Shown here: positions 1 to 62,220 of the stretch, one piece after another
How positions within the stretch are numbered: the first letter of the stretch is position 1
Layout: each line of letters opens with the position of its first letter
NCBI GenBank assembly: GCA_007375675.1
Contig: VMEU01000006.1
Coordinates: 1-62,220, forward strand
Length of the DNA: 62,220 bases
Direction: 5' to 3'
From: Parcubacteria group bacterium Greene0416_39
Lineage (GTDB): Bacteria > Patescibacteriota > Minisyncoccia > Minisyncoccales > UBA10102
Position numbers and translations under genes: made by a program
The notes under the pieces: model-generated
What the model was told of the DNA's origin: nothing
Databases searched by the model: none
What the model saw: only the letters and a program-made list of their open reading frames with translations

Positions 1-517
1 CGGCTATGGGATCCATTCCAATAAGAACCCATTCTCTCATCGGTTGGTCCGTGTACTGCTCGCGCAGGGCAGGACCGACCTCGGCCGGGCACTGCTGAAG
101 ACCCAGCTCCAAGGCACGCTCGTAGATCACATCACGTCGCGTATTGACCTTGAAGCCCAACTGACGGCCCGATACGCGCGCCAGGTCCACCTCGACCTCC
201 TCGTTGCTTACGGGAATCTTATCGAGGATCTGGTTGGCGTAAGTACCGATTTGGTACTTGCCGGCCAGCAGAGCCTTGCGGTACTCCTGGGGCGACTTGC
301 GAAGTCCGAGCTTGATGGTTTTCCAAACCTTAAACTTGGCCGTACTCCCATCGTCAGGCATGAGCACCTCGCGAAGCACTTTCTTGAGTGCTGCTTGATT
401 CTCACTCCATCCGTTTGCGATACCTTGGTCAATATCGCGCGGGAGTTGCCGCACCACTGCACCTGCAAACTCTGGAAACCACCCGGGAATCAAGGCTGTA
501 CCATGTTCTTCTGCCAT
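1..517 (-). CDS. Conserved hypothetical protein typical of CPR genomes, 3' truncated by window edge
   Basis: Hand translation of minus strand from ATG at 517: MAEEHGTALIPGWFPEFAGAVVRQLPRDIDQGIANGWSENQAALKKVLREVLMPDDGSTAKFKVWKTIKLGL...ANQILDKIPVSNEEVEVDLARVSGRQLGFK...MREWVLIGMDPIA, open to window edge; AGGAGG 6 nt upstream. Missed by the ORF track because it has no stop in the window. Confidence 0.85.
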   Translation of the reverse strand, partial: MAEEHGTALIPGWFPEFAGAVVRQLPRDIDQGIANGWSENQAALKKVLREVLMPDDGSTAKFKVWKTIKLGLRKSPQEYRKALLAGKYQIGTYANQILDKIPVSNEEVEVDLARVSGRQLGFKVNTRRDVIYERALELGLQQCPAEVGPALREQYTDQPMREWVLIGMDPIA

Positions 518-702
518 GGCTGTTCCTCCTCTTGCTGGTTAGTTTTAGGAGACTTCTCCCACAGCAAGTGCTAAATAAAGTGTACACCTCAACTAAACTT
601 TTGTCAAGTTTTTTGTACGAGATGAGGGCATGGGTAACACTTACTACGAAAACTTGCGACCGCAAAGATTTATAGTTTCTGGCATTCCAAGCGCAGAAAA
701 AA

Positions 703-832
703 GAGCACTCAGGCGGCGGCTACCTACTTTGGCAGGGAAAACCCTACTATCATCGGCCTTGGAGTATTTCACTTCCGTGTTCGGAATGGGAACGGGTGGG
801 ACAACTCCAGTATAACCGCCACCTCAATGCTC
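703..832 (-). rRNA. rrf: 5S ribosomal RNA
   Basis: Minus strand reads GAGCATTGAGGTGGCGGTTATACTGGAGTTGTCCCACCCGTTCCCATTCCGAACACGGAAGTGAAATACTCC...CCGCCGCCTGAGTGCTC; terminal stem and 5S consensus CCGAACACGGAAGU recognisable. Confidence 0.93.
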
Positions 833-837
833 TTTTT

Positions 838-972
838 GCTCCTCACTATCGTTCGGAGCTTCCACTGATTTATACGGATTTTGCTGATTTATGCTGATAC
901 TAGTATCCGCATAAATCTGTCTAATCAGCATTAATCAGCGGTGTAGCGACGAGCGACAGCGAGGAGCGAACA
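838..972. repeat. Palindromic repeat (family C), copy in 23S-5S spacer
   Basis: CTCACTATCGTTCG...CACTGATTTATACGGAT...TTATGCTGATACTAGTATCCGCATAAATC... Confidence 0.78.
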
Positions 973-1109
973 GTGATCACTAATTGCTAGTCGAGATCTA
1001 TTGCACAACAACCATTAGTACTCCTCGGCTCAATCCCTTGCGGGACTTACACCTAGAGCCTATCAACCTCATGGTCTCTGAGGGGTCTTTGAGTCCTCAT
1101 CTTGAAGTT

Positions 1110-1142
<33 letters not shown>

Positions 1143-1259
1143 TTTCCGAACTTAGCTACCCAGCGATGCCCTAGGCAGGACAACTGGTACACCAGAGGTT
1201 CGTTCCCTGAGGTCCTCTCGTACTGTCAGGAACTCTTCTCAAGACTCGACGCCTACGGT

Positions 1260-1290
<31 letters not shown>

Positions 1291-1330
1291 GAACCCAACT
1301 CACGAACCGCTTTAATGGGCGAACAGCCCA

Positions 1331-2148
1331 CAGATAGTTCCATAATTACTTATGGTCTAGACTATACCTTTGCTTTCTTTTCATCTAGAAAGCACCGACG
1401 TTTTATAGGGCATTAACCCTATCCCGTGCTCGATTTAATCGAGCGAACGAAGTCGTTACGGGGTTATACGGTAACTTATATTTCATTAAATCAAGGAGGT
1501 AAGGATCTACCAATGCAGAGAATTTTTGCGCATCCCTGCTTGGAATGTATAACCTATACCCGTCTTGAATCCAATGAATGCGAGGATTGAGAGAAAAGTT
1601 TCTTTGCAAGCACTCTGCCAGAATTTCATTTTCTCGCTTCGTGAATGAAAGTGTATTCAAGAATACTCCATAGCAATCGTTTCTCCTTCCTCCATCATCC
1701 ATATACCATACCGCTAAGGTTAAGGGAGATGTAAGAAGAGAAACAATTTTGCTTGGTACGATTTTCCTTTTGCCTTTATAGAATAATTTCCAAAGTTCAG
1801 TAAAGTACGTGTGTGTTTTCGTTTTAAATCTCCACTGCACATACGTTTTCTGAGCTCTCTGGTCAAAATTCTCAAATTGGACAGGTTTTGTGCCTGTGAA
1901 TTTCTTGAGTTCTTGGTACTTCCAGAAAACGTATGCTTTCTGGGTTTCAGAATGCCCAAGTTCCAGGCGTGCATTAAACTTAAGCATGCTTAGATGAGCA
2001 TCTCCTAAAATAGTACCGAGAATGATCTCTTTTTCTCTCGATGAAATCGCTGATTGCCGTAAACTTCCCACGGTGTTGTCCATGTTATTTCATTATACCA
2101 TGGATTTCTCCGTTATGAGTCGATTTTACAAGGGCTAATTTAAAGCTA
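1331..2148 (-). mobile_element. Group I intron in 23S just 5' of the A-loop (about E. coli 2546/2547)
   Basis: Exon AAGGGU | intron | UGGGCUGUUCGCCC; 5' exon ends U and intron ends G; 3' core motif GGTATAGTCTAGACC; encodes LAGLIDADG ORF. Confidence 0.85.
1403..2083 (-). CDS. LAGLIDADG homing endonuclease (23S intron 1)
   Basis: ORF 226 aa with EIILGTILGDAHLS and LAVWYMDDGG motifs. Confidence 0.88.
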   Translation of the reverse strand: MDNTVGSLRQSAISSREKEIILGTILGDAHLSMLKFNARLELGHSETQKAYVFWKYQELKKFTGTKPVQFENFDQRAQKTYVQWRFKTKTHTYFTELWKLFYKGKRKIVPSKIVSLLTSPLTLAVWYMDDGGRRNDCYGVFLNTLSFTKRENEILAECLQRNFSLNPRIHWIQDGYRLYIPSRDAQKFSALVDPYLLDLMKYKLPYNPVTTSFARLNRARDRVNAL

Positions 2149-2194
2149 ACCCTTGGCAGCTTCTCCACCACCAGGATGCGATGAGCCGACATCG

Positions 2195-3007
2195 CTTGTC
2201 GGCATTTTTCTCCCTTTACAGGGAGGTTCGGACTATATCTTCACCCGCCAACATCTACGAAGTTGTGGCGGGGCTGGCATATTAGCTCTCTTTTTCAGAG
2301 AACTCCGTCCCGCTAAGCAGGACAAGTCTCTACGGGGTTATAACCCAATTTATATTGCATGGAAGGAATCACTCTATCTCCTATTAAGTCTTTCAAACGC
2401 GGAATTGACCGAGAAAGAAATCGGATTCGATAGTACTGTTTGTCTTTATTCAGACGCGCCTGCAGTCCTAACATTTTCAGTTTCTCTATCAATCTCTTTT
2501 GGTCTTCTACGCTGAACCTCTGGGTGTTGAGATAGAAATTTGATCTTCCACTTCTCCCTCCGTCATCCATGAACCATACGCTCAAGATAAGAGAATTAAT
2601 CCGAAGTTCTTTTGGGATAATCTTTTCTTTACCCACATAAAACATCCGGTACAACTCACTCAGAACAGGATGCTGTCTGGTATAAAACCGATAGGCAACC
2701 CTGTTCCCGTTTCCTCTCCTCATCTTTGGCGCGGAACGACAGATACTTTTGAGCGCCTGGAACTTCCAATCAACATATTCCTTTACGCCAAGTGAATGAT
2801 TGACTTCCAGAAACGCTTCTTTTCTTCCTGGCACAATTCGTAAGTATCCATCGCCCAAAATGGTTCCAATAACAAGAGATTTCTGCAATTGCGTTAAACT
2901 TCCCACGGTGTTGTCCATAGATATTGAGTTATTATACCATATGGAGTTCACCGTTATAAGCCAGATTTATTGTACGACATTACTGTCGTAGCACACCGAT
3001 ATCTTCA
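2195..3007 (-). mobile_element. Group I intron in 23S at the peptidyl-transferase centre (about E. coli U2500)
   Basis: Exon GGCACAU | intron | CGAUGUCGGCUC; U/G splice rule satisfied; P7-like GAAGATATAGTCC and GTAGAGACT motifs. Confidence 0.9.
2313..2951 (-). CDS. LAGLIDADG homing endonuclease (23S intron 2)
   Basis: ORF 212 aa with LVIGTILGDGYL and LSVWFMDDGG; shares N-terminal MDNTVGSL with intron 1 ORF. Confidence 0.88.
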   Translation of the reverse strand: MNSIWYNNSISMDNTVGSLTQLQKSLVIGTILGDGYLRIVPGRKEAFLEVNHSLGVKEYVDWKFQALKSICRSAPKMRRGNGNRVAYRFYTRQHPVLSELYRMFYVGKEKIIPKELRINSLILSVWFMDDGGRSGRSNFYLNTQRFSVEDQKRLIEKLKMLGLQARLNKDKQYYRIRFLSRSIPRLKDLIGDRVIPSMQYKLGYNPVETCPA

Positions 3008-3756
3008 ATGTGCCGAACGGAGCCGTAGATATGGACTCGCGGGCTCCACTAGCCTGTTATCCCCGGGGTAACTTTTGTCTGATGATCTTTGCGTTTTCTA
3101 CAAAAACGCATCGGTTCACTAAGTTCTGCTTTCGCACCTGCTCGACATATCCGTCTCGCAGTTAAGCTGGCTTGTGCCTTTACACGACCGCGAGGATTTC
3201 CATCCCTCGTTAGCCAACCTTATAAACGCCTCCGTTACTCTTTGGGAGGCAAGCGCCCCACTTAAACTGACCACCTCCCACTGTCATCCCTTGCGGGAAT
3301 TAGTTTTACCCTTTCAAAAGATGGGTGTTTCATTGTCGGCTCCATCCCGCCCGAAAGCGGAACTTCAAAGCCTACCCACTACGCTACGCATCCGAAATGA
3401 TAAAACAATAGGAAGCTACAGTAAAGCTCCCGGGGTCTTTCCGTCTAGCCGCAGGTAACCGGCATATTCACCGGTATTGCATTTTCACTGGACAGCTCCT
3501 GGAGACAGTTCCCCAGTCGTTACACCTTTCATGCGGGCCTCAACTTACGAGGCAAGGGGTTACGCTACTTTAACACGATTATAGTTATCGCGGACGTTCA
3601 CTGGGGCTTAGCTCAGTAAGCCCCCGCCACAAAGGCGGAGACCTCCAAGTTTAACACTCCAGCACTGGTCAGGTGTCAGCCCCTATACATCCTCTTACGA
3701 GTTTAGCAGGGACTTGTGTTTTTGGTAAACAGTCGCCAGGGATACATTCGCTGCGA

Positions 3757-3840
3757 CCCCGCACCACTTTGGCCTAAATTTTCACGAATTAACCATATCT
3801 TTTGGTCTTTCGTTAAATTAAAGACAAAGTGGTGCGGGGT
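3757..3840. repeat. Palindromic repeat (family B) inside 23S rRNA, extending a variable helix in the h63 region
   Basis: ACCCCGCACCACTTTG ... CAAAGTGGTGCGGGGT; about 90% identical to 13310-13392. Confidence 0.85.
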
Positions 3841-5384
3841 AGTCCTTATCGCGAACTTACGGACACTTTTTTGCCTAGTTCCTTCAGGAGCTTTCATCCA
3901 TTCACCTTGGCGCATTTACGCCAACCCACCTGTGTCGGTTTTCGGTACGGACTCATCAAACTCATATCCATGAAGCTTTTCTGGGAAGGATGCTCGCTTG
4001 AATCCTGTCCCGCGAACGGGACAGTTTCTCCAACGCTTGTCCTAACCTTGCGGCTAGGACTTAGCGCCAGAAACAGAAATCCCATAATCTGCTCAAGGTA
4101 CTATCCTTCGTCACTTTATGGAAGCATTTGACGAGGGGTAGGAATATGAACCTACTTTCCATCATCCCGAGCCTTTCGGCGAGGGACTAAGGACCGCCTA
4201 ACCCTTGGTCGATTACCGTTGCCAAGGAACCCTCGGGTTTTCGGTGTTCCGAGTTTTCATCGGAATTGTGGTTACTCATGCCAACATTCTCACTCCTCAT
4301 CGCTCCACCTTCACTTGCGTTAGGGCTTCACTGCAATGAGGACGCTTCCCTACCACTCCGCCAACATCTTCGAAAGAAGTTGTGGCGGAATTCTTATCTT
4401 CGGTACCAAGCTTAGCCCCTATGAATTTTTGGCGCAGAACTCCTTAACTAGTAAGCTGTTACGCACTTTTTAAAGGATAGCTGCTTCTGAGCTAACCTCC
4501 TAGCTATCAAAGGAATTCCACTGCCTTGTCTGTTCGCACTTAGCTTGAATTTGGGGACCTTAGATGAAGATCTGGGCTATTCCCCTTTAGAGACACGGAC
4601 CTTAGCGCCCGCGTTCTGACTGCCCACTATTCACTGAAGCATTCGAAGTTTGATAAGAAAACCTGGATTGCTCCAAAATTTTCTTTTCAGAGCTCTACCT
4701 CTCCAATGATTCGGTGGACGCTAGCCCAAAAGCTATTTCGGGAAGAACCAGCTATCACCAAGCTCGATTAGTTTTTCGCTTCTTACCACAGCTCATCCCA
4801 GAGGGTTGAACAACTCACGGGTTCGGACCTCCTCCACCACTTCTGGCGGATTCATCCTGGCCATGGCAAGCTCGCTTGGCTTCGGGTTTTATGCATACTG
4901 CATATTGTTCGCGCATTTAGCACTTGGTTTCCCTTTGCCTTCACTCCGTAATGGAGCTTAGACTGCAATATGCGATAAACTCGTTGGCTCGTTTCGCAAA
5001 AAATACGCCGTCAGGGGGTACCGGACGGCACCCCCCTCCGACTCTTTGTGGGCAAAATGGTTTCAGGTTCTGTTTCATCGCGATTACCTCGCTGCTTTTC
5101 ACCTTTCCCTCACGGTACTGGTTCACTATCGGTGATGTTGAGTATTTAGCCTTGGCCTGGTAGTCAGGCCTGATTCCCACGGGGCTTTCGTTCCCCATGG
5201 TACTTAAGAAAAATAGCAAGGAGCATGAAAGGGTTTTCGAATACAGGGCTTTCACCTTCTTTGGCCTCCCTTTCCAGGGTAGTTCTTCTAACGCCTTCAC
5301 CTAAGTGTTCTCCCTCGAATACTCCACTCCACGTCCCCTATACTACGGACATGGAGTAAAGCTCCGACGCCATTCCCTTGCAAC

Positions 5385-5530
5385 CCCAATCGTGACTCGC
5401 TGCTGCTCGTCACTTCCGCGGATACATGCGGATTTTTGCGGATTTATGCTGATAACGTATCCGCATAAATCAGCTGTATCCGTATAAATCAGCGGTGTGG
5501 CGAACAATAGTGAGCCACGACTGGTTTAGG
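5385..5530. repeat. Palindromic repeat (family C) inside the 5' domain of 23S rRNA, homologous to the 23S-5S spacer element
   Basis: TTATGCTGATAACGTATCCGCATAAATCAG core; reverse orientation relative to 838-972. Confidence 0.8.
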
Positions 5531-6057
5531 CTTCTCCCTCTTCGCTCGCCGCTACTAAGGGAATAATATTCGTTGTTTGTTCCTCTGGGTACTGAGATGA
5601 TTCACTTCCCCAGGTACGCTACCCCGTCATTCGACAGGGCTATCCCGATTTTCATCGGGATGGGTTTCCCCATTCGGAAATCTCCGGATCAAAGGCTGCT
5701 CACCGCCTCCCCGAAGCTTATCGCAGGCACGCCACGTCCTTCATCGCCTCAACATCCCAAGGCATCCACCATTTGCCCATAACAATGCAATAGATACGAC
5801 TAGCAATTACTAATCACTGTATCTCTGTATTCAGTTGTCAAAGTGCTCGCATGACCAACATAAAACCGCCTAGTTCTGAAGCGGTTCACAAACGAAATCA
5901 AAGGAGTCTGGTCTTTCAGCCGCTTCGAACGTTGTTGTTTGATTTTATATTACTCATGCGTGCAGCCAGTATATCGTACAGGAAAACCCGTGTCAATAGG
6001 CAAAAGAAAACCGCCCCGCAAGACGCAAGGACGGTCTCCTTTTTCTGTCTTCAAGCT

Positions 6058-6738
6058 CTATGGCTTGAATTTCCTTTTGAGATCCTGGAGAACTTCTCCT
6101 GCTACTTCTTTGCCTCCCAAGCCAAATGCCAAACCTCCTGCTACCACAAGGAACGCGACAACGCCTGTGAATAAAGTCTGGAGCAAGAAAGGAGTGACGC
6201 CAAGCTGGAGAAGAATTGCGATTATGGCAAAAATCCAGATTGACCACTTCACGATTACTCCAACAAAATGTCCGTACCCCATGCCAGATCCCTCTACGGT
6301 AGCTCGCAGTATCTTCTCTGTTAGTTCAGCGATAATCACTGCGACCACGAAGATAAGCGATGCAACAAGCACATTGGGGATGTACCCCAATACGCTAGTA
6401 AGGAATGCTGCAAACTGGGCCAACCCAAGAATCTCAACTGCCGCAAGCAGGAAGACAATCAAAAGCGCCCACTTAAAAAGCCCTCCCACAAACTCTGCTG
6501 GGTTTACCTTAATCTCTGCTTTTGCCAACGCATCTTTCCAGCCAGTTCCTGCAAAGAGCTGGTTAAACTGGATGCGCTTTAAAATGTCTGTCATCACTTT
6601 TTCTACTGCTTCTGCGACAAACCAACCAATCACAAACACAATCACCGCTCCTATCACTTGAGGAATAAATCCAAGAAATCCCTGCCACAAATTCGCAAGG
6701 GAGTTCAAGGTTACGCTATACCAATTGAGTAAAATCAT
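6058..6738 (-). CDS. Mechanosensitive ion channel-like conserved TM-helix protein
   Basis: ORF 226 aa, multiple TM segments, GLAFGLGGKEVAGEVL motif. Confidence 0.75.
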   Translation of the reverse strand: MILLNWYSVTLNSLANLWQGFLGFIPQVIGAVIVFVIGWFVAEAVEKVMTDILKRIQFNQLFAGTGWKDALAKAEIKVNPAEFVGGLFKWALLIVFLLAAVEILGLAQFAAFLTSVLGYIPNVLVASLIFVVAVIIAELTEKILRATVEGSGMGYGHFVGVIVKWSIWIFAIIAILLQLGVTPFLLQTLFTGVVAFLVVAGGLAFGLGGKEVAGEVLQDLKRKFKP

Positions 6739-6757
6739 ATGATGTAAAACTTGTTAT

Positions 6758-6838
6758 GCCCCGTAGTAGAACTTTGGCTACCTTCGGCGACGATGTGTCT
6801 CGCGTAGCGAGACACATGCCAAAGTTTCACTACAGGGT
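6758..6838. repeat. Palindromic repeat family A, copy 1
   Basis: CCCCGTAGTAGAACTTTGGC...CGACGATGTGTCTCGCGTAGCGAGACACATG...CCAAAGTTTCACTACAGGG; near-identical to 25865-25943. Confidence 0.88.
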
Positions 6839-6995
6839 ATGAATGAGTACAATCGACCTTTCCGGGTATTACGATAGTATACCAGGGGTCAAGGGAACTG
6901 TCCTGTGGATAACTTAAGATAATGCAAATTTACGAATGACTGCGAATGTACAAATTCGAGTATTCGCGGCATTCGTTTTCATTTGTAGATTTGCA

Positions 6996-7457
6996 TTATT
7001 TATTCTTTGCGGCCTCAGTCTTTGCAAACATCTCTGCAATTTCCTCTACTACGTCCTGCAAGGCCTTTGCAGCTTCCATATTTACCTCCTGTTTTACCTT
7101 AGAGCAGAGTTTTGCAGCTTTCCAAAATTTCTCATGCAAGCCAGGAAACATTACAAGATGCTCTGGTTTGAAGTAATCGGTCCAGAGGATCAGTAGTTCT
7201 TTCTTGCACAGTTGCGCGTGCTCCTCTTTCACTGCAATATATCGAACCAGAGAATTTGCTTTGGAGGGTACAGGACTGTACCCTCCTTTGCCCTCCGCTA
7301 TCTCTGCTTTTTCAATAAGTTCCACCATGCGCACCACGGTTTTTGCCGCAGTTCTCGCAGGCTCTGGGGTATAAATCCCGCATGGAATATCGCAGTGGGC
7401 ATACACCATCTTGGCAGGGAAAAACTTGTTCAAAAACGAAAACATAGAATACAGCAT
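6996..7457 (-). CDS. sodN: Nickel-containing superoxide dismutase
   Basis: HCDIPCGIYTPEPARTAAKTVVRMVELI matches the Ni-hook HCxxPCGxY signature; start set at MLYSMFSF (upstream ATGs overlap the divergent gene). Confidence 0.88.
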   Translation of the reverse strand: MLYSMFSFLNKFFPAKMVYAHCDIPCGIYTPEPARTAAKTVVRMVELIEKAEIAEGKGGYSPVPSKANSLVRYIAVKEEHAQLCKKELLILWTDYFKPEHLVMFPGLHEKFWKAAKLCSKVKQEVNMEAAKALQDVVEEIAEMFAKTEAAKNK

Positions 7458-7539
7458 ATGAGTGTAGTGTACCCCACTAAAAAAACGAGTCAAGAGCGAG
7501 CAGTAGCCAAAAACCCATAAAAAGTGGTAGAGTGATGTA

Positions 7540-8463
7540 ATGAAGACCTGGGCATTCCTTGGAATCTTTTCTCTCCTCTTTTTCTGTTTTACCACCGCAC
7601 AAGCTCAAACTCTTAACGCGGGGCTGGTAAGCGGGATCTGGTATTCAAAAACTCCTTTCTTTGCCGGAGAAACCGTACGCATATACGCAGCAATACAGAA
7701 CAATTCAGGCTTTGATATTGCGGGAAAGGTGAAATTCTTAAAAGACGGCAGCGCTCTTGGAGAATTCTCTTTTTCTGCGGCAAAGGGCGGGCTCGTCCAA
7801 ACCTGGACAGACTGGAAGGCTCAAGAAGGAACGCACAAAATTATGGCTGAAGTTGTTGAAATGAAACGTCTCCAAATTGGAAAACCTCCAGAGTCCATAA
7901 CTCTGGGGTCTTCTGTCGGCGCTGCCAGTGTTGTGTCTGTGGAAAGAGACACAGACCAAGACCAAATTGCAGACCCCGAAGATCCTGATGACGACAATGA
8001 CGGACTCACCGATGAAAAAGAAACTATACTCAGAACCAACCCGCTTAACCCGGATACCGACGGTGACGGCATTAAAGACAACGTGGATAGAATTCTCGTG
8101 AAAGAATCAAAGGCAGGAGAAAAAATCTACTCTAACTTAGAAGAGCAGATTGATTCCTTTGTGGAAACAGTCACAGAAAAACTTGCGTCCTATAAAGAAG
8201 AGAGAACAAAACAACGCAAGTCCCCCTTCGGGGGATCTCCCGTAGGGAGAGAACCTTCCAAACCAGTCTTTGCGGGCACGATTCAAAAAATTGATGACGC
8301 CATTCCTATCTTTGAGATTCCAAAAGAACGCATACCCACAAAAGAGGGAATAACCGACTTCCTCCTTGCAGGAGCAATTACTGCTCTTCCCCAGTGGCGC
8401 ATTGGAGTTTTAATTATAGGAGGCATTCTTCTTTTTCAACTCATCCGCCGATTTTTCTTCTAA
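7540..8463 (+). CDS. Secreted/membrane-anchored protein with thrombospondin type-3-like calcium-binding repeats
   Basis: N-terminal signal peptide; DTDQDQIADPEDPDDDNDGLTDEKE...NPLNPDTDGDGIKDNVD; C-terminal TM helix. Confidence 0.75.
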   Translation: MKTWAFLGIFSLLFFCFTTAQAQTLNAGLVSGIWYSKTPFFAGETVRIYAAIQNNSGFDIAGKVKFLKDGSALGEFSFSAAKGGLVQTWTDWKAQEGTHKIMAEVVEMKRLQIGKPPESITLGSSVGAASVVSVERDTDQDQIADPEDPDDDNDGLTDEKETILRTNPLNPDTDGDGIKDNVDRILVKESKAGEKIYSNLEEQIDSFVETVTEKLASYKEERTKQRKSPFGGSPVGREPSKPVFAGTIQKIDDAIPIFEIPKERIPTKEGITDFLLAGAITALPQWRIGVLIIGGILLFQLIRRFFF

Positions 8464-8471
8464 AATTTTAG

Positions 8472-8543
8472 TGGACCCTGCCGGATTCGAACCGGCGACC
8501 TCTTCATTGCAAATGAAGCGCTCTACCACTAAGCTAAGGGCCC
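8472..8543 (-). tRNA. tRNA-Ala(TGC)
   Basis: GGGCCCTTAGCTTAGTGGTAGAGCGCTTCATTTGCAATGAAGAGGTCGCCGGTTCGAATCCGGCAGGGTCCA. Confidence 0.97.
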
Positions 8544-8731
8544 ACGATCACACGGTTTCCCCCGACCCCCCTCTTTTAGAAACCCACGGTTTCTAACGCT
8601 CACTTCGTTCGCTGTTTTCCTACACGGGGGAAACCGACAAATTACCCCGTGGTGGAAAGATCCGACCCCGCAGCGCGGGGGAGCTAAGAAACCGAAGGTG
8701 TCTTAAGCTGGGGGTCGGGGTAATTTGCTTG

Positions 8732-8805
8732 TGCGCGTGCCTGGACTCGAACCAGGGACCCCGTCATTATCAGTGACGTGCTCTAACCAGCTGAGCTACA
8801 CGCGC
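8732..8805 (-). tRNA. tRNA-Ile(GAT)
   Basis: GCGCGTGTAGCTCAGCTGGTTAGAGCACGTCACTGATAATGACGGGGTCCCTGGTTCGAGTCCAGGCACGCGCA. Confidence 0.97.
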
Positions 8806-9104
8806 ATTTACTCTGCCCCATTCTAAACCCCGCTCCACTTTTTTGCAAGAGAAACAGAATAACGTTACCCGTAAAAAGTGGGGCGGGGTAAACAAAAACA
8901 TGCCTTAAGTAAAGGCCTGCCTTGTTGTGTTAATCTCTGAAAGTTGTTCCTACCTCATCCTGCGAAACCTCGCAGGATAGGAGCCGACATATATAGGTTA
9001 TCGACTAACACCACACATTAGTGTGCAAATTTTACACACCAATAATGATCGACACTCAAAGAATGAAATGATCCACGCACAGCTTCCGCTACGCGTGCCT
9101 TGTT

Positions 9105-9947
9105 CATGTTTCTCCACGTCTTTCGACGGGCATGGACTATATCTTCATCCTGCATCTCTTTTGCAGGAGCCAACGTGTAGTCTCTACGGGGTCAAGAGTT
9201 TATATCGCAACGAAGGGTGGACAAATTTCCTGACAATGTTATTGAATTTTTCTTTCGATGCTTTCCCAAAATACAAACGGTATCCAGAATTATTCCACTG
9301 ATGCGTAGAATCCAATCCAAGGCTCTCCCTGAATATTTTCTGAACTACCTTAACTTGTTTGAGTGAAAGTCTCTGTACATTCAACAAAAGTCCATGATCT
9401 TTTCCATTTTGTCCTTTTAACTTTCCTCCATCATCCATAAACCAAACAGCTAACACAATGGGATGCCTTAAGAATATACCAAGATCTTTTGGTAGAATCT
9501 TTCTCCCACGTCTATAGAAAACTTTATGCCACCTTGTAAGCTCTGGGTGGCTTATGGTTCGAAATCTCCAAGAGCTTGTCTTTGCCTGGAATTTGGGTTT
9601 TGAGAAAACCCAGTTCTCAAAAACTTTATATTTCCACCATAAGTAAGCTTTCTGTCTCTCTCCATGTCCGATCTGAAGTCTCCAGTTTGTTTCCCATCCG
9701 TTGGGCAGCAAACACGCATCCCCCAATAAGGTTCCAAAAAGAACCCTCTCTTGGTATGGAGTGAACCGATTGAGATTTTCTCTAAAATCCCTAAGGGCTC
9801 TTGAATTTGTGTTAACTCTTCTTCCGACTTCCCTCGGTATTACCTTCATTCATTCATTTTATCACAAAATGAATAGGAGGGCTCCACCGATACAGTTAGA
9901 TTTTTCTACCCCTTCTCAAGGGTAGGTCGCAAAGTCCTCGTTGGACC
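9105..9947 (-). mobile_element. Group I intron in 16S at about E. coli 1498/1499
   Basis: Exon AAGUCGU | intron | AACAAGG; 5' exon U, intron 3' G; GAAGATATAGTCC and GACCCCGTAGAGACTA core motifs. Confidence 0.88.
9184..9849 (-). CDS. LAGLIDADG homing endonuclease (16S intron at 1498)
   Basis: 221 aa; LFGTLLGDACLL and LAVWFMDDGG motifs. Confidence 0.88.
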   Translation of the reverse strand: MKVIPREVGRRVNTNSRALRDFRENLNRFTPYQERVLFGTLLGDACLLPNGWETNWRLQIGHGERQKAYLWWKYKVFENWVFSKPKFQAKTSSWRFRTISHPELTRWHKVFYRRGRKILPKDLGIFLRHPIVLAVWFMDDGGKLKGQNGKDHGLLLNVQRLSLKQVKVVQKIFRESLGLDSTHQWNNSGYRLYFGKASKEKFNNIVRKFVHPSLRYKLLTP

Positions 9948-10032
9948 ACGACTTAGCCCCTCTCACCGAGCCCAGCTTATTTACCCTTGCGGGCACTTTC
10001 GGCTGTTCCCGGCTCGCTTGGCTTGACGGGCG

Positions 10033-10872
10033 AATATTTTCTACGAACTTAGAATTGACGTTCCCATCGCGCCTGCGGATTTCCCGCACGCGACGAGCTC
10101 TAGTGCATCTGCTGTTTTAAAGCATACAGATTTGCTAACCCTATTTTGGTCAAATGTTCTCCCTTCTTAATTCTTTTCATCAAATCGCAGAAAATTCTGA
10201 AGTCTTTCAGCTTAGATTTTAATCGCAATCGGTATCGCCTAAAGAAAGGAACGATAATTTTCTCCAAATCCTTTCTATTCGCTACCTCATAGCGATAGCA
10301 ATTCTGATGATTCTTTCGTTTATCCACTTGGAAGTAGACATTTCCACAGCGAAAGAACTCTTTAAGCTTATAGAGAATATCTTTATCCCTTTCAATAAGC
10401 TTAAGATAGAATCGAGGTTCAACTTTGACTCTTCTTTTTACTTGTGTTTGTATCTGAGGATTCTTCACGTACACCGTAAAGCTTCCTTCCCCATCTACAA
10501 GCCCAAGAATGTAATCAGGAGTTAACATAATTAGAGAAAGTCCTTCCCCTTGCGGGTACTATGACTTAGCTGACTTCTGACGCTGCGTAAGTTCATTATA
10601 TCTCACATCCTGTGAAATAACAACGTCAGATCTCCTCGGGTTACTCAGTACTCTATTCCAGGCATCCTAGATGGACTTTCATTCTAACCTTCCTCATCCT
10701 CACCGCCTGTAATGAGTCGGTCATCCATTGTTTTTCTAGGCTGTCTTTTGCCGCCAGGTCCTTCGCTTGCCATCTCGCGATGGCAAACTACCTTTTGGCT
10801 ACGTCCCGAAGGCGTACATCGGGAGTGCGGATTTGAACCGCACAGAATACTAAGCTGCCGAGCGCTTTTATT
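10033..10872 (-). mobile_element. Group II-like intron in 16S at about E. coli 1399/1400
   Basis: Exon GCACUCAC | intron | CGCCCGUC; GTGCGG motif 29 nt inside the intron; AGAAGTCAGCTAAGTCATAGTACCCGCAAGGGGAAGGACTT preceding the ORF resembles group II ORF-proximal sequence; no group I U/G splice rule; domain V not confidently identified. Confidence 0.6.
10100..10528 (-). CDS. LAGLIDADG endonuclease, single-motif type (16S intron at 1399)
   Basis: 142 aa starting TPDYILGLVDGEGSFTVYV. Confidence 0.85.
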   Translation of the reverse strand: MLTPDYILGLVDGEGSFTVYVKNPQIQTQVKRRVKVEPRFYLKLIERDKDILYKLKEFFRCGNVYFQVDKRKNHQNCYRYEVANRKDLEKIIVPFFRRYRLRLKSKLKDFRIFCDLMKRIKKGEHLTKIGLANLYALKQQMH

Positions 10873-11342
10873 GTGAGTGCAGGACCCAGGAACATATTCC
10901 GCGCCACATGGCTGATTGGCGCGTACTAGCGATTCCGACTTCATGAGGTCGAGTTTCAGACCTCAATCCGAACTGAGGAATAGTTTAAGGGATTAGCTCC
11001 GCGTTGCCGCCTTGCAACCCTCTGTCTATTCCATTGTAACATGTGTGCCGCCCAGGATATCAAAGGGCCACGCTGACTTGGCGTCATCCCCGCCTTCCTC
11101 TTGGTTGTCCCAAGCAGTTCTCTGTGACACATAAAACACAGAGTAGGGGTTGCGCATGTTGCCCGATTTAACGGAGCGCCTCAAGGTACATGCTGACGAC
11201 AGCCGTGCAGCACCTGGACTAATGTCCTTGTGGGTGGCCCCGACTTTCGTCGGGGTTTCATTAGTCTGTCAAACCCTGGTAAGGTTCTTCGGTTGTTGAC
11301 GAATTAAGCCACATGTTCCACCGCTTGTGTGGGTCCCCGCCT

Positions 11343-11374
<32 letters not shown>

Positions 11375-11470
11375 TCCCAGGCGGGATGCTTAACGCGTTA
11401 GCTTCGCCACGTGAAGGGTCGACACTTCACATAGCCAGCATCCAATGTTTAGGGCGTGGACTACAAGGGT

Positions 11471-12449
11471 CATCTTGTAGAATTTTTACTATCCGTGTTG
11501 CCACGGAGATCGGACTATATCACTTTCTGAAATCGCTTATACCTTGATTTTTTCTCTGCAAGATATTTTTCTATCACGTCACGAGAAAACGATGTTTTCT
11601 CGACGACTTCAGAAATCCAGCGTTCTTGTAATTGGGAATCTTTGTAAAGAAGAATAACTTTGGGTAGTATACTTGCCACTGGAACATACGGTAGAATGAT
11701 GCGTAAGAACTTTTTGAGTTCTTCGCTCGAACGGATCCATAATCGGTAATACTCACGCTTTGTCCCGTCACGCTCTCGAACAATCTTCGCAATCGCGACT
11801 TTAACTTTCCAGACCTTCTGCAGGTACTGTGCTAAAATCTTTTGGTCTTCGAGCAGAAACGGGTCCGTGCAAAACACTCCGCGTTTTCCATTACCAATCA
11901 ACGAACCATCATCAAGCCACCACACCGCCAACGAAAGCGGTGTCAGCTGGTTAAGCCATTTTCGCTTAATGACTAAGCGATTATGCTTATGGGTCAGCTG
12001 GTATAATTCACTAAGTTGCTCTAGTGCTAGGCTCTGATATCGCAACATTTCTCCACCATAGCCATTCGGTTCTTGCTTCCACCAGCATTTTTCTCCGGAA
12101 ATCTCTTTCAACTGTTCAACTTTCCAGAAGAAATAATCCTGTTGGAGAACCGAGTGACGAAAAGAAAAACGTGCGTTCTTGTAGGGTTTTTGGATCCTTA
12201 AAGATCCGTCACCAAGCAAAGAACCCAGCATAACTTCTTTACATCGATCCGACAAAAATGAATGCTTTGTATTCATTTTCTATCTTCTTACTTACATAGT
12301 CTCTACGGGGTCAATACCTCTATCGAGGCTGACTTCCCTCGGGATTGTCCGTTCGACTGAACGGAGTTCCCCGATATAGCTAGATGCGCACTCCGATGTT
12401 GCCACCGAAGGGGACACCATTCGTCTCGTTTCATACGAGACAAGGATTT
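11471..12449 (-). mobile_element. Group I intron in 16S 790 loop (between U793 and A794)
   Basis: Exon GGATTAGAT | intron | ACCCTTGTAGTCC; U/G rule; GATATAGTCCGATCTCC and GACCCCGTAGAGACTA core motifs. Confidence 0.9.
11515..12276 (-). CDS. LAGLIDADG homing endonuclease (16S intron at 793)
   Basis: 253 aa; VMLGSLLGDGSLRIQ and LAVWWLDDGS motifs. Confidence 0.87.
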   Translation of the reverse strand: MNTKHSFLSDRCKEVMLGSLLGDGSLRIQKPYKNARFSFRHSVLQQDYFFWKVEQLKEISGEKCWWKQEPNGYGGEMLRYQSLALEQLSELYQLTHKHNRLVIKRKWLNQLTPLSLAVWWLDDGSLIGNGKRGVFCTDPFLLEDQKILAQYLQKVWKVKVAIAKIVRERDGTKREYYRLWIRSSEELKKFLRIILPYVPVASILPKVILLYKDSQLQERWISEVVEKTSFSRDVIEKYLAEKKSRYKRFQKVI

Positions 12450-13188
12450 ATCTAATCCTTTTTGCTCCCCACGCTTTCGTCCCTCACCGTCAGGGTTGCC
12501 CCAGCTGAATGCTTTCGCCTTTGGTGTTCTTCTCGATATCAACGGATTTCACCCCTCCACCGAGAATTCCATCAGCCTCTAACACCCTCTAGCCCGCCAG
12601 TTTTCCCTGCAGTTCCAAGGTTGAGCCCTGGACATTTAACAAGAAACTTGGCGGGCCGGCTACGGACGCTTTACGCCCAGTAAATCCGGATAACGCTTGG
12701 AGGCTCTGTTTTACCGCTACTGCTGGCACAGAGTTAGTCCCTCCTTATTCTCAGGGTACCTTCTTCCCTCGATTGCTCTCGGGATTATTCCCCTGCAAAA
12801 GTGGTTTACAACCCGAAGGCCTTCATCCCACACGCGGTGTCGCTGGATCAGGGTTTCCCCCATTGTCCAATATTCTCGGCTGCTGCCTCCCGTAGGAGTA
12901 TGGCCCGTATCTCAATGCCATCGTTGGGGAACGCGCTCTCACGCCCCCTACCCGTCATAGCCTTGGTAGGCTTTTACCCTGCCAACTAGCTGATAGGACG
13001 CAGACCGCTCCCAAAGTGGATTACTCCTTTACCCTTCGATTGCTCTCAGGGACCATCGGGAATTAGCTCCGCTTTCGCGGAGTTATGCCCGTCTTTGGGG
13101 TACGTATCTACGTGTTACTAACTCGTTTGCCGCTGCTCCCTCGGTCTTGCGACCTCGGGAACCGCTTGACTTGCATGCCTTATCCACA

Positions 13189-13224
<36 letters not shown>

Positions 13225-13309
13225 TGGCTAAACTTGAGAGTAGGAACAACTCTCAGAAATCAACTGTATTCAATTGACAATGTCCTACCCCCGCGGAAAA
13301 AGTCATTCA

Positions 13310-13392
13310 ACCCCGCACCACTTTGACCTGAATTTTCACGATTAACCATATTGTTTGGTCTTTCGTTGAATGAAAGACAAAGTGGTGCTGGG
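13310..13392. repeat. Palindromic repeat family B, copy in 16S leader
   Basis: ACCCCGCACCACTTTGACCTGAATTTTCACG...GAAAGACAAAGTGGTGCTGGGT. Confidence 0.85.
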
Positions 13393-13528
13393 TCAAAACA
13401 ACTCCCGAAGATATTCGCAAAGAATACCTTCGGGAATCGTCTTATTCAACAAATTGTACTGAAAAAAGTTTCTGTTTTTCTCTGAGGGTATAATACTCTC
13501 GCACCAATCCCCTGTCAAGACATAGCTG

Positions 13529-13600
13529 AGCCTGAGGTCGGATTCGAACCGACAACCTACTCTTTACAAAAGAGTTGCTCTGCCGTTGAGCTACTCAGGC
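13529..13600 (-). tRNA. tRNA-Thr(TGT)
   Basis: GCCTGAGTAGCTCAACGGCAGAGCAACTCTTTTGTAAAGAGTAGGTTGTCGGTTCGAATCCGACCTCAGGCT. Confidence 0.96.
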
Positions 13601-13605
13601 AGACA

Positions 13606-13920
13606 TTATCCTTTTTTCTTGAGCTTATTCCAATAGTTTGAAGAGAACCTGCCGTTTTTTTCTTGCGACTTCTTGCGCAACGACACTAACCAGTCACTGG
13701 TTTTTGCCTCTGCTTTCATAGAAAAGATTCTCGCCTTTGAAACAAGCTTCTGGAGAAAAATCTCAGGCGAACTCAAGAGTTTTGAAACTTTAAACTCTGC
13801 CAATCCTCCTTTCTTTTTTATAGGAACTGCAAGAATCAAGGGAAGTTTTTTTCTTGTCATGTATGCCAATCCTGCAAAACTCCCAAGAAAAAGAACGATG
13901 GCAATAAGAGTTGGAACCAT
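13606..13920 (-). CDS. Hypothetical single-TM protein
   Basis: ORF 104 aa with N-terminal TM helix, compact with tsf. Confidence 0.55.
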   Translation of the reverse strand: MVPTLIAIVLFLGSFAGLAYMTRKKLPLILAVPIKKKGGLAEFKVSKLLSSPEIFLQKLVSKARIFSMKAEAKTSDWLVSLRKKSQEKNGRFSSNYWNKLKKKG

Positions 13921-13922
13921 TG

Positions 13923-14372
13923 TTAGATCTCAAGGCGTGAGAATTGTTTTACTACAATATTCTCTCCAAGCCTTGCGATATACGTATTGACAAGATCACG
14001 AACCTGGTAAGAAGGATCTTTTACATAAGGCTGAGACAAAAACTCTTCTGTATTTTGCGGGTTCATAGAAGCAACCTGCAAAGCAAGTTCATGGCACAAA
14101 ACCTTAAACTCTGGCGATCTTGCCACAAAATCCGTTTCGCACCGCACGTCAACCAACGCTCCCAGTTTTCCTGTAGAGTGGAGGTACGAGGCCACCACGC
14201 CTTCTCCAACCTCTCTCGCTTGTTTCTTTTCAGCAACTTCTTTCCCCCACTTCTTAAGCAACTCTCTTGCCTTTTCACTATTCCCTTCTGCTTCTTCTAA
14301 AGCTTTCTTGCACTCTGAAATAGAAATTCCGGTTGCCTCTCTCAGTTCTTTTATTTGATCAATTGTTGCCAT
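13923..14372 (-). CDS. tsf: Elongation factor Ts (short form)
   Basis: IKELREATGISISECKKALEEAEGN...DVRCETDFVARSPEF. Confidence 0.95.
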   Translation of the reverse strand: MATIDQIKELREATGISISECKKALEEAEGNSEKARELLKKWGKEVAEKKQAREVGEGVVASYLHSTGKLGALVDVRCETDFVARSPEFKVLCHELALQVASMNPQNTEEFLSQPYVKDPSYQVRDLVNTYIARLGENIVVKQFSRLEI

Positions 14373-15081
14373 TGGCAGTCGTAATTTTTTCTTTGAGCTT
14401 TAAAAGGATATATGCAATGGAACTGGCAGCGTCGTCGTTGGCTGGAATTAGGAAGTCAAGGAGCGAAGGGTCGCAGTTGGTGTCGCAGACTGCAAACGTG
14501 AGAATCTTTTTTTTCTTTGCTTCTTTTACTGCAAGCTCGTTTTCGTCAAGGTCGCACACGAACACAGCGTCAGGAAGCTTCATAAGATTTCTTATCCCTC
14601 CAAATTTCACTTCAAGACCCTTCCTCTCTTCTTCGAGTTTTGCCTGCTCCTTTTTTGTGTACTTTGCAATGTCGCCAGACTCTTTCATCTTTTCTATCTC
14701 CAGGAGCCGCTGAATCCTTTTTGAAATGCCTTCAAAGTTGGTTAAGGTGCCTCCAATCCAACGCTCGCAAATGTATGGAAGACCAAGTACTTTTGCAGTT
14801 TCCATAACCTGGCTTTTTATCTGAATCTTTGTTCCAACAAAAAGGATATTCTTGCCTTCCTGTTTGAGTTTTACCAGAGCTTCAAGCGCTTCTGCAAGTT
14901 TTTCCTTGGTCTTTTCAAGGTCAATAATATGAACGGTGTTTTTCACCCCTCCAATAAAAGGCTTCATCTTTGGGTGAGTCTTGGATGTTTTATGCCCAAA
15001 GTGAAGACCCGCTGCCATCATCTCTTCAATGACAGGGTCTTTCTGTATTTCTAGTTTTGCTTCAATAACTTCTTGTGCCAT
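14359..15081 (-). CDS. rpsB: 30S ribosomal protein S2
   Basis: GLHFGHKTSKTHPKMKPFI...IHIIDLEKT...PYICERWIGGTLTNF; start re-set to MAQEVIEAK. Confidence 0.96.
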   Translation of the reverse strand: MAQEVIEAKLEIQKDPVIEEMMAAGLHFGHKTSKTHPKMKPFIGGVKNTVHIIDLEKTKEKLAEALEALVKLKQEGKNILFVGTKIQIKSQVMETAKVLGLPYICERWIGGTLTNFEGISKRIQRLLEIEKMKESGDIAKYTKKEQAKLEEERKGLEVKFGGIRNLMKLPDAVFVCDLDENELAVKEAKKKKILTFAVCDTNCDPSLLDFLIPANDDAASSIAYILLKLKEKITTANGNN

Positions 15082-15161
15082 ACATACCCTTGTACCACAG
15101 AGAACAAAGGATATCAAGAGGAGGGGTTGATTTTTTTCTTAAGATATGATAAAGAAAAACT

Positions 15162-15374
15162 ATGAAAAAAGACATTCACCCAACGTACTACCCAAAAGCG
15201 AAGGTTTCTTGCGCGTGCACAAATACGTTCACCATAGGAGGCACAAAAGAATCCTACGATATTGACATTTGTTCCTCATGCCACCCTTTTTATACAAACA
15301 AGGAGAAAATCCTTGATACGTTAGGCCAGGTGCAAAAGTTTAGAAAACGCTTGAGCCAGAAGAAGGCAAAATAG
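15162..15374 (+). CDS. rpmE: 50S ribosomal protein L31
   Basis: MKKDIHPTYYPKAKVSCACTNTFTIGGTKESYDIDICSSCHPFYTNKEK. Confidence 0.95.
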   Translation: MKKDIHPTYYPKAKVSCACTNTFTIGGTKESYDIDICSSCHPFYTNKEKILDTLGQVQKFRKRLSQKKAK

Positions 15375-16424
15375 ATGCCAGATCTCAAAGCCCTCAAAGA
15401 GGAGTATGCGACGGTCCTGGAAGAACTCATGAATCCTGAGTTGATTGCAAATTGGGAAAAATTCCAGGAGTTTTCCAAAAGGAAGAACAACTTAGAAAAG
15501 ATTCTCAAAAAGACAGAGGAGCTTGAAGAGCTCACGAATCAAATTGAAGAAAACGAGGGAATCCTCTCCTCTCAAGAAGACAAAGAACTTGCAGTATTGG
15601 CCCAGCAAGAACTTGTCGTGCAAAGAGAAAAAATAAAGGGCATAGAAAAGGAACTCCAAGAACTTACGAAAAAAGGCGCGGAACAGTTCCCTGCTGCTCT
15701 TGTTATGGAAATACGGGCCGGAACAGGAGGAGAAGAGGCAGCGCTCTTTGCGAAAGACTTGCATGAAATGTATGTAAAATATGCGATCTCTAAAGGCTGG
15801 AGCTCAAGGGTTCTCAACCTAAATGAAACAGATATTGCTGGACTAAAAGAAGTGTCTTTAGAAATTGAAGGGGAAGACGCATTTGAAAAATTACGGTTTG
15901 AGGGAGGCGTGCATAGAGTGCAAAGAATCCCTGTCACAGAAAAAGCAGGGAGGGTTCATACTTCCACAGCCTCTTTGGCAATACTCCCAAAGCCAAAGTA
16001 CGAGGAACTTCAAATAAGCCCAAACGACATTCTCCTTGAGTTCTACAATTCTTCGGGCCCTGGAGGCCAGAACGTAAACAAAAGAAAAACTGCTGTGCGC
16101 GTCACGTATCTCCCAACAAAACTTGTCGTTACCTCCCAAACCTCAAGGAGCCAAGAGAAAAACAAGGAGTTTGCTATGGCACTTCTTTCAGCAAAACTTT
16201 TGGAACAGAAAGAAAAAACAGAAGAAAAAGAATTCTCAAAGGAGCGCAAAGCGCAGATTGGCTGGGCAAAGAGAGCAGAAAAAATCCGCACGTACAACTT
16301 CCCTCAAGATAGGTTAACAGACCACCGCATTGAGAAAAGTTGGCACGGCTTAGAGAAAATCTTATCCGGAAACCTTGATCCAGTTATTGGGGCGCTTCAA
16401 GAATTCCAAAACTCTCAAAAATAA
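15375..16424 (+). CDS. prfA: Peptide chain release factor 1
   Basis: GGQ-containing SSGPGGQNVNKRKTAVRVTYLPT; RF1 family. Confidence 0.95.
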   Translation: MPDLKALKEEYATVLEELMNPELIANWEKFQEFSKRKNNLEKILKKTEELEELTNQIEENEGILSSQEDKELAVLAQQELVVQREKIKGIEKELQELTKKGAEQFPAALVMEIRAGTGGEEAALFAKDLHEMYVKYAISKGWSSRVLNLNETDIAGLKEVSLEIEGEDAFEKLRFEGGVHRVQRIPVTEKAGRVHTSTASLAILPKPKYEELQISPNDILLEFYNSSGPGGQNVNKRKTAVRVTYLPTKLVVTSQTSRSQEKNKEFAMALLSAKLLEQKEKTEEKEFSKERKAQIGWAKRAEKIRTYNFPQDRLTDHRIEKSWHGLEKILSGNLDPVIGALQEFQNSQK

Positions 16425-16550
16425 ACTATCGTATTAATCCTGCTATAGCAGTAATAATACGACAGCTTGTTTGTCTCTGTCCGAAGTAGGACTTCGGACA
16501 GATATCATTGATTACTGAAGAAACTTAGTTTCTCGGTTGATCTCGCTTCA

Positions 16551-17963
16551 TTAGCGATCGCTTACCAAGCGAGATATACCGTTTACTACAATTTTCAATG
16601 TAGATTGGGTTGAAGAAAGAGAACCGTTGAGGGCTTTGATGTCTTCCTCATAGTTGGCGGCAATGCGCATCACAGAGTCTCCGTAGAAGCGGTAGCGGGT
16701 CTTTGAAGAACCTGAAAAGTAAATGAGGGCGGATTTCCACTCTGCGTTATATGTTTGCTTTGCCGCGCCAAAATCTGAAAGATAGAGGCCAGCAGCCATA
16801 AACGCGTCTTTAATGTCCCACGGGTTAGCCGGCCTTCCGAGGATCGCTGAAAGACGCGAGCGATACGCCTTCCACGTAGAAGGAATAAATTGGGCAGGTC
16901 CCATTGCTCCTCCATACCCTCCAACGCTTGGAACTGGGCAGGAAACAGGCGTGTTCAAGGGATCTCTCCCAAGTTCCTGCACAATCTCAAGAAACGGCTT
17001 GACGTCTCGGGAAGGTTTCATTACGTTTTTCACAAAAGCTGCCGAAATTACTCTCGTTCCGCTTCCTGTCTGAATATCCTTGAGAAAACACTGGCCCACG
17101 TTTTTCCCAAGGTTTGACTCTTGCGTGATCACGGCAAGCAAGAAGGCGGGCCGAACTCCGGTTTGGAGAGATACCGCATTTGCAATAGCAAGCGCTTCTC
17201 CAAAAGTTGGGGCTTCAGGCACTCCTATTAATTCAAAGATGCGCGACCTAATCTCTTGCGCGCGCTTCTTTTTATCCTGCAGAAGCTTCTGGTACTCAGA
17301 CTCTTTGCCTTTGGTAGTTTCTAAAAGTCCTTGTGCCTGGCCTTGGAGGTTTTGGCTTTCCTGCTTTTGGAGAATTTGGATGCGCCTAAAGTTTTCTTCT
17401 TCGGTTTTTTCAGTTGCAAGGGCGCCTTTCTGGTTCTCAAGGTACTGCGTGAGACTTGTTAAATCTTCAAGAAGTTCCTGATTTTTTGCCGTCAAAGCCT
17501 GGAGCGCGGCAATGTTGGAGAAGAAGTCAGAAAGCGTTGCGCCAGTCAGTATGATCTCTGGCGTGCCTTTCTGATCTTCCTCCCAAATACGCCTGAGTGT
17601 TTCTGCCATTTGTCTCCTTTTCTTCTGAATGTCTTCGTTGGTCTTGATAATGGACCCTTCGGTATCTGCAATCTGGGAAGTAAGGTCTTTGAGAATCTTG
17701 GTGCTTTTCTCAATCTCAAGATTGGTCTTTTGAATTTTGCTTTGGAGAACCTTAACCTGATTTTGCAGCGTCTGTTTTTGCTGCTTGGTTTTCGTAATAT
17801 CCCCTTCAATACTCTGAATCTCTTTTTCTAAAGCTTGCAGCTCTTGTTCAAGCTGGGTTCGTTCCTCAAGAGGAGTCTGCGCCAAAGCGTCATTCCACAC
17901 CAAAAACAGCACAAGCAAGCACGCTTGCGTCACCATCAAAAGTTTATTCCGTAATCCACGCAT
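16551..17963 (-). CDS. Coiled-coil secreted protein with lytic transglycosylase-like C-terminal domain
   Basis: Signal peptide, long coiled coil, then AVITQESNLGKN...GYGGAMGPAQFIPSTW. Confidence 0.82.
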   Translation of the reverse strand: MRGLRNKLLMVTQACLLVLFLVWNDALAQTPLEERTQLEQELQALEKEIQSIEGDITKTKQQKQTLQNQVKVLQSKIQKTNLEIEKSTKILKDLTSQIADTEGSIIKTNEDIQKKRRQMAETLRRIWEEDQKGTPEIILTGATLSDFFSNIAALQALTAKNQELLEDLTSLTQYLENQKGALATEKTEEENFRRIQILQKQESQNLQGQAQGLLETTKGKESEYQKLLQDKKKRAQEIRSRIFELIGVPEAPTFGEALAIANAVSLQTGVRPAFLLAVITQESNLGKNVGQCFLKDIQTGSGTRVISAAFVKNVMKPSRDVKPFLEIVQELGRDPLNTPVSCPVPSVGGYGGAMGPAQFIPSTWKAYRSRLSAILGRPANPWDIKDAFMAAGLYLSDFGAAKQTYNAEWKSALIYFSGSSKTRYRFYGDSVMRIAANYEEDIKALNGSLSSTQSTLKIVVNGISRLVSDR

Positions 17964-17964
17964 T

Positions 17965-18028
17965 TTGTATATAGTATTTAGTATGCAGTATTTAGGGATC
18001 CCTAAATACTAAATACCAGACACTAAAT
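17965..18028. repeat. TTTAGTATTTAGTAT family repeat with central palindrome
   Basis: GTATTTAGTATGCAGTATTTAGGGATCCCTAAATACTAAATACCAGACACTAAATAC. Confidence 0.8.
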
Positions 18029-18029
18029 A

Positions 18030-18680
18030 CTATTTTTTTGGCTGCTCTGCAGCTTCTTCTTTCTTTGGTTTTTCTACCTTTGCGACATCTTCAACTTTCT
18101 CTTCCACTGGTTTTGCTAATTCTTCTTCCACTTTTTCTGGAGGCACCACTTGGGCAACAATGTCTTCGGGCTTAGCAAGAATCTCAACTCCTTCTCCTTG
18201 GAACAAATCTTTCACGAGAATCTTGTGTTCAAACGTTGTGAGGCCTACAACCTGAACTTTTATCTCATGGGGCAAGTTCTGAGGAAAGGCGCGCACCTGA
18301 ACCTCTTGGATGTTTTTAATGAGCGTGCCTCCAAAGTCTTTCACGGCGGGAGCCTCTCCTTCAAACACAATAGGTATGGTTACTTCAATTTTTTTGTCTA
18401 GGGGCGGCTGGTAAAAATCAACATGGATAACCTTGCTTGAAACAGGATCGCGCTGAACTTCACGAATAAGCACGGGAATTGTTTTCTCTTCTGTTCCTAA
18501 ATTCAAAAGCGAAGAGGAGCCTACTTCCTGATACACCTTTTCAAATTCCTTTTCCCCAACACTCAAAGAAAGAGTGCTCAGGACCGGCCCGTACAGTACG
18601 GCCGGGATAGAACCGGCCTTTCTCATAGTTCCTGTTTTTCTTCCCCGTTCAGTTCGGGGAGCTGTAGAAAGTTTCAGCAT
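18030..18680 (-). CDS. rplY: 50S ribosomal protein L25/CTC
   Basis: GSIPAVLYGPV...IHVDFYQ; L25 plus TL5-like domain. Confidence 0.9.
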   Translation of the reverse strand: MLKLSTAPRTERGRKTGTMRKAGSIPAVLYGPVLSTLSLSVGEKEFEKVYQEVGSSSLLNLGTEEKTIPVLIREVQRDPVSSKVIHVDFYQPPLDKKIEVTIPIVFEGEAPAVKDFGGTLIKNIQEVQVRAFPQNLPHEIKVQVVGLTTFEHKILVKDLFQGEGVEILAKPEDIVAQVVPPEKVEEELAKPVEEKVEDVAKVEKPKKEEAAEQPKK

Positions 18681-18698
18681 ATAACCCTTTCCATACTC

Positions 18699-20687
18699 TT
18701 AAACCAAAAACTTTGCAAGTAGAATGGCAATGATATTCACGACTTTGATAACAGGATTAATGGCAGGCCCTGCGGTATCTTTGTAGGGATCCCCCACCAT
18801 ATCGCCGGTTACCGCTGCCTTATGCGCGTCAGACCCTTTTCCTCCAAAATGCCCTTCTTCAATAAACTTCTTGGCGTTATCCCACGCGGCTCCGCCTGAA
18901 GTCATAGAGATTGCAACAAACAGCCCTGTGATGATAGTTCCAATTAAAAATCCTCCCAAAGCTTCAGCTCCCAACAAAAATCCTACTGCAATGGGAGCTC
19001 CCACCACAATGAACGTGGGAAGAACCATTTCTTTGAGCGCGGCTTTGGTCACAATATCCACTGCTACGCCGTAGTCTGGTTTTCCTGTCCCGTCCATGAT
19101 TCCTTTAATTTCCCTAAACTGTCTGCGTACTTCTTGAACCACTGCTCCCGCAGATTTACCCACTGCTCTCATCGCAAGAGATCCAAACAGATACGGGAGC
19201 GCGCCTCCCAATAACAATCCTGCCAAGACTTCGGGATTCGCCAGCTCAAAGACAAATACCTTTCCTGCTCCTAAACCAAGAAGCTCGTGGGTGTATGACA
19301 CAAAAAGCACCAACGCCGCCAATCCTGCTGAACCTATTGCGTAGGCCTTGGTCACCGCCTTTGTTGTATTTCCTACAGCATCCAAAGGATCTGTTACATC
19401 GCGTACGCTTTGGGGAAGACCTGTCATCTCAGCAATGCCTCCTGCGTTATCAGTGATGGGGCCAAAGGCATCAATCGCAATAACAATACCGGCCAAGGAA
19501 AGCATCGCGAGAGCAGCTAAAGCAACGCCGTAGAGCCCTGCAAATGTGAACGCGAGCAATACTCCTGCAACGATAATAATCATTGGGGCAAAGGTAGCTT
19601 CCATGCCCATGGCAAGCCCAATAATGACATTGGTGCCGTGGCCTGTTTTGGAAGCTTCAGCAATTGCCTTCACGGGCCTAAATTTCTTTGACGTGTAGTA
19701 CTCGCAAACCACAACAAGAAGCAAGGTCATTACAATTCCAACCGCCATTGCCCAAAACCAAGGCAGTACATTCTCTTGCGCAACAACATCCATTGCAACC
19801 AACACATAGTAAAATCCAGCCAATGAAAGCACTGCGCTTAAAACCAGCCCTTGGTACAAAGCTCGCATTATTCCTTTGCCAGAAATGCGCACACCCAAGC
19901 TCCCAATAATGGAGCCAAGGAGGGCAACCCCTCCTATCAAGAGAGGAATAAATGCTATGGCAGGAGAAGAAAATAGTAGCGAACCTAAAAACATTGCTGC
20001 AACAAGCGTAACCACATAGGTTTCAAACAGATCGGCAGCCATGCCAGCGCAGTCTCCCACGTTGTCGCCCACATTGTCGGCAATCACTCCGGGATTGCGA
20101 AGGTCGTCTTCTGGTATTCCTGCTTCCAACTTTCCCACCAGGTCAGAGCCAACATCAGCAGCTTTGGTAAAGATACCTCCTCCAAGACGCGCAAACACGG
20201 AAATTAAAGAACCTCCAAAGCTAAGACCAATAAGGGCAGTAATATCAGAGGTTAAAAGATAGTACCCTGACACCGCAAGGAGAGCTAACCCAACAACGAA
20301 AAATCCCGTGACTGCTCCTCCTCGAAATGCCAAGGAGAATGCGGGGGACAACCCTCTCTTTGCTGCCTCTGTGACTCTCACGTTTGCCCGTACGGCTATC
20401 ATCATGCCCAAAAATCCTGCTAATCCTGAAGCTGCAGCACCAATCAAAAAACCAATCGCAACAGCTGGATTATCTAAAAAGAGAAACCAGAGAATCGCTC
20501 CAACAGGAAACGCAACCAATGCAATCGTTCGGTATTGCCTTTTTAAGTATGCCCACGCTCCTTCTTGAATAGCCAAAGCGATTTCTTGCATTTTTACATC
20601 GCCTTTGGGCTGCTGGAGTACTTGCCAAGCCAAAAAAACGGCATATCCAATTGACAAAACAGAAGCAAAAATAGGAAAAACCAACAT
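18699..20687 (-). CDS. hppA: Membrane-bound H+ (or Na+)-translocating pyrophosphatase
   Basis: [54 protein letters not shown]. Confidence 0.97.
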
Positions 20688-20689
20688 AT

Positions 20690-20722
20690 TTAGTATTCAG
20701 TATCTAGTATCTGGTATTTAGG
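20690..20722. repeat. TTTAGTAT family repeat between hppA and gap
   Basis: TTTAGTATTCAGTATCTAGTATCTGGTATTTAG. Confidence 0.75.
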
Positions 20723-20792
20723 GCGAGTACTATTTGATTTTCTGCAGACGCGTAGGGCCCCGCGCGAAGCGTGGGGTAAAGCGCAAAGAAAA

Positions 20793-21794
20793 TCAAATAG
20801 TACGAGCTATAACTTCTACATGTTTCACTAACGTGGAAGCGTATCCCCATTCGTTGTCGTACCACGATAGCACTTTTACCAGGTCTCCGTCAATAACCCT
20901 CGTAAACGAAAGGTCTATGATTGCTCCATAAGGCTCCCCTATGATGTCTGAAGAAACAATAGGGTCTTTTGTCACCTTGAAAATCCCCTTCCATTTGGGC
21001 AAAGCGGCAGCATCTTCAAGGATTTTGTTGATTTCTTCTACGCTTGTTTTGCGCTTTGCAACAAAGGTGATGTCTGCAATGGAACCTGCGACAATAGGCA
21101 CTCTCATTGCGATGCCATCAAACTTGCCTTCCAGTTCTTTCACGGCACGGGTCACTGCAATGGCTGCTCCTGTACTTGAAGGAACAATATTTTGACCAGC
21201 AGCTCTGCCGCGCCTCACGTCAGAACCTTTCACTGGTCCGTCAACCAAATTCTGGGTTGCGGTATACCCATGCACCGTGTTTAAAATTGCTTTTTTAATT
21301 CCCGGGTTTTCGCTCAACACCTGAACAACCGGAGCAGCAGCATTGGTAGTGCAAGAACCATTTGAAGAAATGGTGCAGCTTTTCAAATCGTCTTCATTGA
21401 TTCCCATTAACACTGTTTTACCTCCTATTTCTTCACCCCCGACCAAACCCGTCTGCTGGCGAGCAGGAGCAGTAAGAACCACCCGCTTTGCTCCTGCCTT
21501 GAGGTGCAGACTCGCTAACTCATACGACTCAAAGGCTCCAGTTGATTCCACCACAATATCCACGCCAAGCTCTTTCCAAGGAAGTTTTACAGGGTCTTTT
21601 TCTTGGAGAACTTTCATCCCTTCCAATCCTCTATTAAATTTCCCATAGACCGTATCGTACTTGAGCAAATATTCCAAATTCTCCACGTCCCCTAAATCAT
21701 TAATCGCAACAACCTCAAACTCCGACAAGTCTGTGATCTGCCGAAAGAAAAGCCGCCCAATTCTCCCAAACCCATTTATAGCAATCCTTGTCAT
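20793..21794 (-). CDS. gap: Glyceraldehyde-3-phosphate dehydrogenase
   Basis: MTRIAINGFGRIGR...SNGSCTTNAAAPV; start re-set to position 21794. Confidence 0.96.
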   Translation of the reverse strand: MTRIAINGFGRIGRLFFRQITDLSEFEVVAINDLGDVENLEYLLKYDTVYGKFNRGLEGMKVLQEKDPVKLPWKELGVDIVVESTGAFESYELASLHLKAGAKRVVLTAPARQQTGLVGGEEIGGKTVLMGINEDDLKSCTISSNGSCTTNAAAPVVQVLSENPGIKKAILNTVHGYTATQNLVDGPVKGSDVRRGRAAGQNIVPSSTGAAIAVTRAVKELEGKFDGIAMRVPIVAGSIADITFVAKRKTSVEEINKILEDAAALPKWKGIFKVTKDPIVSSDIIGEPYGAIIDLSFTRVIDGDLVKVLSWYDNEWGYASTLVKHVEVIARTI

Positions 21795-21878
21795 ATTGTA
21801 GTATTGTACCACGCAAAAAAGAAAAGAGGAAGCCATACGGCCCCCCAAACCTGCTTTTTACACAAGCCTATTGAAGAA

Positions 21879-22184
21879 TTAATACTCCAATTTCATTCCA
21901 AGCTTCCCGGCGAGCTGCTGAATCCATTTTTCGTGGCGAGTTGTCTGCATTGCTATTGCAGAGTATTCAATCCTCAAATCATCTATTGCTTTTGCAAGAC
22001 TATCAATTGCAGTGGTCAGATGATGCACAGACTCCTCAAGTTTTTCTACTCTTTCAGCGAGATTCTGTATCTGTATGCGTAATTCAAAAACGTCTTCCTT
22101 TGTGGCGGTCTTTTCAAGCTTCTCGTTTACTTTTTCGAACTTTCCATCCAGATATTCAATTAACTCAGAGAAATCCTGGTTCAT
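21879..22184 (-). CDS. Small coiled-coil protein
   Basis: ORF 101 aa, heptad-like; TATAAT 6 nt upstream of ATG. Confidence 0.55.
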   Translation of the reverse strand: MNQDFSELIEYLDGKFEKVNEKLEKTATKEDVFELRIQIQNLAERVEKLEESVHHLTTAIDSLAKAIDDLRIEYSAIAMQTTRHEKWIQQLAGKLGMKLEY

Positions 22185-22341
22185 AGCTCTATTATAGATC
22201 CTCCAAAATGAGTGTCAAATACTGCTCTGCTTGCGAGATTGTCTAACAGCTACTACGCGAGCTAACATGTCTGTTGTAACTACGATCGTAGTTACAAGAG
22301 ACATCCTCCGCATTACTCCTCCTGCGAGATGAAGCTAGAAC

Positions 22342-22713
22342 CTATTTTATCTGCTGATAAAAAACAATCTTGTATCCATCTGGATCTCGAATGACAAATT
22401 CTCTATTCCCCCAAGGCCAGTCACGAGGTTGACTTGAAGGTTTTAGCCCTTTATCAAGTAACGAGTTGTAATACTCATTAATGTTTTCAACGTTGACATA
22501 GATGTAAATTCCCAGCCCTTTTGGTCCTTTGCCCGATTCATCGTTAAGCTAGACTGTTGTTTCATCATGAAAATCTATGTAAAACTCTCCAAGCTCTGCG
22601 CTTATCTTATCCTTTGTTTCTTCTGTAATAATAAAACCAAGCTGTTTGTAGAACTTCGCAGTCTCGACAGTGTCTTTGACTAAAATCACTAATACATCAA
22701 GTTTTTTAAGCAT
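22342..22713 (-). pseudogene. VOC (glyoxalase/bleomycin resistance) family protein with one in-frame TAG
   Basis: Hand translation: MLKKLDVLVILVKDTVETAKFYKQLGFIITEETKDKISAELGEFYIDFHDETTV*LNDESGKGPKGLGIYIYVNVENINEYYNSLLDKGLKPSSQPRDWPWGNREFVIRDPDGYKIVFYQQIK*; TAG at 22549-22551. Confidence 0.82.
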
Positions 22714-22769
22714 GTGTTCATATTACCAAAAAATCGCCCACTTGGCGATTCTTTGGTTCTACTCGTAGA

Positions 22770-23633
22770 TTAACCAATGACGTCTTTGATGGAGTCAATA
22801 ATGTCTGTTGCGACAAGAGATTCTTTGTATATTTTCGCGGCGGCTTCTCCTGCTTTCCCGTTGATATATGCTGCTGCCTGCGCTGCGACAAACGGATTTA
22901 TTCCTCGCGCAAGCAATGCTCCTGCGATTCCTGCCAACGTATCCCCTGCTCCTCCAATACTCATATAGGGAGACCCAGTTTCATTAAGCGCAACGTCAGT
23001 CCCATTGGTAATAATGTCGGTTTTGCTTTTTAGTAAGATGGTGGTGCGCAGTTTGCTTGCGATCTCCCGCACCTCCTGAATTCTTTGATCAAGTTCAAGA
23101 GGCTTCACGTCCTTTCCTCCAAGAAGCGTCAACTCAAAGGTATTGGGCGTGATGAGAAACGGCTTTCCCGCAAGAACATCCAGGCGTTTTGCAATCGCAT
23201 GAATAGCGTCTGCGTCAATAACCACAGGCACGTTGATATTGCTCAAATACTCTATAATTGTCTCCTGGGTTTCCTGGGATCTTCCCATGCCTCCTCCTAT
23301 GACCACAGCAATCTTGCCATGAGCACTCTCTCTCGCGCCCTCAGTCATGGTTAAAAGCGTTGGAAGATGCGCTTTCAGCAGATGAGTACTGTCAAGGGGA
23401 AACGCGGCAAGAATCGGAGAAAAGGAAGCGATAATGTCGGCTGCGCGCTTTGGAGCAATAAGCCGAACCATATCAACTCCTGCTTTGAATCCTGAAAGCG
23501 CTGCTAGCGCAGGAGATCCTGAATAAAACTCGCCTCCTCCAATAATAAGAAGCAGCCCGTAGTCATATTTGCTCACCTCGGCAGGCCGTTGAGGATAAAC
23601 TTCTTTTATTATACGTGTAGTTACTGTATTCAT
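22770..23633 (-). CDS. nnrD: ADP-dependent (S)-NAD(P)H-hydrate dehydratase / carbohydrate kinase
   Basis: GGGEFYSGSPALAA...TPNTFELTLL...GSPYMSIGGAGDTLAGIAGALLARG. Confidence 0.88.
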   Translation of the reverse strand: MNTVTTRIIKEVYPQRPAEVSKYDYGLLLIIGGGEFYSGSPALAALSGFKAGVDMVRLIAPKRAADIIASFSPILAAFPLDSTHLLKAHLPTLLTMTEGARESAHGKIAVVIGGGMGRSQETQETIIEYLSNINVPVVIDADAIHAIAKRLDVLAGKPFLITPNTFELTLLGGKDVKPLELDQRIQEVREIASKLRTTILLKSKTDIITNGTDVALNETGSPYMSIGGAGDTLAGIAGALLARGINPFVAAQAAAYINGKAGEAAAKIYKESLVATDIIDSIKDVIG

Positions 23634-23652
23634 GGTTTTCTGTCGTAGATTA

Positions 23653-24504
23653 TCATATATGTTCGTCTTTGAGAAATTTCTGCATAAGGTACAGGTTAGA
23701 CCTCATCCATGCTTTTTTGTTCCCACACTCCAGCCACTTTCCTTCAAGCTCATAGCCATACATGACCCTTCCCTCGTTTACCATATCTCCCAATGTCTCC
23801 CCAAACGAAATCTCTCCTTGTTTATTGGGCTTTGCCTTTTTAAGATAATCAAACACGTCTGGAGTGATGATTCTCCTTCCTGGCATTGCAAGGTTTGAAG
23901 GAGCAGTCCCTGGCTCTGGCTTCTCCATAATCTTTCTAATCTTGGTGAGCCGTGTCGCAATCTGCTCTCCCTGGCACACGCCATACAAATGAAGTTGGTC
24001 TTCAGGGAGTGCAAATAGCCCGGTGACCGGACACTGCGCGCTTCTGAAAATCTTGGCCAATTGCGCTAAAGCTGGCACTTTTGATTCTATCACATCATCC
24101 GGGGAAAGCACAAAGCAAGGTTCGTCTCCTATAAGCTTTTGAGCCTGGAGTATCGCGTGCCCTTCGCCTAAAGGCCTTGTTTGCTGTACGAACGAAAACG
24201 ACATGCCCTCAAATGCTTTCTGAAGACCCTTTAACTCCTCGAGGGCCTGCGTTGCTTTACGTTCTTCCAAGAGTTTCTCAAGGATTGGAGACCGTTTTAA
24301 GTACTCAGAAAGAAACCTGAAATTCCTTGCGTCTACCACAAACACAACGTGTTTTACTCCGGAGTCTACCATTTCTTCAAGCGCGTAGTGAACCAATGGC
24401 TTGTCAGCAAGGGGAAGAAATTCTTTAGATACTGCCTTAGACAGGGGAAAAAATCTTGTTGCAAGACCTGCGGCAGGAACAATCGCTTTGGTGATCTCGG
24501 TCAT
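23653..24504 (-). CDS. galU: UTP--glucose-1-phosphate uridylyltransferase
   Basis: KAIVPAAGLATRFFPLSKAVSKEFLPLADKPLVHYALEE. Confidence 0.93.
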   Translation of the reverse strand: MTEITKAIVPAAGLATRFFPLSKAVSKEFLPLADKPLVHYALEEMVDSGVKHVVFVVDARNFRFLSEYLKRSPILEKLLEERKATQALEELKGLQKAFEGMSFSFVQQTRPLGEGHAILQAQKLIGDEPCFVLSPDDVIESKVPALAQLAKIFRSAQCPVTGLFALPEDQLHLYGVCQGEQIATRLTKIRKIMEKPEPGTAPSNLAMPGRRIITPDVFDYLKKAKPNKQGEISFGETLGDMVNEGRVMYGYELEGKWLECGNKKAWMRSNLYLMQKFLKDEHI

Positions 24505-25802
24505 GCTTTCTTGGCGCGCAAAAACGCGGGGATATCCCAGGCTTTTTCTTTTTCTTGGAGTTCTTCGATTTCTTCTTCAATTGCCTTCTGAAGCTCAAGC
24601 GCGTTTCTCCTTGGTTGAACCTGAAGAACCGGCTCCTGTTTCTCTGCGGAAGATCCCCCGAAGGGGGAGGGTTTTTCTTTTGTTTTTGGAGTCTCTTTTC
24701 TCAGAGCAAGACGAGCTTGCTTTTTCTGTTGTATTACAAGCGGTAAGCTCCTTGGCTTGGGAACCTCTCTCTGTACGGTTTTTGCTTGTTCCTTTTGAAC
24801 TCCCAGCGCAAACAGCGTAATCCTCATTTTCTTCTCAAGCGCATTCTGCAAAGTGATGCCAAAAATAACTTTTGCTTTAGGGCTTTCCTGGGAAAGCGCC
24901 TTGCAAACCTGAGAAACCTCCTGCATCTTCAAATCTTTTCCCCCTGAAATGTTGAAAAGCACTCGCTCTGCTCCTTTGCTTGAGTATTCAAGCAACGGGT
25001 TTGCCAGCACTTGCTCCAAAACCACGCTGGCGCGATCTTGGCCAGAAGAAACTGCGCTTGCGAGGTAGCTCAACCTATCTTTCCCTTCCAACAAAGACTG
25101 AATATCTGCAAAATCAATGTTGATAAGCCCTGGCAAAGAAAGAGTTTCCATAAAACCTTGGAGGCTTTCTGCGAGTTTTTTGTTGAGGGCAGAAAGCGCA
25201 ACGGTAAAGGAAACTTGTTTTTCAACAATGCCAAATATGTTGTCATTGGGAATTAAAACGTACGCATTCACCAATGGTTTCAATTTTTCTAAACAAGAAA
25301 GTGCCAGCTCCCTCCTTTTTTCTCCTTCAAAAGAAAAAGGCATGGTGAAAATGCCAATGGTCAAACATTTAAGTTCTTTTGCAGTCTGCAAAAACACGGG
25401 GGCAGCGCCAGTGCCTGTGCCTCCCCCAAGCGAAGCAACGAGGATAAGAAGGTCTTGCCCTTCCATGAGCTTTACAAGCTTTTCTTTGTCTTGTTGGGCT
25501 GCTGTTTCTCCCAAAACAGCGTCCATGCCGCATCCCAACCCATGGGTGAGCTTCTCTCCAAATGTAAAAGTCTTAACATTCTTGCGAGCAATTTGCCGCA
25601 ATGCCTGAACGTCTGTGTTTGCCGCGACAAAATCAAGTTTTTTTACGCGCTGGGCAATCTCTGCAATAATGTTGCTCCCGCCCCCGCCCACTCCCACCAT
25701 TTTAATCTTTGGCTTGTACACCCTGTCAAATATATCCTGTGCTTTGGCCCGCCCTAATGCCTTGCCGGCTTTAGGCGGGTTTTTGATTTTCTTTTTTGCC
25801 AT
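24501..25802 (-). CDS. ftsZ: FtsZ-family cell division GTPase
   Basis: VGVGGGGSNII...LGGGTGTGAAPV tubulin/FtsZ signature. Confidence 0.88.
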   Translation of the reverse strand: MAKKKIKNPPKAGKALGRAKAQDIFDRVYKPKIKMVGVGGGGSNIIAEIAQRVKKLDFVAANTDVQALRQIARKNVKTFTFGEKLTHGLGCGMDAVLGETAAQQDKEKLVKLMEGQDLLILVASLGGGTGTGAAPVFLQTAKELKCLTIGIFTMPFSFEGEKRRELALSCLEKLKPLVNAYVLIPNDNIFGIVEKQVSFTVALSALNKKLAESLQGFMETLSLPGLINIDFADIQSLLEGKDRLSYLASAVSSGQDRASVVLEQVLANPLLEYSSKGAERVLFNISGGKDLKMQEVSQVCKALSQESPKAKVIFGITLQNALEKKMRITLFALGVQKEQAKTVQREVPKPRSLPLVIQQKKQARLALRKETPKTKEKPSPFGGSSAEKQEPVLQVQPRRNALELQKAIEEEIEELQEKEKAWDIPAFLRAKKA

Positions 25803-25864
25803 TCATATAGTCTACTTAAAACAAAACACCCCGTCAAATGACTAGGGCGTTTTGTTTTCGCTTA

Positions 25865-25943
25865 CCCTGTAGTGAAACTTTGACCGCCTTCGGCGACGAT
25901 GTGTCTCGCGTAGCGAGACACATGTCAAAGTTCTACTACGGGG
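25865..25943. repeat. Palindromic repeat family A, copy 2
   Basis: CCCTGTAGTGAAACTTTGACCGCCTTCGGCGACGATGTGTCTCGCGTAGCGAGACACATGTCAAAGTTCTACTACGGGG. Confidence 0.88.
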
Positions 25944-26144
25944 TTATCTTCGGAAATCTCTCTGAGGCTTTGGCCTGTTGCGATAGCACTCCTGGCAGTA
26001 TACGTCGCTTCCTTCCCTTGGAGGGAAAGGAAGTTTCGTAATGGCAGTGCCGCATTGAGCGCATGTCCAGTTTCCTTCGTACATTGGCCTCTCAAAAGAT
26101 CGTCCTCCGTCGTTTCTCTCTTCCATGGTATGTTGAAAGTTCAA
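25944..26144 (-). CDS. Small zinc-ribbon protein
   Basis: CAQCGTAITKLPFPPREGSDVYCQEC, two CxxC motifs. Confidence 0.7.
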   Translation of the reverse strand: MNFQHTMEERNDGGRSFERPMYEGNWTCAQCGTAITKLPFPPREGSDVYCQECYRNRPKPQRDFRR

Positions 26145-26248
26145 ATTGCTTGCTCATATTCTATCTATATGATGCTGTACCTCGACTTATGTACAATAAG
26201 AGTATAGCATACCTGTCCACCTCTTGTCAACCCCGTAGATCTACGGGG

Positions 26249-27112
26249 TCAACCCCTGTTGAACAATCTCAGACGGCTTTCTACCAACTGCTCAATTTTA
26301 TCAAACGCGGGAGCTAAGAGACGGTACGGGGCCACCTCATCAGGATTTTTTTGCAAGGCCTCTTCAACTCCTTGCCTCCAGGCCTTGCGAAGCTCTGTAT
26401 TAATATGGATAATAGATATTCCATCCTCAATTGCTTTGACAAAATCCTCGTCTTGAATCCCAGAACCTCCGTGAAGCACCAAAGGAACGCCAGCTGCTTC
26501 TCTGATTTCTTTGATCCTTTCAATGTCCAACCTTGGATCGGAACTGTCTTTCAACATTCCATGGATATTGCCAACTGCAGGAGCGAACAAATCAACTTTT
26601 GTTTGTTTCACAAAGTCTTCTGCGTCTTGTGGCAAAGTGAAATCCTCTTGTTTTGAAGCTGCGCCCTTAGGAAGTTCATTCAGAATCTGGGAAGAACCTC
26701 CAATATATCCCAACTCTCCTTCTACCAATATGCCAGGATTCTTTGACTTCACATACTCCACTGCCTCTTTTGTTTTCTTTACGTTTTCCTCAAAAGGAAA
26801 TTGCGCTCCGTCAAAAATCACCGAGTCAAACCCGGCTTCAACTGCTTCTTTCACGCTCTCCAAGGTATGGCAATGGTCTGCGTTAAGGAACACGGGCAGA
26901 TTCTGTTCTTTGAGTGAACGAACGAGCGCCGAGGCCTCTTTTGTCCCAAAGAATTTTCTTTCGCCTTCTGAAAGCCCAATAAGCACTGGGATCCTTAGTT
27001 TGGAGGCAGCAGATACAATCGCATGGAAGGCCGTGGTATCGGAGATGTTAAAGTGACCTATAGCGACTCTTTTTTCTTCCGCTTCCTTAATGTATTCTTT
27101 TAGTGTTTTCAT
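26249..27112 (-). CDS. fba: Class II fructose-bisphosphate aldolase-like
   Basis: MKTLKEYIKEAEEKRVAIGHFNISD...LNADHCHTLE...PLVLHGGSGI. Confidence 0.88.
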   Translation of the reverse strand: MKTLKEYIKEAEEKRVAIGHFNISDTTAFHAIVSAASKLRIPVLIGLSEGERKFFGTKEASALVRSLKEQNLPVFLNADHCHTLESVKEAVEAGFDSVIFDGAQFPFEENVKKTKEAVEYVKSKNPGILVEGELGYIGGSSQILNELPKGAASKQEDFTLPQDAEDFVKQTKVDLFAPAVGNIHGMLKDSSDPRLDIERIKEIREAAGVPLVLHGGSGIQDEDFVKAIEDGISIIHINTELRKAWRQGVEEALQKNPDEVAPYRLLAPAFDKIEQLVESRLRLFNRG

Positions 27113-27507
27113 AGAAAAACGAGAATAAGAATCAACCCGTTGATAATCGCGCTCGCGATGCAATATTCGCACCACATTTTGAGCTTGAACACCTGAATGC
27201 TAATGAGATAGAACGAAGCAAGAGATGCGAGGACAGCGGAGATTCGCAAGAGAGAGATAACTCTCAAGTCAACAATCATTTCTTTTCCCTGGCTTAGCAA
27301 CAAAACGCCCCCAAATACTACAAGGTAAAAAAGAATTCCTGGCACCTCGTTGGGAATTCCAAGGGTCTTGCTGTACTTGCTTTTCACAACGTTATCGCAA
27401 TCTTGCCCAAGAAAACAAACAATCTTTTCGTTCTTGAGTTTCTTTGAAAGAAGATGCGCAGAGATGCCAAGCCCGAGGAAGGAAAGGATGAACAAAGACA
27501 CGATCAT
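27109..27507 (-). CDS. Vitamin K epoxide reductase (VKOR) family protein
   Basis: CFLGQDCDNVVKSKYSKTLGIPNEVPG...MWCEYCIAS. Confidence 0.85.
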   Translation of the reverse strand: MIVSLFILSFLGLGISAHLLSKKLKNEKIVCFLGQDCDNVVKSKYSKTLGIPNEVPGILFYLVVFGGVLLLSQGKEMIVDLRVISLLRISAVLASLASFYLISIQVFKLKMWCEYCIASAIINGLILILVFL

Positions 27508-28256
27508 CGAATTTCAAACTTAAGGGTCACGTCAACGGTAATGTCTTGGGAGCCTGGCTCAATAGTAGGCAAAGAGGATCTTTCTTTGCCTTGGGCTTCA
27601 AGAGTATAGAACGGAGTAGGGCTTACCCCTCCTTCTTCAATGGAGATCAGCTTGCCTAATTTAAATCCACCTGCGCGGGCCAAAGCCCTTGCTTTTCCTT
27701 TTGCTTTCTCGATAGCTTCTGCCCTTGCCTCGTTTTGCACCATCTCAGGGTCGTCCACGCCAAAGGAAAGTCCCGACACCGTATTCGCTCCTTTTCCCAC
27801 GAGCCCCGCAAGGATCGTTCCTATCTTTTCAAAATCGCGTATCTTGAGTTCAACCATCTGACTGATTGAGTACCCTACAATTTCAGGAGGAGGACAGATA
27901 CCGTCTCCCTCAGAACACCTTGAGTACTGATATCTGGGTTGAATGTTGTACGCGCTTGTTTTGATATCTTTTTCATCAATCCCCTGATCTTTTGCAAAGG
28001 CGATGGCGTCATTAGCCTTTTGAGTGTTTTCCTGCTGGAGGTTCACCAAGTCAGTGCCACCGTCTGTGAGAACGGAGAAACTCAAGCTCGCAATGTCTGG
28101 AATGACCGTGACCTTCCCCTCAGCCTGCACAAAAAAGGTCCTGGCAGGATACACTGATTTCCCGTACGAGAACGCAAGAAGCAACGAGGAAACTCCCAAG
28201 GCTGCCATCAAGAATATGCCTACGGCAAGAACGTATGGTCTGATTGTGTTATTCAT
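27504..28256 (-). CDS. SIMPL domain (DUF541) protein
   Basis: FFVQAEGKVTVIPDIASLSFSVLTDG...IKTSAYNIQPRYQY. Confidence 0.85.
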   Translation of the reverse strand: MNNTIRPYVLAVGIFLMAALGVSSLLLAFSYGKSVYPARTFFVQAEGKVTVIPDIASLSFSVLTDGGTDLVNLQQENTQKANDAIAFAKDQGIDEKDIKTSAYNIQPRYQYSRCSEGDGICPPPEIVGYSISQMVELKIRDFEKIGTILAGLVGKGANTVSGLSFGVDDPEMVQNEARAEAIEKAKGKARALARAGGFKLGKLISIEEGGVSPTPFYTLEAQGKERSSLPTIEPGSQDITVDVTLKFEIR

Positions 28257-28260
28257 ATCT

Positions 28261-28782
28261 TTATTTCACGTCAAGGAGTTCCACCTCAAACATAAGGGTA
28301 GCATTGGGAGGAATGGCTCCTGGAATTCCCTGCTCTCCGTAGGCAAGAAAAGGAGGAATAACAAGCTTTCTCTTGCCTCCAACTTTCATTCCAAGAACTC
28401 CTTTCTCCCAGCCCTGGATAACCTGGTTTTGGCCAAGAACAAACTCAAAGGGTTTCCCCCTGTCATGGGAACTGTCAAACTTTGTTCCGTCTAAAAACGT
28501 GCCTTTGTAGTGAACAGAAACTCTGTCTTCTGTTTTTGCCTCTTTGCCTTGGCCCAAGGTAATGTCAGTAATCTGGAGGCCCGCCTCTTTATCGGGCGGG
28601 CTTGCCTCGCCAAGTACAGTACTGTACTTGGCCTCGCCAGGTACAGTACTGTACTTGGCCTCGCCAGCAGGCGCTCCCTCTTTATTTTGCTGTTGGCTAG
28701 TTGGAGATTTAGAAAAAAGCACAGTAAAAAGAAGCACGCCGAGCACCCCTACAATCAAAAGAATAAAAACAATTGGTTTCAT
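28261..28782 (-). CDS. FKBP-type peptidyl-prolyl isomerase, membrane anchored
   Basis: [65 protein letters not shown]. Confidence 0.95.
28603..28665. repeat. Tandem palindromic unit GCCTCGCCARGTACAGTACTGTACTTG in the FKBP linker
   Basis: Two about 28-nt direct repeats, each containing GTACAGTACTGTAC; encode [21 protein letters not shown]. Confidence 0.9.
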
Positions 28783-29801
28783 GGTGTATTAAGATATTGT
28801 ATCATCGCTGGAGGTTCTTTTGCAAGGTATTCCCAGAAGAGATGCCCAAGGAAGAGCAAAACAATCAAACTAAGATAGGCAAAGAAAAACTGCAGATACG
28901 TAAGGCTAAGGTTTGCAAAGAAGTCCGCAAAGGTAATGGTGCCCCAGGAAGAAATGGAAATAACGCCGGCAACATCTCCTATTCTTTCCCATTTCTTTGC
29001 CAACTGTTTGCCCCCCTCCTTTACTGAAGCCATCATTTTTCTCGTGATGGGGCCCGCAAGCAGAGCGCCGTTAACAATCAAGATGCCCACCACGGTCTGC
29101 ATAAAAAAGAATTTTGGCGTAAGGGCAATGGCTTCTTGAAATATGAAGGCAACGCTCAAGAAATCAATGCCAAGCCCAACCCAGATAACCTTGCTTATTG
29201 TGGGAAACAAGGGGTAGACATGCTGTTTTAAAATTGCAGAGGATTTTGACGTGAGAAACAGAAAGTCCAACACCAGCACCGTGCCAACAGTAAGAATAGA
29301 GTGAAGCGTATGCCCCCAAAAAAACACTTGCGCTTTATCAAACGCGCCGTGCCAAGAAAACAGCATCATCAAAAGCACAACAAACCCAAGCTGCAATGCA
29401 TAGAACCATTCCATATGCTTTTGGAAGAGTTGAGGCCGTAGGCGGCGCAGCGCAAAACCCCCGGCAAACGCAAGCATCCAGAGAAAAACAAAGGGGCTCG
29501 AAACTTCTAGTCCCAAAGAGCGCTGTTCTTCTGTTGCAACAATGCCTATTCCTTCATGGGCGTATGCTGGGAGAAAAGAAGAGAGCAGAAACCACGAAAG
29601 AAACGCTATGAAGAATCCAGCTGCAAGAGGAAAAAGGAGTCTGGCCCCAAGCCATTCGTAGATTATGCAGGAGGCTGCTTCTTTGGCACGGTGTTTACTC
29701 CATTTGGTAAATACAAACCCCCACAGGGATACGGCTCCCGCCAAGGCTAACCCAAGCTGTCTTCCAAAAAGAAGGAATTCTGAAAATTCAACGCTAAACA
29801 T
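28779..29801 (-). CDS. Multi-TM conserved membrane protein
   Basis: ORF 340 aa with about 8-9 hydrophobic segments. Confidence 0.65.
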
Positions 29802-29982
29802 TTGTTTTCCCTTGAAGGGAATTTTGAAAAAGAAATAATAGCACCCCTATCCCGTAGAAAATCTTTCCAACCATCCACGCAAAAAAGCTTCCGGTAAAGA
29901 AGATAAAGGGAAGACTCAAAAGAAGGGTTGCCCCTGCAAGCAACAAAAAGATCTCGCTTATGTGTCTATTATTGTACCACAT
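29794..29982 (-). CDS. Small membrane protein
   Basis: ORF 62 aa, two TM segments, overlaps neighbours by a few nt. Confidence 0.5.
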   Translation of the reverse strand: MWYNNRHISEIFLLLAGATLLLSLPFIFFTGSFFAWMVGKIFYGIGVLLFLFQNSLQGKTNV

Positions 29983-30139
29983 GAGGCGGTGCTCCGTGAG
30001 CTATTATCTCTATATTACAACTTTTGTGCTCTTTGCACCACGCTTCGCATTTCTCGGCCCATTCTTTCTCTGCATACATAAAACCGCACTCTTTACACCG
30101 ATACAATTCTTTACCTTGCTGTTGAATTGTTTTAACCAT
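29969..30139 (-). CDS. Small zinc-ribbon protein (56 aa), not in the ORF track
   Basis: Hand translation MVKTIQQQGKELYRCKECGFMYAEKEWAEKCEAWCKEHKSCNIEIIAHGAPPHVVQ*. Confidence 0.7.
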   Translation of the reverse strand: MVKTIQQQGKELYRCKECGFMYAEKEWAEKCEAWCKEHKSCNIEIIAHGAPPHVVQ

Positions 30140-30272
30140 AAGTGGCGTGTACCTCGGTTCATCGAATCTGAAGATTCTTCAGAATCTGAATGATCTAGAA
30201 CCGAGGATTTTAAAGGGTATTGACACCCAGCGAACGCTTGCTATACTGTAACTATCACTACGAAAAAGACCC

Positions 30273-30800
30273 TTATGAGGTTCCGTCCCCATCGGGGGCT
30301 TTTTCTTTTTCGGCCCCTAGAATTGAACGCTGGTCGTTTATATATGCAATCCGCGCACCCGTTCTTTTAAGAAGTATTGAGCACCTTTTTTCATTACTTG
30401 GTGATAATATCGCCAGAAACTTATGCTTCTCTAGTAAAAACTTAACCAAACCTGCATAGTCACCATCGCTTGCTATAATAACCGCCCCTTCGAACTTATT
30501 CTCATATGCGTCACGCGTTGCCTGCAATACCAAATCAGCATCACAATTTCCTTTTGGCTTTCCGTCGCCATCATAAACCACTTCTTTGAACACAAGCGTG
30601 AAACCTGATTCTTGCAGGTGCTTATAAAGCTCTTTGTATTTTGGTATCAATCCAATGAATAAGTAGGCGGTACGCACTCCGTATTTTTCAGATAACCACA
30701 CTCTGAATCTTTTGTAATCAAGCTTCCAGCCCAAGCTCGCAACGCCTTTATATAGGTTAGCACCATCTATATAGGCAAAATTCTTTTCTTTCAGATTCAT
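30273..30800 (-). CDS. NYN-domain (LabA/DUF88) putative RNase
   Basis: NFAYIDGANLYKGV...CDADLVLQATRDAYENKFEGAVIIASDGDYAGLVKFL. Confidence 0.85.
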   Translation of the reverse strand: MNLKEKNFAYIDGANLYKGVASLGWKLDYKRFRVWLSEKYGVRTAYLFIGLIPKYKELYKHLQESGFTLVFKEVVYDGDGKPKGNCDADLVLQATRDAYENKFEGAVIIASDGDYAGLVKFLLEKHKFLAILSPSNEKRCSILLKRTGARIAYINDQRSILGAEKEKAPDGDGTS

Positions 30801-30989
30801 AAAAATGTTGTGTATCTCGGTCTAGCCGCCCATTTCAATGGGCGAGCCTCGCCTTCTTGGCGGGGTCATTTTAGCACAAAACCTGTCCCGTAGTGAACTT
30901 GTTCTACTACTGGGATGAGATAAATGAGACACTGGATAGGGGTATTATCTCGTGTCTCATTTCGCAATGTATTTCAGAAGCGATTCTTC

Positions 30990-31688
30990 CTAGTCAAAAC
31001 AGGTTTCTTTACCTTTTAGTTCGTTGAACGCTTTTGCGCAAGAAGAATCAAGTTTTGTATATTCCTTGAGTACCCGCACGGTCTCCTCAATAAATCCTCC
31101 CACGGTACCATCAGAGTCATCGACGCCGCCCCGGCACAGTTTATCATCAAGCCGCAAAAGCATATCAATTAGTAACTTGGTTGTTTGCTCACTTACCGGC
31201 AACTCGGAAACAATCTTTGATAGACGATTACATCCTTCCGAAAGTGAGTTTTGATATGAAAACCATATCCGGGACGGGCCATTGTATGGCTTGATATATT
31301 TCATGGCGCCAGTGATAGATTTTTTAGTTGTGGACAATTCTTCTTTGCTTAATGCTCCCAACCGACCGCTGCAAGTGACCTGAGATACGGGTCGCTTGTC
31401 TTCGTCGCTAAGTTTTCTACCGCCCATCACGGCATAGATTGCCACTGCCACCATGTGCTTGCAGAGCGTATCGTTCTGACCAAGATAGCATTCGCAGCTC
31501 CCCCGGTCATAACGATGACTATCAACATAAACTCGATAAGGCTTGGTGCCCAAAACAGTTGCGAAAAAGCCGTTCAGTTCTTCTGTCCATTGGGTTACCT
31601 TTCTGCTTTCATACGCATTAACCGCCTTCTCAAAAGTCGGCTCATCCGTTGCAAACTTAATTTTTTCTAGATCGTAGGCTGGCAACAT
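30990..31688 (-). CDS. SWIM zinc-finger domain protein
   Basis: CECYLGQNDTLCKHMVAVAIYAV (CxCx(n)CxH). Confidence 0.75.
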   Translation of the reverse strand: MLPAYDLEKIKFATDEPTFEKAVNAYESRKVTQWTEELNGFFATVLGTKPYRVYVDSHRYDRGSCECYLGQNDTLCKHMVAVAIYAVMGGRKLSDEDKRPVSQVTCSGRLGALSKEELSTTKKSITGAMKYIKPYNGPSRIWFSYQNSLSEGCNRLSKIVSELPVSEQTTKLLIDMLLRLDDKLCRGGVDDSDGTVGGFIEETVRVLKEYTKLDSSCAKAFNELKGKETCFD

Positions 31689-31742
31689 AAAAATACAATA
31701 GTAATTTGACATTAGCACCTCAATGTGTAAAAATAAAGGTGT

Positions 31743-31925
31743 ATGAAAAACGGCAATCAAGCCACAATCTTGACCCCAAAAGAGGTGACAGAATATAAAA
31801 CACCTTTGCCTGCAAGCTGGAAAAGGGCAGTCGGGCTTTTACGCAGAAAAAGAAAAGCTCTGGAGCAACATTTAAAAACCGTCCGCAAAGAATGGGGTCG
31901 TCATTCTCCTCAATATGACGATTGA
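31743..31925 (+). CDS. Putative antitoxin of PIN toxin-antitoxin pair
   Basis: 60 aa basic ORF overlapping the PIN gene start by 11 nt. Confidence 0.6.
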   Translation: MKNGNQATILTPKEVTEYKTPLPASWKRAVGLLRRKRKALEQHLKTVRKEWGRHSPQYDD

Positions 31926-32286
31926 TGCAAATATTGCTATCGCATTCCTTGGAGGAGATACTTTGGTTGTTTCTGAACTCTCCAAGTGGAGAGAAGAAGG
32001 ACTACCTCTTTTTCTTTCCACCGTTGCGGAAACCGAAATACTTTCCTTCTCTCATTGGACAAGCCAAGAACGAATCGCTACAGAGCAATTTCTTGAGCAG
32101 AACTTCACCTCGATTCCCTTTGATCGCAACCTCTCCAGGATTGCGGCTTCCATTCGTAGAGACGTAAAGATCAGATTCCCCGATGCTGCCATTGCAGCAA
32201 CTGCTCTCTTTACTCATACTCCTCTTGTCACTCGCAACCAACGCGACTTCAAACGCATCCCAAATCTGCGTATTGTAAGCATGTAA
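31915..32286 (+). CDS. PIN-domain toxin (VapC-like)
   Basis: TIDANIAIAFLGGD...FPDAAIAATALFTHTPLVTRNQRDFKRI. Confidence 0.82.
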   Translation: MTIDANIAIAFLGGDTLVVSELSKWREEGLPLFLSTVAETEILSFSHWTSQERIATEQFLEQNFTSIPFDRNLSRIAASIRRDVKIRFPDAAIAATALFTHTPLVTRNQRDFKRIPNLRIVSM

Positions 32287-32297
32287 TGCGCCAGAAA

Positions 32298-32429
32298 CGT
32301 GGACGCGGATATGAAGAACTACGCAAAGTACATCTTGCGGGAAGGAAACATATTTGAGAAGCGAGAACTGCTCACCTATCTTAAAGACCGGATACTGCTG
32401 GCAAACAAGGTTATCACGCTCGCAAAGTA
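32298..32429 (+). pseudogene. C-terminal remnant of a site-specific recombinase
   Basis: Hand translation VDADMKNYAKYILREGNIFEKRELLTYLKDRILLANKVITLAK*; resembles the C-terminus of serine recombinases (recalled, not searched). Confidence 0.55.
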
Positions 32430-32714
32430 GGCAGAACAAACGAAAAGCCACCGATGAGGTGGTTTTCGTTCTAAATACGGCGCTCGGCCAGCATGCCATT
32501 TCGGAATGGAAATGTTGGAATTTCGAGGGGTCTAGGTCACCTCGATACTTCCAACCTTGGCTGTGTGCCTCGGTCTAGAACTCATCGAGTCTGAGACTCT
32601 CAGAGTCGAATGACCAAGGGTTTAAGAGGGATTCTAGGGCTTTCTAGGGGTGTCTCATCTACCCCTCTCGGTCGGGGTCATTTTAACACAAATGCGACAC
32701 TGGATAAGGAGGGA

Positions 32715-33453
32715 CTATTTGAAGGCTTTTAGAGAAAAAAGTAGCGGTATTTGGATGTTTTTATCTTTAAATCTATAGATTCCTTTCTCGTCCTCTTCCA
32801 TGAAACCCGGAAACTGTTCATATACAGTAAAGGGGAACTCATGCAGAAATTCGATCTTTAGCCCTTCTCCTAGTAAAACATTGATAATATCGCTGAGAGT
32901 ATGCGTCCACATGTATGCTTTGCTTTCTATGATCACAGTATTATCTGCATAATCAGGACCAGACTCTTCGATAAATGGCTCCTTAGTAAAATATGGTTCA
33001 GTTATTTTAAAGTCTTTACTGAGGATAGTAGTTAGAGGATGAATCTCAGCTATATAAAAGACACCCCCATCTTTAAGGAAATGATGTATGACCTCGGCCC
33101 ACTTTTTCAAATCTGGTAACCAAGCGAGAACTCCGTAGGAGGTAAAAATAATATCAAATTTCTTATCAAGGACATCTGGTAAGTTATAAATATCAGAGCA
33201 GATAAAATGGGCTGATACTCCTACTTCTTGGCTTAACTGTTTAGCCCACCGCCCAAGATATAGTTCCCATCCCAAAATGGCATTGAAGATGTAAAAGAGT
33301 TTTCCCCTTAACATTCCCCATCTCTTCAAGTTCTACCGAATTCAAGTTACTCTTTCCTTTTTTAAAACTCTCCACATCATAATGTTTAGAGTTTGCATGG
33401 ATAGGCGTAACTTTATCCCACCATTCTTTATTAGCTCTCAAGTAGTCATTCAT
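32715..33453 (-). pseudogene. SAM-dependent methyltransferase disrupted by frameshift/deletion
   Basis: N-part ORF 33241-33453 (...KGKTLLHLQCHFGMGTISWAVG*) and C-part ORF 32715-33329 (...GRWAKQLSQEVGVSAHFICSDIYNLP...) in different frames. Confidence 0.78.
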
Positions 33454-33523
33454 AAATTATTCATGTAAGCATAGGGCTGGCTAAACCAACTAATGTCTCC
33501 CGGTCACTTGACTTAGCATATGC

Positions 33524-33766
33524 TTACTTTATTAAGCCGAGTTTCTTTTCTCGGCGCCAACCTTTGATTTCTCGCTCGCGTCTTCTGGCATCTTTCAGAT
33601 TATCAAACGTTTCGGAATACTTTAATTCAACTGGTCTTCTTATTTTTGTGTAGTGAGCACCCCACGTTGATTCGTTGTGTTGTTTTATGCGTTTTACCAA
33701 ATCATTGGTGCATCCGACATACAATGACTTGTCTGCACACTCAACGATATAGACGTAAAACTTCAT
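33524..33766 (-). CDS. GIY-YIG nuclease family protein
   Basis: FYVYIVECADKSLYVGCTNDLVKRIKQHN. Confidence 0.92.
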   Translation of the reverse strand: MKFYVYIVECADKSLYVGCTNDLVKRIKQHNESTWGAHYTKIRRPVELKYSETFDNLKDARRREREIKGWRREKKLGLIK

Positions 33767-33927
33767 GAGGAACGAAATTGTATTAGGCCCTTCGTCGTCC
33801 TTCGTTGATACTCAGGATTCCTCAGGGACTTCGATTTTCTTAGCGTTATTGATGATGGTCGGAGTTTCTGAGGGAGTACCCGAAGAAACGGAGACACTGA
33901 GATTTGAACGAAGTGAAAATCGAAGTG

Positions 33928-33998
33928 CTGCCAGGCTAGGAATCGAACCTAGATTAATGGATTCAGAGTCCATCTTCCTACCTTTAGAAGACCTGGCA
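33928..33998 (-). tRNA. tRNA-Gln(CTG)
   Basis: TGCCAGGTCTTCTAAAGGTAGGAAGATGGACTCTGAATCCATTAATCTAGGTTCGATTCCTAGCCTGGCAG. Confidence 0.93.
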
Positions 33999-34077
33999 AA
34001 GTATTTCAATCTTATCTCATTTCTCTCAAAAAATCCAGGCCTTCTCATAAAATAGAGGGGGGCGTTGTTGACGTTTT

Positions 34078-35088
34078 GTGAAAAGCATTTTAAAATACAT
34101 CTTGGTACCTGCTAACGCTGGCTCATTCCATCAAAAAGAGAACGAGGAGGCCAAAGTGAATATTGTTGTATTCCAAGGTTTACGGCCTATACACCCTGCG
34201 GCATGGCAAGACATGCTTTCCATACCTGCGGTATCGCTAAAAATCCAGGCAGCTCAGGCAATCCTTAAGGAGGAGGATATAAGAGTGGAGGGTTACCCCT
34301 TGAACCTGATTGATTACTCAACGGGAAAGATCCCGCCGCTCTCACATCATACCCTCACGGTGTTTGAACATCCCATGATCTTCCTCACAAGCCTTGCTTT
34401 ATGGGAAGCGAAAAAACCGCCGTGTGATGGTGTCATGGGCTTCAGTATGGGAGAGTGGACAGCTGCCGTCGCAGCAGGATGTCTTGGTTTCCGAAAGGGA
34501 TTTCTCACAATAGTCAAACGAGGAATGCTCACGTCCCAAGCTGGAGGATCTTCTCTACTCTTGAGGGGACCACTTCCCATCAAACGGCTGAGAGCATTCT
34601 CTGCATTCACAAAGGACGTGTGGCTTGCGAATATTAGTAGCTTCTCCCAAGGGATTATCTCGGGCGAATCAGAGAAAATCACAGCAATCCAACAGGAACT
34701 CGGGAAATCCCACCGCCAGCTCAAAGTAAATCCCCTTGACATTGGAGGTGCATTCCATACCCCTGCCATGAGAAATGCTAGGAAAGAGTTGACAACCTTT
34801 CTGAGGGATGTAAAATTCCGCAGTCCGCGAGTTCCTCTCATCCTAAACGCCACAGGGGAACCGGAGGAAAATCCAAGTGAAATCAAACGACTCCTCTTGC
34901 GGCAGATGACTGCTCGCCTCTATTTCCCAAGAACCGCAAGAAAACTGCCTCCTAGCGCAAGCATTCACGAAATTGTCGTTCCTCTTGGGGGACGACTCAC
35001 CGTATCTCAATTCATCAACGATGGAAAGAAGAGACCACGTCAACTTTCTTTGCCAAAAAGAACAGCTATCGCTGGGCAATCTGCGTAA
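34078..35088 (+). CDS. Acyltransferase-domain protein (malonyl-CoA:ACP transacylase-like)
   Basis: GVMGFSMGEWTAAVAAGCL (GxSxGE nucleophile motif) and GGAFHTPAM. Confidence 0.8.
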   Translation: MKSILKYILVPANAGSFHQKENEEAKVNIVVFQGLRPIHPAAWQDMLSIPAVSLKIQAAQAILKEEDIRVEGYPLNLIDYSTGKIPPLSHHTLTVFEHPMIFLTSLALWEAKKPPCDGVMGFSMGEWTAAVAAGCLGFRKGFLTIVKRGMLTSQAGGSSLLLRGPLPIKRLRAFSAFTKDVWLANISSFSQGIISGESEKITAIQQELGKSHRQLKVNPLDIGGAFHTPAMRNARKELTTFLRDVKFRSPRVPLILNATGEPEENPSEIKRLLLRQMTARLYFPRTARKLPPSASIHEIVVPLGGRLTVSQFINDGKKRPRQLSLPKRTAIAGQSA

Positions 35089-35099
35089 AAGCGCAAAAA

Positions 35100-35145
35100 C
35101 AAGAAGGGGGCCCGCTCCAAACCAATTTGGAGATGGGCCCTTTTT
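35100..35145 (+). terminator. Rho-independent terminator
   Basis: GGGCCCGCTCCAAACCAATTTGGAGATGGGCCCTTTTTAT. Confidence 0.85.
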
Positions 35146-36052
35146 ATATCCTCAAATACTTTTGTATGGCAACAACACTTGAGACAACTCCAAGGCCAAT
35201 GCCTACTCCGAACTCAAGGGCCAAGAAGAGAAAAACATGGGAAGTGAAATATTCAAACAGGTTGAACCCTGAAAGAAAACTTTCAAATCTTGGCCCTGCA
35301 AACCAGCTCAAAAAGAAGAGAAAAAGAAACGTGAGGAGCCCTCCAAATACCCCTACTACAATGCCTTGAACCACAAAGGGGCCTTGGATAAACGAGTTTG
35401 AAGCTCCCACAAGGCGCATCACTTCTATTTCGTCTCTTGAGTTGTATATGGTGAGGCGTATGGTGTTGAACGCAACGAGAACCGCGATGAAAGCAAGCCC
35501 AACGCTCACAATTAAAACCACGAGCCGGATTCCCTTGGTGAGCTCTTCCATTCTTTGAATAACATTCTGCCTGTCTTTGTAGTCAACGCGCTCCACAATG
35601 CCGGAAAACGCTTCCTGCTCAAGAAACTGCGCAATTTTGGGATACTGGCCAGGATCTTTTGCAAGAATATTAAGAGAAGCCAACAAAGGGTTGGTTCCAA
35701 TTGTCTCAAGCGCGTCTACGATAAACTGGTCGTTTTTATGAAGCGCGACAAATTCTTCTAAGGCTTTGTCTTTTGAAATATACACTGCGTCCTTCACTTC
35801 AGGAACTGGGAGTAGGCGTTCCTTGAACGCAAGAATGTCTTCTTCTGACGCGTCTTGCGCAAAGTACACGCTCACGTCAACTGAATTCTCAAGACGAGAA
35901 AGCAAAAATACGCTCACCCCCTGCAAAAAAAGCAGGGAGCTGAACATAAAGACGACAACCGCAGTAACAATGAGCGCGGCCCAAGTGGAACTCTTGTCTC
36001 TTGAGAATTTTTCCCATCCAAGCAGAATTATTCTTTCTAAGGCAAGAAACAT
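35144..36052 (-). CDS. ftsX: Cell division protein FtsX
   Basis: ABC permease-type membrane protein directly downstream of ftsE; VFLLSRLENSVDVSVYFAQDASEEDI. Confidence 0.92.
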   Translation of the reverse strand: MFLALERIILLGWEKFSRDKSSTWAALIVTAVVVFMFSSLLFLQGVSVFLLSRLENSVDVSVYFAQDASEEDILAFKERLLPVPEVKDAVYISKDKALEEFVALHKNDQFIVDALETIGTNPLLASLNILAKDPGQYPKIAQFLEQEAFSGIVERVDYKDRQNVIQRMEELTKGIRLVVLIVSVGLAFIAVLVAFNTIRLTIYNSRDEIEVMRLVGASNSFIQGPFVVQGIVVGVFGGLLTFLFLFFLSWFAGPRFESFLSGFNLFEYFTSHVFLFLALEFGVGIGLGVVSSVVAIQKYLRI

Positions 36053-36057
36053 TGTGG

Positions 36058-36768
36058 TCAGAGAATAAACTTTCCCCGTTGTTCATCTCGTATAAGTCTG
36101 CCTTGTTCTAACGTGAGAACCCTTTTGCCCAAATGATTGATAACCTCTTTATTGTGAGTTGCAAGAATAACCGTGGTCCCAAGATCATGAATCTTGATCA
36201 AAAGCTGGATAATGTCATGGGTGTTATAAGGATCAAGGTTTCCGGTAGGCTCGTCTGCAATAATCACTTCGGGTCTGTGGATGAGGGCGCGCGCTATTGC
36301 AACCCTCTGCTTTTCTCCTCCTGAAAGTTGGGCTGGAAAATGATGGCCTCGCTCACTCAACCCCACAATCTCCAGTACATCATGCACGTCACTCTCAATC
36401 ACTTGGTTTGGAGCTCCCATAACTGCCATCACGTACGCGACATTTTCATACGCGGTTTTTGCAGAAAGGAGCTTATAGTCTTGGAACACCACGCCTATCT
36501 TTCTCCTTAAGTTAGGAATCTTTGCCCTTTCAATCTCGTGCACATTCTCCTTGCCAAAATAGATCTGGCCTGCAGTTGGTTTTTCTTCTGCAAGCAAAAG
36601 CTTCAAGAGCGTGGTCTTCCCTGCTCCAGATCTTCCGACAAGGGAGACAAATTCCCCTGTCTGTATCTCAAAAGAAACACCTTCTACCGCAACGCTCTTT
36701 GGGGGCCTTCGGCTCTGAGGCTCAGTCTCGAAGAGGTATATCTTGCTTACTTTTTCAAACTTTATCAT
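36058..36768 (-). CDS. ftsE: Cell division ATP-binding protein FtsE
   Basis: [33 protein letters not shown]. Confidence 0.95.
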
Positions 36769-37794
36769 TTTCTGATTTGGGCTTCAATAAACTCATCCAA
36801 GCGTCCGTCAAGCACTCCTGCCGTATCTGATGTCTCCACATTTGTCCGGTGATCTTTTACCATTTGGTAGGGATGCAGAACATACGAGCGGATCTGGCTG
36901 CCCCATTCAATAGCCATTGGCTTGCCTTGAGCTTGTCGAAGGGTTGCCAATTCTTTGTCCTTTTCTTGCTCTCTTATTTGGTACAGCTTTGCGGCAAGGA
37001 TTTCCAACGCGCGTTCTTTATTCTGCTGTTGGGAGCGCTGGGTTTGCGATTCTACCGCAATGCCGGTTGGAATATGCACAATGCGCACTGCGGTTTCCCT
37101 TTTGTTCACATTCTGGCCTCCGGGGCCTGAAGACTTTGAAACCTCCAAAACAATCTCTTCTGGTTTTATCTCAATCTTCTCTTCTCCCAACCTAATTTCG
37201 GGCAATACTTCAACTGCGGCAAAAGAGGTATGGCGCAACGCCTTTGCAGAAAAGGGTGAAATCCGCACGAGGCGATGCACGCCAGTTTCCTTTTTCAAAA
37301 ACCCATATACAAAGGAACCTTCAATGCCCATACTCACTTGATTGGCTGACTCATGGATAATGCTCGTTTTGAAACCTTTTCTCTCTGCATAGCGCTGGTA
37401 CATTCTCAAGAGCATGGTTGCCCAGTCTTGCGCGTCTTGGCCCCCTGCTCCTGCCGTAATGGTGAATATGGCGTCTCCCGTATCATACTTTCCTGAAAGG
37501 AACGCTTTGGTTTCTTCCTTGCTCAACTCCTCTCCCACAAGCTGAAATTCTTTTTCGCTTGCCTCTTCTCTTAAACCCTCAACTTCTCGTTTTAACTCAA
37601 CAATCGCAGAAACGCTTTCTTGGAGGCGCGCAAGGTCCCTGCTCATCAATGCAGCCCTGGCCCTGTCTTGCCAAATCTGGGGATTCTCTAATTCTTTCCC
37701 AATGCTTTCAATTTCTTGTTTCTTTTTTGCAATGTCAAAGACGGTCCTCCAGAAACTTGAATCGTTTCTGAAGGTCTAAGACTCTCTCTCCCAT
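36765..37794 (-). CDS. prfB: Peptide chain release factor 2 with programmed +1 frameshift (CTT TGA C; TGA at 37735-37737)
   Basis: Frame-0 ATGGGAGAGAGAGTCTTAGACCTTCAGAAACGATTCAAGTTTCTGGAGGACCGTCTTTGAC, then +1 into DIAKKKQEIESIGKELENPQIWQDRARAALMSRDLARLQ...; SSGPGGQNVNKRETAVRIVHIPTG. Confidence 0.95.
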
Positions 37795-37848
37795 GGTTTG
37801 CGCCATATACCTTATTGTAGAGGAACTAGAGAGAAAATCAAATCTTGG

Positions 37849-37920
37849 AGCCGATGGTCGGATTCGGACCGACGACCTACTCTTTACGAAAGAGTTGCTC
37901 TACCGCTGAGCTACATCGGC
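37849..37920 (-). tRNA. tRNA-Thr(CGT)
   Basis: GCCGATGTAGCTCAGCGGTAGAGCAACTCTTTCGTAAAGAGTAGGTCGTCGGTCCGAATCCGACCATCGGCT. Confidence 0.95.
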
Positions 37921-37940
37921 ATGTACGGAAAGCCTCATAA

Positions 37941-38999
37941 TTACTTAGCAAGAATATACGCGGACGAAGGCCCTTTGCCAACCTGGCTAATCATTTTTAG
38001 TTTCTTAAGTTTTTGCAGGCATAATTGAGCTGTCCTTTTAGGACATCCAAGAACATCCATTACGTCCTGCACCGTAATCTTACTCACTTGATCTAAAAAT
38101 TCAAGGATTTTCATCTGGTCTTTATTAAGATAAATCTGGGATGTGATGTTTTGATCAATTTTTCGCAAAGCGAGAGTGGCAACCTTGGCCTTTACGTTAT
38201 CAATTTCCTCTTTGAAGCCACGCACGAAGTACTCGAGCCAGCGAGTAAAATCAATCTTCCTTTCTTCGTAGGTTCTGCCCAAATTGATAGCCTTGTAGTA
38301 TTTTGACCGATCTGTATTATAGTAATCCTCCAGCGCAAAGAGCCGCCTAAAATCGTAGCCCCGAGCGTAGAGAACTAAAGTTGCAAGCGCCCGGGCGGTT
38401 CGGCCATTACCGTCGGCAAACGGGTGAATAGCTGCAAATTCCGCATGCGCTATGCCAGCGGCAATAATCGGGTTGACCCCATTCTTATCGCTTTTCTGTA
38501 TCCACTCTACCAAATCTCTCATAAGTTGAGGGACCTTCTTAGCCTCGGGTGCCGTATAGACGGTCTCTTGCGGCATGCCGAGCCGTCTCCTTACGACATG
38601 CACAGGGCCCTTCCTATAGTGGCCGGATTGTTCTTCAGGCAAGGTCTTGTTGGTAACTAATGCATGAATTTTTAATATTGCCTTTTCGGTAATAGGCAGT
38701 TTTCTCTCAACCATCTGGCTGATATAACGCAATGCTTTAATATAATTCTCAACTTCATATATATCGCGCGCGGGCGCATCAATTTTTTGATGCCCAAGAA
38801 TCGCCTCCACTTGATTGAGATTTAGCATGTTGCCTTCAATGTGCGTAGAGCTGTGCGTCATTCGGATCAACGCCTGACGCCTTAGTCGAAGCTCTTGTTT
38901 TGGAAGAAGTTTCGCACGCCCAATCACCACCCTTGCCTCGGCTATGGCGGTAAGCATATTGAGAATTATATTGGTAAGCCTGTAGCGCAGATGTAACAT
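37941..38999 (-). CDS. Fic family protein (adenylyltransferase) with winged-helix C-terminus
   Basis: HPFADGNGRTAR Fic motif; upstream THSSTHIEGN inhibitory-helix-like motif. Confidence 0.93.
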   Translation of the reverse strand: MLHLRYRLTNIILNMLTAIAEARVVIGRAKLLPKQELRLRRQALIRMTHSSTHIEGNMLNLNQVEAILGHQKIDAPARDIYEVENYIKALRYISQMVERKLPITEKAILKIHALVTNKTLPEEQSGHYRKGPVHVVRRRLGMPQETVYTAPEAKKVPQLMRDLVEWIQKSDKNGVNPIIAAGIAHAEFAAIHPFADGNGRTARALATLVLYARGYDFRRLFALEDYYNTDRSKYYKAINLGRTYEERKIDFTRWLEYFVRGFKEEIDNVKAKVATLALRKIDQNITSQIYLNKDQMKILEFLDQVSKITVQDVMDVLGCPKRTAQLCLQKLKKLKMISQVGKGPSSAYILAK

Positions 39000-39186
39000 A
39001 TATACGTATTATAACGCCCATTACATAATCGCGCAAGTATCGCGCAATTAATCGCGCAAGGTAAACTCAAAAGGTATCAATCTCTCCCCTTCCTCATGTC
39101 GTGTTGTGTTCCAACCATGCCGACGGATAATTTCATAACAAATCTTTGTTGGTGCCATACGGATGTATTAATAATATCACACTTGA

Positions 39187-39240
39187 GCGGGATACCGGAA
39201 TTGAACCGGCGCCTCGACCTTGGGGCCAGAGACAACTGCT
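39187..39240 (-). pseudogene. 3'-half tRNA remnant (Gly-like)
   Basis: CCCCAAGGTCGAGGCGCCGGTTCAATTCCGGTATCCCGCT on minus strand: anticodon-loop 3' half, T-arm and acceptor 3' strand; no matching GCGGGAT 5' half upstream. Confidence 0.55.
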
Positions 39241-39322
39241 TGTCTCTGGCGGGCATTTTAGCGAACCCTCCGTGGTGAGCGTTAAAAAATGCCCAGGGGT
39301 TCACCGAAGGTGAACTACCTTG

Positions 39323-39393
39323 AGCGAGTGAGGGGAATCGAACCCCTGTTTCAACCTTGGGAAGGTCGTGTTCTGCCATTGAACCACACTCGC
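39323..39393 (-). tRNA. tRNA-Gly(CCC)
   Basis: GCGAGTGTGGTTCAATGGCAGAACACGACCTTCCCAAGGTTGAAACAGGGGTTCGATTCCCCTCACTCGCT. Confidence 0.94.
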
Positions 39394-39397
39394 ATTG

Positions 39398-39772
39398 CTA
39401 TTTGGAGAACCAGGCGAAAGGATTCCACCAGGGTTTTTTCTTTGGGGGCTGGTTTACTTGAGTCTGGGTTTGGGGAGGCAGTATCGTAATCACCTGTTCT
39501 CCTGGTTTTTGGTATAAGCCCTGCTCTCGCAATATCTTTTCCTGGTATTCTGGGGTCTGATTCTCTGTGATTGCAGCCTGCAACTGTATTCCCTCTTGAG
39601 TCAACCTCATAATTTCAGCTTGAAGCTCTCTCGTTTTTTTAAGAAGTTCTGAACGCTTCTGGAAAAGCTTTGTATTCTGGTACACAAAAAATCCTCCTAT
39701 ACCAACAAAAAGCGCAAGGAACACAAACCAAACAAAAACGTTGGAAGAATGCTGTTTTTTGCGAAATTCCAT
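39398..39772 (-). CDS. FtsB/DivIC-like septum formation initiator
   Basis: Single TM plus coiled coil ELQAEIMRLTQEGIQLQAAI. Confidence 0.7.
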   Translation of the reverse strand: MEFRKKQHSSNVFVWFVFLALFVGIGGFFVYQNTKLFQKRSELLKKTRELQAEIMRLTQEGIQLQAAITENQTPEYQEKILREQGLYQKPGEQVITILPPQTQTQVNQPPKKKPWWNPFAWFSK

Positions 39773-39793
39773 AGGTTCTGCTAAACTAAACGT

Positions 39794-39889
39794 ATGCAAC
39801 AAAAAGGCATCTTTCGCGTCATCTGGATTATTCTTGTATCTCTCGTTGCCCTAAGCACGGTCGGCTTTCTCCTCGCGCCTCTATTCTAG
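39794..39889 (+). CDS. 31-aa single-TM miniprotein
   Basis: MQQKGIFRVIWIILVSLVALSTVGFLLAPLF*, divergent from the ftsB-like gene. Confidence 0.45.
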   Translation: MQQKGIFRVIWIILVSLVALSTVGFLLAPLF

Positions 39890-39896
39890 CTGATTT

Positions 39897-41708
39897 CTAG
39901 GAGCGGAACAAGTTCAAAAAAACTCTGGCTGGAATAATAACCTTGCCTTTTGCTTTCAGCTCTTTTTTGCCTTTCTTTTGAATCTCCAGCAATTTCTTTT
40001 TTCTCGTTACGTCTCCTCCATACAAAGGAGCTGTCACGTCTTTTCTTTGCGCGTGGATCGTTTCTCTCGCAATGATTCTTCCTTCTGCCAAGGCCTGAAG
40101 CGCAACGTCAAAAAGCTGGGGAGGCAAACTTTCTTTGAGCTTCTCCACCATTGTTTTCCCAATAGAATATGCTCTATCTTTTGGCACAATGGTTGCCAAC
40201 GCCTCTTCCCTTGCCCCTGCAACCAGAAACTCAAGCTTCACCAAATCCCCCTTTCTCTCCCCTATCAACTCATAGTCCATAGAAGCCATGCCAGACGTTG
40301 CGCTCTTCAACCTGTCGTAAAAGCCCCCTATAACCTCCCGCAAAGGAGTTTCTTTTGTGAACACCGCTTTGTTGTCTGCAATATTCTGCACCTCAAACTG
40401 GGTGCCTGAAACGAGCTGCAAAAGATGAGAAACTTCTTGAAAGAAATGTAAGGGAGTTAAAACTTCAAGTTTTGCCCAGGGCTCATAGGTTTCTTTAATT
40501 TCAGAATCTTGAGGCCAGTCAACAGCGCTGCGCAAGCGCGCTTTTCTTCCTTTATTGTCCACTAGGGTAATTTCCACCACAGGCTGAGAAATGACAAGCT
40601 CAATGTGGAATTCTCGCTGAAGCCGTTCTGCAATGATTTCAGAATGCAGCACTCCAAGAAACCCGCAACGGAATCCTCGCCCGAGCGCCTCTTTCACCTC
40701 CACTTCAAAAGAAAAGGAAGGGTCGTTCAAGCGAAGTTTTGAAAGAGCATCCTTGAGAAGATCAAACTCATTTGGATTTGCAGGATAAAAACTCACAAAC
40801 ACCACCGGCTTTGGAATGGTAAACCCCGGCAAGGCAAGATTTGCCCAGTCATCCGACTGGGCACCCCGTCGGATGACGGGGTGGATTTTTACTACAGTAT
40901 CTCCAATGCGAACCGATTCTGGCTCTTTGACTCCTGTTGCAATATACCCTATCTCCCCTGCGCCCAATACCTGACAAGGAGTCTCTTGAGGAAAAAACAC
41001 TCCCACCTCTTTGGCTGTACATGAAATCCCGGTTCCAAGCAAAGAAATAAGGTCGTCTTTTTTTACGCTCCCTTCCACGACTCTGACAAACGCAACAACA
41101 CCCTTGAACGTATCGAATCTTGAATCGAAGATGAGCGCGCGAAATGGCTTTCCATCTTCGTCTTTGGGAGCTGGGATCTTTTCAACCACTCCTTTGAGCA
41201 AATCAGGAATATTTGTGCCTTCTTTTGCAGAAATACGCCACACGTCTTTCTCGGAAACTGAAAGAAGTAAAGCTACTTCTTTGACCACTTCGTCGGTTCT
41301 TGCCTGTGGCAGGTCAATTTTGTTCACCGCAGGAAGAATCACAAGATTCTGCTTTTTTGCAAGGTTTACATGGGCAAATGTCTGCGCCTGAATCCCTTTT
41401 GTGGCGTCAACCAAGAGAATGACGCCTTCCACTGCAGCCAAAGATCTTGAAACTTCATACGAAAAATCCGCATGGCCCGGAGTATCAATAAGATTTAAGA
41501 TATAGTCCTTGTAATACATGCGCACAGGCTGTAGCTTAATAGTAATTCCACGCTCACGCTCAAGCTCCATCTGGTCTAAAAACTGTTCTCGCATTTTACG
41601 CTTTTCAACAGAGCCGGTGAGATCCAAAAAACGGTCAGCCAAGGTAGACTTCCCGTGGTCAACATGAGCAATGATGGAAAAATTACGTATGTTGCTAACG
41701 GGGCTCAT
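39897..41708 (-). CDS. lepA: Elongation factor 4
   Basis: IRNFSIIAHVDHGKSTLADRFL...ERERGITIKLQ. Confidence 0.97.
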   Translation of the reverse strand: MSPVSNIRNFSIIAHVDHGKSTLADRFLDLTGSVEKRKMREQFLDQMELERERGITIKLQPVRMYYKDYILNLIDTPGHADFSYEVSRSLAAVEGVILLVDATKGIQAQTFAHVNLAKKQNLVILPAVNKIDLPQARTDEVVKEVALLLSVSEKDVWRISAKEGTNIPDLLKGVVEKIPAPKDEDGKPFRALIFDSRFDTFKGVVAFVRVVEGSVKKDDLISLLGTGISCTAKEVGVFFPQETPCQVLGAGEIGYIATGVKEPESVRIGDTVVKIHPVIRRGAQSDDWANLALPGFTIPKPVVFVSFYPANPNEFDLLKDALSKLRLNDPSFSFEVEVKEALGRGFRCGFLGVLHSEIIAERLQREFHIELVISQPVVEITLVDNKGRKARLRSAVDWPQDSEIKETYEPWAKLEVLTPLHFFQEVSHLLQLVSGTQFEVQNIADNKAVFTKETPLREVIGGFYDRLKSATSGMASMDYELIGERKGDLVKLEFLVAGAREEALATIVPKDRAYSIGKTMVEKLKESLPPQLFDVALQALAEGRIIARETIHAQRKDVTAPLYGGDVTRKKKLLEIQKKGKKELKAKGKVIIPARVFLNLFRS

Positions 41709-43260
41709 CGTGGGAAAACTGAGTTTTAAAGGAAGAAAAAAATTCTTTCAGCTCTTGTGATTTCAACAGGAAGGAAGACACAACAAACACTCCTGCAGCG
41801 CCAAGTCCAGCAAAAACGAGCTGGAACAATGCCCCTTGTTTTTGGAATATGGAAAGAAGCAACACGCAGGCAATACTAAAGAGAACCGAGGAAAGAATTG
41901 GTTTCTTTAATCCTTGCAATAATTCCATCCAAGAAAAAACAGAGCGTCTCTGCAAAAACAAAAGTAAACCGAGGCACTGCCCAATGCTTGAGAGCGCGTA
42001 CGCTAAAGGCAAACTTTGAATACCAAGATTCGTTCCTTTGATCAATAAAACTGCCGAAGCAATATTAACCGCAACTCCTCCAAGACTTACAAGCGTGGGA
42101 ATCTTGGTGTTCTGCAAAGAAAAGAACGTTCTCACAAGTAAGGGGATTAAGACCTGGAAGGGAATGCTCAGCGCGAACGTAGCTAGAAGCAAAGACGTAA
42201 GGTCCGCGTTCTCTTGAGTGAACTTTCCTGTGCGAAAGAGAACCTGGATAATGGGTGAGCTGGAGAAGAACAAGAACAGGGCTATAGGAAGCGCAAAAAA
42301 TACTATCTGGCGGAATATTGAAGAGAATGTTTTCTGAAACTCTTTTGTGTTGTTTTCAGAAAATGCGCGAGTCAAACTCGGAAACACGGCGAGAGCAAAT
42401 GAAATCCCGATAAGGCCCACAGGAAACATCTGCGCTCTGTTTGCAAAGTTAAGAACAGCAAGGCTCCCTACAAACAACGTGGAGGATAACGCGTTCATCA
42501 CAATAGGATTGAAAAAGACTCCGGCTGCTCCTATGATTCGGGGCAAGGCAAGCTTGAATACTTCTTGCAGCCCGGGGTGTGAAAACTCGAGAATTGGCTT
42601 CCAGCGAAATCCCGTGGCAAGCACTGCAGACAACTGCACTAAGGCGTGAAGCAAAGCTCCCAACACCACGCCCATAACAATACCCCATATGCCAAACACA
42701 GGGCTTAAAAACAAAATGCCCAAAATAATTCCTATGTTGTATGCCAAAGGAGCAAGAGCGTATGCTAAAAATCTGTTAAAATAATGCAGCACAGAAGAAA
42801 ACACCGAAGAAAGCGCAAAGAACAAAGGACTCAAAAACATAATTCTCATTAAGCCCGTTGTGAGGTCAAGTTTTTCTTGAGGAAACCCAGGAGCAATGGC
42901 ATGCACCAAAACAGGGGCAAGAAAAAATAGGACGAGAGAAAAAACGCCCAGGGCCAGAAGCGCTGCGTTGAGAAGGTTGTTCGCAAAGCGCCAAGCTTCT
43001 TCTTTGCTCTTGTGCACATACTCAGAAAACACAGGCAAAAAGGAAGCTGCAAGCCCTCCCATAACAAGAATGCCATAGAGAAAATCAGGAATGCCAAACG
43101 CGGCAAGGTAGGCGTCGAGTTCGTCTCCTGCTCCAAAACGCGAGGCCAGCAGACGCTCTCTCACAAACGCAAGCAAGCTGCTCAACAAGGCGGAACCAGC
43201 GAGAATGACGGCCGCGAACGTAACCGTCTTGCTCTGAGAATGAAGAATTCCTGAGATCAT
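41695..43260 (-). CDS. murJ: Lipid II flippase MurJ
   Basis: MVF/MurJ family: RERLLASRFGAGDELDAYLAAFGIPDFLYGILVMGGLAASFLPVF. Confidence 0.93.
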   Translation of the reverse strand: MISGILHSQSKTVTFAAVILAGSALLSSLLAFVRERLLASRFGAGDELDAYLAAFGIPDFLYGILVMGGLAASFLPVFSEYVHKSKEEAWRFANNLLNAALLALGVFSLVLFFLAPVLVHAIAPGFPQEKLDLTTGLMRIMFLSPLFFALSSVFSSVLHYFNRFLAYALAPLAYNIGIILGILFLSPVFGIWGIVMGVVLGALLHALVQLSAVLATGFRWKPILEFSHPGLQEVFKLALPRIIGAAGVFFNPIVMNALSSTLFVGSLAVLNFANRAQMFPVGLIGISFALAVFPSLTRAFSENNTKEFQKTFSSIFRQIVFFALPIALFLFFSSSPIIQVLFRTGKFTQENADLTSLLLATFALSIPFQVLIPLLVRTFFSLQNTKIPTLVSLGGVAVNIASAVLLIKGTNLGIQSLPLAYALSSIGQCLGLLLFLQRRSVFSWMELLQGLKKPILSSVLFSIACVLLLSIFQKQGALFQLVFAGLGAAGVFVVSSFLLKSQELKEFFSSFKTQFSHDEPR

Positions 43261-43283
43261 TACCTCCCTATTCTATCATAAAA

Positions 43284-43321
43284 CAAACCCCCCACCACTT
43301 TTGAAAAAGTGGTGGGGGGAA
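43284..43321 (-). terminator. Terminator following rnpB
   Basis: CCCCCCACCACTTTTTCAAAAGTGGTGGGGGG followed by TTTGTTTT on minus strand. Confidence 0.8.
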
Positions 43322-43648
43322 AAGCAGGCAATAAGCCGAATTCTGTCGAGGGCAATCATCTATCTGTTCTCGATGTTACCATCGGAATCAAGCGAGTTAC
43401 TTTGCCAAGAGCTCCACATGAAAAGCGAACCTCCTGGTTTACTCTTGCGCCCTACAGGGATTTAGCCGTTTCACTTCCACGATCTTGCGATCGGGACATC
43501 GTCACTGTTCGCACCCCTCGCCTCACGGCGGCCGGGCATTACCCGGAGTAGTTGACCCTGCACCCTACGTGGTACAGGGGAGTGTTCGGACTTTCCTCCC
43601 CCACTACTCATAGATGAGCGTGAGAGCGACTGCCTTGCCTGCTTGTAT
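43322..43648 (-). ncRNA. rnpB: RNase P RNA (bacterial type)
   Basis: GAGGAAAGTCCGAACACTCC..., CCACGTAGGGTGCAGGGTCAACTACTCCGGGTAATGCC, ACAGAATTCGGCTTATTGCCTGCTTT. Confidence 0.93.
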
Positions 43649-43658
43649 AATTAATGTA

Positions 43659-44630
43659 TCAATACCCTGCGGTTTTGTCAATAAGATTTGGCAGGCGCTC
43701 CCCTTTCAAGTATGCCTGAAGATTCAGGCAAAACAGATCAACCGCCCTATCCATGTACTTTTCTGAAATGCCAGAATGATGAGGGGTAATGACAACATTG
43801 TCCATATCCCACAAAGGGCTGTCTTTTGGCAAAGGTTCTTGTTCTGTTACATCCAGGGCTGCCCCGCCAATCTTCTTCTCTTTGAGCGCCTTTATCAAAG
43901 CCTGCTCATCCACCACCCCTCCCCTTCCAATGTTCAAAAGCACTGCATGAGGCTGCATTGCGCTCAATCTATTTTGATTTATAAAATGATGGGTGTCTTT
44001 GGTATAAGGCAGGCAAAGTACCACAAAGTCTGCCTTGCCAAGAAACTCGGGGAGCGCTTCTATTGTTCCCAACTCTTGCACAAACTCTGGTTTTTCTACC
44101 CCTGGAGTGTCTACTGCAACAACCCGCGCCCCAAAAGAGGCGGCAAGGCGGGCAGCCTCCCTGCCAATGTGCCCCAAGCCAACTATCAGTATGATTTTGT
44201 CTCGGAGTTCTGTTAGGGTATCTATCCTCTGCCATTTCTTTTGCTGCTGCTGTTCAAAGCTTTCTTTGAGCTTTCTGGTAAACGTCAAAAGAAAAGCAAT
44301 AATGTGCTCTGCAATGGGGGTTGCGTGAATGCCAGCAGAATTGCTGGCAAGAACCAAAGAGTTTACCAATTCTGGAGTAAGCACCCTATCCATGCCAGCT
44401 GAAAAAGAATGCACCCATTTCAAGTTCTTTGCCTGAGACAGATCCGGTATGGACTTTGGAATCCCAACCATAACTTCAGCATCTGCAACATGCCTTTCTA
44501 TCTCCGAGATATTAGAAGCAGCAACAACCCGAAGGTCAATGTCGGAGCTGACAGAACGGATCTTTGCCAGATGCTCTTTGGTTACGTTGCACAAAGGCCT
44601 TTCTTCTGGCGTTATAAAAAGTATTTTCAT
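43659..44630 (-). CDS. D-isomer 2-hydroxyacid dehydrogenase family protein
   Basis: VGLGHIGREAARLAASFGARVVAVD...LLNIGRGGVVDEQALIKAL. Confidence 0.9.
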   Translation of the reverse strand: MKILFITPEERPLCNVTKEHLAKIRSVSSDIDLRVVAASNISEIERHVADAEVMVGIPKSIPDLSQAKNLKWVHSFSAGMDRVLTPELVNSLVLASNSAGIHATPIAEHIIAFLLTFTRKLKESFEQQQQKKWQRIDTLTELRDKIILIVGLGHIGREAARLAASFGARVVAVDTPGVEKPEFVQELGTIEALPEFLGKADFVVLCLPYTKDTHHFINQNRLSAMQPHAVLLNIGRGGVVDEQALIKALKEKKIGGAALDVTEQEPLPKDSPLWDMDNVVITPHHSGISEKYMDRAVDLFCLNLQAYLKGERLPNLIDKTAGY

Positions 44631-44645
44631 CCCGTTAGAGATACT

Positions 44646-44936
44646 TCATTGAGAAAATGTAAAGAAATATTGTTTCCCAACCTTTCCATTTTTCACATCG
44701 ATTCCGTCTTTCTTGAGCAATTTCTCTTTTGTCGCAAGCCCTCCTTTCCCGCTGTATCCGCACAATCTTCCATCAAAGCCAACCACCTTATAGCAAGGAT
44801 AATGCACAGGATCGGGATTACTTGCCATAATCCTTCCAATAGCCCTTGGAGAAGTGCGGCACACCCTGGCAAGTTCCTTATAGGTTGCAACCTTACCTTT
44901 TGGAATCTTTTTGAGCAATAAGATTGCTTTGTGCAT
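44646..44936 (-). CDS. O6-alkylguanine-DNA alkyltransferase-like (MGMT) short protein
   Basis: IPKGKVATYKELARVCRTSPRAIGRIMASNPDPVHYPCYKVVGFDGRLCGYSGKGG. Confidence 0.88.
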   Translation of the reverse strand: MHKAILLLKKIPKGKVATYKELARVCRTSPRAIGRIMASNPDPVHYPCYKVVGFDGRLCGYSGKGGLATKEKLLKKDGIDVKNGKVGKQYFFTFSQ

Positions 44937-45033
44937 AAAAATCTTCAGGATAACAGCCCTCTTGACGGGCACCGATCCCTCATATAGAATAGAAATACCA
45001 AACGTGGGGCGGATATTTCGTATGTCCGTCCCT

Positions 45034-45681
45034 TTACTTTTCCTCAAACTTAATTTCATTCTCCAAGCGGACAAAATCCCGAAAGTTGCTGCCAGCAAAC
45101 TGCCGCAATTCCTTTGCCGTCCTCGGCCCCCTAGCCAAAATAAGCACATCTTTCCCAGTTTCTTTCAGGTACTTGAGCACGGGCAGAAAGTCGCCATCCC
45201 CAGAAAGGATTATCGCCCTATCAAAATTATCCTTTTCTTTCATAAGATGAAAAGCCATATCCACGTCGCAATTCGCTTTCCTTTTTGTGCTTCCATCATC
45301 TTGATCGTATAACTTTACCGGCTTGAGGAATAGTTTGTATCCAAACTCCTGCAGCCGTAAGTAGAATCGAACTCGCCGTAGGTGACGATCCAGCAATAAA
45401 AGCTTTGCTTCGGTAAACGCGCTTCCTTTTCGAGCAATTAAACCTTGGAGATAACCAGCCAGTTCCCCTACTGGAACGGAGTTGTTTTGAAGGTAATTAT
45501 AGGGAAAGTCATAAATTTCCACTCCGCCAAAATAAAATGCTTCAGAAGTATCATACTTCTTCCGTAGGTAATGCAAAAGCTTTTCATAATCAATACTCCA
45601 CCCCAAACTCTTCACGCCTCCGTAAAACAGGTTCGAGGCGTCTATAAACGCGTATGTTCGTTTTGGGTTTTTAGAATTCAT
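45034..45681 (-). CDS. NYN-domain (LabA/DUF88) putative RNase, paralogue of 30273-30800
   Basis: TYAFIDASNLFYGGVKSLGWSIDYEKL...CDVDMAFHLMKEKDNFDRAIILSGDGDFLPVLKYLKETGK. Confidence 0.87.
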   Translation of the reverse strand: MNSKNPKRTYAFIDASNLFYGGVKSLGWSIDYEKLLHYLRKKYDTSEAFYFGGVEIYDFPYNYLQNNSVPVGELAGYLQGLIARKGSAFTEAKLLLLDRHLRRVRFYLRLQEFGYKLFLKPVKLYDQDDGSTKRKANCDVDMAFHLMKEKDNFDRAIILSGDGDFLPVLKYLKETGKDVLILARGPRTAKELRQFAGSNFRDFVRLENEIKFEEK

Positions 45682-46634
45682 AGAGTAGTAATTGGCCTCG
45701 CCTGAAGAATATAGAACTGACTGTTTTCAAAGCCCCATTCAATATCTTGAGGATACTTACAGTGATTTTCTATTTTCATACAGATATCTGCAAGAGCAAG
45801 GACTTGTTTATCAGTTAATTTCTGTTTTCCTTGTTTTGCTTTTGGAACCGGTACTTCTTTGGTGCCCTTCGTATTCCTAATAATCATAGTTTCTTGGCGC
45901 GAGATATTCTTGTCAAGAATAGTAGTAGGCTTCCCTTGGGTGTACTTGTGAATGATGTAGGTATCAGGAGTAATTTTGCCTCCCACAATTGCCTCGCCCA
46001 AACCATACCCTGCCTCAATAACCATTTGGCCCTTATCTTTGGTAACTGGATGCACGGTAAAACAAATCCCTGAAACCTCTGACTGAATCATTTTTTGCAC
46101 CACCACAGCCACAGACACTGGTTTTTTGTGGAGGCTTTTCTCAAATCTATAAAAAATAGCTCGCGGAGTAAAAAGCGAGGACCAGCATTTCTTTACTGAC
46201 TCTAACAGATTTTCTTTTGTTACATTGAGGTAGCTTTCGAGTTCGCCGGCCCAGGAAGCGACAGAAGAATCTTCTGCTGTTGCAGAGGAACGTACCGCAA
46301 CATACTTTGCCCCCAGTTTTGAATACTCTTTGAGAATCTTTTCTCCCAAGTCCCGGGGGAATTCTGCATCAGAAATGAGCTCTCGTATTTCGTTGGAAGC
46401 TCTATCTACCGAGTTTATATCTTTGTAATTTACCTCGTGCATTTTTGCCTCTATTTCTGGGTCTAAATCAGTATCGGCAAGAAACTTGTCAAAGACAGAC
46501 GCAAGAACCACAAAACCAGGGGGCACTGGAAACCCTGCCCTTGTCATTTCTCCAAGCGACGCACCCTTGCCCCCTGCAATAAATATATCTTTTGCGCTGA
46601 TTTTCTCAAAGCGAAGAATAACTTCTCTGTTCAT
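45678..46634 (-). CDS. PEP synthase-like N-terminal (PPDK ATP-grasp) domain protein
   Basis: GGKGASLGEMTRAGFPVPPGFVV...AVRSSATAEDSSVASWAGE...EWGFENSQFYILQARPIT. Confidence 0.9.
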   Translation of the reverse strand: MNREVILRFEKISAKDIFIAGGKGASLGEMTRAGFPVPPGFVVLASVFDKFLADTDLDPEIEAKMHEVNYKDINSVDRASNEIRELISDAEFPRDLGEKILKEYSKLGAKYVAVRSSATAEDSSVASWAGELESYLNVTKENLLESVKKCWSSLFTPRAIFYRFEKSLHKKPVSVAVVVQKMIQSEVSGICFTVHPVTKDKGQMVIEAGYGLGEAIVGGKITPDTYIIHKYTQGKPTTILDKNISRQETMIIRNTKGTKEVPVPKAKQGKQKLTDKQVLALADICMKIENHCKYPQDIEWGFENSQFYILQARPITTL

Positions 46635-46641
46635 TTAGCGT

Positions 46642-48087
46642 TTAGAGTATCGTTACTATTCCTTTATTTGCATTTACTTCAACCATATCTCCGTCTTTTA
46701 GTACTTGAGTGGCTATTTTTGTATTCACAACACAAGGAATTTTTAGCTCACGAGAAATTATAGCAGCGTGCGATGTGATCCCGCCAGAATCTGTGACTAT
46801 AGCTTTGCATCGGCGAATTGCCAACATCAAATCAGGATGTGTAGTTGGCGCAACCAAAATGTCCCCAAAATTAACTTTCCCTATGTCTTTTCTTCCCTTA
46901 ACAATTTTTGCTAATCCTTTTACAATGCCTAAAGATGCAACAATACCAGAAATTGTACTTACTTTTCCTAATGTAGTATTCTTATCAACAATTATTTTAA
47001 TTTTTTGAAAAATTTTCTTTCCATAAAAGAACGCAACCTTCCCACCAATCTGCGCCATCACTCGATACTTTTTCCTCACTTCTAAAGCATCCTTCGTAAG
47101 CTTTATGCTTTTTACCACTAAATTCTCCAATTCTTCAAATGAATAATATGAAAGATCGGAAAAGCTAATATTAAAACGTTCTGATAAGTCTTCACTCATT
47201 AAATAGTCTAACTTTGCAGAAAGATCAGCGGCATAGTTGTCAAGAAAGATATGCCTATGAACTAGTTTGAAAAAATAGATATCCTCTTTACTTAATAGTT
47301 TTTTTGTTGTTTGTGGTAATTTGCTTACTTTATTTGGAGCTTTAATTGGTATGCTATAGAGCCTATCGAAAAAGTCTCTAATAGTGTAAGGCTGCGTATC
47401 GAGATCCAATGCTGTTAAATATTGATAGTGCTTACAATGGGCACTGAATAATTTCTTAATATCATTCGTAACATCCTCAAAGTTAATTTTTTTACCATTA
47501 TACTTTTTGTAAATTAGCAAACAGATTTTTCGAAGCTCGTCTTCTTCCTTTTGGTATCCAAGTGGGTGTTTAAAGTTAAAGCAATAATCCATTACCTTCT
47601 CTATTTGTTTTTTGCTTAACCCTCGCTTGACTAATCTTTCTTGTACATTTTCGGACAAATGCTCTCCCAAATCAGAATGGAAAATATTCCATAAAATTAG
47701 CTTTCCATGCTTAACTTCTCCTAAAATATATTTATCCACCCTCTTCAGATTTTCTACATTTTTAATTATCTCTTTAACCTGATCTATAGATTTTTCCGTT
47801 TCAAAAATAAGTGTTTTAAGAAATTTAGAACCTTCTTTTACAGCATTTTTTATATCCTCTCCCCATATATCACTCTGTCTGTAAAAATATCGGGTATTTA
47901 GCGCTATTGCATTAAGTCTATGTTTTGAGAGAACCAAGGGAATAGCGCCTTTACTAAAAACTATAAATATCAACTCAGTGTTATACCACTTGTCAAACCA
48001 CTCCTCCCCTCTTTCCCATTGAATTTTACCGATATCTTCTATTCTCATGATTCTTACATTTGGTATGTTTTGAACGGCCGGTATCAA
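46642..48087 (-). CDS. PEP-utilising enzyme mobile (phospho-His) domain protein with divergent N-terminus
   Basis: TDSGGITSHAAIISRELKIPCVVNTKIATQVLKDGDMVEVNANKGIV. Confidence 0.85.
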   Translation of the reverse strand: MIPAVQNIPNVRIMRIEDIGKIQWERGEEWFDKWYNTELIFIVFSKGAIPLVLSKHRLNAIALNTRYFYRQSDIWGEDIKNAVKEGSKFLKTLIFETEKSIDQVKEIIKNVENLKRVDKYILGEVKHGKLILWNIFHSDLGEHLSENVQERLVKRGLSKKQIEKVMDYCFNFKHPLGYQKEEDELRKICLLIYKKYNGKKINFEDVTNDIKKLFSAHCKHYQYLTALDLDTQPYTIRDFFDRLYSIPIKAPNKVSKLPQTTKKLLSKEDIYFFKLVHRHIFLDNYAADLSAKLDYLMSEDLSERFNISFSDLSYYSFEELENLVVKSIKLTKDALEVRKKYRVMAQIGGKVAFFYGKKIFQKIKIIVDKNTTLGKVSTISGIVASLGIVKGLAKIVKGRKDIGKVNFGDILVAPTTHPDLMLAIRRCKAIVTDSGGITSHAAIISRELKIPCVVNTKIATQVLKDGDMVEVNANKGIVTIL

Positions 48088-48341
48088 CGATAAATATCTT
48101 TCCGGTGATCAACATCGAAAAACACCGCGGTTTCTGCATCTTTGAAATAGAAAAATACCCGATAGCGACGGGTAATACGAAAGGAAAGTGCGTAGGGAAG
48201 CGTTTTTACCTTCTTGATGTGAAGACGCGGATCTCGCCAATTGCTCAGGAAACGGTCCTTTTGAACAGCATAGAGACGTTGAATCTCGCTAGGGAGTTTC
48301 CGAAACGATTGTTCGAAATCTTCCGTGCGGATTATTTCCAT
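48084..48341 (-). CDS. RelE/ParE-family toxin
   Basis: EDFEQSFRKLPSEIQRLYAVQKDRFLSNWRDPRLHIKKVKTLPYALSFRITRRYRVFFYF. Confidence 0.82.
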   Translation of the reverse strand: MEIIRTEDFEQSFRKLPSEIQRLYAVQKDRFLSNWRDPRLHIKKVKTLPYALSFRITRRYRVFFYFKDAETAVFFDVDHRKDIYR

Positions 48342-48547
48342 GCAAGAGAAACAGGAGGATGCTGTTTTATCGCCTTCTCATAGAAGCGTTTAACACGGGC
48401 TGGGTGAGCATACTCCTCTAAGTTTTCTTGAGGGAAAAGAAACAGAACCTCGTTTCTGAGAAGACGTATTTCTTTTAAAATAGCCTTGAGTATTATAGAT
48501 GATCCTAAATCGGGTTTATTTTGTTTGTAGGTTTTTACTTGGTTCAT
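48332..48547 (-). CDS. Putative antitoxin partner
   Basis: Small ORF overlapping the RelE start by 10 nt. Confidence 0.6.
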   Translation of the reverse strand: MNQVKTYKQNKPDLGSSIILKAILKEIRLLRNEVLFLFPQENLEEYAHPARVKRFYEKAIKQHPPVSLAWK

Positions 48548-48584
48548 ACTACTAGCGTAGCATACCGACATCTAACATACAAGC

Positions 48585-49025
48585 TCAAAAGAGACGTTTT
48601 GCCTTTCCCTGCGCGTCTAGGGCTTCGTTCACAAGACGATCTGCCTCTTTGTTTTTTTCTCGGGGGATTGCGGTAAAACTCACTTTTTTAAAATCTATTT
48701 TAAGATTCCATAGCTCTAAGAACAATGATTGAATGTTAGAATGTTCGATCTTGTATTCTCCGTTCATCTGCTTCACGAGCAATTCAGAATCCGCAAAAAC
48801 CTGCACCTCTGATTTTTTTGCAGTATCTTTTCCCCAGAGCGATTTAATCTTTTTTAAGGCAAAAATCGGGGCTTGATATTCTGCCGTATTGTTTGTTGTT
48901 TCCCCAATATACTCCCCGTATTTTTTCAGCGCCTCCCCTTTTTCATTCGCTATAACAACCCCAAGAGCCGCAGGCCCTGGATTGCCTCTGGCGCCCCCAT
49001 CAGTATGAACAATAAACTTTTGCAT
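48585..49025 (-). CDS. Ribonuclease H-like (RNase HI family)
   Basis: FIVHTDGGARGNPGPAALGVVI...TTNNTAEYQAPIFALKK. Confidence 0.92.
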   Translation of the reverse strand: MQKFIVHTDGGARGNPGPAALGVVIANEKGEALKKYGEYIGETTNNTAEYQAPIFALKKIKSLWGKDTAKKSEVQVFADSELLVKQMNGEYKIEHSNIQSLFLELWNLKIDFKKVSFTAIPREKNKEADRLVNEALDAQGKAKRLF

Positions 49026-49044
49026 TATTTGCGGCATTCGCATA

Positions 49045-50199
49045 TCATTTGCGGATTTGCATTTTAAAATAGGTTGCAAGATACTTCTTAAATTTGGCAA
49101 GGTTCTTGGTTTTCAGCCTGAATCCTGAAGCAGGAGCGTGGCCTCCGTATGCAACCAGAGATTTTGCAAAACCTTTCATTGCTTCTACGGTGTTGTACCC
49201 TGCCGGAGCCCTTACGCTCCCTATGCTTTCTCCTCGCTTTTTCTTATAGAGAAACACGGGTTTATCAAGCTCTCTTGCGAGAATAGAAGCTGCTCCTCCC
49301 AAAAGCACGTACTCAAAGGAGGGATCCCCTTCAAATATCACTGGGGAATCGGAAATTCCGATTCTTTGTTTTATCGTATTGACGATAGCATAAATCGTAT
49401 CCTGGCGCACTTTGTTTTTTTCTACAAGTTCTTTTGCAATGTCTCGTGCGCTTTCAAGGGAAGAGGTGGTAAAGAGACGATATGCTCCCGGAAGCCTATC
49501 TTTGATATCTCTCACGTTAAGCACTGAAATTGCATGACCAAGCCTATCTCTAAGGTTCCCCTGGTCAATTCCAACGGCTTCAAACAATGCTTGAATGCCA
49601 GGTCTCCATGAAGCAAACAGGCGCGACACCCCTTCTTCAATAATGAGAAGATTGTCGTCTGTTTGAGGCATCATGTCTGCAATCGTACCGAGAGCTGCCA
49701 ACTCTACGAGAGCCCCTCTTAGAGAAGGAGACATCCGTTTTCCTAAAAGCTCGTTGGCCAAAAGAAATGTCACGCCGCATGCAGCCAAACCCTTAAAAGG
49801 ATACGGGTCTGAAGGCTGTTTCGGGTCAACAGTAAGATATGCTTTGGGAAGCTTATCTAATACTTCGTGGTGGTCCACAATAATAACGGTGAATCCTAAT
49901 TTCTTTGCAAGCAGCATTTCTTTAAAGTTTGAAATGCCAAGATCCATGGTAATAAGCAGCGCAGGAGCAAACTTTTTGAGTGATTTCAACGCAGTTTCAG
50001 TAAGGCCATACCCTTCTTTCTCTCGGTCTGGGAAGTAGAGTGCAGAAATTTCCCCTCCAAGGCTTTGGATTGCCTCCTTGAGAATGATAACAGAGCATAT
50101 CCCGTCCAAATCGCCGTCTCCATAGAGAATAATGCGCTCTTTTTTTGAGATCGCTTTTTCAATGCGTTCTGCCGCTTTTTTGAGATTCTTAATTTCCAT
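49045..50199 (-). CDS. recJ: DHH-family single-stranded-DNA exonuclease (RecJ-like)
   Basis: YGDGDLDGICSVII, VDHHEVLD; C-terminal GGHAPASGF. Confidence 0.85.
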   Translation of the reverse strand: MEIKNLKKAAERIEKAISKKERIILYGDGDLDGICSVIILKEAIQSLGGEISALYFPDREKEGYGLTETALKSLKKFAPALLITMDLGISNFKEMLLAKKLGFTVIIVDHHEVLDKLPKAYLTVDPKQPSDPYPFKGLAACGVTFLLANELLGKRMSPSLRGALVELAALGTIADMMPQTDDNLLIIEEGVSRLFASWRPGIQALFEAVGIDQGNLRDRLGHAISVLNVRDIKDRLPGAYRLFTTSSLESARDIAKELVEKNKVRQDTIYAIVNTIKQRIGISDSPVIFEGDPSFEYVLLGGAASILARELDKPVFLYKKKRGESIGSVRAPAGYNTVEAMKGFAKSLVAYGGHAPASGFRLKTKNLAKFKKYLATYFKMQIRK

Positions 50200-51196
50200 A
50201 GTATCCGAGCGCTTCCAGCCCTGGAAGTTTCTCTCCTGCCAAAAACGCAAGGGCTGCTCCTCCAGCAGTGGAAAGGTATGAAAATTTGTCTTCCACATGA
50301 TGAGAACGCAGAAAACCTACTAAGTCTCCTCCTCCTGCAACCGAGAATGCCTTGCTCTTGCCAATTGCCTTTGCAATTGCAAGAGAACCTTTGGCATACT
50401 CCTCTTTTTCAACTTGGCCCAATGGCCCTGTCCAGAAGATTGATTTTGCTTCTTGAACGTGCCGAGTGAATAGTGTAAGCGTTTTTGGCCCAATGTCAAA
50501 CCCTCCATCTAAAGGCAAAACAACTTTCAAAGGATTTTTAAAGGAACTAAAAGGATTGGTAAGGGAACTGGCGTATTCTTGGCTAAGCAGATTGCCCAAA
50601 AGCACGGAGTCAGCAATCTCGGAGATTGCCTTAACAAACGAAAGCTTGTTTTCTGCTTTTTTGCCTCCTACAATTGCAAGAAAGGGTCTTTGTGGGTTTG
50701 AACGAAACCTTTCAAGACATGCTAACTCCTTCTCAAAAAGCAGCCCTATTGCAGAAGGAAGAAACTCTGCAATTCCTGCAACGGAAGCGTGGTTTCGGTG
50801 AGACACGGAGAAGGCGTCGTTGATATATATGTCCCCAAGTTTTGAAAGAGCCTTTGCGAATTTTTTTCCATTCTCCTCTTCTTCTTTGTGGAACCTCAAA
50901 TTTTCAAGCAAAAGAATTTTCCCTTTTGCCTTAGCTTGAGAATAATCAAGATATGCAAAGAGCTTCTCTTGCACTTTTCCTAAAGCAAGAGATTCCACTC
51001 TCTTGCCTCCAGGATCTCCCAGGTGAGACATGAGAATAACCTTTGCGCCATGAGAAAGAAGATACGCAATCGTAGGAACAGCTTCTGTAATGCGAAAATC
51101 GTCAGTACTATTTCCCTTTTCGTCTAAGGGAACGTTCAAGTCGCATCTGAGAAGAACCCTTTTATCTTGGAACGAAAAATCTTGGAGCCGCTTCAT
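50189..51196 (-). CDS. pgk: Phosphoglycerate kinase
   Basis: KRVLLRCDLNVPLDEKG...LSHLGDPGGK...ENLRFHKEEE. Confidence 0.96.
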   Translation of the reverse strand: MKRLQDFSFQDKRVLLRCDLNVPLDEKGNSTDDFRITEAVPTIAYLLSHGAKVILMSHLGDPGGKRVESLALGKVQEKLFAYLDYSQAKAKGKILLLENLRFHKEEEENGKKFAKALSKLGDIYINDAFSVSHRNHASVAGIAEFLPSAIGLLFEKELACLERFRSNPQRPFLAIVGGKKAENKLSFVKAISEIADSVLLGNLLSQEYASSLTNPFSSFKNPLKVVLPLDGGFDIGPKTLTLFTRHVQEAKSIFWTGPLGQVEKEEYAKGSLAIAKAIGKSKAFSVAGGGDLVGFLRSHHVEDKFSYLSTAGGAALAFLAGEKLPGLEALGYYGN

Positions 51197-52872
51197 GAAA
51201 AGTAGACGGTCTCTCCGGGATTGATAACTTTTTTTTGTTCGGGCTCGCCTTGTGGCTTCTTCCCGCCATGGAAAAACGTAGGGCCTTTTTGGAATGCCTG
51301 GTTCAAAGAGATCGGCCCGTCTGGCGGCGAGGCAGGCTTGCCCGCCCCGTTAGAGGCAAGGCCTCTAACGGGGGCCTCCGCAGCCCCGCTACGCTTCTTT
51401 CTGCAAGATTTGCAAAAAACCGGGCGCTTAGGGTCAGGCAAGAACACCACTTTTGTGGGTTTTTTGCAGTTTGAACATACCGCATCATACAAAGTTTGCT
51501 GGGGCAAGAGAGGAACAACAGGCATAGATTTTCCAGCAAGTTCTACTGCTCCGGTCCATTTGGCGATTTGTTCCTCAACTTCAACAATGGGCGCTCCATA
51601 GCGCTCTCTTGAGGAACGTATGATATCCTCTTCATAATTCTTTTCAGGCAAAGGCCAGGGAGGAAGCGTCTGGGCCGAAAAAGGGCGCGAGGCAATTCCG
51701 TCTATCATGAGCTTCACATAGATATTATACTTTCCAAGGTTCACAAAATCTGTGGCGAGAAACTCTGGAGTAAACTCTTTTTCCAGGAACTCTGCGTCCT
51801 CGGCCCCTACGCGAAAAGTAATAATGGTTCCCACGTTTCCAAACACTGCCGGCCTCACCTCTTCTTCGTCAAGCTGGGCAATGTACTGATGCCCCAGAAT
51901 CAAAGAGAGCCGGTACTTTCGGGCCTCTGAAAGAATGTTCGTAAAACTGTCTGTTGCAAAATTTTGAAACTCGTCAATATATAAGAAAAAGTCGTGCCTT
52001 TGCTCTTCTGAAATGTCAACGCGAGACATCGCAGCCAACTGCAGCTTTGTCACGAGAAGCCCTCCTAACAAATGGGAAGTGTCTTCTCCTATTCTGCCCT
52101 TGGAAAGGTTTGCAATGAGAATTTTCTGGCCGTCCATGACCTCGCGCATATCAATTGAGGAGCGAACCTGGCCTACGATATTTCGAATAACAGGGTTTGA
52201 GATAAACTGCCCTACTTTGTTTTGAATTGCGGCTGTTGCCTCAACTTCATAGCGCTGGGTATACCTGGCGTATTCCTGAAGCCAGAAAGCGCGCACCACA
52301 GGGTCTTTAACCTTGTCTACCACGCTCGCGCGAAAATCTGGGTCTGACAAAAGCCTGTTTATGCCCAACAAGGTAGAGTTAGGAGATTCCAAAAGCGCCA
52401 GAATGGCGTAGTTTAAAATATATTCCATGCGGGCAGACCATACGTCGGGCCACAATTTTTTGAACACTGACATTAATCCTGAAACCACAATGTGCCTGTG
52501 CTCTGCTGCCACCTTTTCCATGACGTTGAAAGCAATTGGGAAAGACACGTCTGAAGGATTAAAGTACAACACGTCTTTTACTCTGTTCTCCAGCACAAAA
52601 TCTAAGAGTTCCTCTGCTGCTTCTCCGTGAGGGTCAATAAATCCTATGCCTGCTCCTGCCTGAATATCCTGGATTGCCATGTTCTTAAGCATCACGGTTT
52701 TGCCCATGCCGGTTTTCCCAACAACATAAAAATGGCGGCGCCTGTCGTCAAGCTTTATTCCGAATTTCTTCTTGATGTTGCGAAAGTTTGTTTCTCCAAA
52801 AAACGTGATGTCGCTCATTTGTTTTTCATTCAGTGGGTAGTTCGGACGGCGCTTCTCCTTTCTTTGACTCAA
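51193..52872 (-). CDS. VirD4/TraG-like conjugal coupling ATPase
   Basis: GKTGMGKTVMLKNMAIQDIQAGAGIGFIDPHGEAAEELL...FFLYIDEFQNFATDSFTNILSEARKYRLSLILGHQY; C-terminal zinc ribbon. Confidence 0.87.
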   Translation of the reverse strand: MSQRKEKRRPNYPLNEKQMSDITFFGETNFRNIKKKFGIKLDDRRRHFYVVGKTGMGKTVMLKNMAIQDIQAGAGIGFIDPHGEAAEELLDFVLENRVKDVLYFNPSDVSFPIAFNVMEKVAAEHRHIVVSGLMSVFKKLWPDVWSARMEYILNYAILALLESPNSTLLGINRLLSDPDFRASVVDKVKDPVVRAFWLQEYARYTQRYEVEATAAIQNKVGQFISNPVIRNIVGQVRSSIDMREVMDGQKILIANLSKGRIGEDTSHLLGGLLVTKLQLAAMSRVDISEEQRHDFFLYIDEFQNFATDSFTNILSEARKYRLSLILGHQYIAQLDEEEVRPAVFGNVGTIITFRVGAEDAEFLEKEFTPEFLATDFVNLGKYNIYVKLMIDGIASRPFSAQTLPPWPLPEKNYEEDIIRSSRERYGAPIVEVEEQIAKWTGAVELAGKSMPVVPLLPQQTLYDAVCSNCKKPTKVVFLPDPKRPVFCKSCRKKRSGAAEAPVRGLASNGAGKPASPPDGPISLNQAFQKGPTFFHGGKKPQGEPEQKKVINPGETVYFS

Positions 52873-54127
52873 TGCGGGGAACCGCCACCCCGGGAACCGT
52901 CATCTTCCCTGGAAAGTGAAATATGGTTGCCAGCTCCTCAATATTTAAAATGTATTTCCCGTGCTCTGTCTCCTCACTGCCTTGCCATGGGTAAAAAGGC
53001 GAAAGGCGCGAGGTATAATACCGGTAGACTCTCCGTTTCCTTAAGAATAGTCTCCTGGCGTCAAGAAACCAGGTGAATATGGTTTTCTCTTTTGTATAGG
53101 TGCGTTTGATTGGCCTAAAATTGTTGAGCGTTGTACTGCTCATCTGGTTAAAAAAACTTATGGGCAAAGCCTTTGTTGGCGAGAAGTAGTTCTCCTGCTT
53201 GGCAAGATATATGCACCTAATGGACGCCTGAAACGCAGGCTTGCTTATTTTCTGTTCAATCGCGGCAACAATGTCCCGTTCCCCTGGAGTAAGCCGCGCT
53301 TCAGGAGGAAACATTTCTTCTTTTGCAACTGCTTCTTCAGGCATATGCCCTGTCGCAAGAAAATAGGCTGCTTTCCGTTCTGGCGCGAACCCTGAAGCCT
53401 TTGCCTTTTCTGGCCTTTTCACAAGCTTGTTAACAATTTCCGTGCCCCGTTCCACATACTTGTCTTCAGTAGGAAGTTTAGGCCAGAGAAGAATCTGAAT
53501 CCACAAATGCTCGCCCTGCCCAAGCTTGGCTAAGCCTTCCAACAGCAAAGACAAAGGATCAATGCGCTTTTCCTCTTTTTCTGCGGTACTCTCTTCAAAA
53601 AACATTGCGTAGGTTCTTATGGGATAGACATCGGGTTTTTCTAACTTGAAGTTTGTACCCCACATTTCCCAGTCTTTGTTGGGAATGTCGCGCGGGAAAA
53701 ACTTGGTGTAGTCTTCCACAACCGAAATTTCAGTTTCAGGGTATTGAGAGTAAATGGCAGATTCCACAAGCCTCTGGGCCTCTTGGGGAATACGCATATA
53801 AAAGTGAACCTGGCCTTCAGAAGATACAATCTCAATAGAAAAATTGACCTGATAGTGGCCCTCAAACCATATTTCTCTTGGCCTTGCGGGATCGTGCATT
53901 TGCCAAAACCCCGAGAACACGCTTTCCATTGCCTTGATTGGCTTCAAAACTTCAGAAGGAACTTTCAGCTCAAGCATGATGCTCCTCTGCTCTGAACCAA
54001 AGATGTCTTGTCTCCACTGGAACCAAAAATAAAGGGCCGGCTTCCAAAGCAAAAACGGCAGAAACAGCCACCACCAGGTTTTTGCAAACTCCCAGAAGAA
54101 ACCCAAGATTGAACCAAAAAGTTCCAT
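52826..54127 (-). CDS. Membrane-anchored protein typically paired with the TraG-like ATPase
   Basis: N-terminal TM region, 433 aa, overlapping/adjacent to the TraG-like gene. Confidence 0.6.
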   Translation of the reverse strand: MELFGSILGFFWEFAKTWWWLFLPFLLWKPALYFWFQWRQDIFGSEQRSIMLELKVPSEVLKPIKAMESVFSGFWQMHDPARPREIWFEGHYQVNFSIEIVSSEGQVHFYMRIPQEAQRLVESAIYSQYPETEISVVEDYTKFFPRDIPNKDWEMWGTNFKLEKPDVYPIRTYAMFFEESTAEKEEKRIDPLSLLLEGLAKLGQGEHLWIQILLWPKLPTEDKYVERGTEIVNKLVKRPEKAKASGFAPERKAAYFLATGHMPEEAVAKEEMFPPEARLTPGERDIVAAIEQKISKPAFQASIRCIYLAKQENYFSPTKALPISFFNQMSSTTLNNFRPIKRTYTKEKTIFTWFLDARRLFLRKRRVYRYYTSRLSPFYPWQGSEETEHGKYILNIEELATIFHFPGKMTVPGVAVPRIESKKGEAPSELPTE

Positions 54128-54132
54128 CTACC

Positions 54133-55164
54133 TTACCTTACAAGGTAATAATTGCCAGCTTCGTCTTGTTGAAAGATGCTTTTGTCTTGCAGGTTGAGAA
54201 GAATGGTGCTTGCTTTCACCTGCCTTTGTTCTAATGTTTTTTGCACGATTGCTTCTTTTGCAAGACGAGTCTTTGAACTTGAGAGAATGCTTTGTATGAC
54301 TTCTTTAACGGTGCCAGGAGTATACCCCCATTCGCAAAGCGCGTATGTTCCTCTTCCTACGAGCACGCATCTCTCGTCTTTGATAAGCTCGTTGTGAACG
54401 GTCTGGGCAAGCACTGGCTTTACAATTTTAAGAGGAAACTTGTGCTGGAACTCCGCGATAACTTGGGCAAGCTTTCTAAAATGTAAGGGTTCTCCTTGTT
54501 CTTTGAGCACAAGGTACGCCTTGTCTCTTACAGTCTTGGGGTTCACCTCGGGCCATTCGGCCAAGCCCCATTTCCTGTTGTGGCTAAGAACAAGGTATTT
54601 GGAAATCTCAAGAAAAGAGGCGAGTGTTTGCGGAGCAAAATCGTCAAGTTCGTTCTCAAGCTCCTCTATAGAAAGAGCATCATTCTTTTCTTTAAGCAAA
54701 GAAACAATGCCGTCTAATAGGTTGAGAGCGTCTTGAACAAATTCTTCCTTGTTTGCCCAAAAGGTATGAACCTCATCGGTCTCCCGGTGGTAAAATAGAT
54801 TCTCTGTGAGGTGCAGCAAAAACACCAACTGGCATTGGAGGTTGGAACACCCCAAGGCGCTCGCCAATAAATCCTCTCTCTTTAAAGACCCTTGAGAAGA
54901 CAAAGTTTTTGAAACCCTTGTATAAAATTCAAGGAGGGAGGGCTCTGCCTTTTCTTCCCAGATTTTGTCTTTTAAAAATGTGAGGGAGTTATTGACTATT
55001 TGACGAACGCGCTCTCTTGTAATATCGTGTTTCTTGCCTATCGCCTCTAATGTCAAAGGGGTGCCGTCTTGCAGGCCAAAACGTTTCGCCACAATGTCCT
55101 GGGATCTTGAATCAAGGTTTGAAATAAGTCTTGAACTCACTTGCTGAACAGGAAATAAAATCAT
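54133..55164 (-). CDS. Sigma-70 region 4 / HARE-HTH domain transcription factor
   Basis: LTLEAIGKKHDITRERVRQIVNNSL (sigma-4 helix-turn-helix) plus KAYLVLKEQGEPLHFRKLAQVI...YALCEWGY (HARE-HTH/RpoE-delta like). Confidence 0.75.
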   Translation of the reverse strand: MILFPVQQVSSRLISNLDSRSQDIVAKRFGLQDGTPLTLEAIGKKHDITRERVRQIVNNSLTFLKDKIWEEKAEPSLLEFYTRVSKTLSSQGSLKREDLLASALGCSNLQCQLVFLLHLTENLFYHRETDEVHTFWANKEEFVQDALNLLDGIVSLLKEKNDALSIEELENELDDFAPQTLASFLEISKYLVLSHNRKWGLAEWPEVNPKTVRDKAYLVLKEQGEPLHFRKLAQVIAEFQHKFPLKIVKPVLAQTVHNELIKDERCVLVGRGTYALCEWGYTPGTVKEVIQSILSSSKTRLAKEAIVQKTLEQRQVKASTILLNLQDKSIFQQDEAGNYYLVR

Positions 55165-55216
55165 ACTATCTATTAAACCAGGTTTATAAACGTTTGTCAA
55201 CCACATTCGACTTCGC

Positions 55217-56134
55217 TCAGTGTTGACCCTGAGTACGAGTCGAAGGGTCAACCATTTTGAGCAAGAAAGGGGGAGAAAGCAGTATAGAAGAATAGAGGCC
55301 CGCCACAATCCCCACGCCCAGAACCAACGAGAAAGCTCTCAAGGTCTCGCCTCCAAAGAAGAAGATGGCAAGCACCGGAAATAAGGTGCACAAAGAGGTG
55401 TTCAGATTGCGGGAAAGAGTCTGTTTAATGCTTATGTTCATCACTTCTTGCATGCCAAGGCCCTTGTTCTTGAAGACGTTTTCCCGCACCCTATCAAAAA
55501 CTACGATATTGTTGTTGATGGAATACCCCAACACCGTAAGAAGCGCCACCACAACAGGAATGCTTAATTCCATGCCTTCAAGCTTGCCAAAGAGAGCAAA
55601 TACCCCCAAGGGAACCATTAAGTCAAACACAAGAGCCAGCAGGCTTGCTAAGGGCCAGTGCCAAGGATGCACAGGATGCGTAACCTTGCGGAAAGCAAAA
55701 GCAATGTAGGAGACCAGCACGAGCAAAGAAAGAACCGTAATGAGAAACGTCTTCTTGGTCAATTCTCTGCCGATCACAGGACCAATGGATTCAAAGCGAA
55801 GCTCCTGAACCTCCTTGCCCAGTAATGAGAGCACTTCTTGATGCATGTTTTCCTCTATATCTTTCATGCGAACAAGTACGTTCTGCTCCCCTACTGGCTG
55901 AATTTGCAGACTTCCAAGTTCAAGATCCATAAGTCGTGCCTGAATGTCTTGGGTAGAGGGACGACTCTCTGTATACTGCACTTCCATGATGCTTCCTCCG
56001 GTAAAATCAATGCCAAGCGTGAGGCCAAATACGATAATACTCCCCACGCTCAAGAGTATGAGAGAAACAGCCAGAGCAAGATAAAAATTGGAATATGTAA
56101 AAATGTTCATCCCGTTAGAAATTACCAAAGCCAT
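55217..56134 (-). CDS. secF: Protein translocase subunit SecF
   Basis: GLTLGIDFTGGSIMEVQY...ALLTVLGYSINNNIVVFDRVREN. Confidence 0.95.
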   Translation of the reverse strand: MALVISNGMNIFTYSNFYLALAVSLILLSVGSIIVFGLTLGIDFTGGSIMEVQYTESRPSTQDIQARLMDLELGSLQIQPVGEQNVLVRMKDIEENMHQEVLSLLGKEVQELRFESIGPVIGRELTKKTFLITVLSLLVLVSYIAFAFRKVTHPVHPWHWPLASLLALVFDLMVPLGVFALFGKLEGMELSIPVVVALLTVLGYSINNNIVVFDRVRENVFKNKGLGMQEVMNISIKQTLSRNLNTSLCTLFPVLAIFFFGGETLRAFSLVLGVGIVAGLYSSILLSPPFLLKMVDPSTRTQGQH

Positions 56135-57462
56135 TTGAATTTCTGAAGAAATGTTCCCTCAAATACTCGCAGGAAGTTTCGGGTGATAAAAAGCGCCGTG
56201 AACATGCTTGTTATCGTCCCAAGAAGCAAGGTGAATGCAAATCCTTGCACAAAAGAAGATCCAAACCAGAACAGAATGAGCGCAACAAGCATAGCCGTCA
56301 CATTCCCGTCCCAAATGGAAGGCCAAGCTCTCTTGAATCCTTCAGCTAAAGCGCCGCTAAGGCTTCTCCCTTCTTTCAACTCTTCTCGCATTCTTGAGAA
56401 TACAAGGACGTTGGCATCCACCGCCATGCCAATAGAGAGAATAAAGCCTGCAATACCTGCCAAGGTAAAAGTTAGGGAAATAAATTTGAAAATGGCAAGA
56501 AGCAACACGACATACAAAACAAGAGCAAGGGAAGCAAGAAGCCCAGGAAGCCTGTACCAAAGCGCCATAAAAACAATCACTGCAATAAATCCTCCTATTC
56601 CCGCTTTAAGGCTTTTGGCAAGAGAATCATGGCCCAACGTTGCTCCAATACTCTGCTGGGAAATGAGGGTTATGGGTATGGGCAATGCTCCCGCGTTGAG
56701 GTTGCGCACAATGGTTTTTGCTTCCTCAATAGTGAACTTCCCTGTGATCTGCGCTCTCCCTCCCGCGATAACGCCTTGAACAGTGGGAGCCTGCAAAAGC
56801 TGGCCGTCTAAAAATATTGCAACGGGCTTGCCAAGATTCTTTTGAGTTAACTCTTCAAAAATCTTTGCGCCTTCGTCATCAAACTGAAGGAGCACCAAGG
56901 GCTCCTGCGACAGGGAATCAAAGCCAAGCTCTGCTTTTTTAAGATACCTTCCCGTCAAAGCAGTAGATGCGTAAGGATCAGTAAAATCAGTCTTCCCCTC
57001 TTTGAAAAGCTCCTGGTTCTTTTCAATAATCTGGGAATAATCTGGTTTTGTTTCACGGAACTCAAGGTACGGAGTCTGGCCAATAAGCGCGATTGCCTGG
57101 CTAGGGTCTTGCATGCCGGCTAACTCCACAATGAGTCTGCGTTTCTCCCTTTTCCCTTCTGTCTGCACGAGAGGCTCTTTCACGCCAAACAGGTTTACCC
57201 TTCTTTCAATCACGTCACGAAGCCCCTGCATTGCAGAATCGTAGTCAGCAGAAGTAATTTGAGACAAATCCGCTTCATACACAAGGTGAATTCCTCCTTG
57301 AAGGTCAAGGCCCAGCTGAAAGGACTTATCAGGAATTGAGGGCAAAGAAAACGGAAGCTTCTTTGCTAAGGAATTTGCGTACTGTGGCATATCAAAAAAA
57401 CCCGCGGCGATTCCCGCAATAAGTATAATCCCAACTGTGAGAAATGTTCTGCCTTTTCTCAT
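56122..57462 (-). CDS. secD: Protein translocase subunit SecD
   Basis: FQLGLDLQGGIHLVYEAD...GIAGFILSIGMAVDANVLVFSRMREEL. Confidence 0.95.
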   Translation of the reverse strand: MRKGRTFLTVGIILIAGIAAGFFDMPQYANSLAKKLPFSLPSIPDKSFQLGLDLQGGIHLVYEADLSQITSADYDSAMQGLRDVIERRVNLFGVKEPLVQTEGKREKRRLIVELAGMQDPSQAIALIGQTPYLEFRETKPDYSQIIEKNQELFKEGKTDFTDPYASTALTGRYLKKAELGFDSLSQEPLVLLQFDDEGAKIFEELTQKNLGKPVAIFLDGQLLQAPTVQGVIAGGRAQITGKFTIEEAKTIVRNLNAGALPIPITLISQQSIGATLGHDSLAKSLKAGIGGFIAVIVFMALWYRLPGLLASLALVLYVVLLLAIFKFISLTFTLAGIAGFILSIGMAVDANVLVFSRMREELKEGRSLSGALAEGFKRAWPSIWDGNVTAMLVALILFWFGSSFVQGFAFTLLLGTITSMFTALFITRNFLRVFEGTFLQKFKWLW

Positions 57463-57545
57463 GGTTCAACTCAATTCACCATGACCCTGAATTATATTGA
57501 AGGGTCATAGAGATTTTCTTACGATACCACATTCCCTCTTTTTTC

Positions 57546-58004
57546 TCAAGGGAGTTGCTCAAGAGAATATTCTTGAATGGTGTTCTGATCTTTGAACAAA
57601 AACCTCCCTTTGAATCGCTTCCCTTGCAAACACAAAGGATACCAGTACCTATCGTCTGGCCACATGGAATCAAAGGGGATCTCCTGTATGGGAAACCAGC
57701 AAGGTTTCATCTCTTCTGTTTCTTGGGGCTCCCCTTCAAAATCAAGAGCTTTGAACACATGGGTCTCAAGAATTTCAGAGTTGCCCAAAAATTCAAACTC
57801 CAGCACTCCTTGTTCTTCAAACTCTTTGAGAGAAATTCCTGCCTCCTCTCGCACCTCCCGTTTCATTGCTTCAACAAGCCCTTCTCCTTCTTTGAGTTTT
57901 CCTCCAAATCCATTCCACTTGCCTTGTCCAAACCCTCGCTTCTTCATTCCCAAGAGCACCTTATCTCCCTTGTGCACAATGCACAAAGTAAGAATCTTTT
58001 TCAT
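57546..58004 (-). CDS. NUDIX hydrolase (MTH1-like)
   Basis: GKLKEGEGLVEAMKREVREEAGI NUDIX box. Confidence 0.92.
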   Translation of the reverse strand: MKKILTLCIVHKGDKVLLGMKKRGFGQGKWNGFGGKLKEGEGLVEAMKREVREEAGISLKEFEEQGVLEFEFLGNSEILETHVFKALDFEGEPQETEEMKPCWFPIQEIPFDSMWPDDRYWYPLCLQGKRFKGRFLFKDQNTIQEYSLEQLP

Positions 58005-58105
58005 ATTTTTCGCATTTTTTTACATTCTTCTTCTCCAGCGTACTTTCCTCTTATCTCCATAACACTGCCATGGCAATGATAAAAAGATAAGTTTTTCTAT
58101 TCCGC

Positions 58106-60514
58106 TTATACCCCGTGACACTTTTTGTATTTCTTCCCCGAATTGCATGGGCAGGGGTCATTTCTGCCCACCTTGGGGCCTGCGGTAATGTGCCCCTGAA
58201 CTGGATTCGTTGTCACTGATGCTCGCATGACAAAATCTGCTGCGAGAGCGTCTATGCCAGTTAAAAGCCGCTGAAACATTTGGTGCCCTTCATTTTTGTA
58301 TTCTACCAAAGGATCCTGCTGACCGTAGGCGCGCAATCGCACTGATTCACGCAGGTATTCCATGCTTTCCAAATGCTCAACCCATAAAGAATCTATCGCC
58401 CTCAAGAACGCGGCCTTTCCTAGCTGACGCATATTCTCTCCCCCTATCTCCTGCTCCCGTTTCTCATAATTGAGGGCTGTGTATCCGTGTGAAAGGATGA
58501 CATTCCGCACGTATTCCCTTAAGTCCTCACTGGATTTCTCCAAAACTTCCCTTCTCTTTTTGTAGATAATCTCTCTGTGCTTGTTTAATACGTCATCATA
58601 CTCAAGCAAATGTTTTCTCGCGTCAAAATTAAACCCTTCTATTTTTGACTGCGCGCCCTCAATAGAGCTTGCAACAAGGCCTGATTCAATCGCTTGATCG
58701 TCTGGAATATGAAACCGTTCTAACACCCCTTTTAACCTATCTCCTCCAAAAATACGGATGAGGTCGTCTTCCAAAGAAACAAAAAACTGGGAAGATCCCG
58801 AGTCTCCCTGCCTTCCTGACCGGCCTCGCAGCTGATTGTCAATGCGCCGTGCTTCGTGGCGTTCTGTTCCAATTACATGAAGACCGCCAAGCTCCACGAC
58901 CCTTCGAGTTTCTTCAGGGTCGTTTTGGGGATTACCCCCCAAAACGATATCAACGCCGCGGCCTGCCATGTTTGTCGCAACCGTAACCTGGCCTTTTCTC
59001 CCGGCCTGGGCAATGATCTCTGCTTCTCTCTCATGGTTTTTTGCGTTGAGCACTTCATGAGGGATGCCTTCCATTTCAAGCATTTTCCCGAGATACTCGT
59101 TCTTTTGGATAGACACGGTGCCAACCAGCACGGGCTGGCCGAGCTCGTGCCTTGCTTTCACTTCTTTTACCACTGCCTCAAACTTTGCCTTCTCGGTTTT
59201 GTACACTCTGTCGGCAAGGTCTTTCCTTACCATGGGCTTATTTGTGGGAACAGCAACAACTTCAAGTTGATAGACTTTGTAAAACTCCTCTGCTGAAGTT
59301 GCCGCGGTTCCTGTCATTCCTGCCAGCTTCTTGTAGAGACGAAAATAGTTTTGAAAAGTTATAGAGGCCAAAGTCACGGATTCTGGCTGCACCCTCACCC
59401 CTTCTTTTGCTTCCAGGGCCTGGTGAAGCCCCCCTGAATACCTTCTGCCTGGCAGAAGCCTTCCCGTGAATTCGTCAACAATCACCACCTCTCCCTGGCG
59501 CACCACATAATCACGGTCTCGCTCAAAGATAACCTGGGCTTTCAGGGCTTGCTCTAAATGGTGCAGATATTTGATGCCTCGTTCCTGGTAAATGTCTTGG
59601 ACTCCAAGCATTTTCTCTATCTTGTTGATTCCTTCGTCTAACATACTTACTGCCTTAAGCTTCTCGTCTACTTCAAAATCCGGCCCCTGCTTGAGGTTTG
59701 GAACAATGTTGGCAAACTCGTGGTACCAATGGGAACTTTCCATATCTGGAGCAGAGATAATCAGTGGGGTGCGCGCTTCGTCAATGAGGATTGAATCAAC
59801 CTCGTCAACAATTGCGTATTGATGCCCTCTCTGCACCATCAAAGAAAGATCAGAAGCCATATTGTCTCTTAGGTAGTCAAAGCCAAACTCATTGTTCGTC
59901 CCATAGGTAATATCAGCTGCGTATGCTTCTTTTCTTGTTGAGGGCTTCAAATATTTTTTAAACAACTTGAAACTCCCTTGGAGATCCCGTTGTTCGTCAG
60001 TTTCGCTATCTTCATACGCAGGATCGTATATATAGGAAGTATCATGCGTAATGCATGCAACCCTCAGCCCCAGGGCATAAAAAATCTGGCCCATCCACAC
60101 GCAGTCTCTCTGGGCAAGGTAATCATTCACCGTTACGATGTGCACCCCTTTGCCTTCCAGAGCGTTCAGGTACGCGGGAAGAGTTGCGGTTAAGGTTTTT
60201 CCCTCTCCTGTTCTCATCTCCGCAATCTTCCCTTGGTGAAGCGCTATGCCGCCTAGTAGCTGAACGTCAAAATGGCGCTGGCTGATTTCTCTTCTTGCCG
60301 CTTCCCGCACCAAAGAAAAAGCCCCAGCCAAGCACTGGTCAAACGGAGTTCCCTGCGCAATCTTTTCTTTGAGCTCTTTGGTTTTTTCTTTGAGCGCGTC
60401 TGAAGAAAGCTCCTGGAGGTTTTGCTCCAGCAATCCTATCTCTGTAATAAGAGGAGTGAAAGATTTAAGGGAGTGCGCTTGCGCGTTTCCAAAAACTTTT
60501 TCAAGAAATCCCAT
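58106..60514 (-). CDS. secA: Protein translocase ATPase SecA
   Basis: [20 protein letters not shown]...[16 protein letters not shown]...; C-terminal [14 protein letters not shown]. Confidence 0.98.
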
Positions 60515-60875
60515 CTGGTAGCATGCCCCGTTTTAGTGTTTGTATGAAAACTTTCTTTGGCTTAAGTTCTTTTTGCAAAAACTCAAGAGCTTTTTTTGGC
60601 TTCACGTTTTTGCCGCAAGTAAAAATATCCACGGCCATATATCCTATCTCAGGCCAGGTATGAATTGCAATATGGGACTCTGCAACCAACACCACGCCTG
60701 TTAAACCACAGGGAGAAAACGCATGGAGAGAAATTTCAAGAGGAATACTGTTTGCTTCCTTTGCCGCTCTTAACAAAAGACGCTTGAGCTGTTGTACGTT
60801 CTCAATATCCTTTGGGGACCAAAAATCAGCGACAACGTGAACCCCTATAAATTGCGGAATCCGTGATTCTTTCAT
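60501..60875 (-). CDS. speD: S-adenosylmethionine decarboxylase proenzyme
   Basis: [24 protein letters not shown] with ESHxxxHTWPE processing motif. Confidence 0.93.
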
Positions 60876-60917
60876 CTCCTCTCTTATTATTATATGGGGT
60901 TCTTTTAAAAAAAACAA

Positions 60918-60948
60918 CCCCGCCAGGTACAGTCCTGTACCTGGCGGG
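60918..60948 (-). terminator. Palindrome/terminator containing GGTACAG(GA)CTGTACC
   Basis: CCCGCCAGGTACAGGACTGTACCTGGCGGGGTTGTTTTTTTT on minus strand. Confidence 0.75.
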
Positions 60949-60966
60949 TGTAAAGAAAAGATAAGC

Positions 60967-61005
60967 TTATCTCTTCTTTTTCTTTCCTCCTTTTTTCTTT
61001 GCCAT
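60967..61005 (-). CDS. Candidate 12-aa Lys-rich micro-ORF MAKKKGGKKKKR
   Basis: ATGGCAAAGAAAAAAGGAGGAAAGAAAAAGAAGAGATAA just upstream of a strong terminator hairpin. Confidence 0.35.
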   Translation of the reverse strand: MAKKKGGKKKKR

Positions 61006-61166
61006 GTATGTGTTTTCCGGATTCCCGGATATGGTTAAGTTACAAGATGGTGTTATGAGAAGCAACATCGACGTTTCTTTTTTTGCTGCCCGCATACCTC
61101 TGCATTCATTTTTTCACTTGCAGCGCGTCGTGTCAATGTGGATAACTTATTTCCCTGCTGGGAATA

Positions 61167-62111
61167 CTATAAAAATTCAATTTCTTCTTCCAAGTTCACA
61201 GAAAACCGCTTTTTTATTGCCCTCTTGACCTTTTCAATCAGCGTTCTCACGTCTTTGGCCCTTGCTCCGCCCAAGTTCACCATGTAGTTGGGGTGTTTTT
61301 CTGAAACCTGCGCGCCTCCTTGTCTTAGACCCTTCAATCCTGCCTGATGCACAAGAAATGCGGTAGGAACAACAGGAAACGGATCAACTTTCACGGCAGG
61401 CTTCACAAAATCCTGCAGTTTCAATGGGATCAATTTCAAATCGCAGTTTTTAAAAATGCTCCCGGCGTTGGGAAACTCAAGAGGATGGCGCTCTTTGCGA
61501 TAGCGAATGTGGTCTTGGGCCGCCTCCTCTATAAGTTTTTTGTTCCCTTTCTTCAGCTGGAAAACCGCAGAAAGAACAATCCATTTCTTGTGTTTAAAAA
61601 TGGAAGAGCGATAGGAAAACTGACACTCTTTATTTGAAAGTTTTCTAATCCCTCCTTTTTCGTCAACGCACTCAACAGAAACCAGGGAATCTTTCACCTC
61701 TCCTCCAAACGCGCCCGCGTTGCCCCGCACTGCTCCTCCTACAGTTCCTGGCAATCCGCCTGCCCATTCCAAACCTGCCAGTCCCTTTTTGCCTGCTGCA
61801 AGAACAATTGCAGGGAAAGAAACGCCAGCTTCAGCATACAATCTGGTATTTAGTATTTGGTATTTAGTATTTAGTATTTTAATTACAAGGCCATTGAACC
61901 CTTGGTCTGAAATAAGGACATTGCTCCCCTCTCCCAAAATAAAAAAGGATATGCGCAATTTCTTTGCGGCGCCTGCCGCTTTTAGAATATCTCTGCTTGA
62001 TTTTGCAACAAAAAAATACCGCGCTTTCCCGCCAATCTGAAACGTCGTATGGGGAGCAAGCGGTACATCTTTGCACACTCCTGGCAACAGCTTCTCAAGC
62101 TTTCCTATCAT
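61167..62111 (-). CDS. murB: UDP-N-acetylenolpyruvoylglucosamine reductase
   Basis: NVLISDQGFNGLVIKI...EWAGGLPGTVGGAVRGNAGAFGGEVKDSL...FPNAGSIFKN. Confidence 0.95.
   Translation of the reverse strand: MIGKLEKLLPGVCKDVPLAPHTTFQIGGKARYFFVAKSSRDILKAAGAAKKLRISFFILGEGSNVLISDQGFNGLVIKILNTKYQILNTRLYAEAGVSFPAIVLAAGKKGLAGLEWAGGLPGTVGGAVRGNAGAFGGEVKDSLVSVECVDEKGGIRKLSNKECQFSYRSSIFKHKKWIVLSAVFQLKKGNKKLIEEAAQDHIRYRKERHPLEFPNAGSIFKNCDLKLIPLKLQDFVKPAVKVDPFPVVPTAFLVHQAGLKGLRQGGAQVSEKHPNYMVNLGGARAKDVRTLIEKVKRAIKKRFSVNLEEEIEFL
61843..61880. repeat. TAAATACYAAATACTAAATACCAGA-type repeat inside murB
   Basis: CTGGTATTTAGTATTTGGTATTTAGTATTTAGTATTTT; related runs at 17965-18028 and 20690-20722. Confidence 0.8.
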
Positions 62112-62220
62112 AGTCTCCTAATGGATCGGGAGAGTGAACTCCAACTGTAAGTCTTTGTGGGTACATGCCTCCCGATCCGCTTTCTATTGTACTTAAAAAC
62201 CCTCCTTCGCACAAGGCTAC

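Follow-up and report, generated by a model that had tools for sequence, protein, structure and literature searches.

Absence of the anti-Shine-Dalgarno sequence from the 16S rRNA of a Patescibacteria genome and its order, with sequence features of start sites that suggest initiation independent of Shine-Dalgarno pairing

Few sequences in bacterial rRNA are as conserved as the anti-Shine-Dalgarno (anti-SD) sequence CCUCC in the 3' tail of 16S rRNA, with which most bacterial ribosomes locate the starts of genes. Bacteria noted for leaderless mRNAs, such as Deinococcus-Thermus and Mycobacterium, keep this sequence. Flavobacteriia, Mycoplasma, Carsonella and Hodgkinia have nevertheless been found to lack the anti-SD or to carry variants of it (PMC6107228, PMC10783764). 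In the Flavobacteriia and Weeksellaceae (Chryseobacterium, Elizabethkingia and Riemerella, with UCUCA), an intact helix 45 is followed by a degenerate CCUCC position in which the last C has become A, genes lack Shine-Dalgarno (SD) motifs, and the state is clade-wide (PMC6107228, PMC10783764, PMC8710568). Mycoplasma, Carsonella and Hodgkinia combine small genomes with the joint loss of CCUCC and SD motifs (PMC6107228). The Bacteroidia have kept the anti-SD, occluded by bS21, bS18 and bS6, and select starts on SD-less mRNAs by context and low structure (PMC6847099, PMC9976891). In leaderless-mRNA bacteria, a -10 element lies directly ahead of the start codon (described in part in PMC5397173).

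The system examined in this study, from a member of the Patescibacteria, shares features with each of these groups and differs from all of them. It has the intact helix 45, the degenerate position, the SD-less genes and the clade-wide distribution of the Flavobacteriia and Weeksellaceae, and likewise ends the motif in ..CA (93% of order tails), but it belongs to another phylum, its tail is a U-rich CAUUUU, most of the order has no detected bS21, and an extended -10 element predicts leaderless mRNAs. It resembles Mycoplasma, Carsonella and Hodgkinia in its small genome and the joint loss, although the loss extends over an order that is a diverse clade of many families, occurs at 45% GC in the genome studied, and happened several times independently in one class. 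The SD-less mRNAs and the reliance on context and low structure recall the Bacteroidia, whereas CCUCC itself is gone, bS21 is undetected and the favored context is U at -1, not A at -3/-6. The position of the -10 element is that of the leaderless-mRNA bacteria, which retain CCUCC, while the leaderless prediction in this order accompanies its loss. Relative to the known anti-SD losses, the order-wide extent, the repetition within a class and the association with leaderless promoters and a U-AUG-A start context appear to be new; a literature search, which missed most of the subscription literature, found no prior report of order-wide anti-SD loss in Patescibacteria.

The window (the whole 62,220-nt stretch of DNA analyzed) was studied together with its own source genome (G000), which comprises 517,233 bases in 14 contigs, is 97.5% complete and has a GC content of 45%. 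A single 16S rRNA gene is present in this assembly, on the minus strand of the window, and alignment to intron-free relatives and Pfam searches resolve it into four exons and three homing-endonuclease introns, every one of which contains a LAGLIDADG ORF. Exon 1 (12450-13230; Rfam RF00177 and the alignment, with the exact boundary set by reading) ends in ..GATTAGAT, so that the 5' exon terminates in U. Intron 1 (11471-12449) is group I-like and ends in G, with a weak RF00028 match at 11491-11760 (E 0.016) and a LAGLIDADG_2 ORF at 11515-12276 (PF03161, E 4e-33). Exon 2 (10873-11470) and intron 2 (10033-10872) were placed by the alignment, the latter containing a LAGLIDADG_1 ORF (10100-10528; Pfam) and returning only weak group II-like Rfam matches (D1D4-1 and D1D4-3) despite that ORF. 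Exon 3 (9948-10032; alignment, RF00177 piece 9946-10030) covers the helix 44 region and ends in AAGTCGT. Intron 3 (9105-9947), again group I-like (RF00028 match 9114-9280, E 2e-4) and with a LAGLIDADG_2 ORF at 9184-9849 (PF03161, E 8e-39), is inserted after E. coli U1498, in the decoding site, 1 nt ahead of AACAAGG; an intron occupies this position in an order-mate (L022) as well. Exon 4 (9069-9104; direct reading, alignment and the spliced sequence) consists of AACAAGG, helix 45 (9097-9074) and GGATCA (9074-9069), and the spliced 16S measures 1500 nt up to GGATCA. Rfam places the 3' end of the gene at 10808, which is incorrect, as it misses the last exons on the far side of two introns. The pre-16S processing stem reported in the first-pass annotation proved to be real, its 5' side (13240-13262) and 3' side (8935-8957) forming a duplex of -29 kcal/mol, both on the minus strand. 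Two further LAGLIDADG genes (1403-2083 and 2313-2918) adjoin the 23S and 5S genes; both begin MDNTVGSL and both have TATAAT just upstream.

Direct reading of the minus strand gives an intact helix 45, CACGCGUAGC-GGAA-GCUGUGCGUG at 9097-9074, and then GGATCA (9074-9069) followed by TTTCATTCTTTGAGTGTCGATC; in RNA form, helix 45 and GGAUCA are followed by UUUCAUUCUUUG. The replacement tail, UUUCAUUCUUUGAGUGUC at 9051-9068 where CCUCCUUU is expected, is known from this reading and from the tails of relatives, and its mature 3' end is a prediction. CCTCC does not occur on the minus strand from 9104 to 8935, that is, up to the pre-16S stem. CCUCC is therefore missing from the 16S rRNA of this genome, and its absence is confirmed as real and not the product of an assembly error or a hidden intron. 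The opposing explanation, that mature rRNA carries CCUCC after all, concealed by one more intron, by misassembly or in another copy of the 16S, draws on the unusually intron-rich 16S and on an assembly of 14 contigs that is 97.5% complete; we regard it as extremely improbable, since helix 45 leads directly into a CCUCC-less tail in intron-free relatives, one of which (L014, same family) aligns through tail and spacer (window 9104-9017) without a break at 79% identity, since the genome has one 16S, and since the tails of the order agree. The first-pass annotation had described the CCUCC-less tail after a perfect helix 45, had thought a further intron unlikely, and had named a second 16S copy and misassembly among the points on which its reading could fail; it was correct in the first two respects, one 16S only was found, and misassembly is excluded by the order-mates, all of which lack CCTCC where helix 45 is readable.

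It had also proposed a comparison with the 16S tails of relatives, and this established that the CCUCC-less state is the rule for the order. Order members with a readable helix 45 yielded 42 distinct tails, the window's included, and none of the 42, among them that of a single-contig genome of the same family (G022), has CCTCC within 40 nt. These tails follow the consensus YUWCAUUUU, with [CT]T[AT] followed at positions 4-9 by C (76%), A (93%), U (90%), U (90%), U (81%) and U (71%), and contain almost no G; named records with the same type of tail include Nealsonbacteria, Wildermuthbacteria and other Paceibacterota. The pattern of helix 45 plus GGAWCA was found in 116 of the 286 class genomes sampled. 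CCTCC had no match in the 22 order genomes sampled, 12 of them with the helix 45 pattern, and it followed next in 58 of the 104 genomes with the pattern outside the order; some families of the wider class have retained CCUCC. Intermediate tails (TCTCC, ACTCC, CCTTC, CCTCA and ATTCT) also occur. In a 16S tree, the 19 order members, all without CCTCC, form one well supported clade, at least five changes of CCUCC state are required, and a single clade of CCTCC holders is rejected (p-AU 0.002). Because of this topology, the loss of CCUCC is, as judged from these sequences, old in the order and has taken place several times over in the class.

The conservation of CAUUUU suggests that the tail still has a function, possibly in assembling the 30S subunit or in maturing its 3' end. 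We propose a role of this kind because the tail is conserved and because it can fold with its flank into a precursor hairpin, both in the window and in relatives with changed sequences. In the window the predicted hairpin (9047-9073, minus strand; RNAfold, -5.8 kcal/mol) pairs GAUC (9073-9070) with GAUC (9050-9047) and CAUUC (9065-9061) with GAGUG (9057-9053), and comparison of own with swapped hairpin arms gave z of about -2 to -3 in CCUCC-less lineages by a statistic that ignores relatedness. It is possible that such a hairpin would hide the tail until maturation. In some class members (e.g. L085-L094, L217 and L241) the anti-SD position can pair with sequence that follows shortly after it (CCTCC TTTCTA GGGAG); where a lineage is without CCTCC, the downstream pairing partner is altered as well (ATTCTTTTAGGAAT, CCTCATTTAGAGG).

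To relate the rRNA to gene starts, genes were called with our own hexamer model, which is blind to upstream motifs, and all gene starts are those of this caller; SD-rewarding gene callers may misplace starts in such genomes. The gene sets were the whole of G000 (564 genes) and 400-kb parts of four class members. Two of these are without CCUCC, namely G022, from the family of G000, and G170, from a different order and with the tail ATTCTTTTAGG; the other two, G235 and G158, retain it. An SD motif was defined as GGAGG or AGGAG at -14 to -8, and a conserved gene as one present in at least three comparators. None of the 125 conserved genes of G000 bears the motif at SD distance, and it is found in 7 of 217 genes of intermediate conservation and 13 of 148 orphans; the corresponding counts in G022 are 0/80, 1/162 and 11/138. 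Among conserved genes of the CCUCC-keeping class members, the motif precedes 0/89 in G158 and 6/130 in G235. The E. coli control, with annotated starts, gave 26/107 by the same test and 67/107 by SD 4-mers. The earlier observation that most coding sequences of the window lack an SD motif thus extends to the conserved genes of the whole genome, and the first coding sequence, which had been taken as an exception, is murB (61167-62111) and does bear the motif, but it is one of about 20 such genes. An apparent depletion of SD 4-mers in conserved genes (3 vs 13.2 in the upstream background) mostly disappeared with composition-matched shuffles, and for that reason we claim only the absence of SD motifs and not their depletion. 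The programmed-frameshift motif of RF2 was found class-wide in 2 of 286 genomes and the reversed control also gave 2, which is uninformative either way; the release factor gene within the window is nearer RF1.

Genome-wide enrichment of GGAGG, which the first-pass annotation had held would speak against its reading, is weakly present, with 17 hits of GGAGG or AGGAG before operon-first genes against 2.5 expected, but neither conserved genes nor operon-internal genes (0 vs 4.9 expected) show it, so that the excess does not rescue SD use. This excess, together with that in G170 (39 hits before operon-first genes vs 2.1), could be taken to mean that SD-like purine motifs guide a subset of genes in the absence of CCUCC, by wobble pairing with the U-rich tail (e.g. 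AAGGAG/UUCUUU) or by contacts with ribosomal proteins. We consider this unlikely, because the motif sits on poorly conserved genes in both G000 and G022, because upstream regions have no excess complementarity to their own tail, and because several of the genes are biosynthetic and likely derived from SD-using donors. The SD-bearing genes of G022 and G000 include those for orotidine-phosphate decarboxylase, a phosphoribosyltransferase, DapA, PurC, PurE, a semialdehyde dehydrogenase, cytidine deaminase and prephenate dehydratase, biosynthetic and salvage enzymes of kinds that are patchily present in such genomes. Acquisition from SD-using donors is likely for several of them, as we infer from their functions and patchy distribution, and it is a likelier source than contamination, given that in G022 such genes sit within one 671-kb contig amid native genes. 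In G170 (L191-L210, L217 on C1), which is without CCUCC, the AGGAGG enrichment is strong and falls nearly entirely on orphans (30/156).

The new tail could in principle serve as an alternative anti-SD, its partner being a changed SD complementary to UUUCAUUCUUU or, order-wide, to CUACAUUUU. The order-wide conservation of the tail as ..CAUUUU, which is not random, and the alternative anti-SD UCUCA described in Weeksellaceae (PMC8710568) lend some appeal to this idea, which had also been raised for UUUCAUUCUUU in the window. It did not hold up and we consider it very unlikely: duplexes between the -20..-4 region and the genome's own tail had mean energies no better than those of dinucleotide shuffles in G000 (z +0.7, +1.0 and -1.9 by gene class) or in its family relative G022 (z +3.2, +0.4 and -1.1), k-mers complementary to the tail were not enriched upstream, and an unbiased k-mer search returned promoter words with no tail complements among them. 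Pairing of the tail CAUUUU with start codons in AAAAUG was also dropped, as starts prefer U, not A, at -1.

The words recovered by this unbiased search at -17..-4 (TATACT, TATAAT, GGTATA and GATAC) are those of an extended -10 promoter, and for operon-first genes expectation maximization (EM) arrived at tTGGTAnAaT, the hexamer lying at -12. The pattern TGnTAnnnT with its hexamer at -15..-11 occurs 34 times against 1.9 expected (p 1.6e-30), is accompanied by a T-rich -35 at a 17-bp spacer, and remains in excess at starts without a nearby alternative (17 vs 0.7 expected). The excess of the two -10 patterns amounts to about 22% of operon-first and spaced genes and 10% of internal genes, which is a lower bound. 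As a hexamer at -15..-11 would place the transcription start at or beside the AUG, many promoter-proximal genes are predicted to have leaderless mRNAs. Examples in the window, both on the minus strand, are TATAAT at 39008-39013, whose hexamer starts at -14 from the start codon of a Fic-family gene (37941-38999; Pfam), and TGGTATAAT at 2092-2097, likewise at -14 from the LAGLIDADG gene at 1403-2083 (Pfam); both are predicted to give near-leaderless mRNAs. Leaderless initiation cannot be the whole story, because most start sites are without a strict -10 element. U occupies -1 at 47% of start codons but at 23% of internal Met codons (p 1.6e-22), A occupies +4 at 45% and 29%, respectively, and local structure is weak around starts. 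Both preferences are seen in all five class genomes, whereas E. coli has no preference at -1 (U, 20%). The U ahead of a leaderless start could merely be the pyrimidine at -1 of the transcription start, yet operon-internal genes are also high (42%). Many messages seem to begin at the start codon or to present it in an open stretch. Leaderless promoters and U at -1 are found in CCUCC-keeping class members too, and are thus not specific to the loss.

An independent view of upstream sequence is provided by a palindromic, REPIN-like element of about 80 nt, of which G000 has 24 full copies, all intergenic (window 6919-6998; also, e.g., C12:45715-45794 and C11:21181-21260). Eighteen of the 24 begin near the upstream stop and end 3-7 nt ahead of a start codon, and they precede several ribosomal protein genes (S19, S3, L16, S17 and L11 by their N-termini), at matching sites of which the gaps in relatives are mostly <40 nt. 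The sampled parts of G022, G158 and G170 contained no such palindrome and that of G235 contained one. Because these repeats were inserted 3-7 nt before ribosomal protein starts, the sequence further upstream must be dispensable there; core genes appear to withstand the exchange of all sequence beyond about -7, in keeping with SD-free initiation. A Y1-transposase (IS200-like) gene lies at C12:12666-13319 and a similar gene at C5:11911-12630.

The explanation that we consider quite probable is that the ancestor of the order, which comprises the relatives of Nealsonbacteria and Wildermuthbacteria, lost CCUCC after core genes of the class had moved to SD-independent initiation. SD-independence probably came first and the decay of CCUCC followed repeatedly, because leaderless promoters, U at -1 and SD-less core genes are also found in lineages that keep CCUCC. 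Under this proposal, 30S or 70S ribosomes would choose the start by direct recognition of AUG by initiator tRNA. Many promoter-proximal genes would be read in this way from leaderless mRNAs. Other genes would present an exposed AUG in a U-AUG-A context, whose U at -1 could form a pair with A37 of that tRNA; help there may come from S1, IF3 and, where genes overlap, translational coupling. The new tail, ..CAUUUU, would not pair with mRNA, and its conservation would more likely serve 30S assembly or 3' end maturation. The view of the first-pass annotation that initiation may not rest on SD pairing is supported by the lack of CCUCC, the SD-less core genes, the leaderless promoters and the non-SD start context. 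A broader claim, for which we see about even chances, is that the whole order and further lineages of the class independently discarded rRNA-mRNA pairing and initiate by direct AUG recognition, both on leaderless mRNAs and in an extended U-AUG-A context that the initiator tRNA reads. In that case SD-free initiation would be the ground state in much of the Patescibacteria, and CCUCC no more than a relic in the lineages that keep it. If the explanation is true, E. coli ribosomes that carry the tail GGAUCAUUUCAUUC are predicted to lose SD-dependent but not leaderless translation. With many independent losses beside kept copies, this large and uncultured group permits comparative tests of questions that are usually argued from E. 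coli mutants, including what the loss requires, what substitutes for the SD, and which parts of the ribosome and its partners (bS21, Era, initiator tRNA) change along with it.

With respect to this machinery, G000 encodes an S1-domain protein of 370 aa with several S1 repeats, as well as IF3 and KsgA. A search for bS21 had no match in G000 and succeeded in 3 of 20 relatives, although a very divergent bS21 could escape detection; a class-wide tie between loss of bS21 and loss of CCUCC was rejected, as bS21 occurs outside the order in many genomes of both CCUCC states. None of the 20 class genomes tested had an Era match that reached the family cut-off, consistent with a review in which most of the CPR is without Era (PMC10582724). 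As Era binds GAUCACCUCC in E. coli (PMC10582724), its loss would lift one constraint on CCUCC. The initiator tRNA gene was considered as a further correlate of the loss and does not track it. Position 33 of tRNA is near-universally U; the initiator tRNA of G000 (C11:15035-15107) and that of G022 have the anticodon loop CCCAUAA, with C33, and about 19 of the 64 class genomes with a match show the same.
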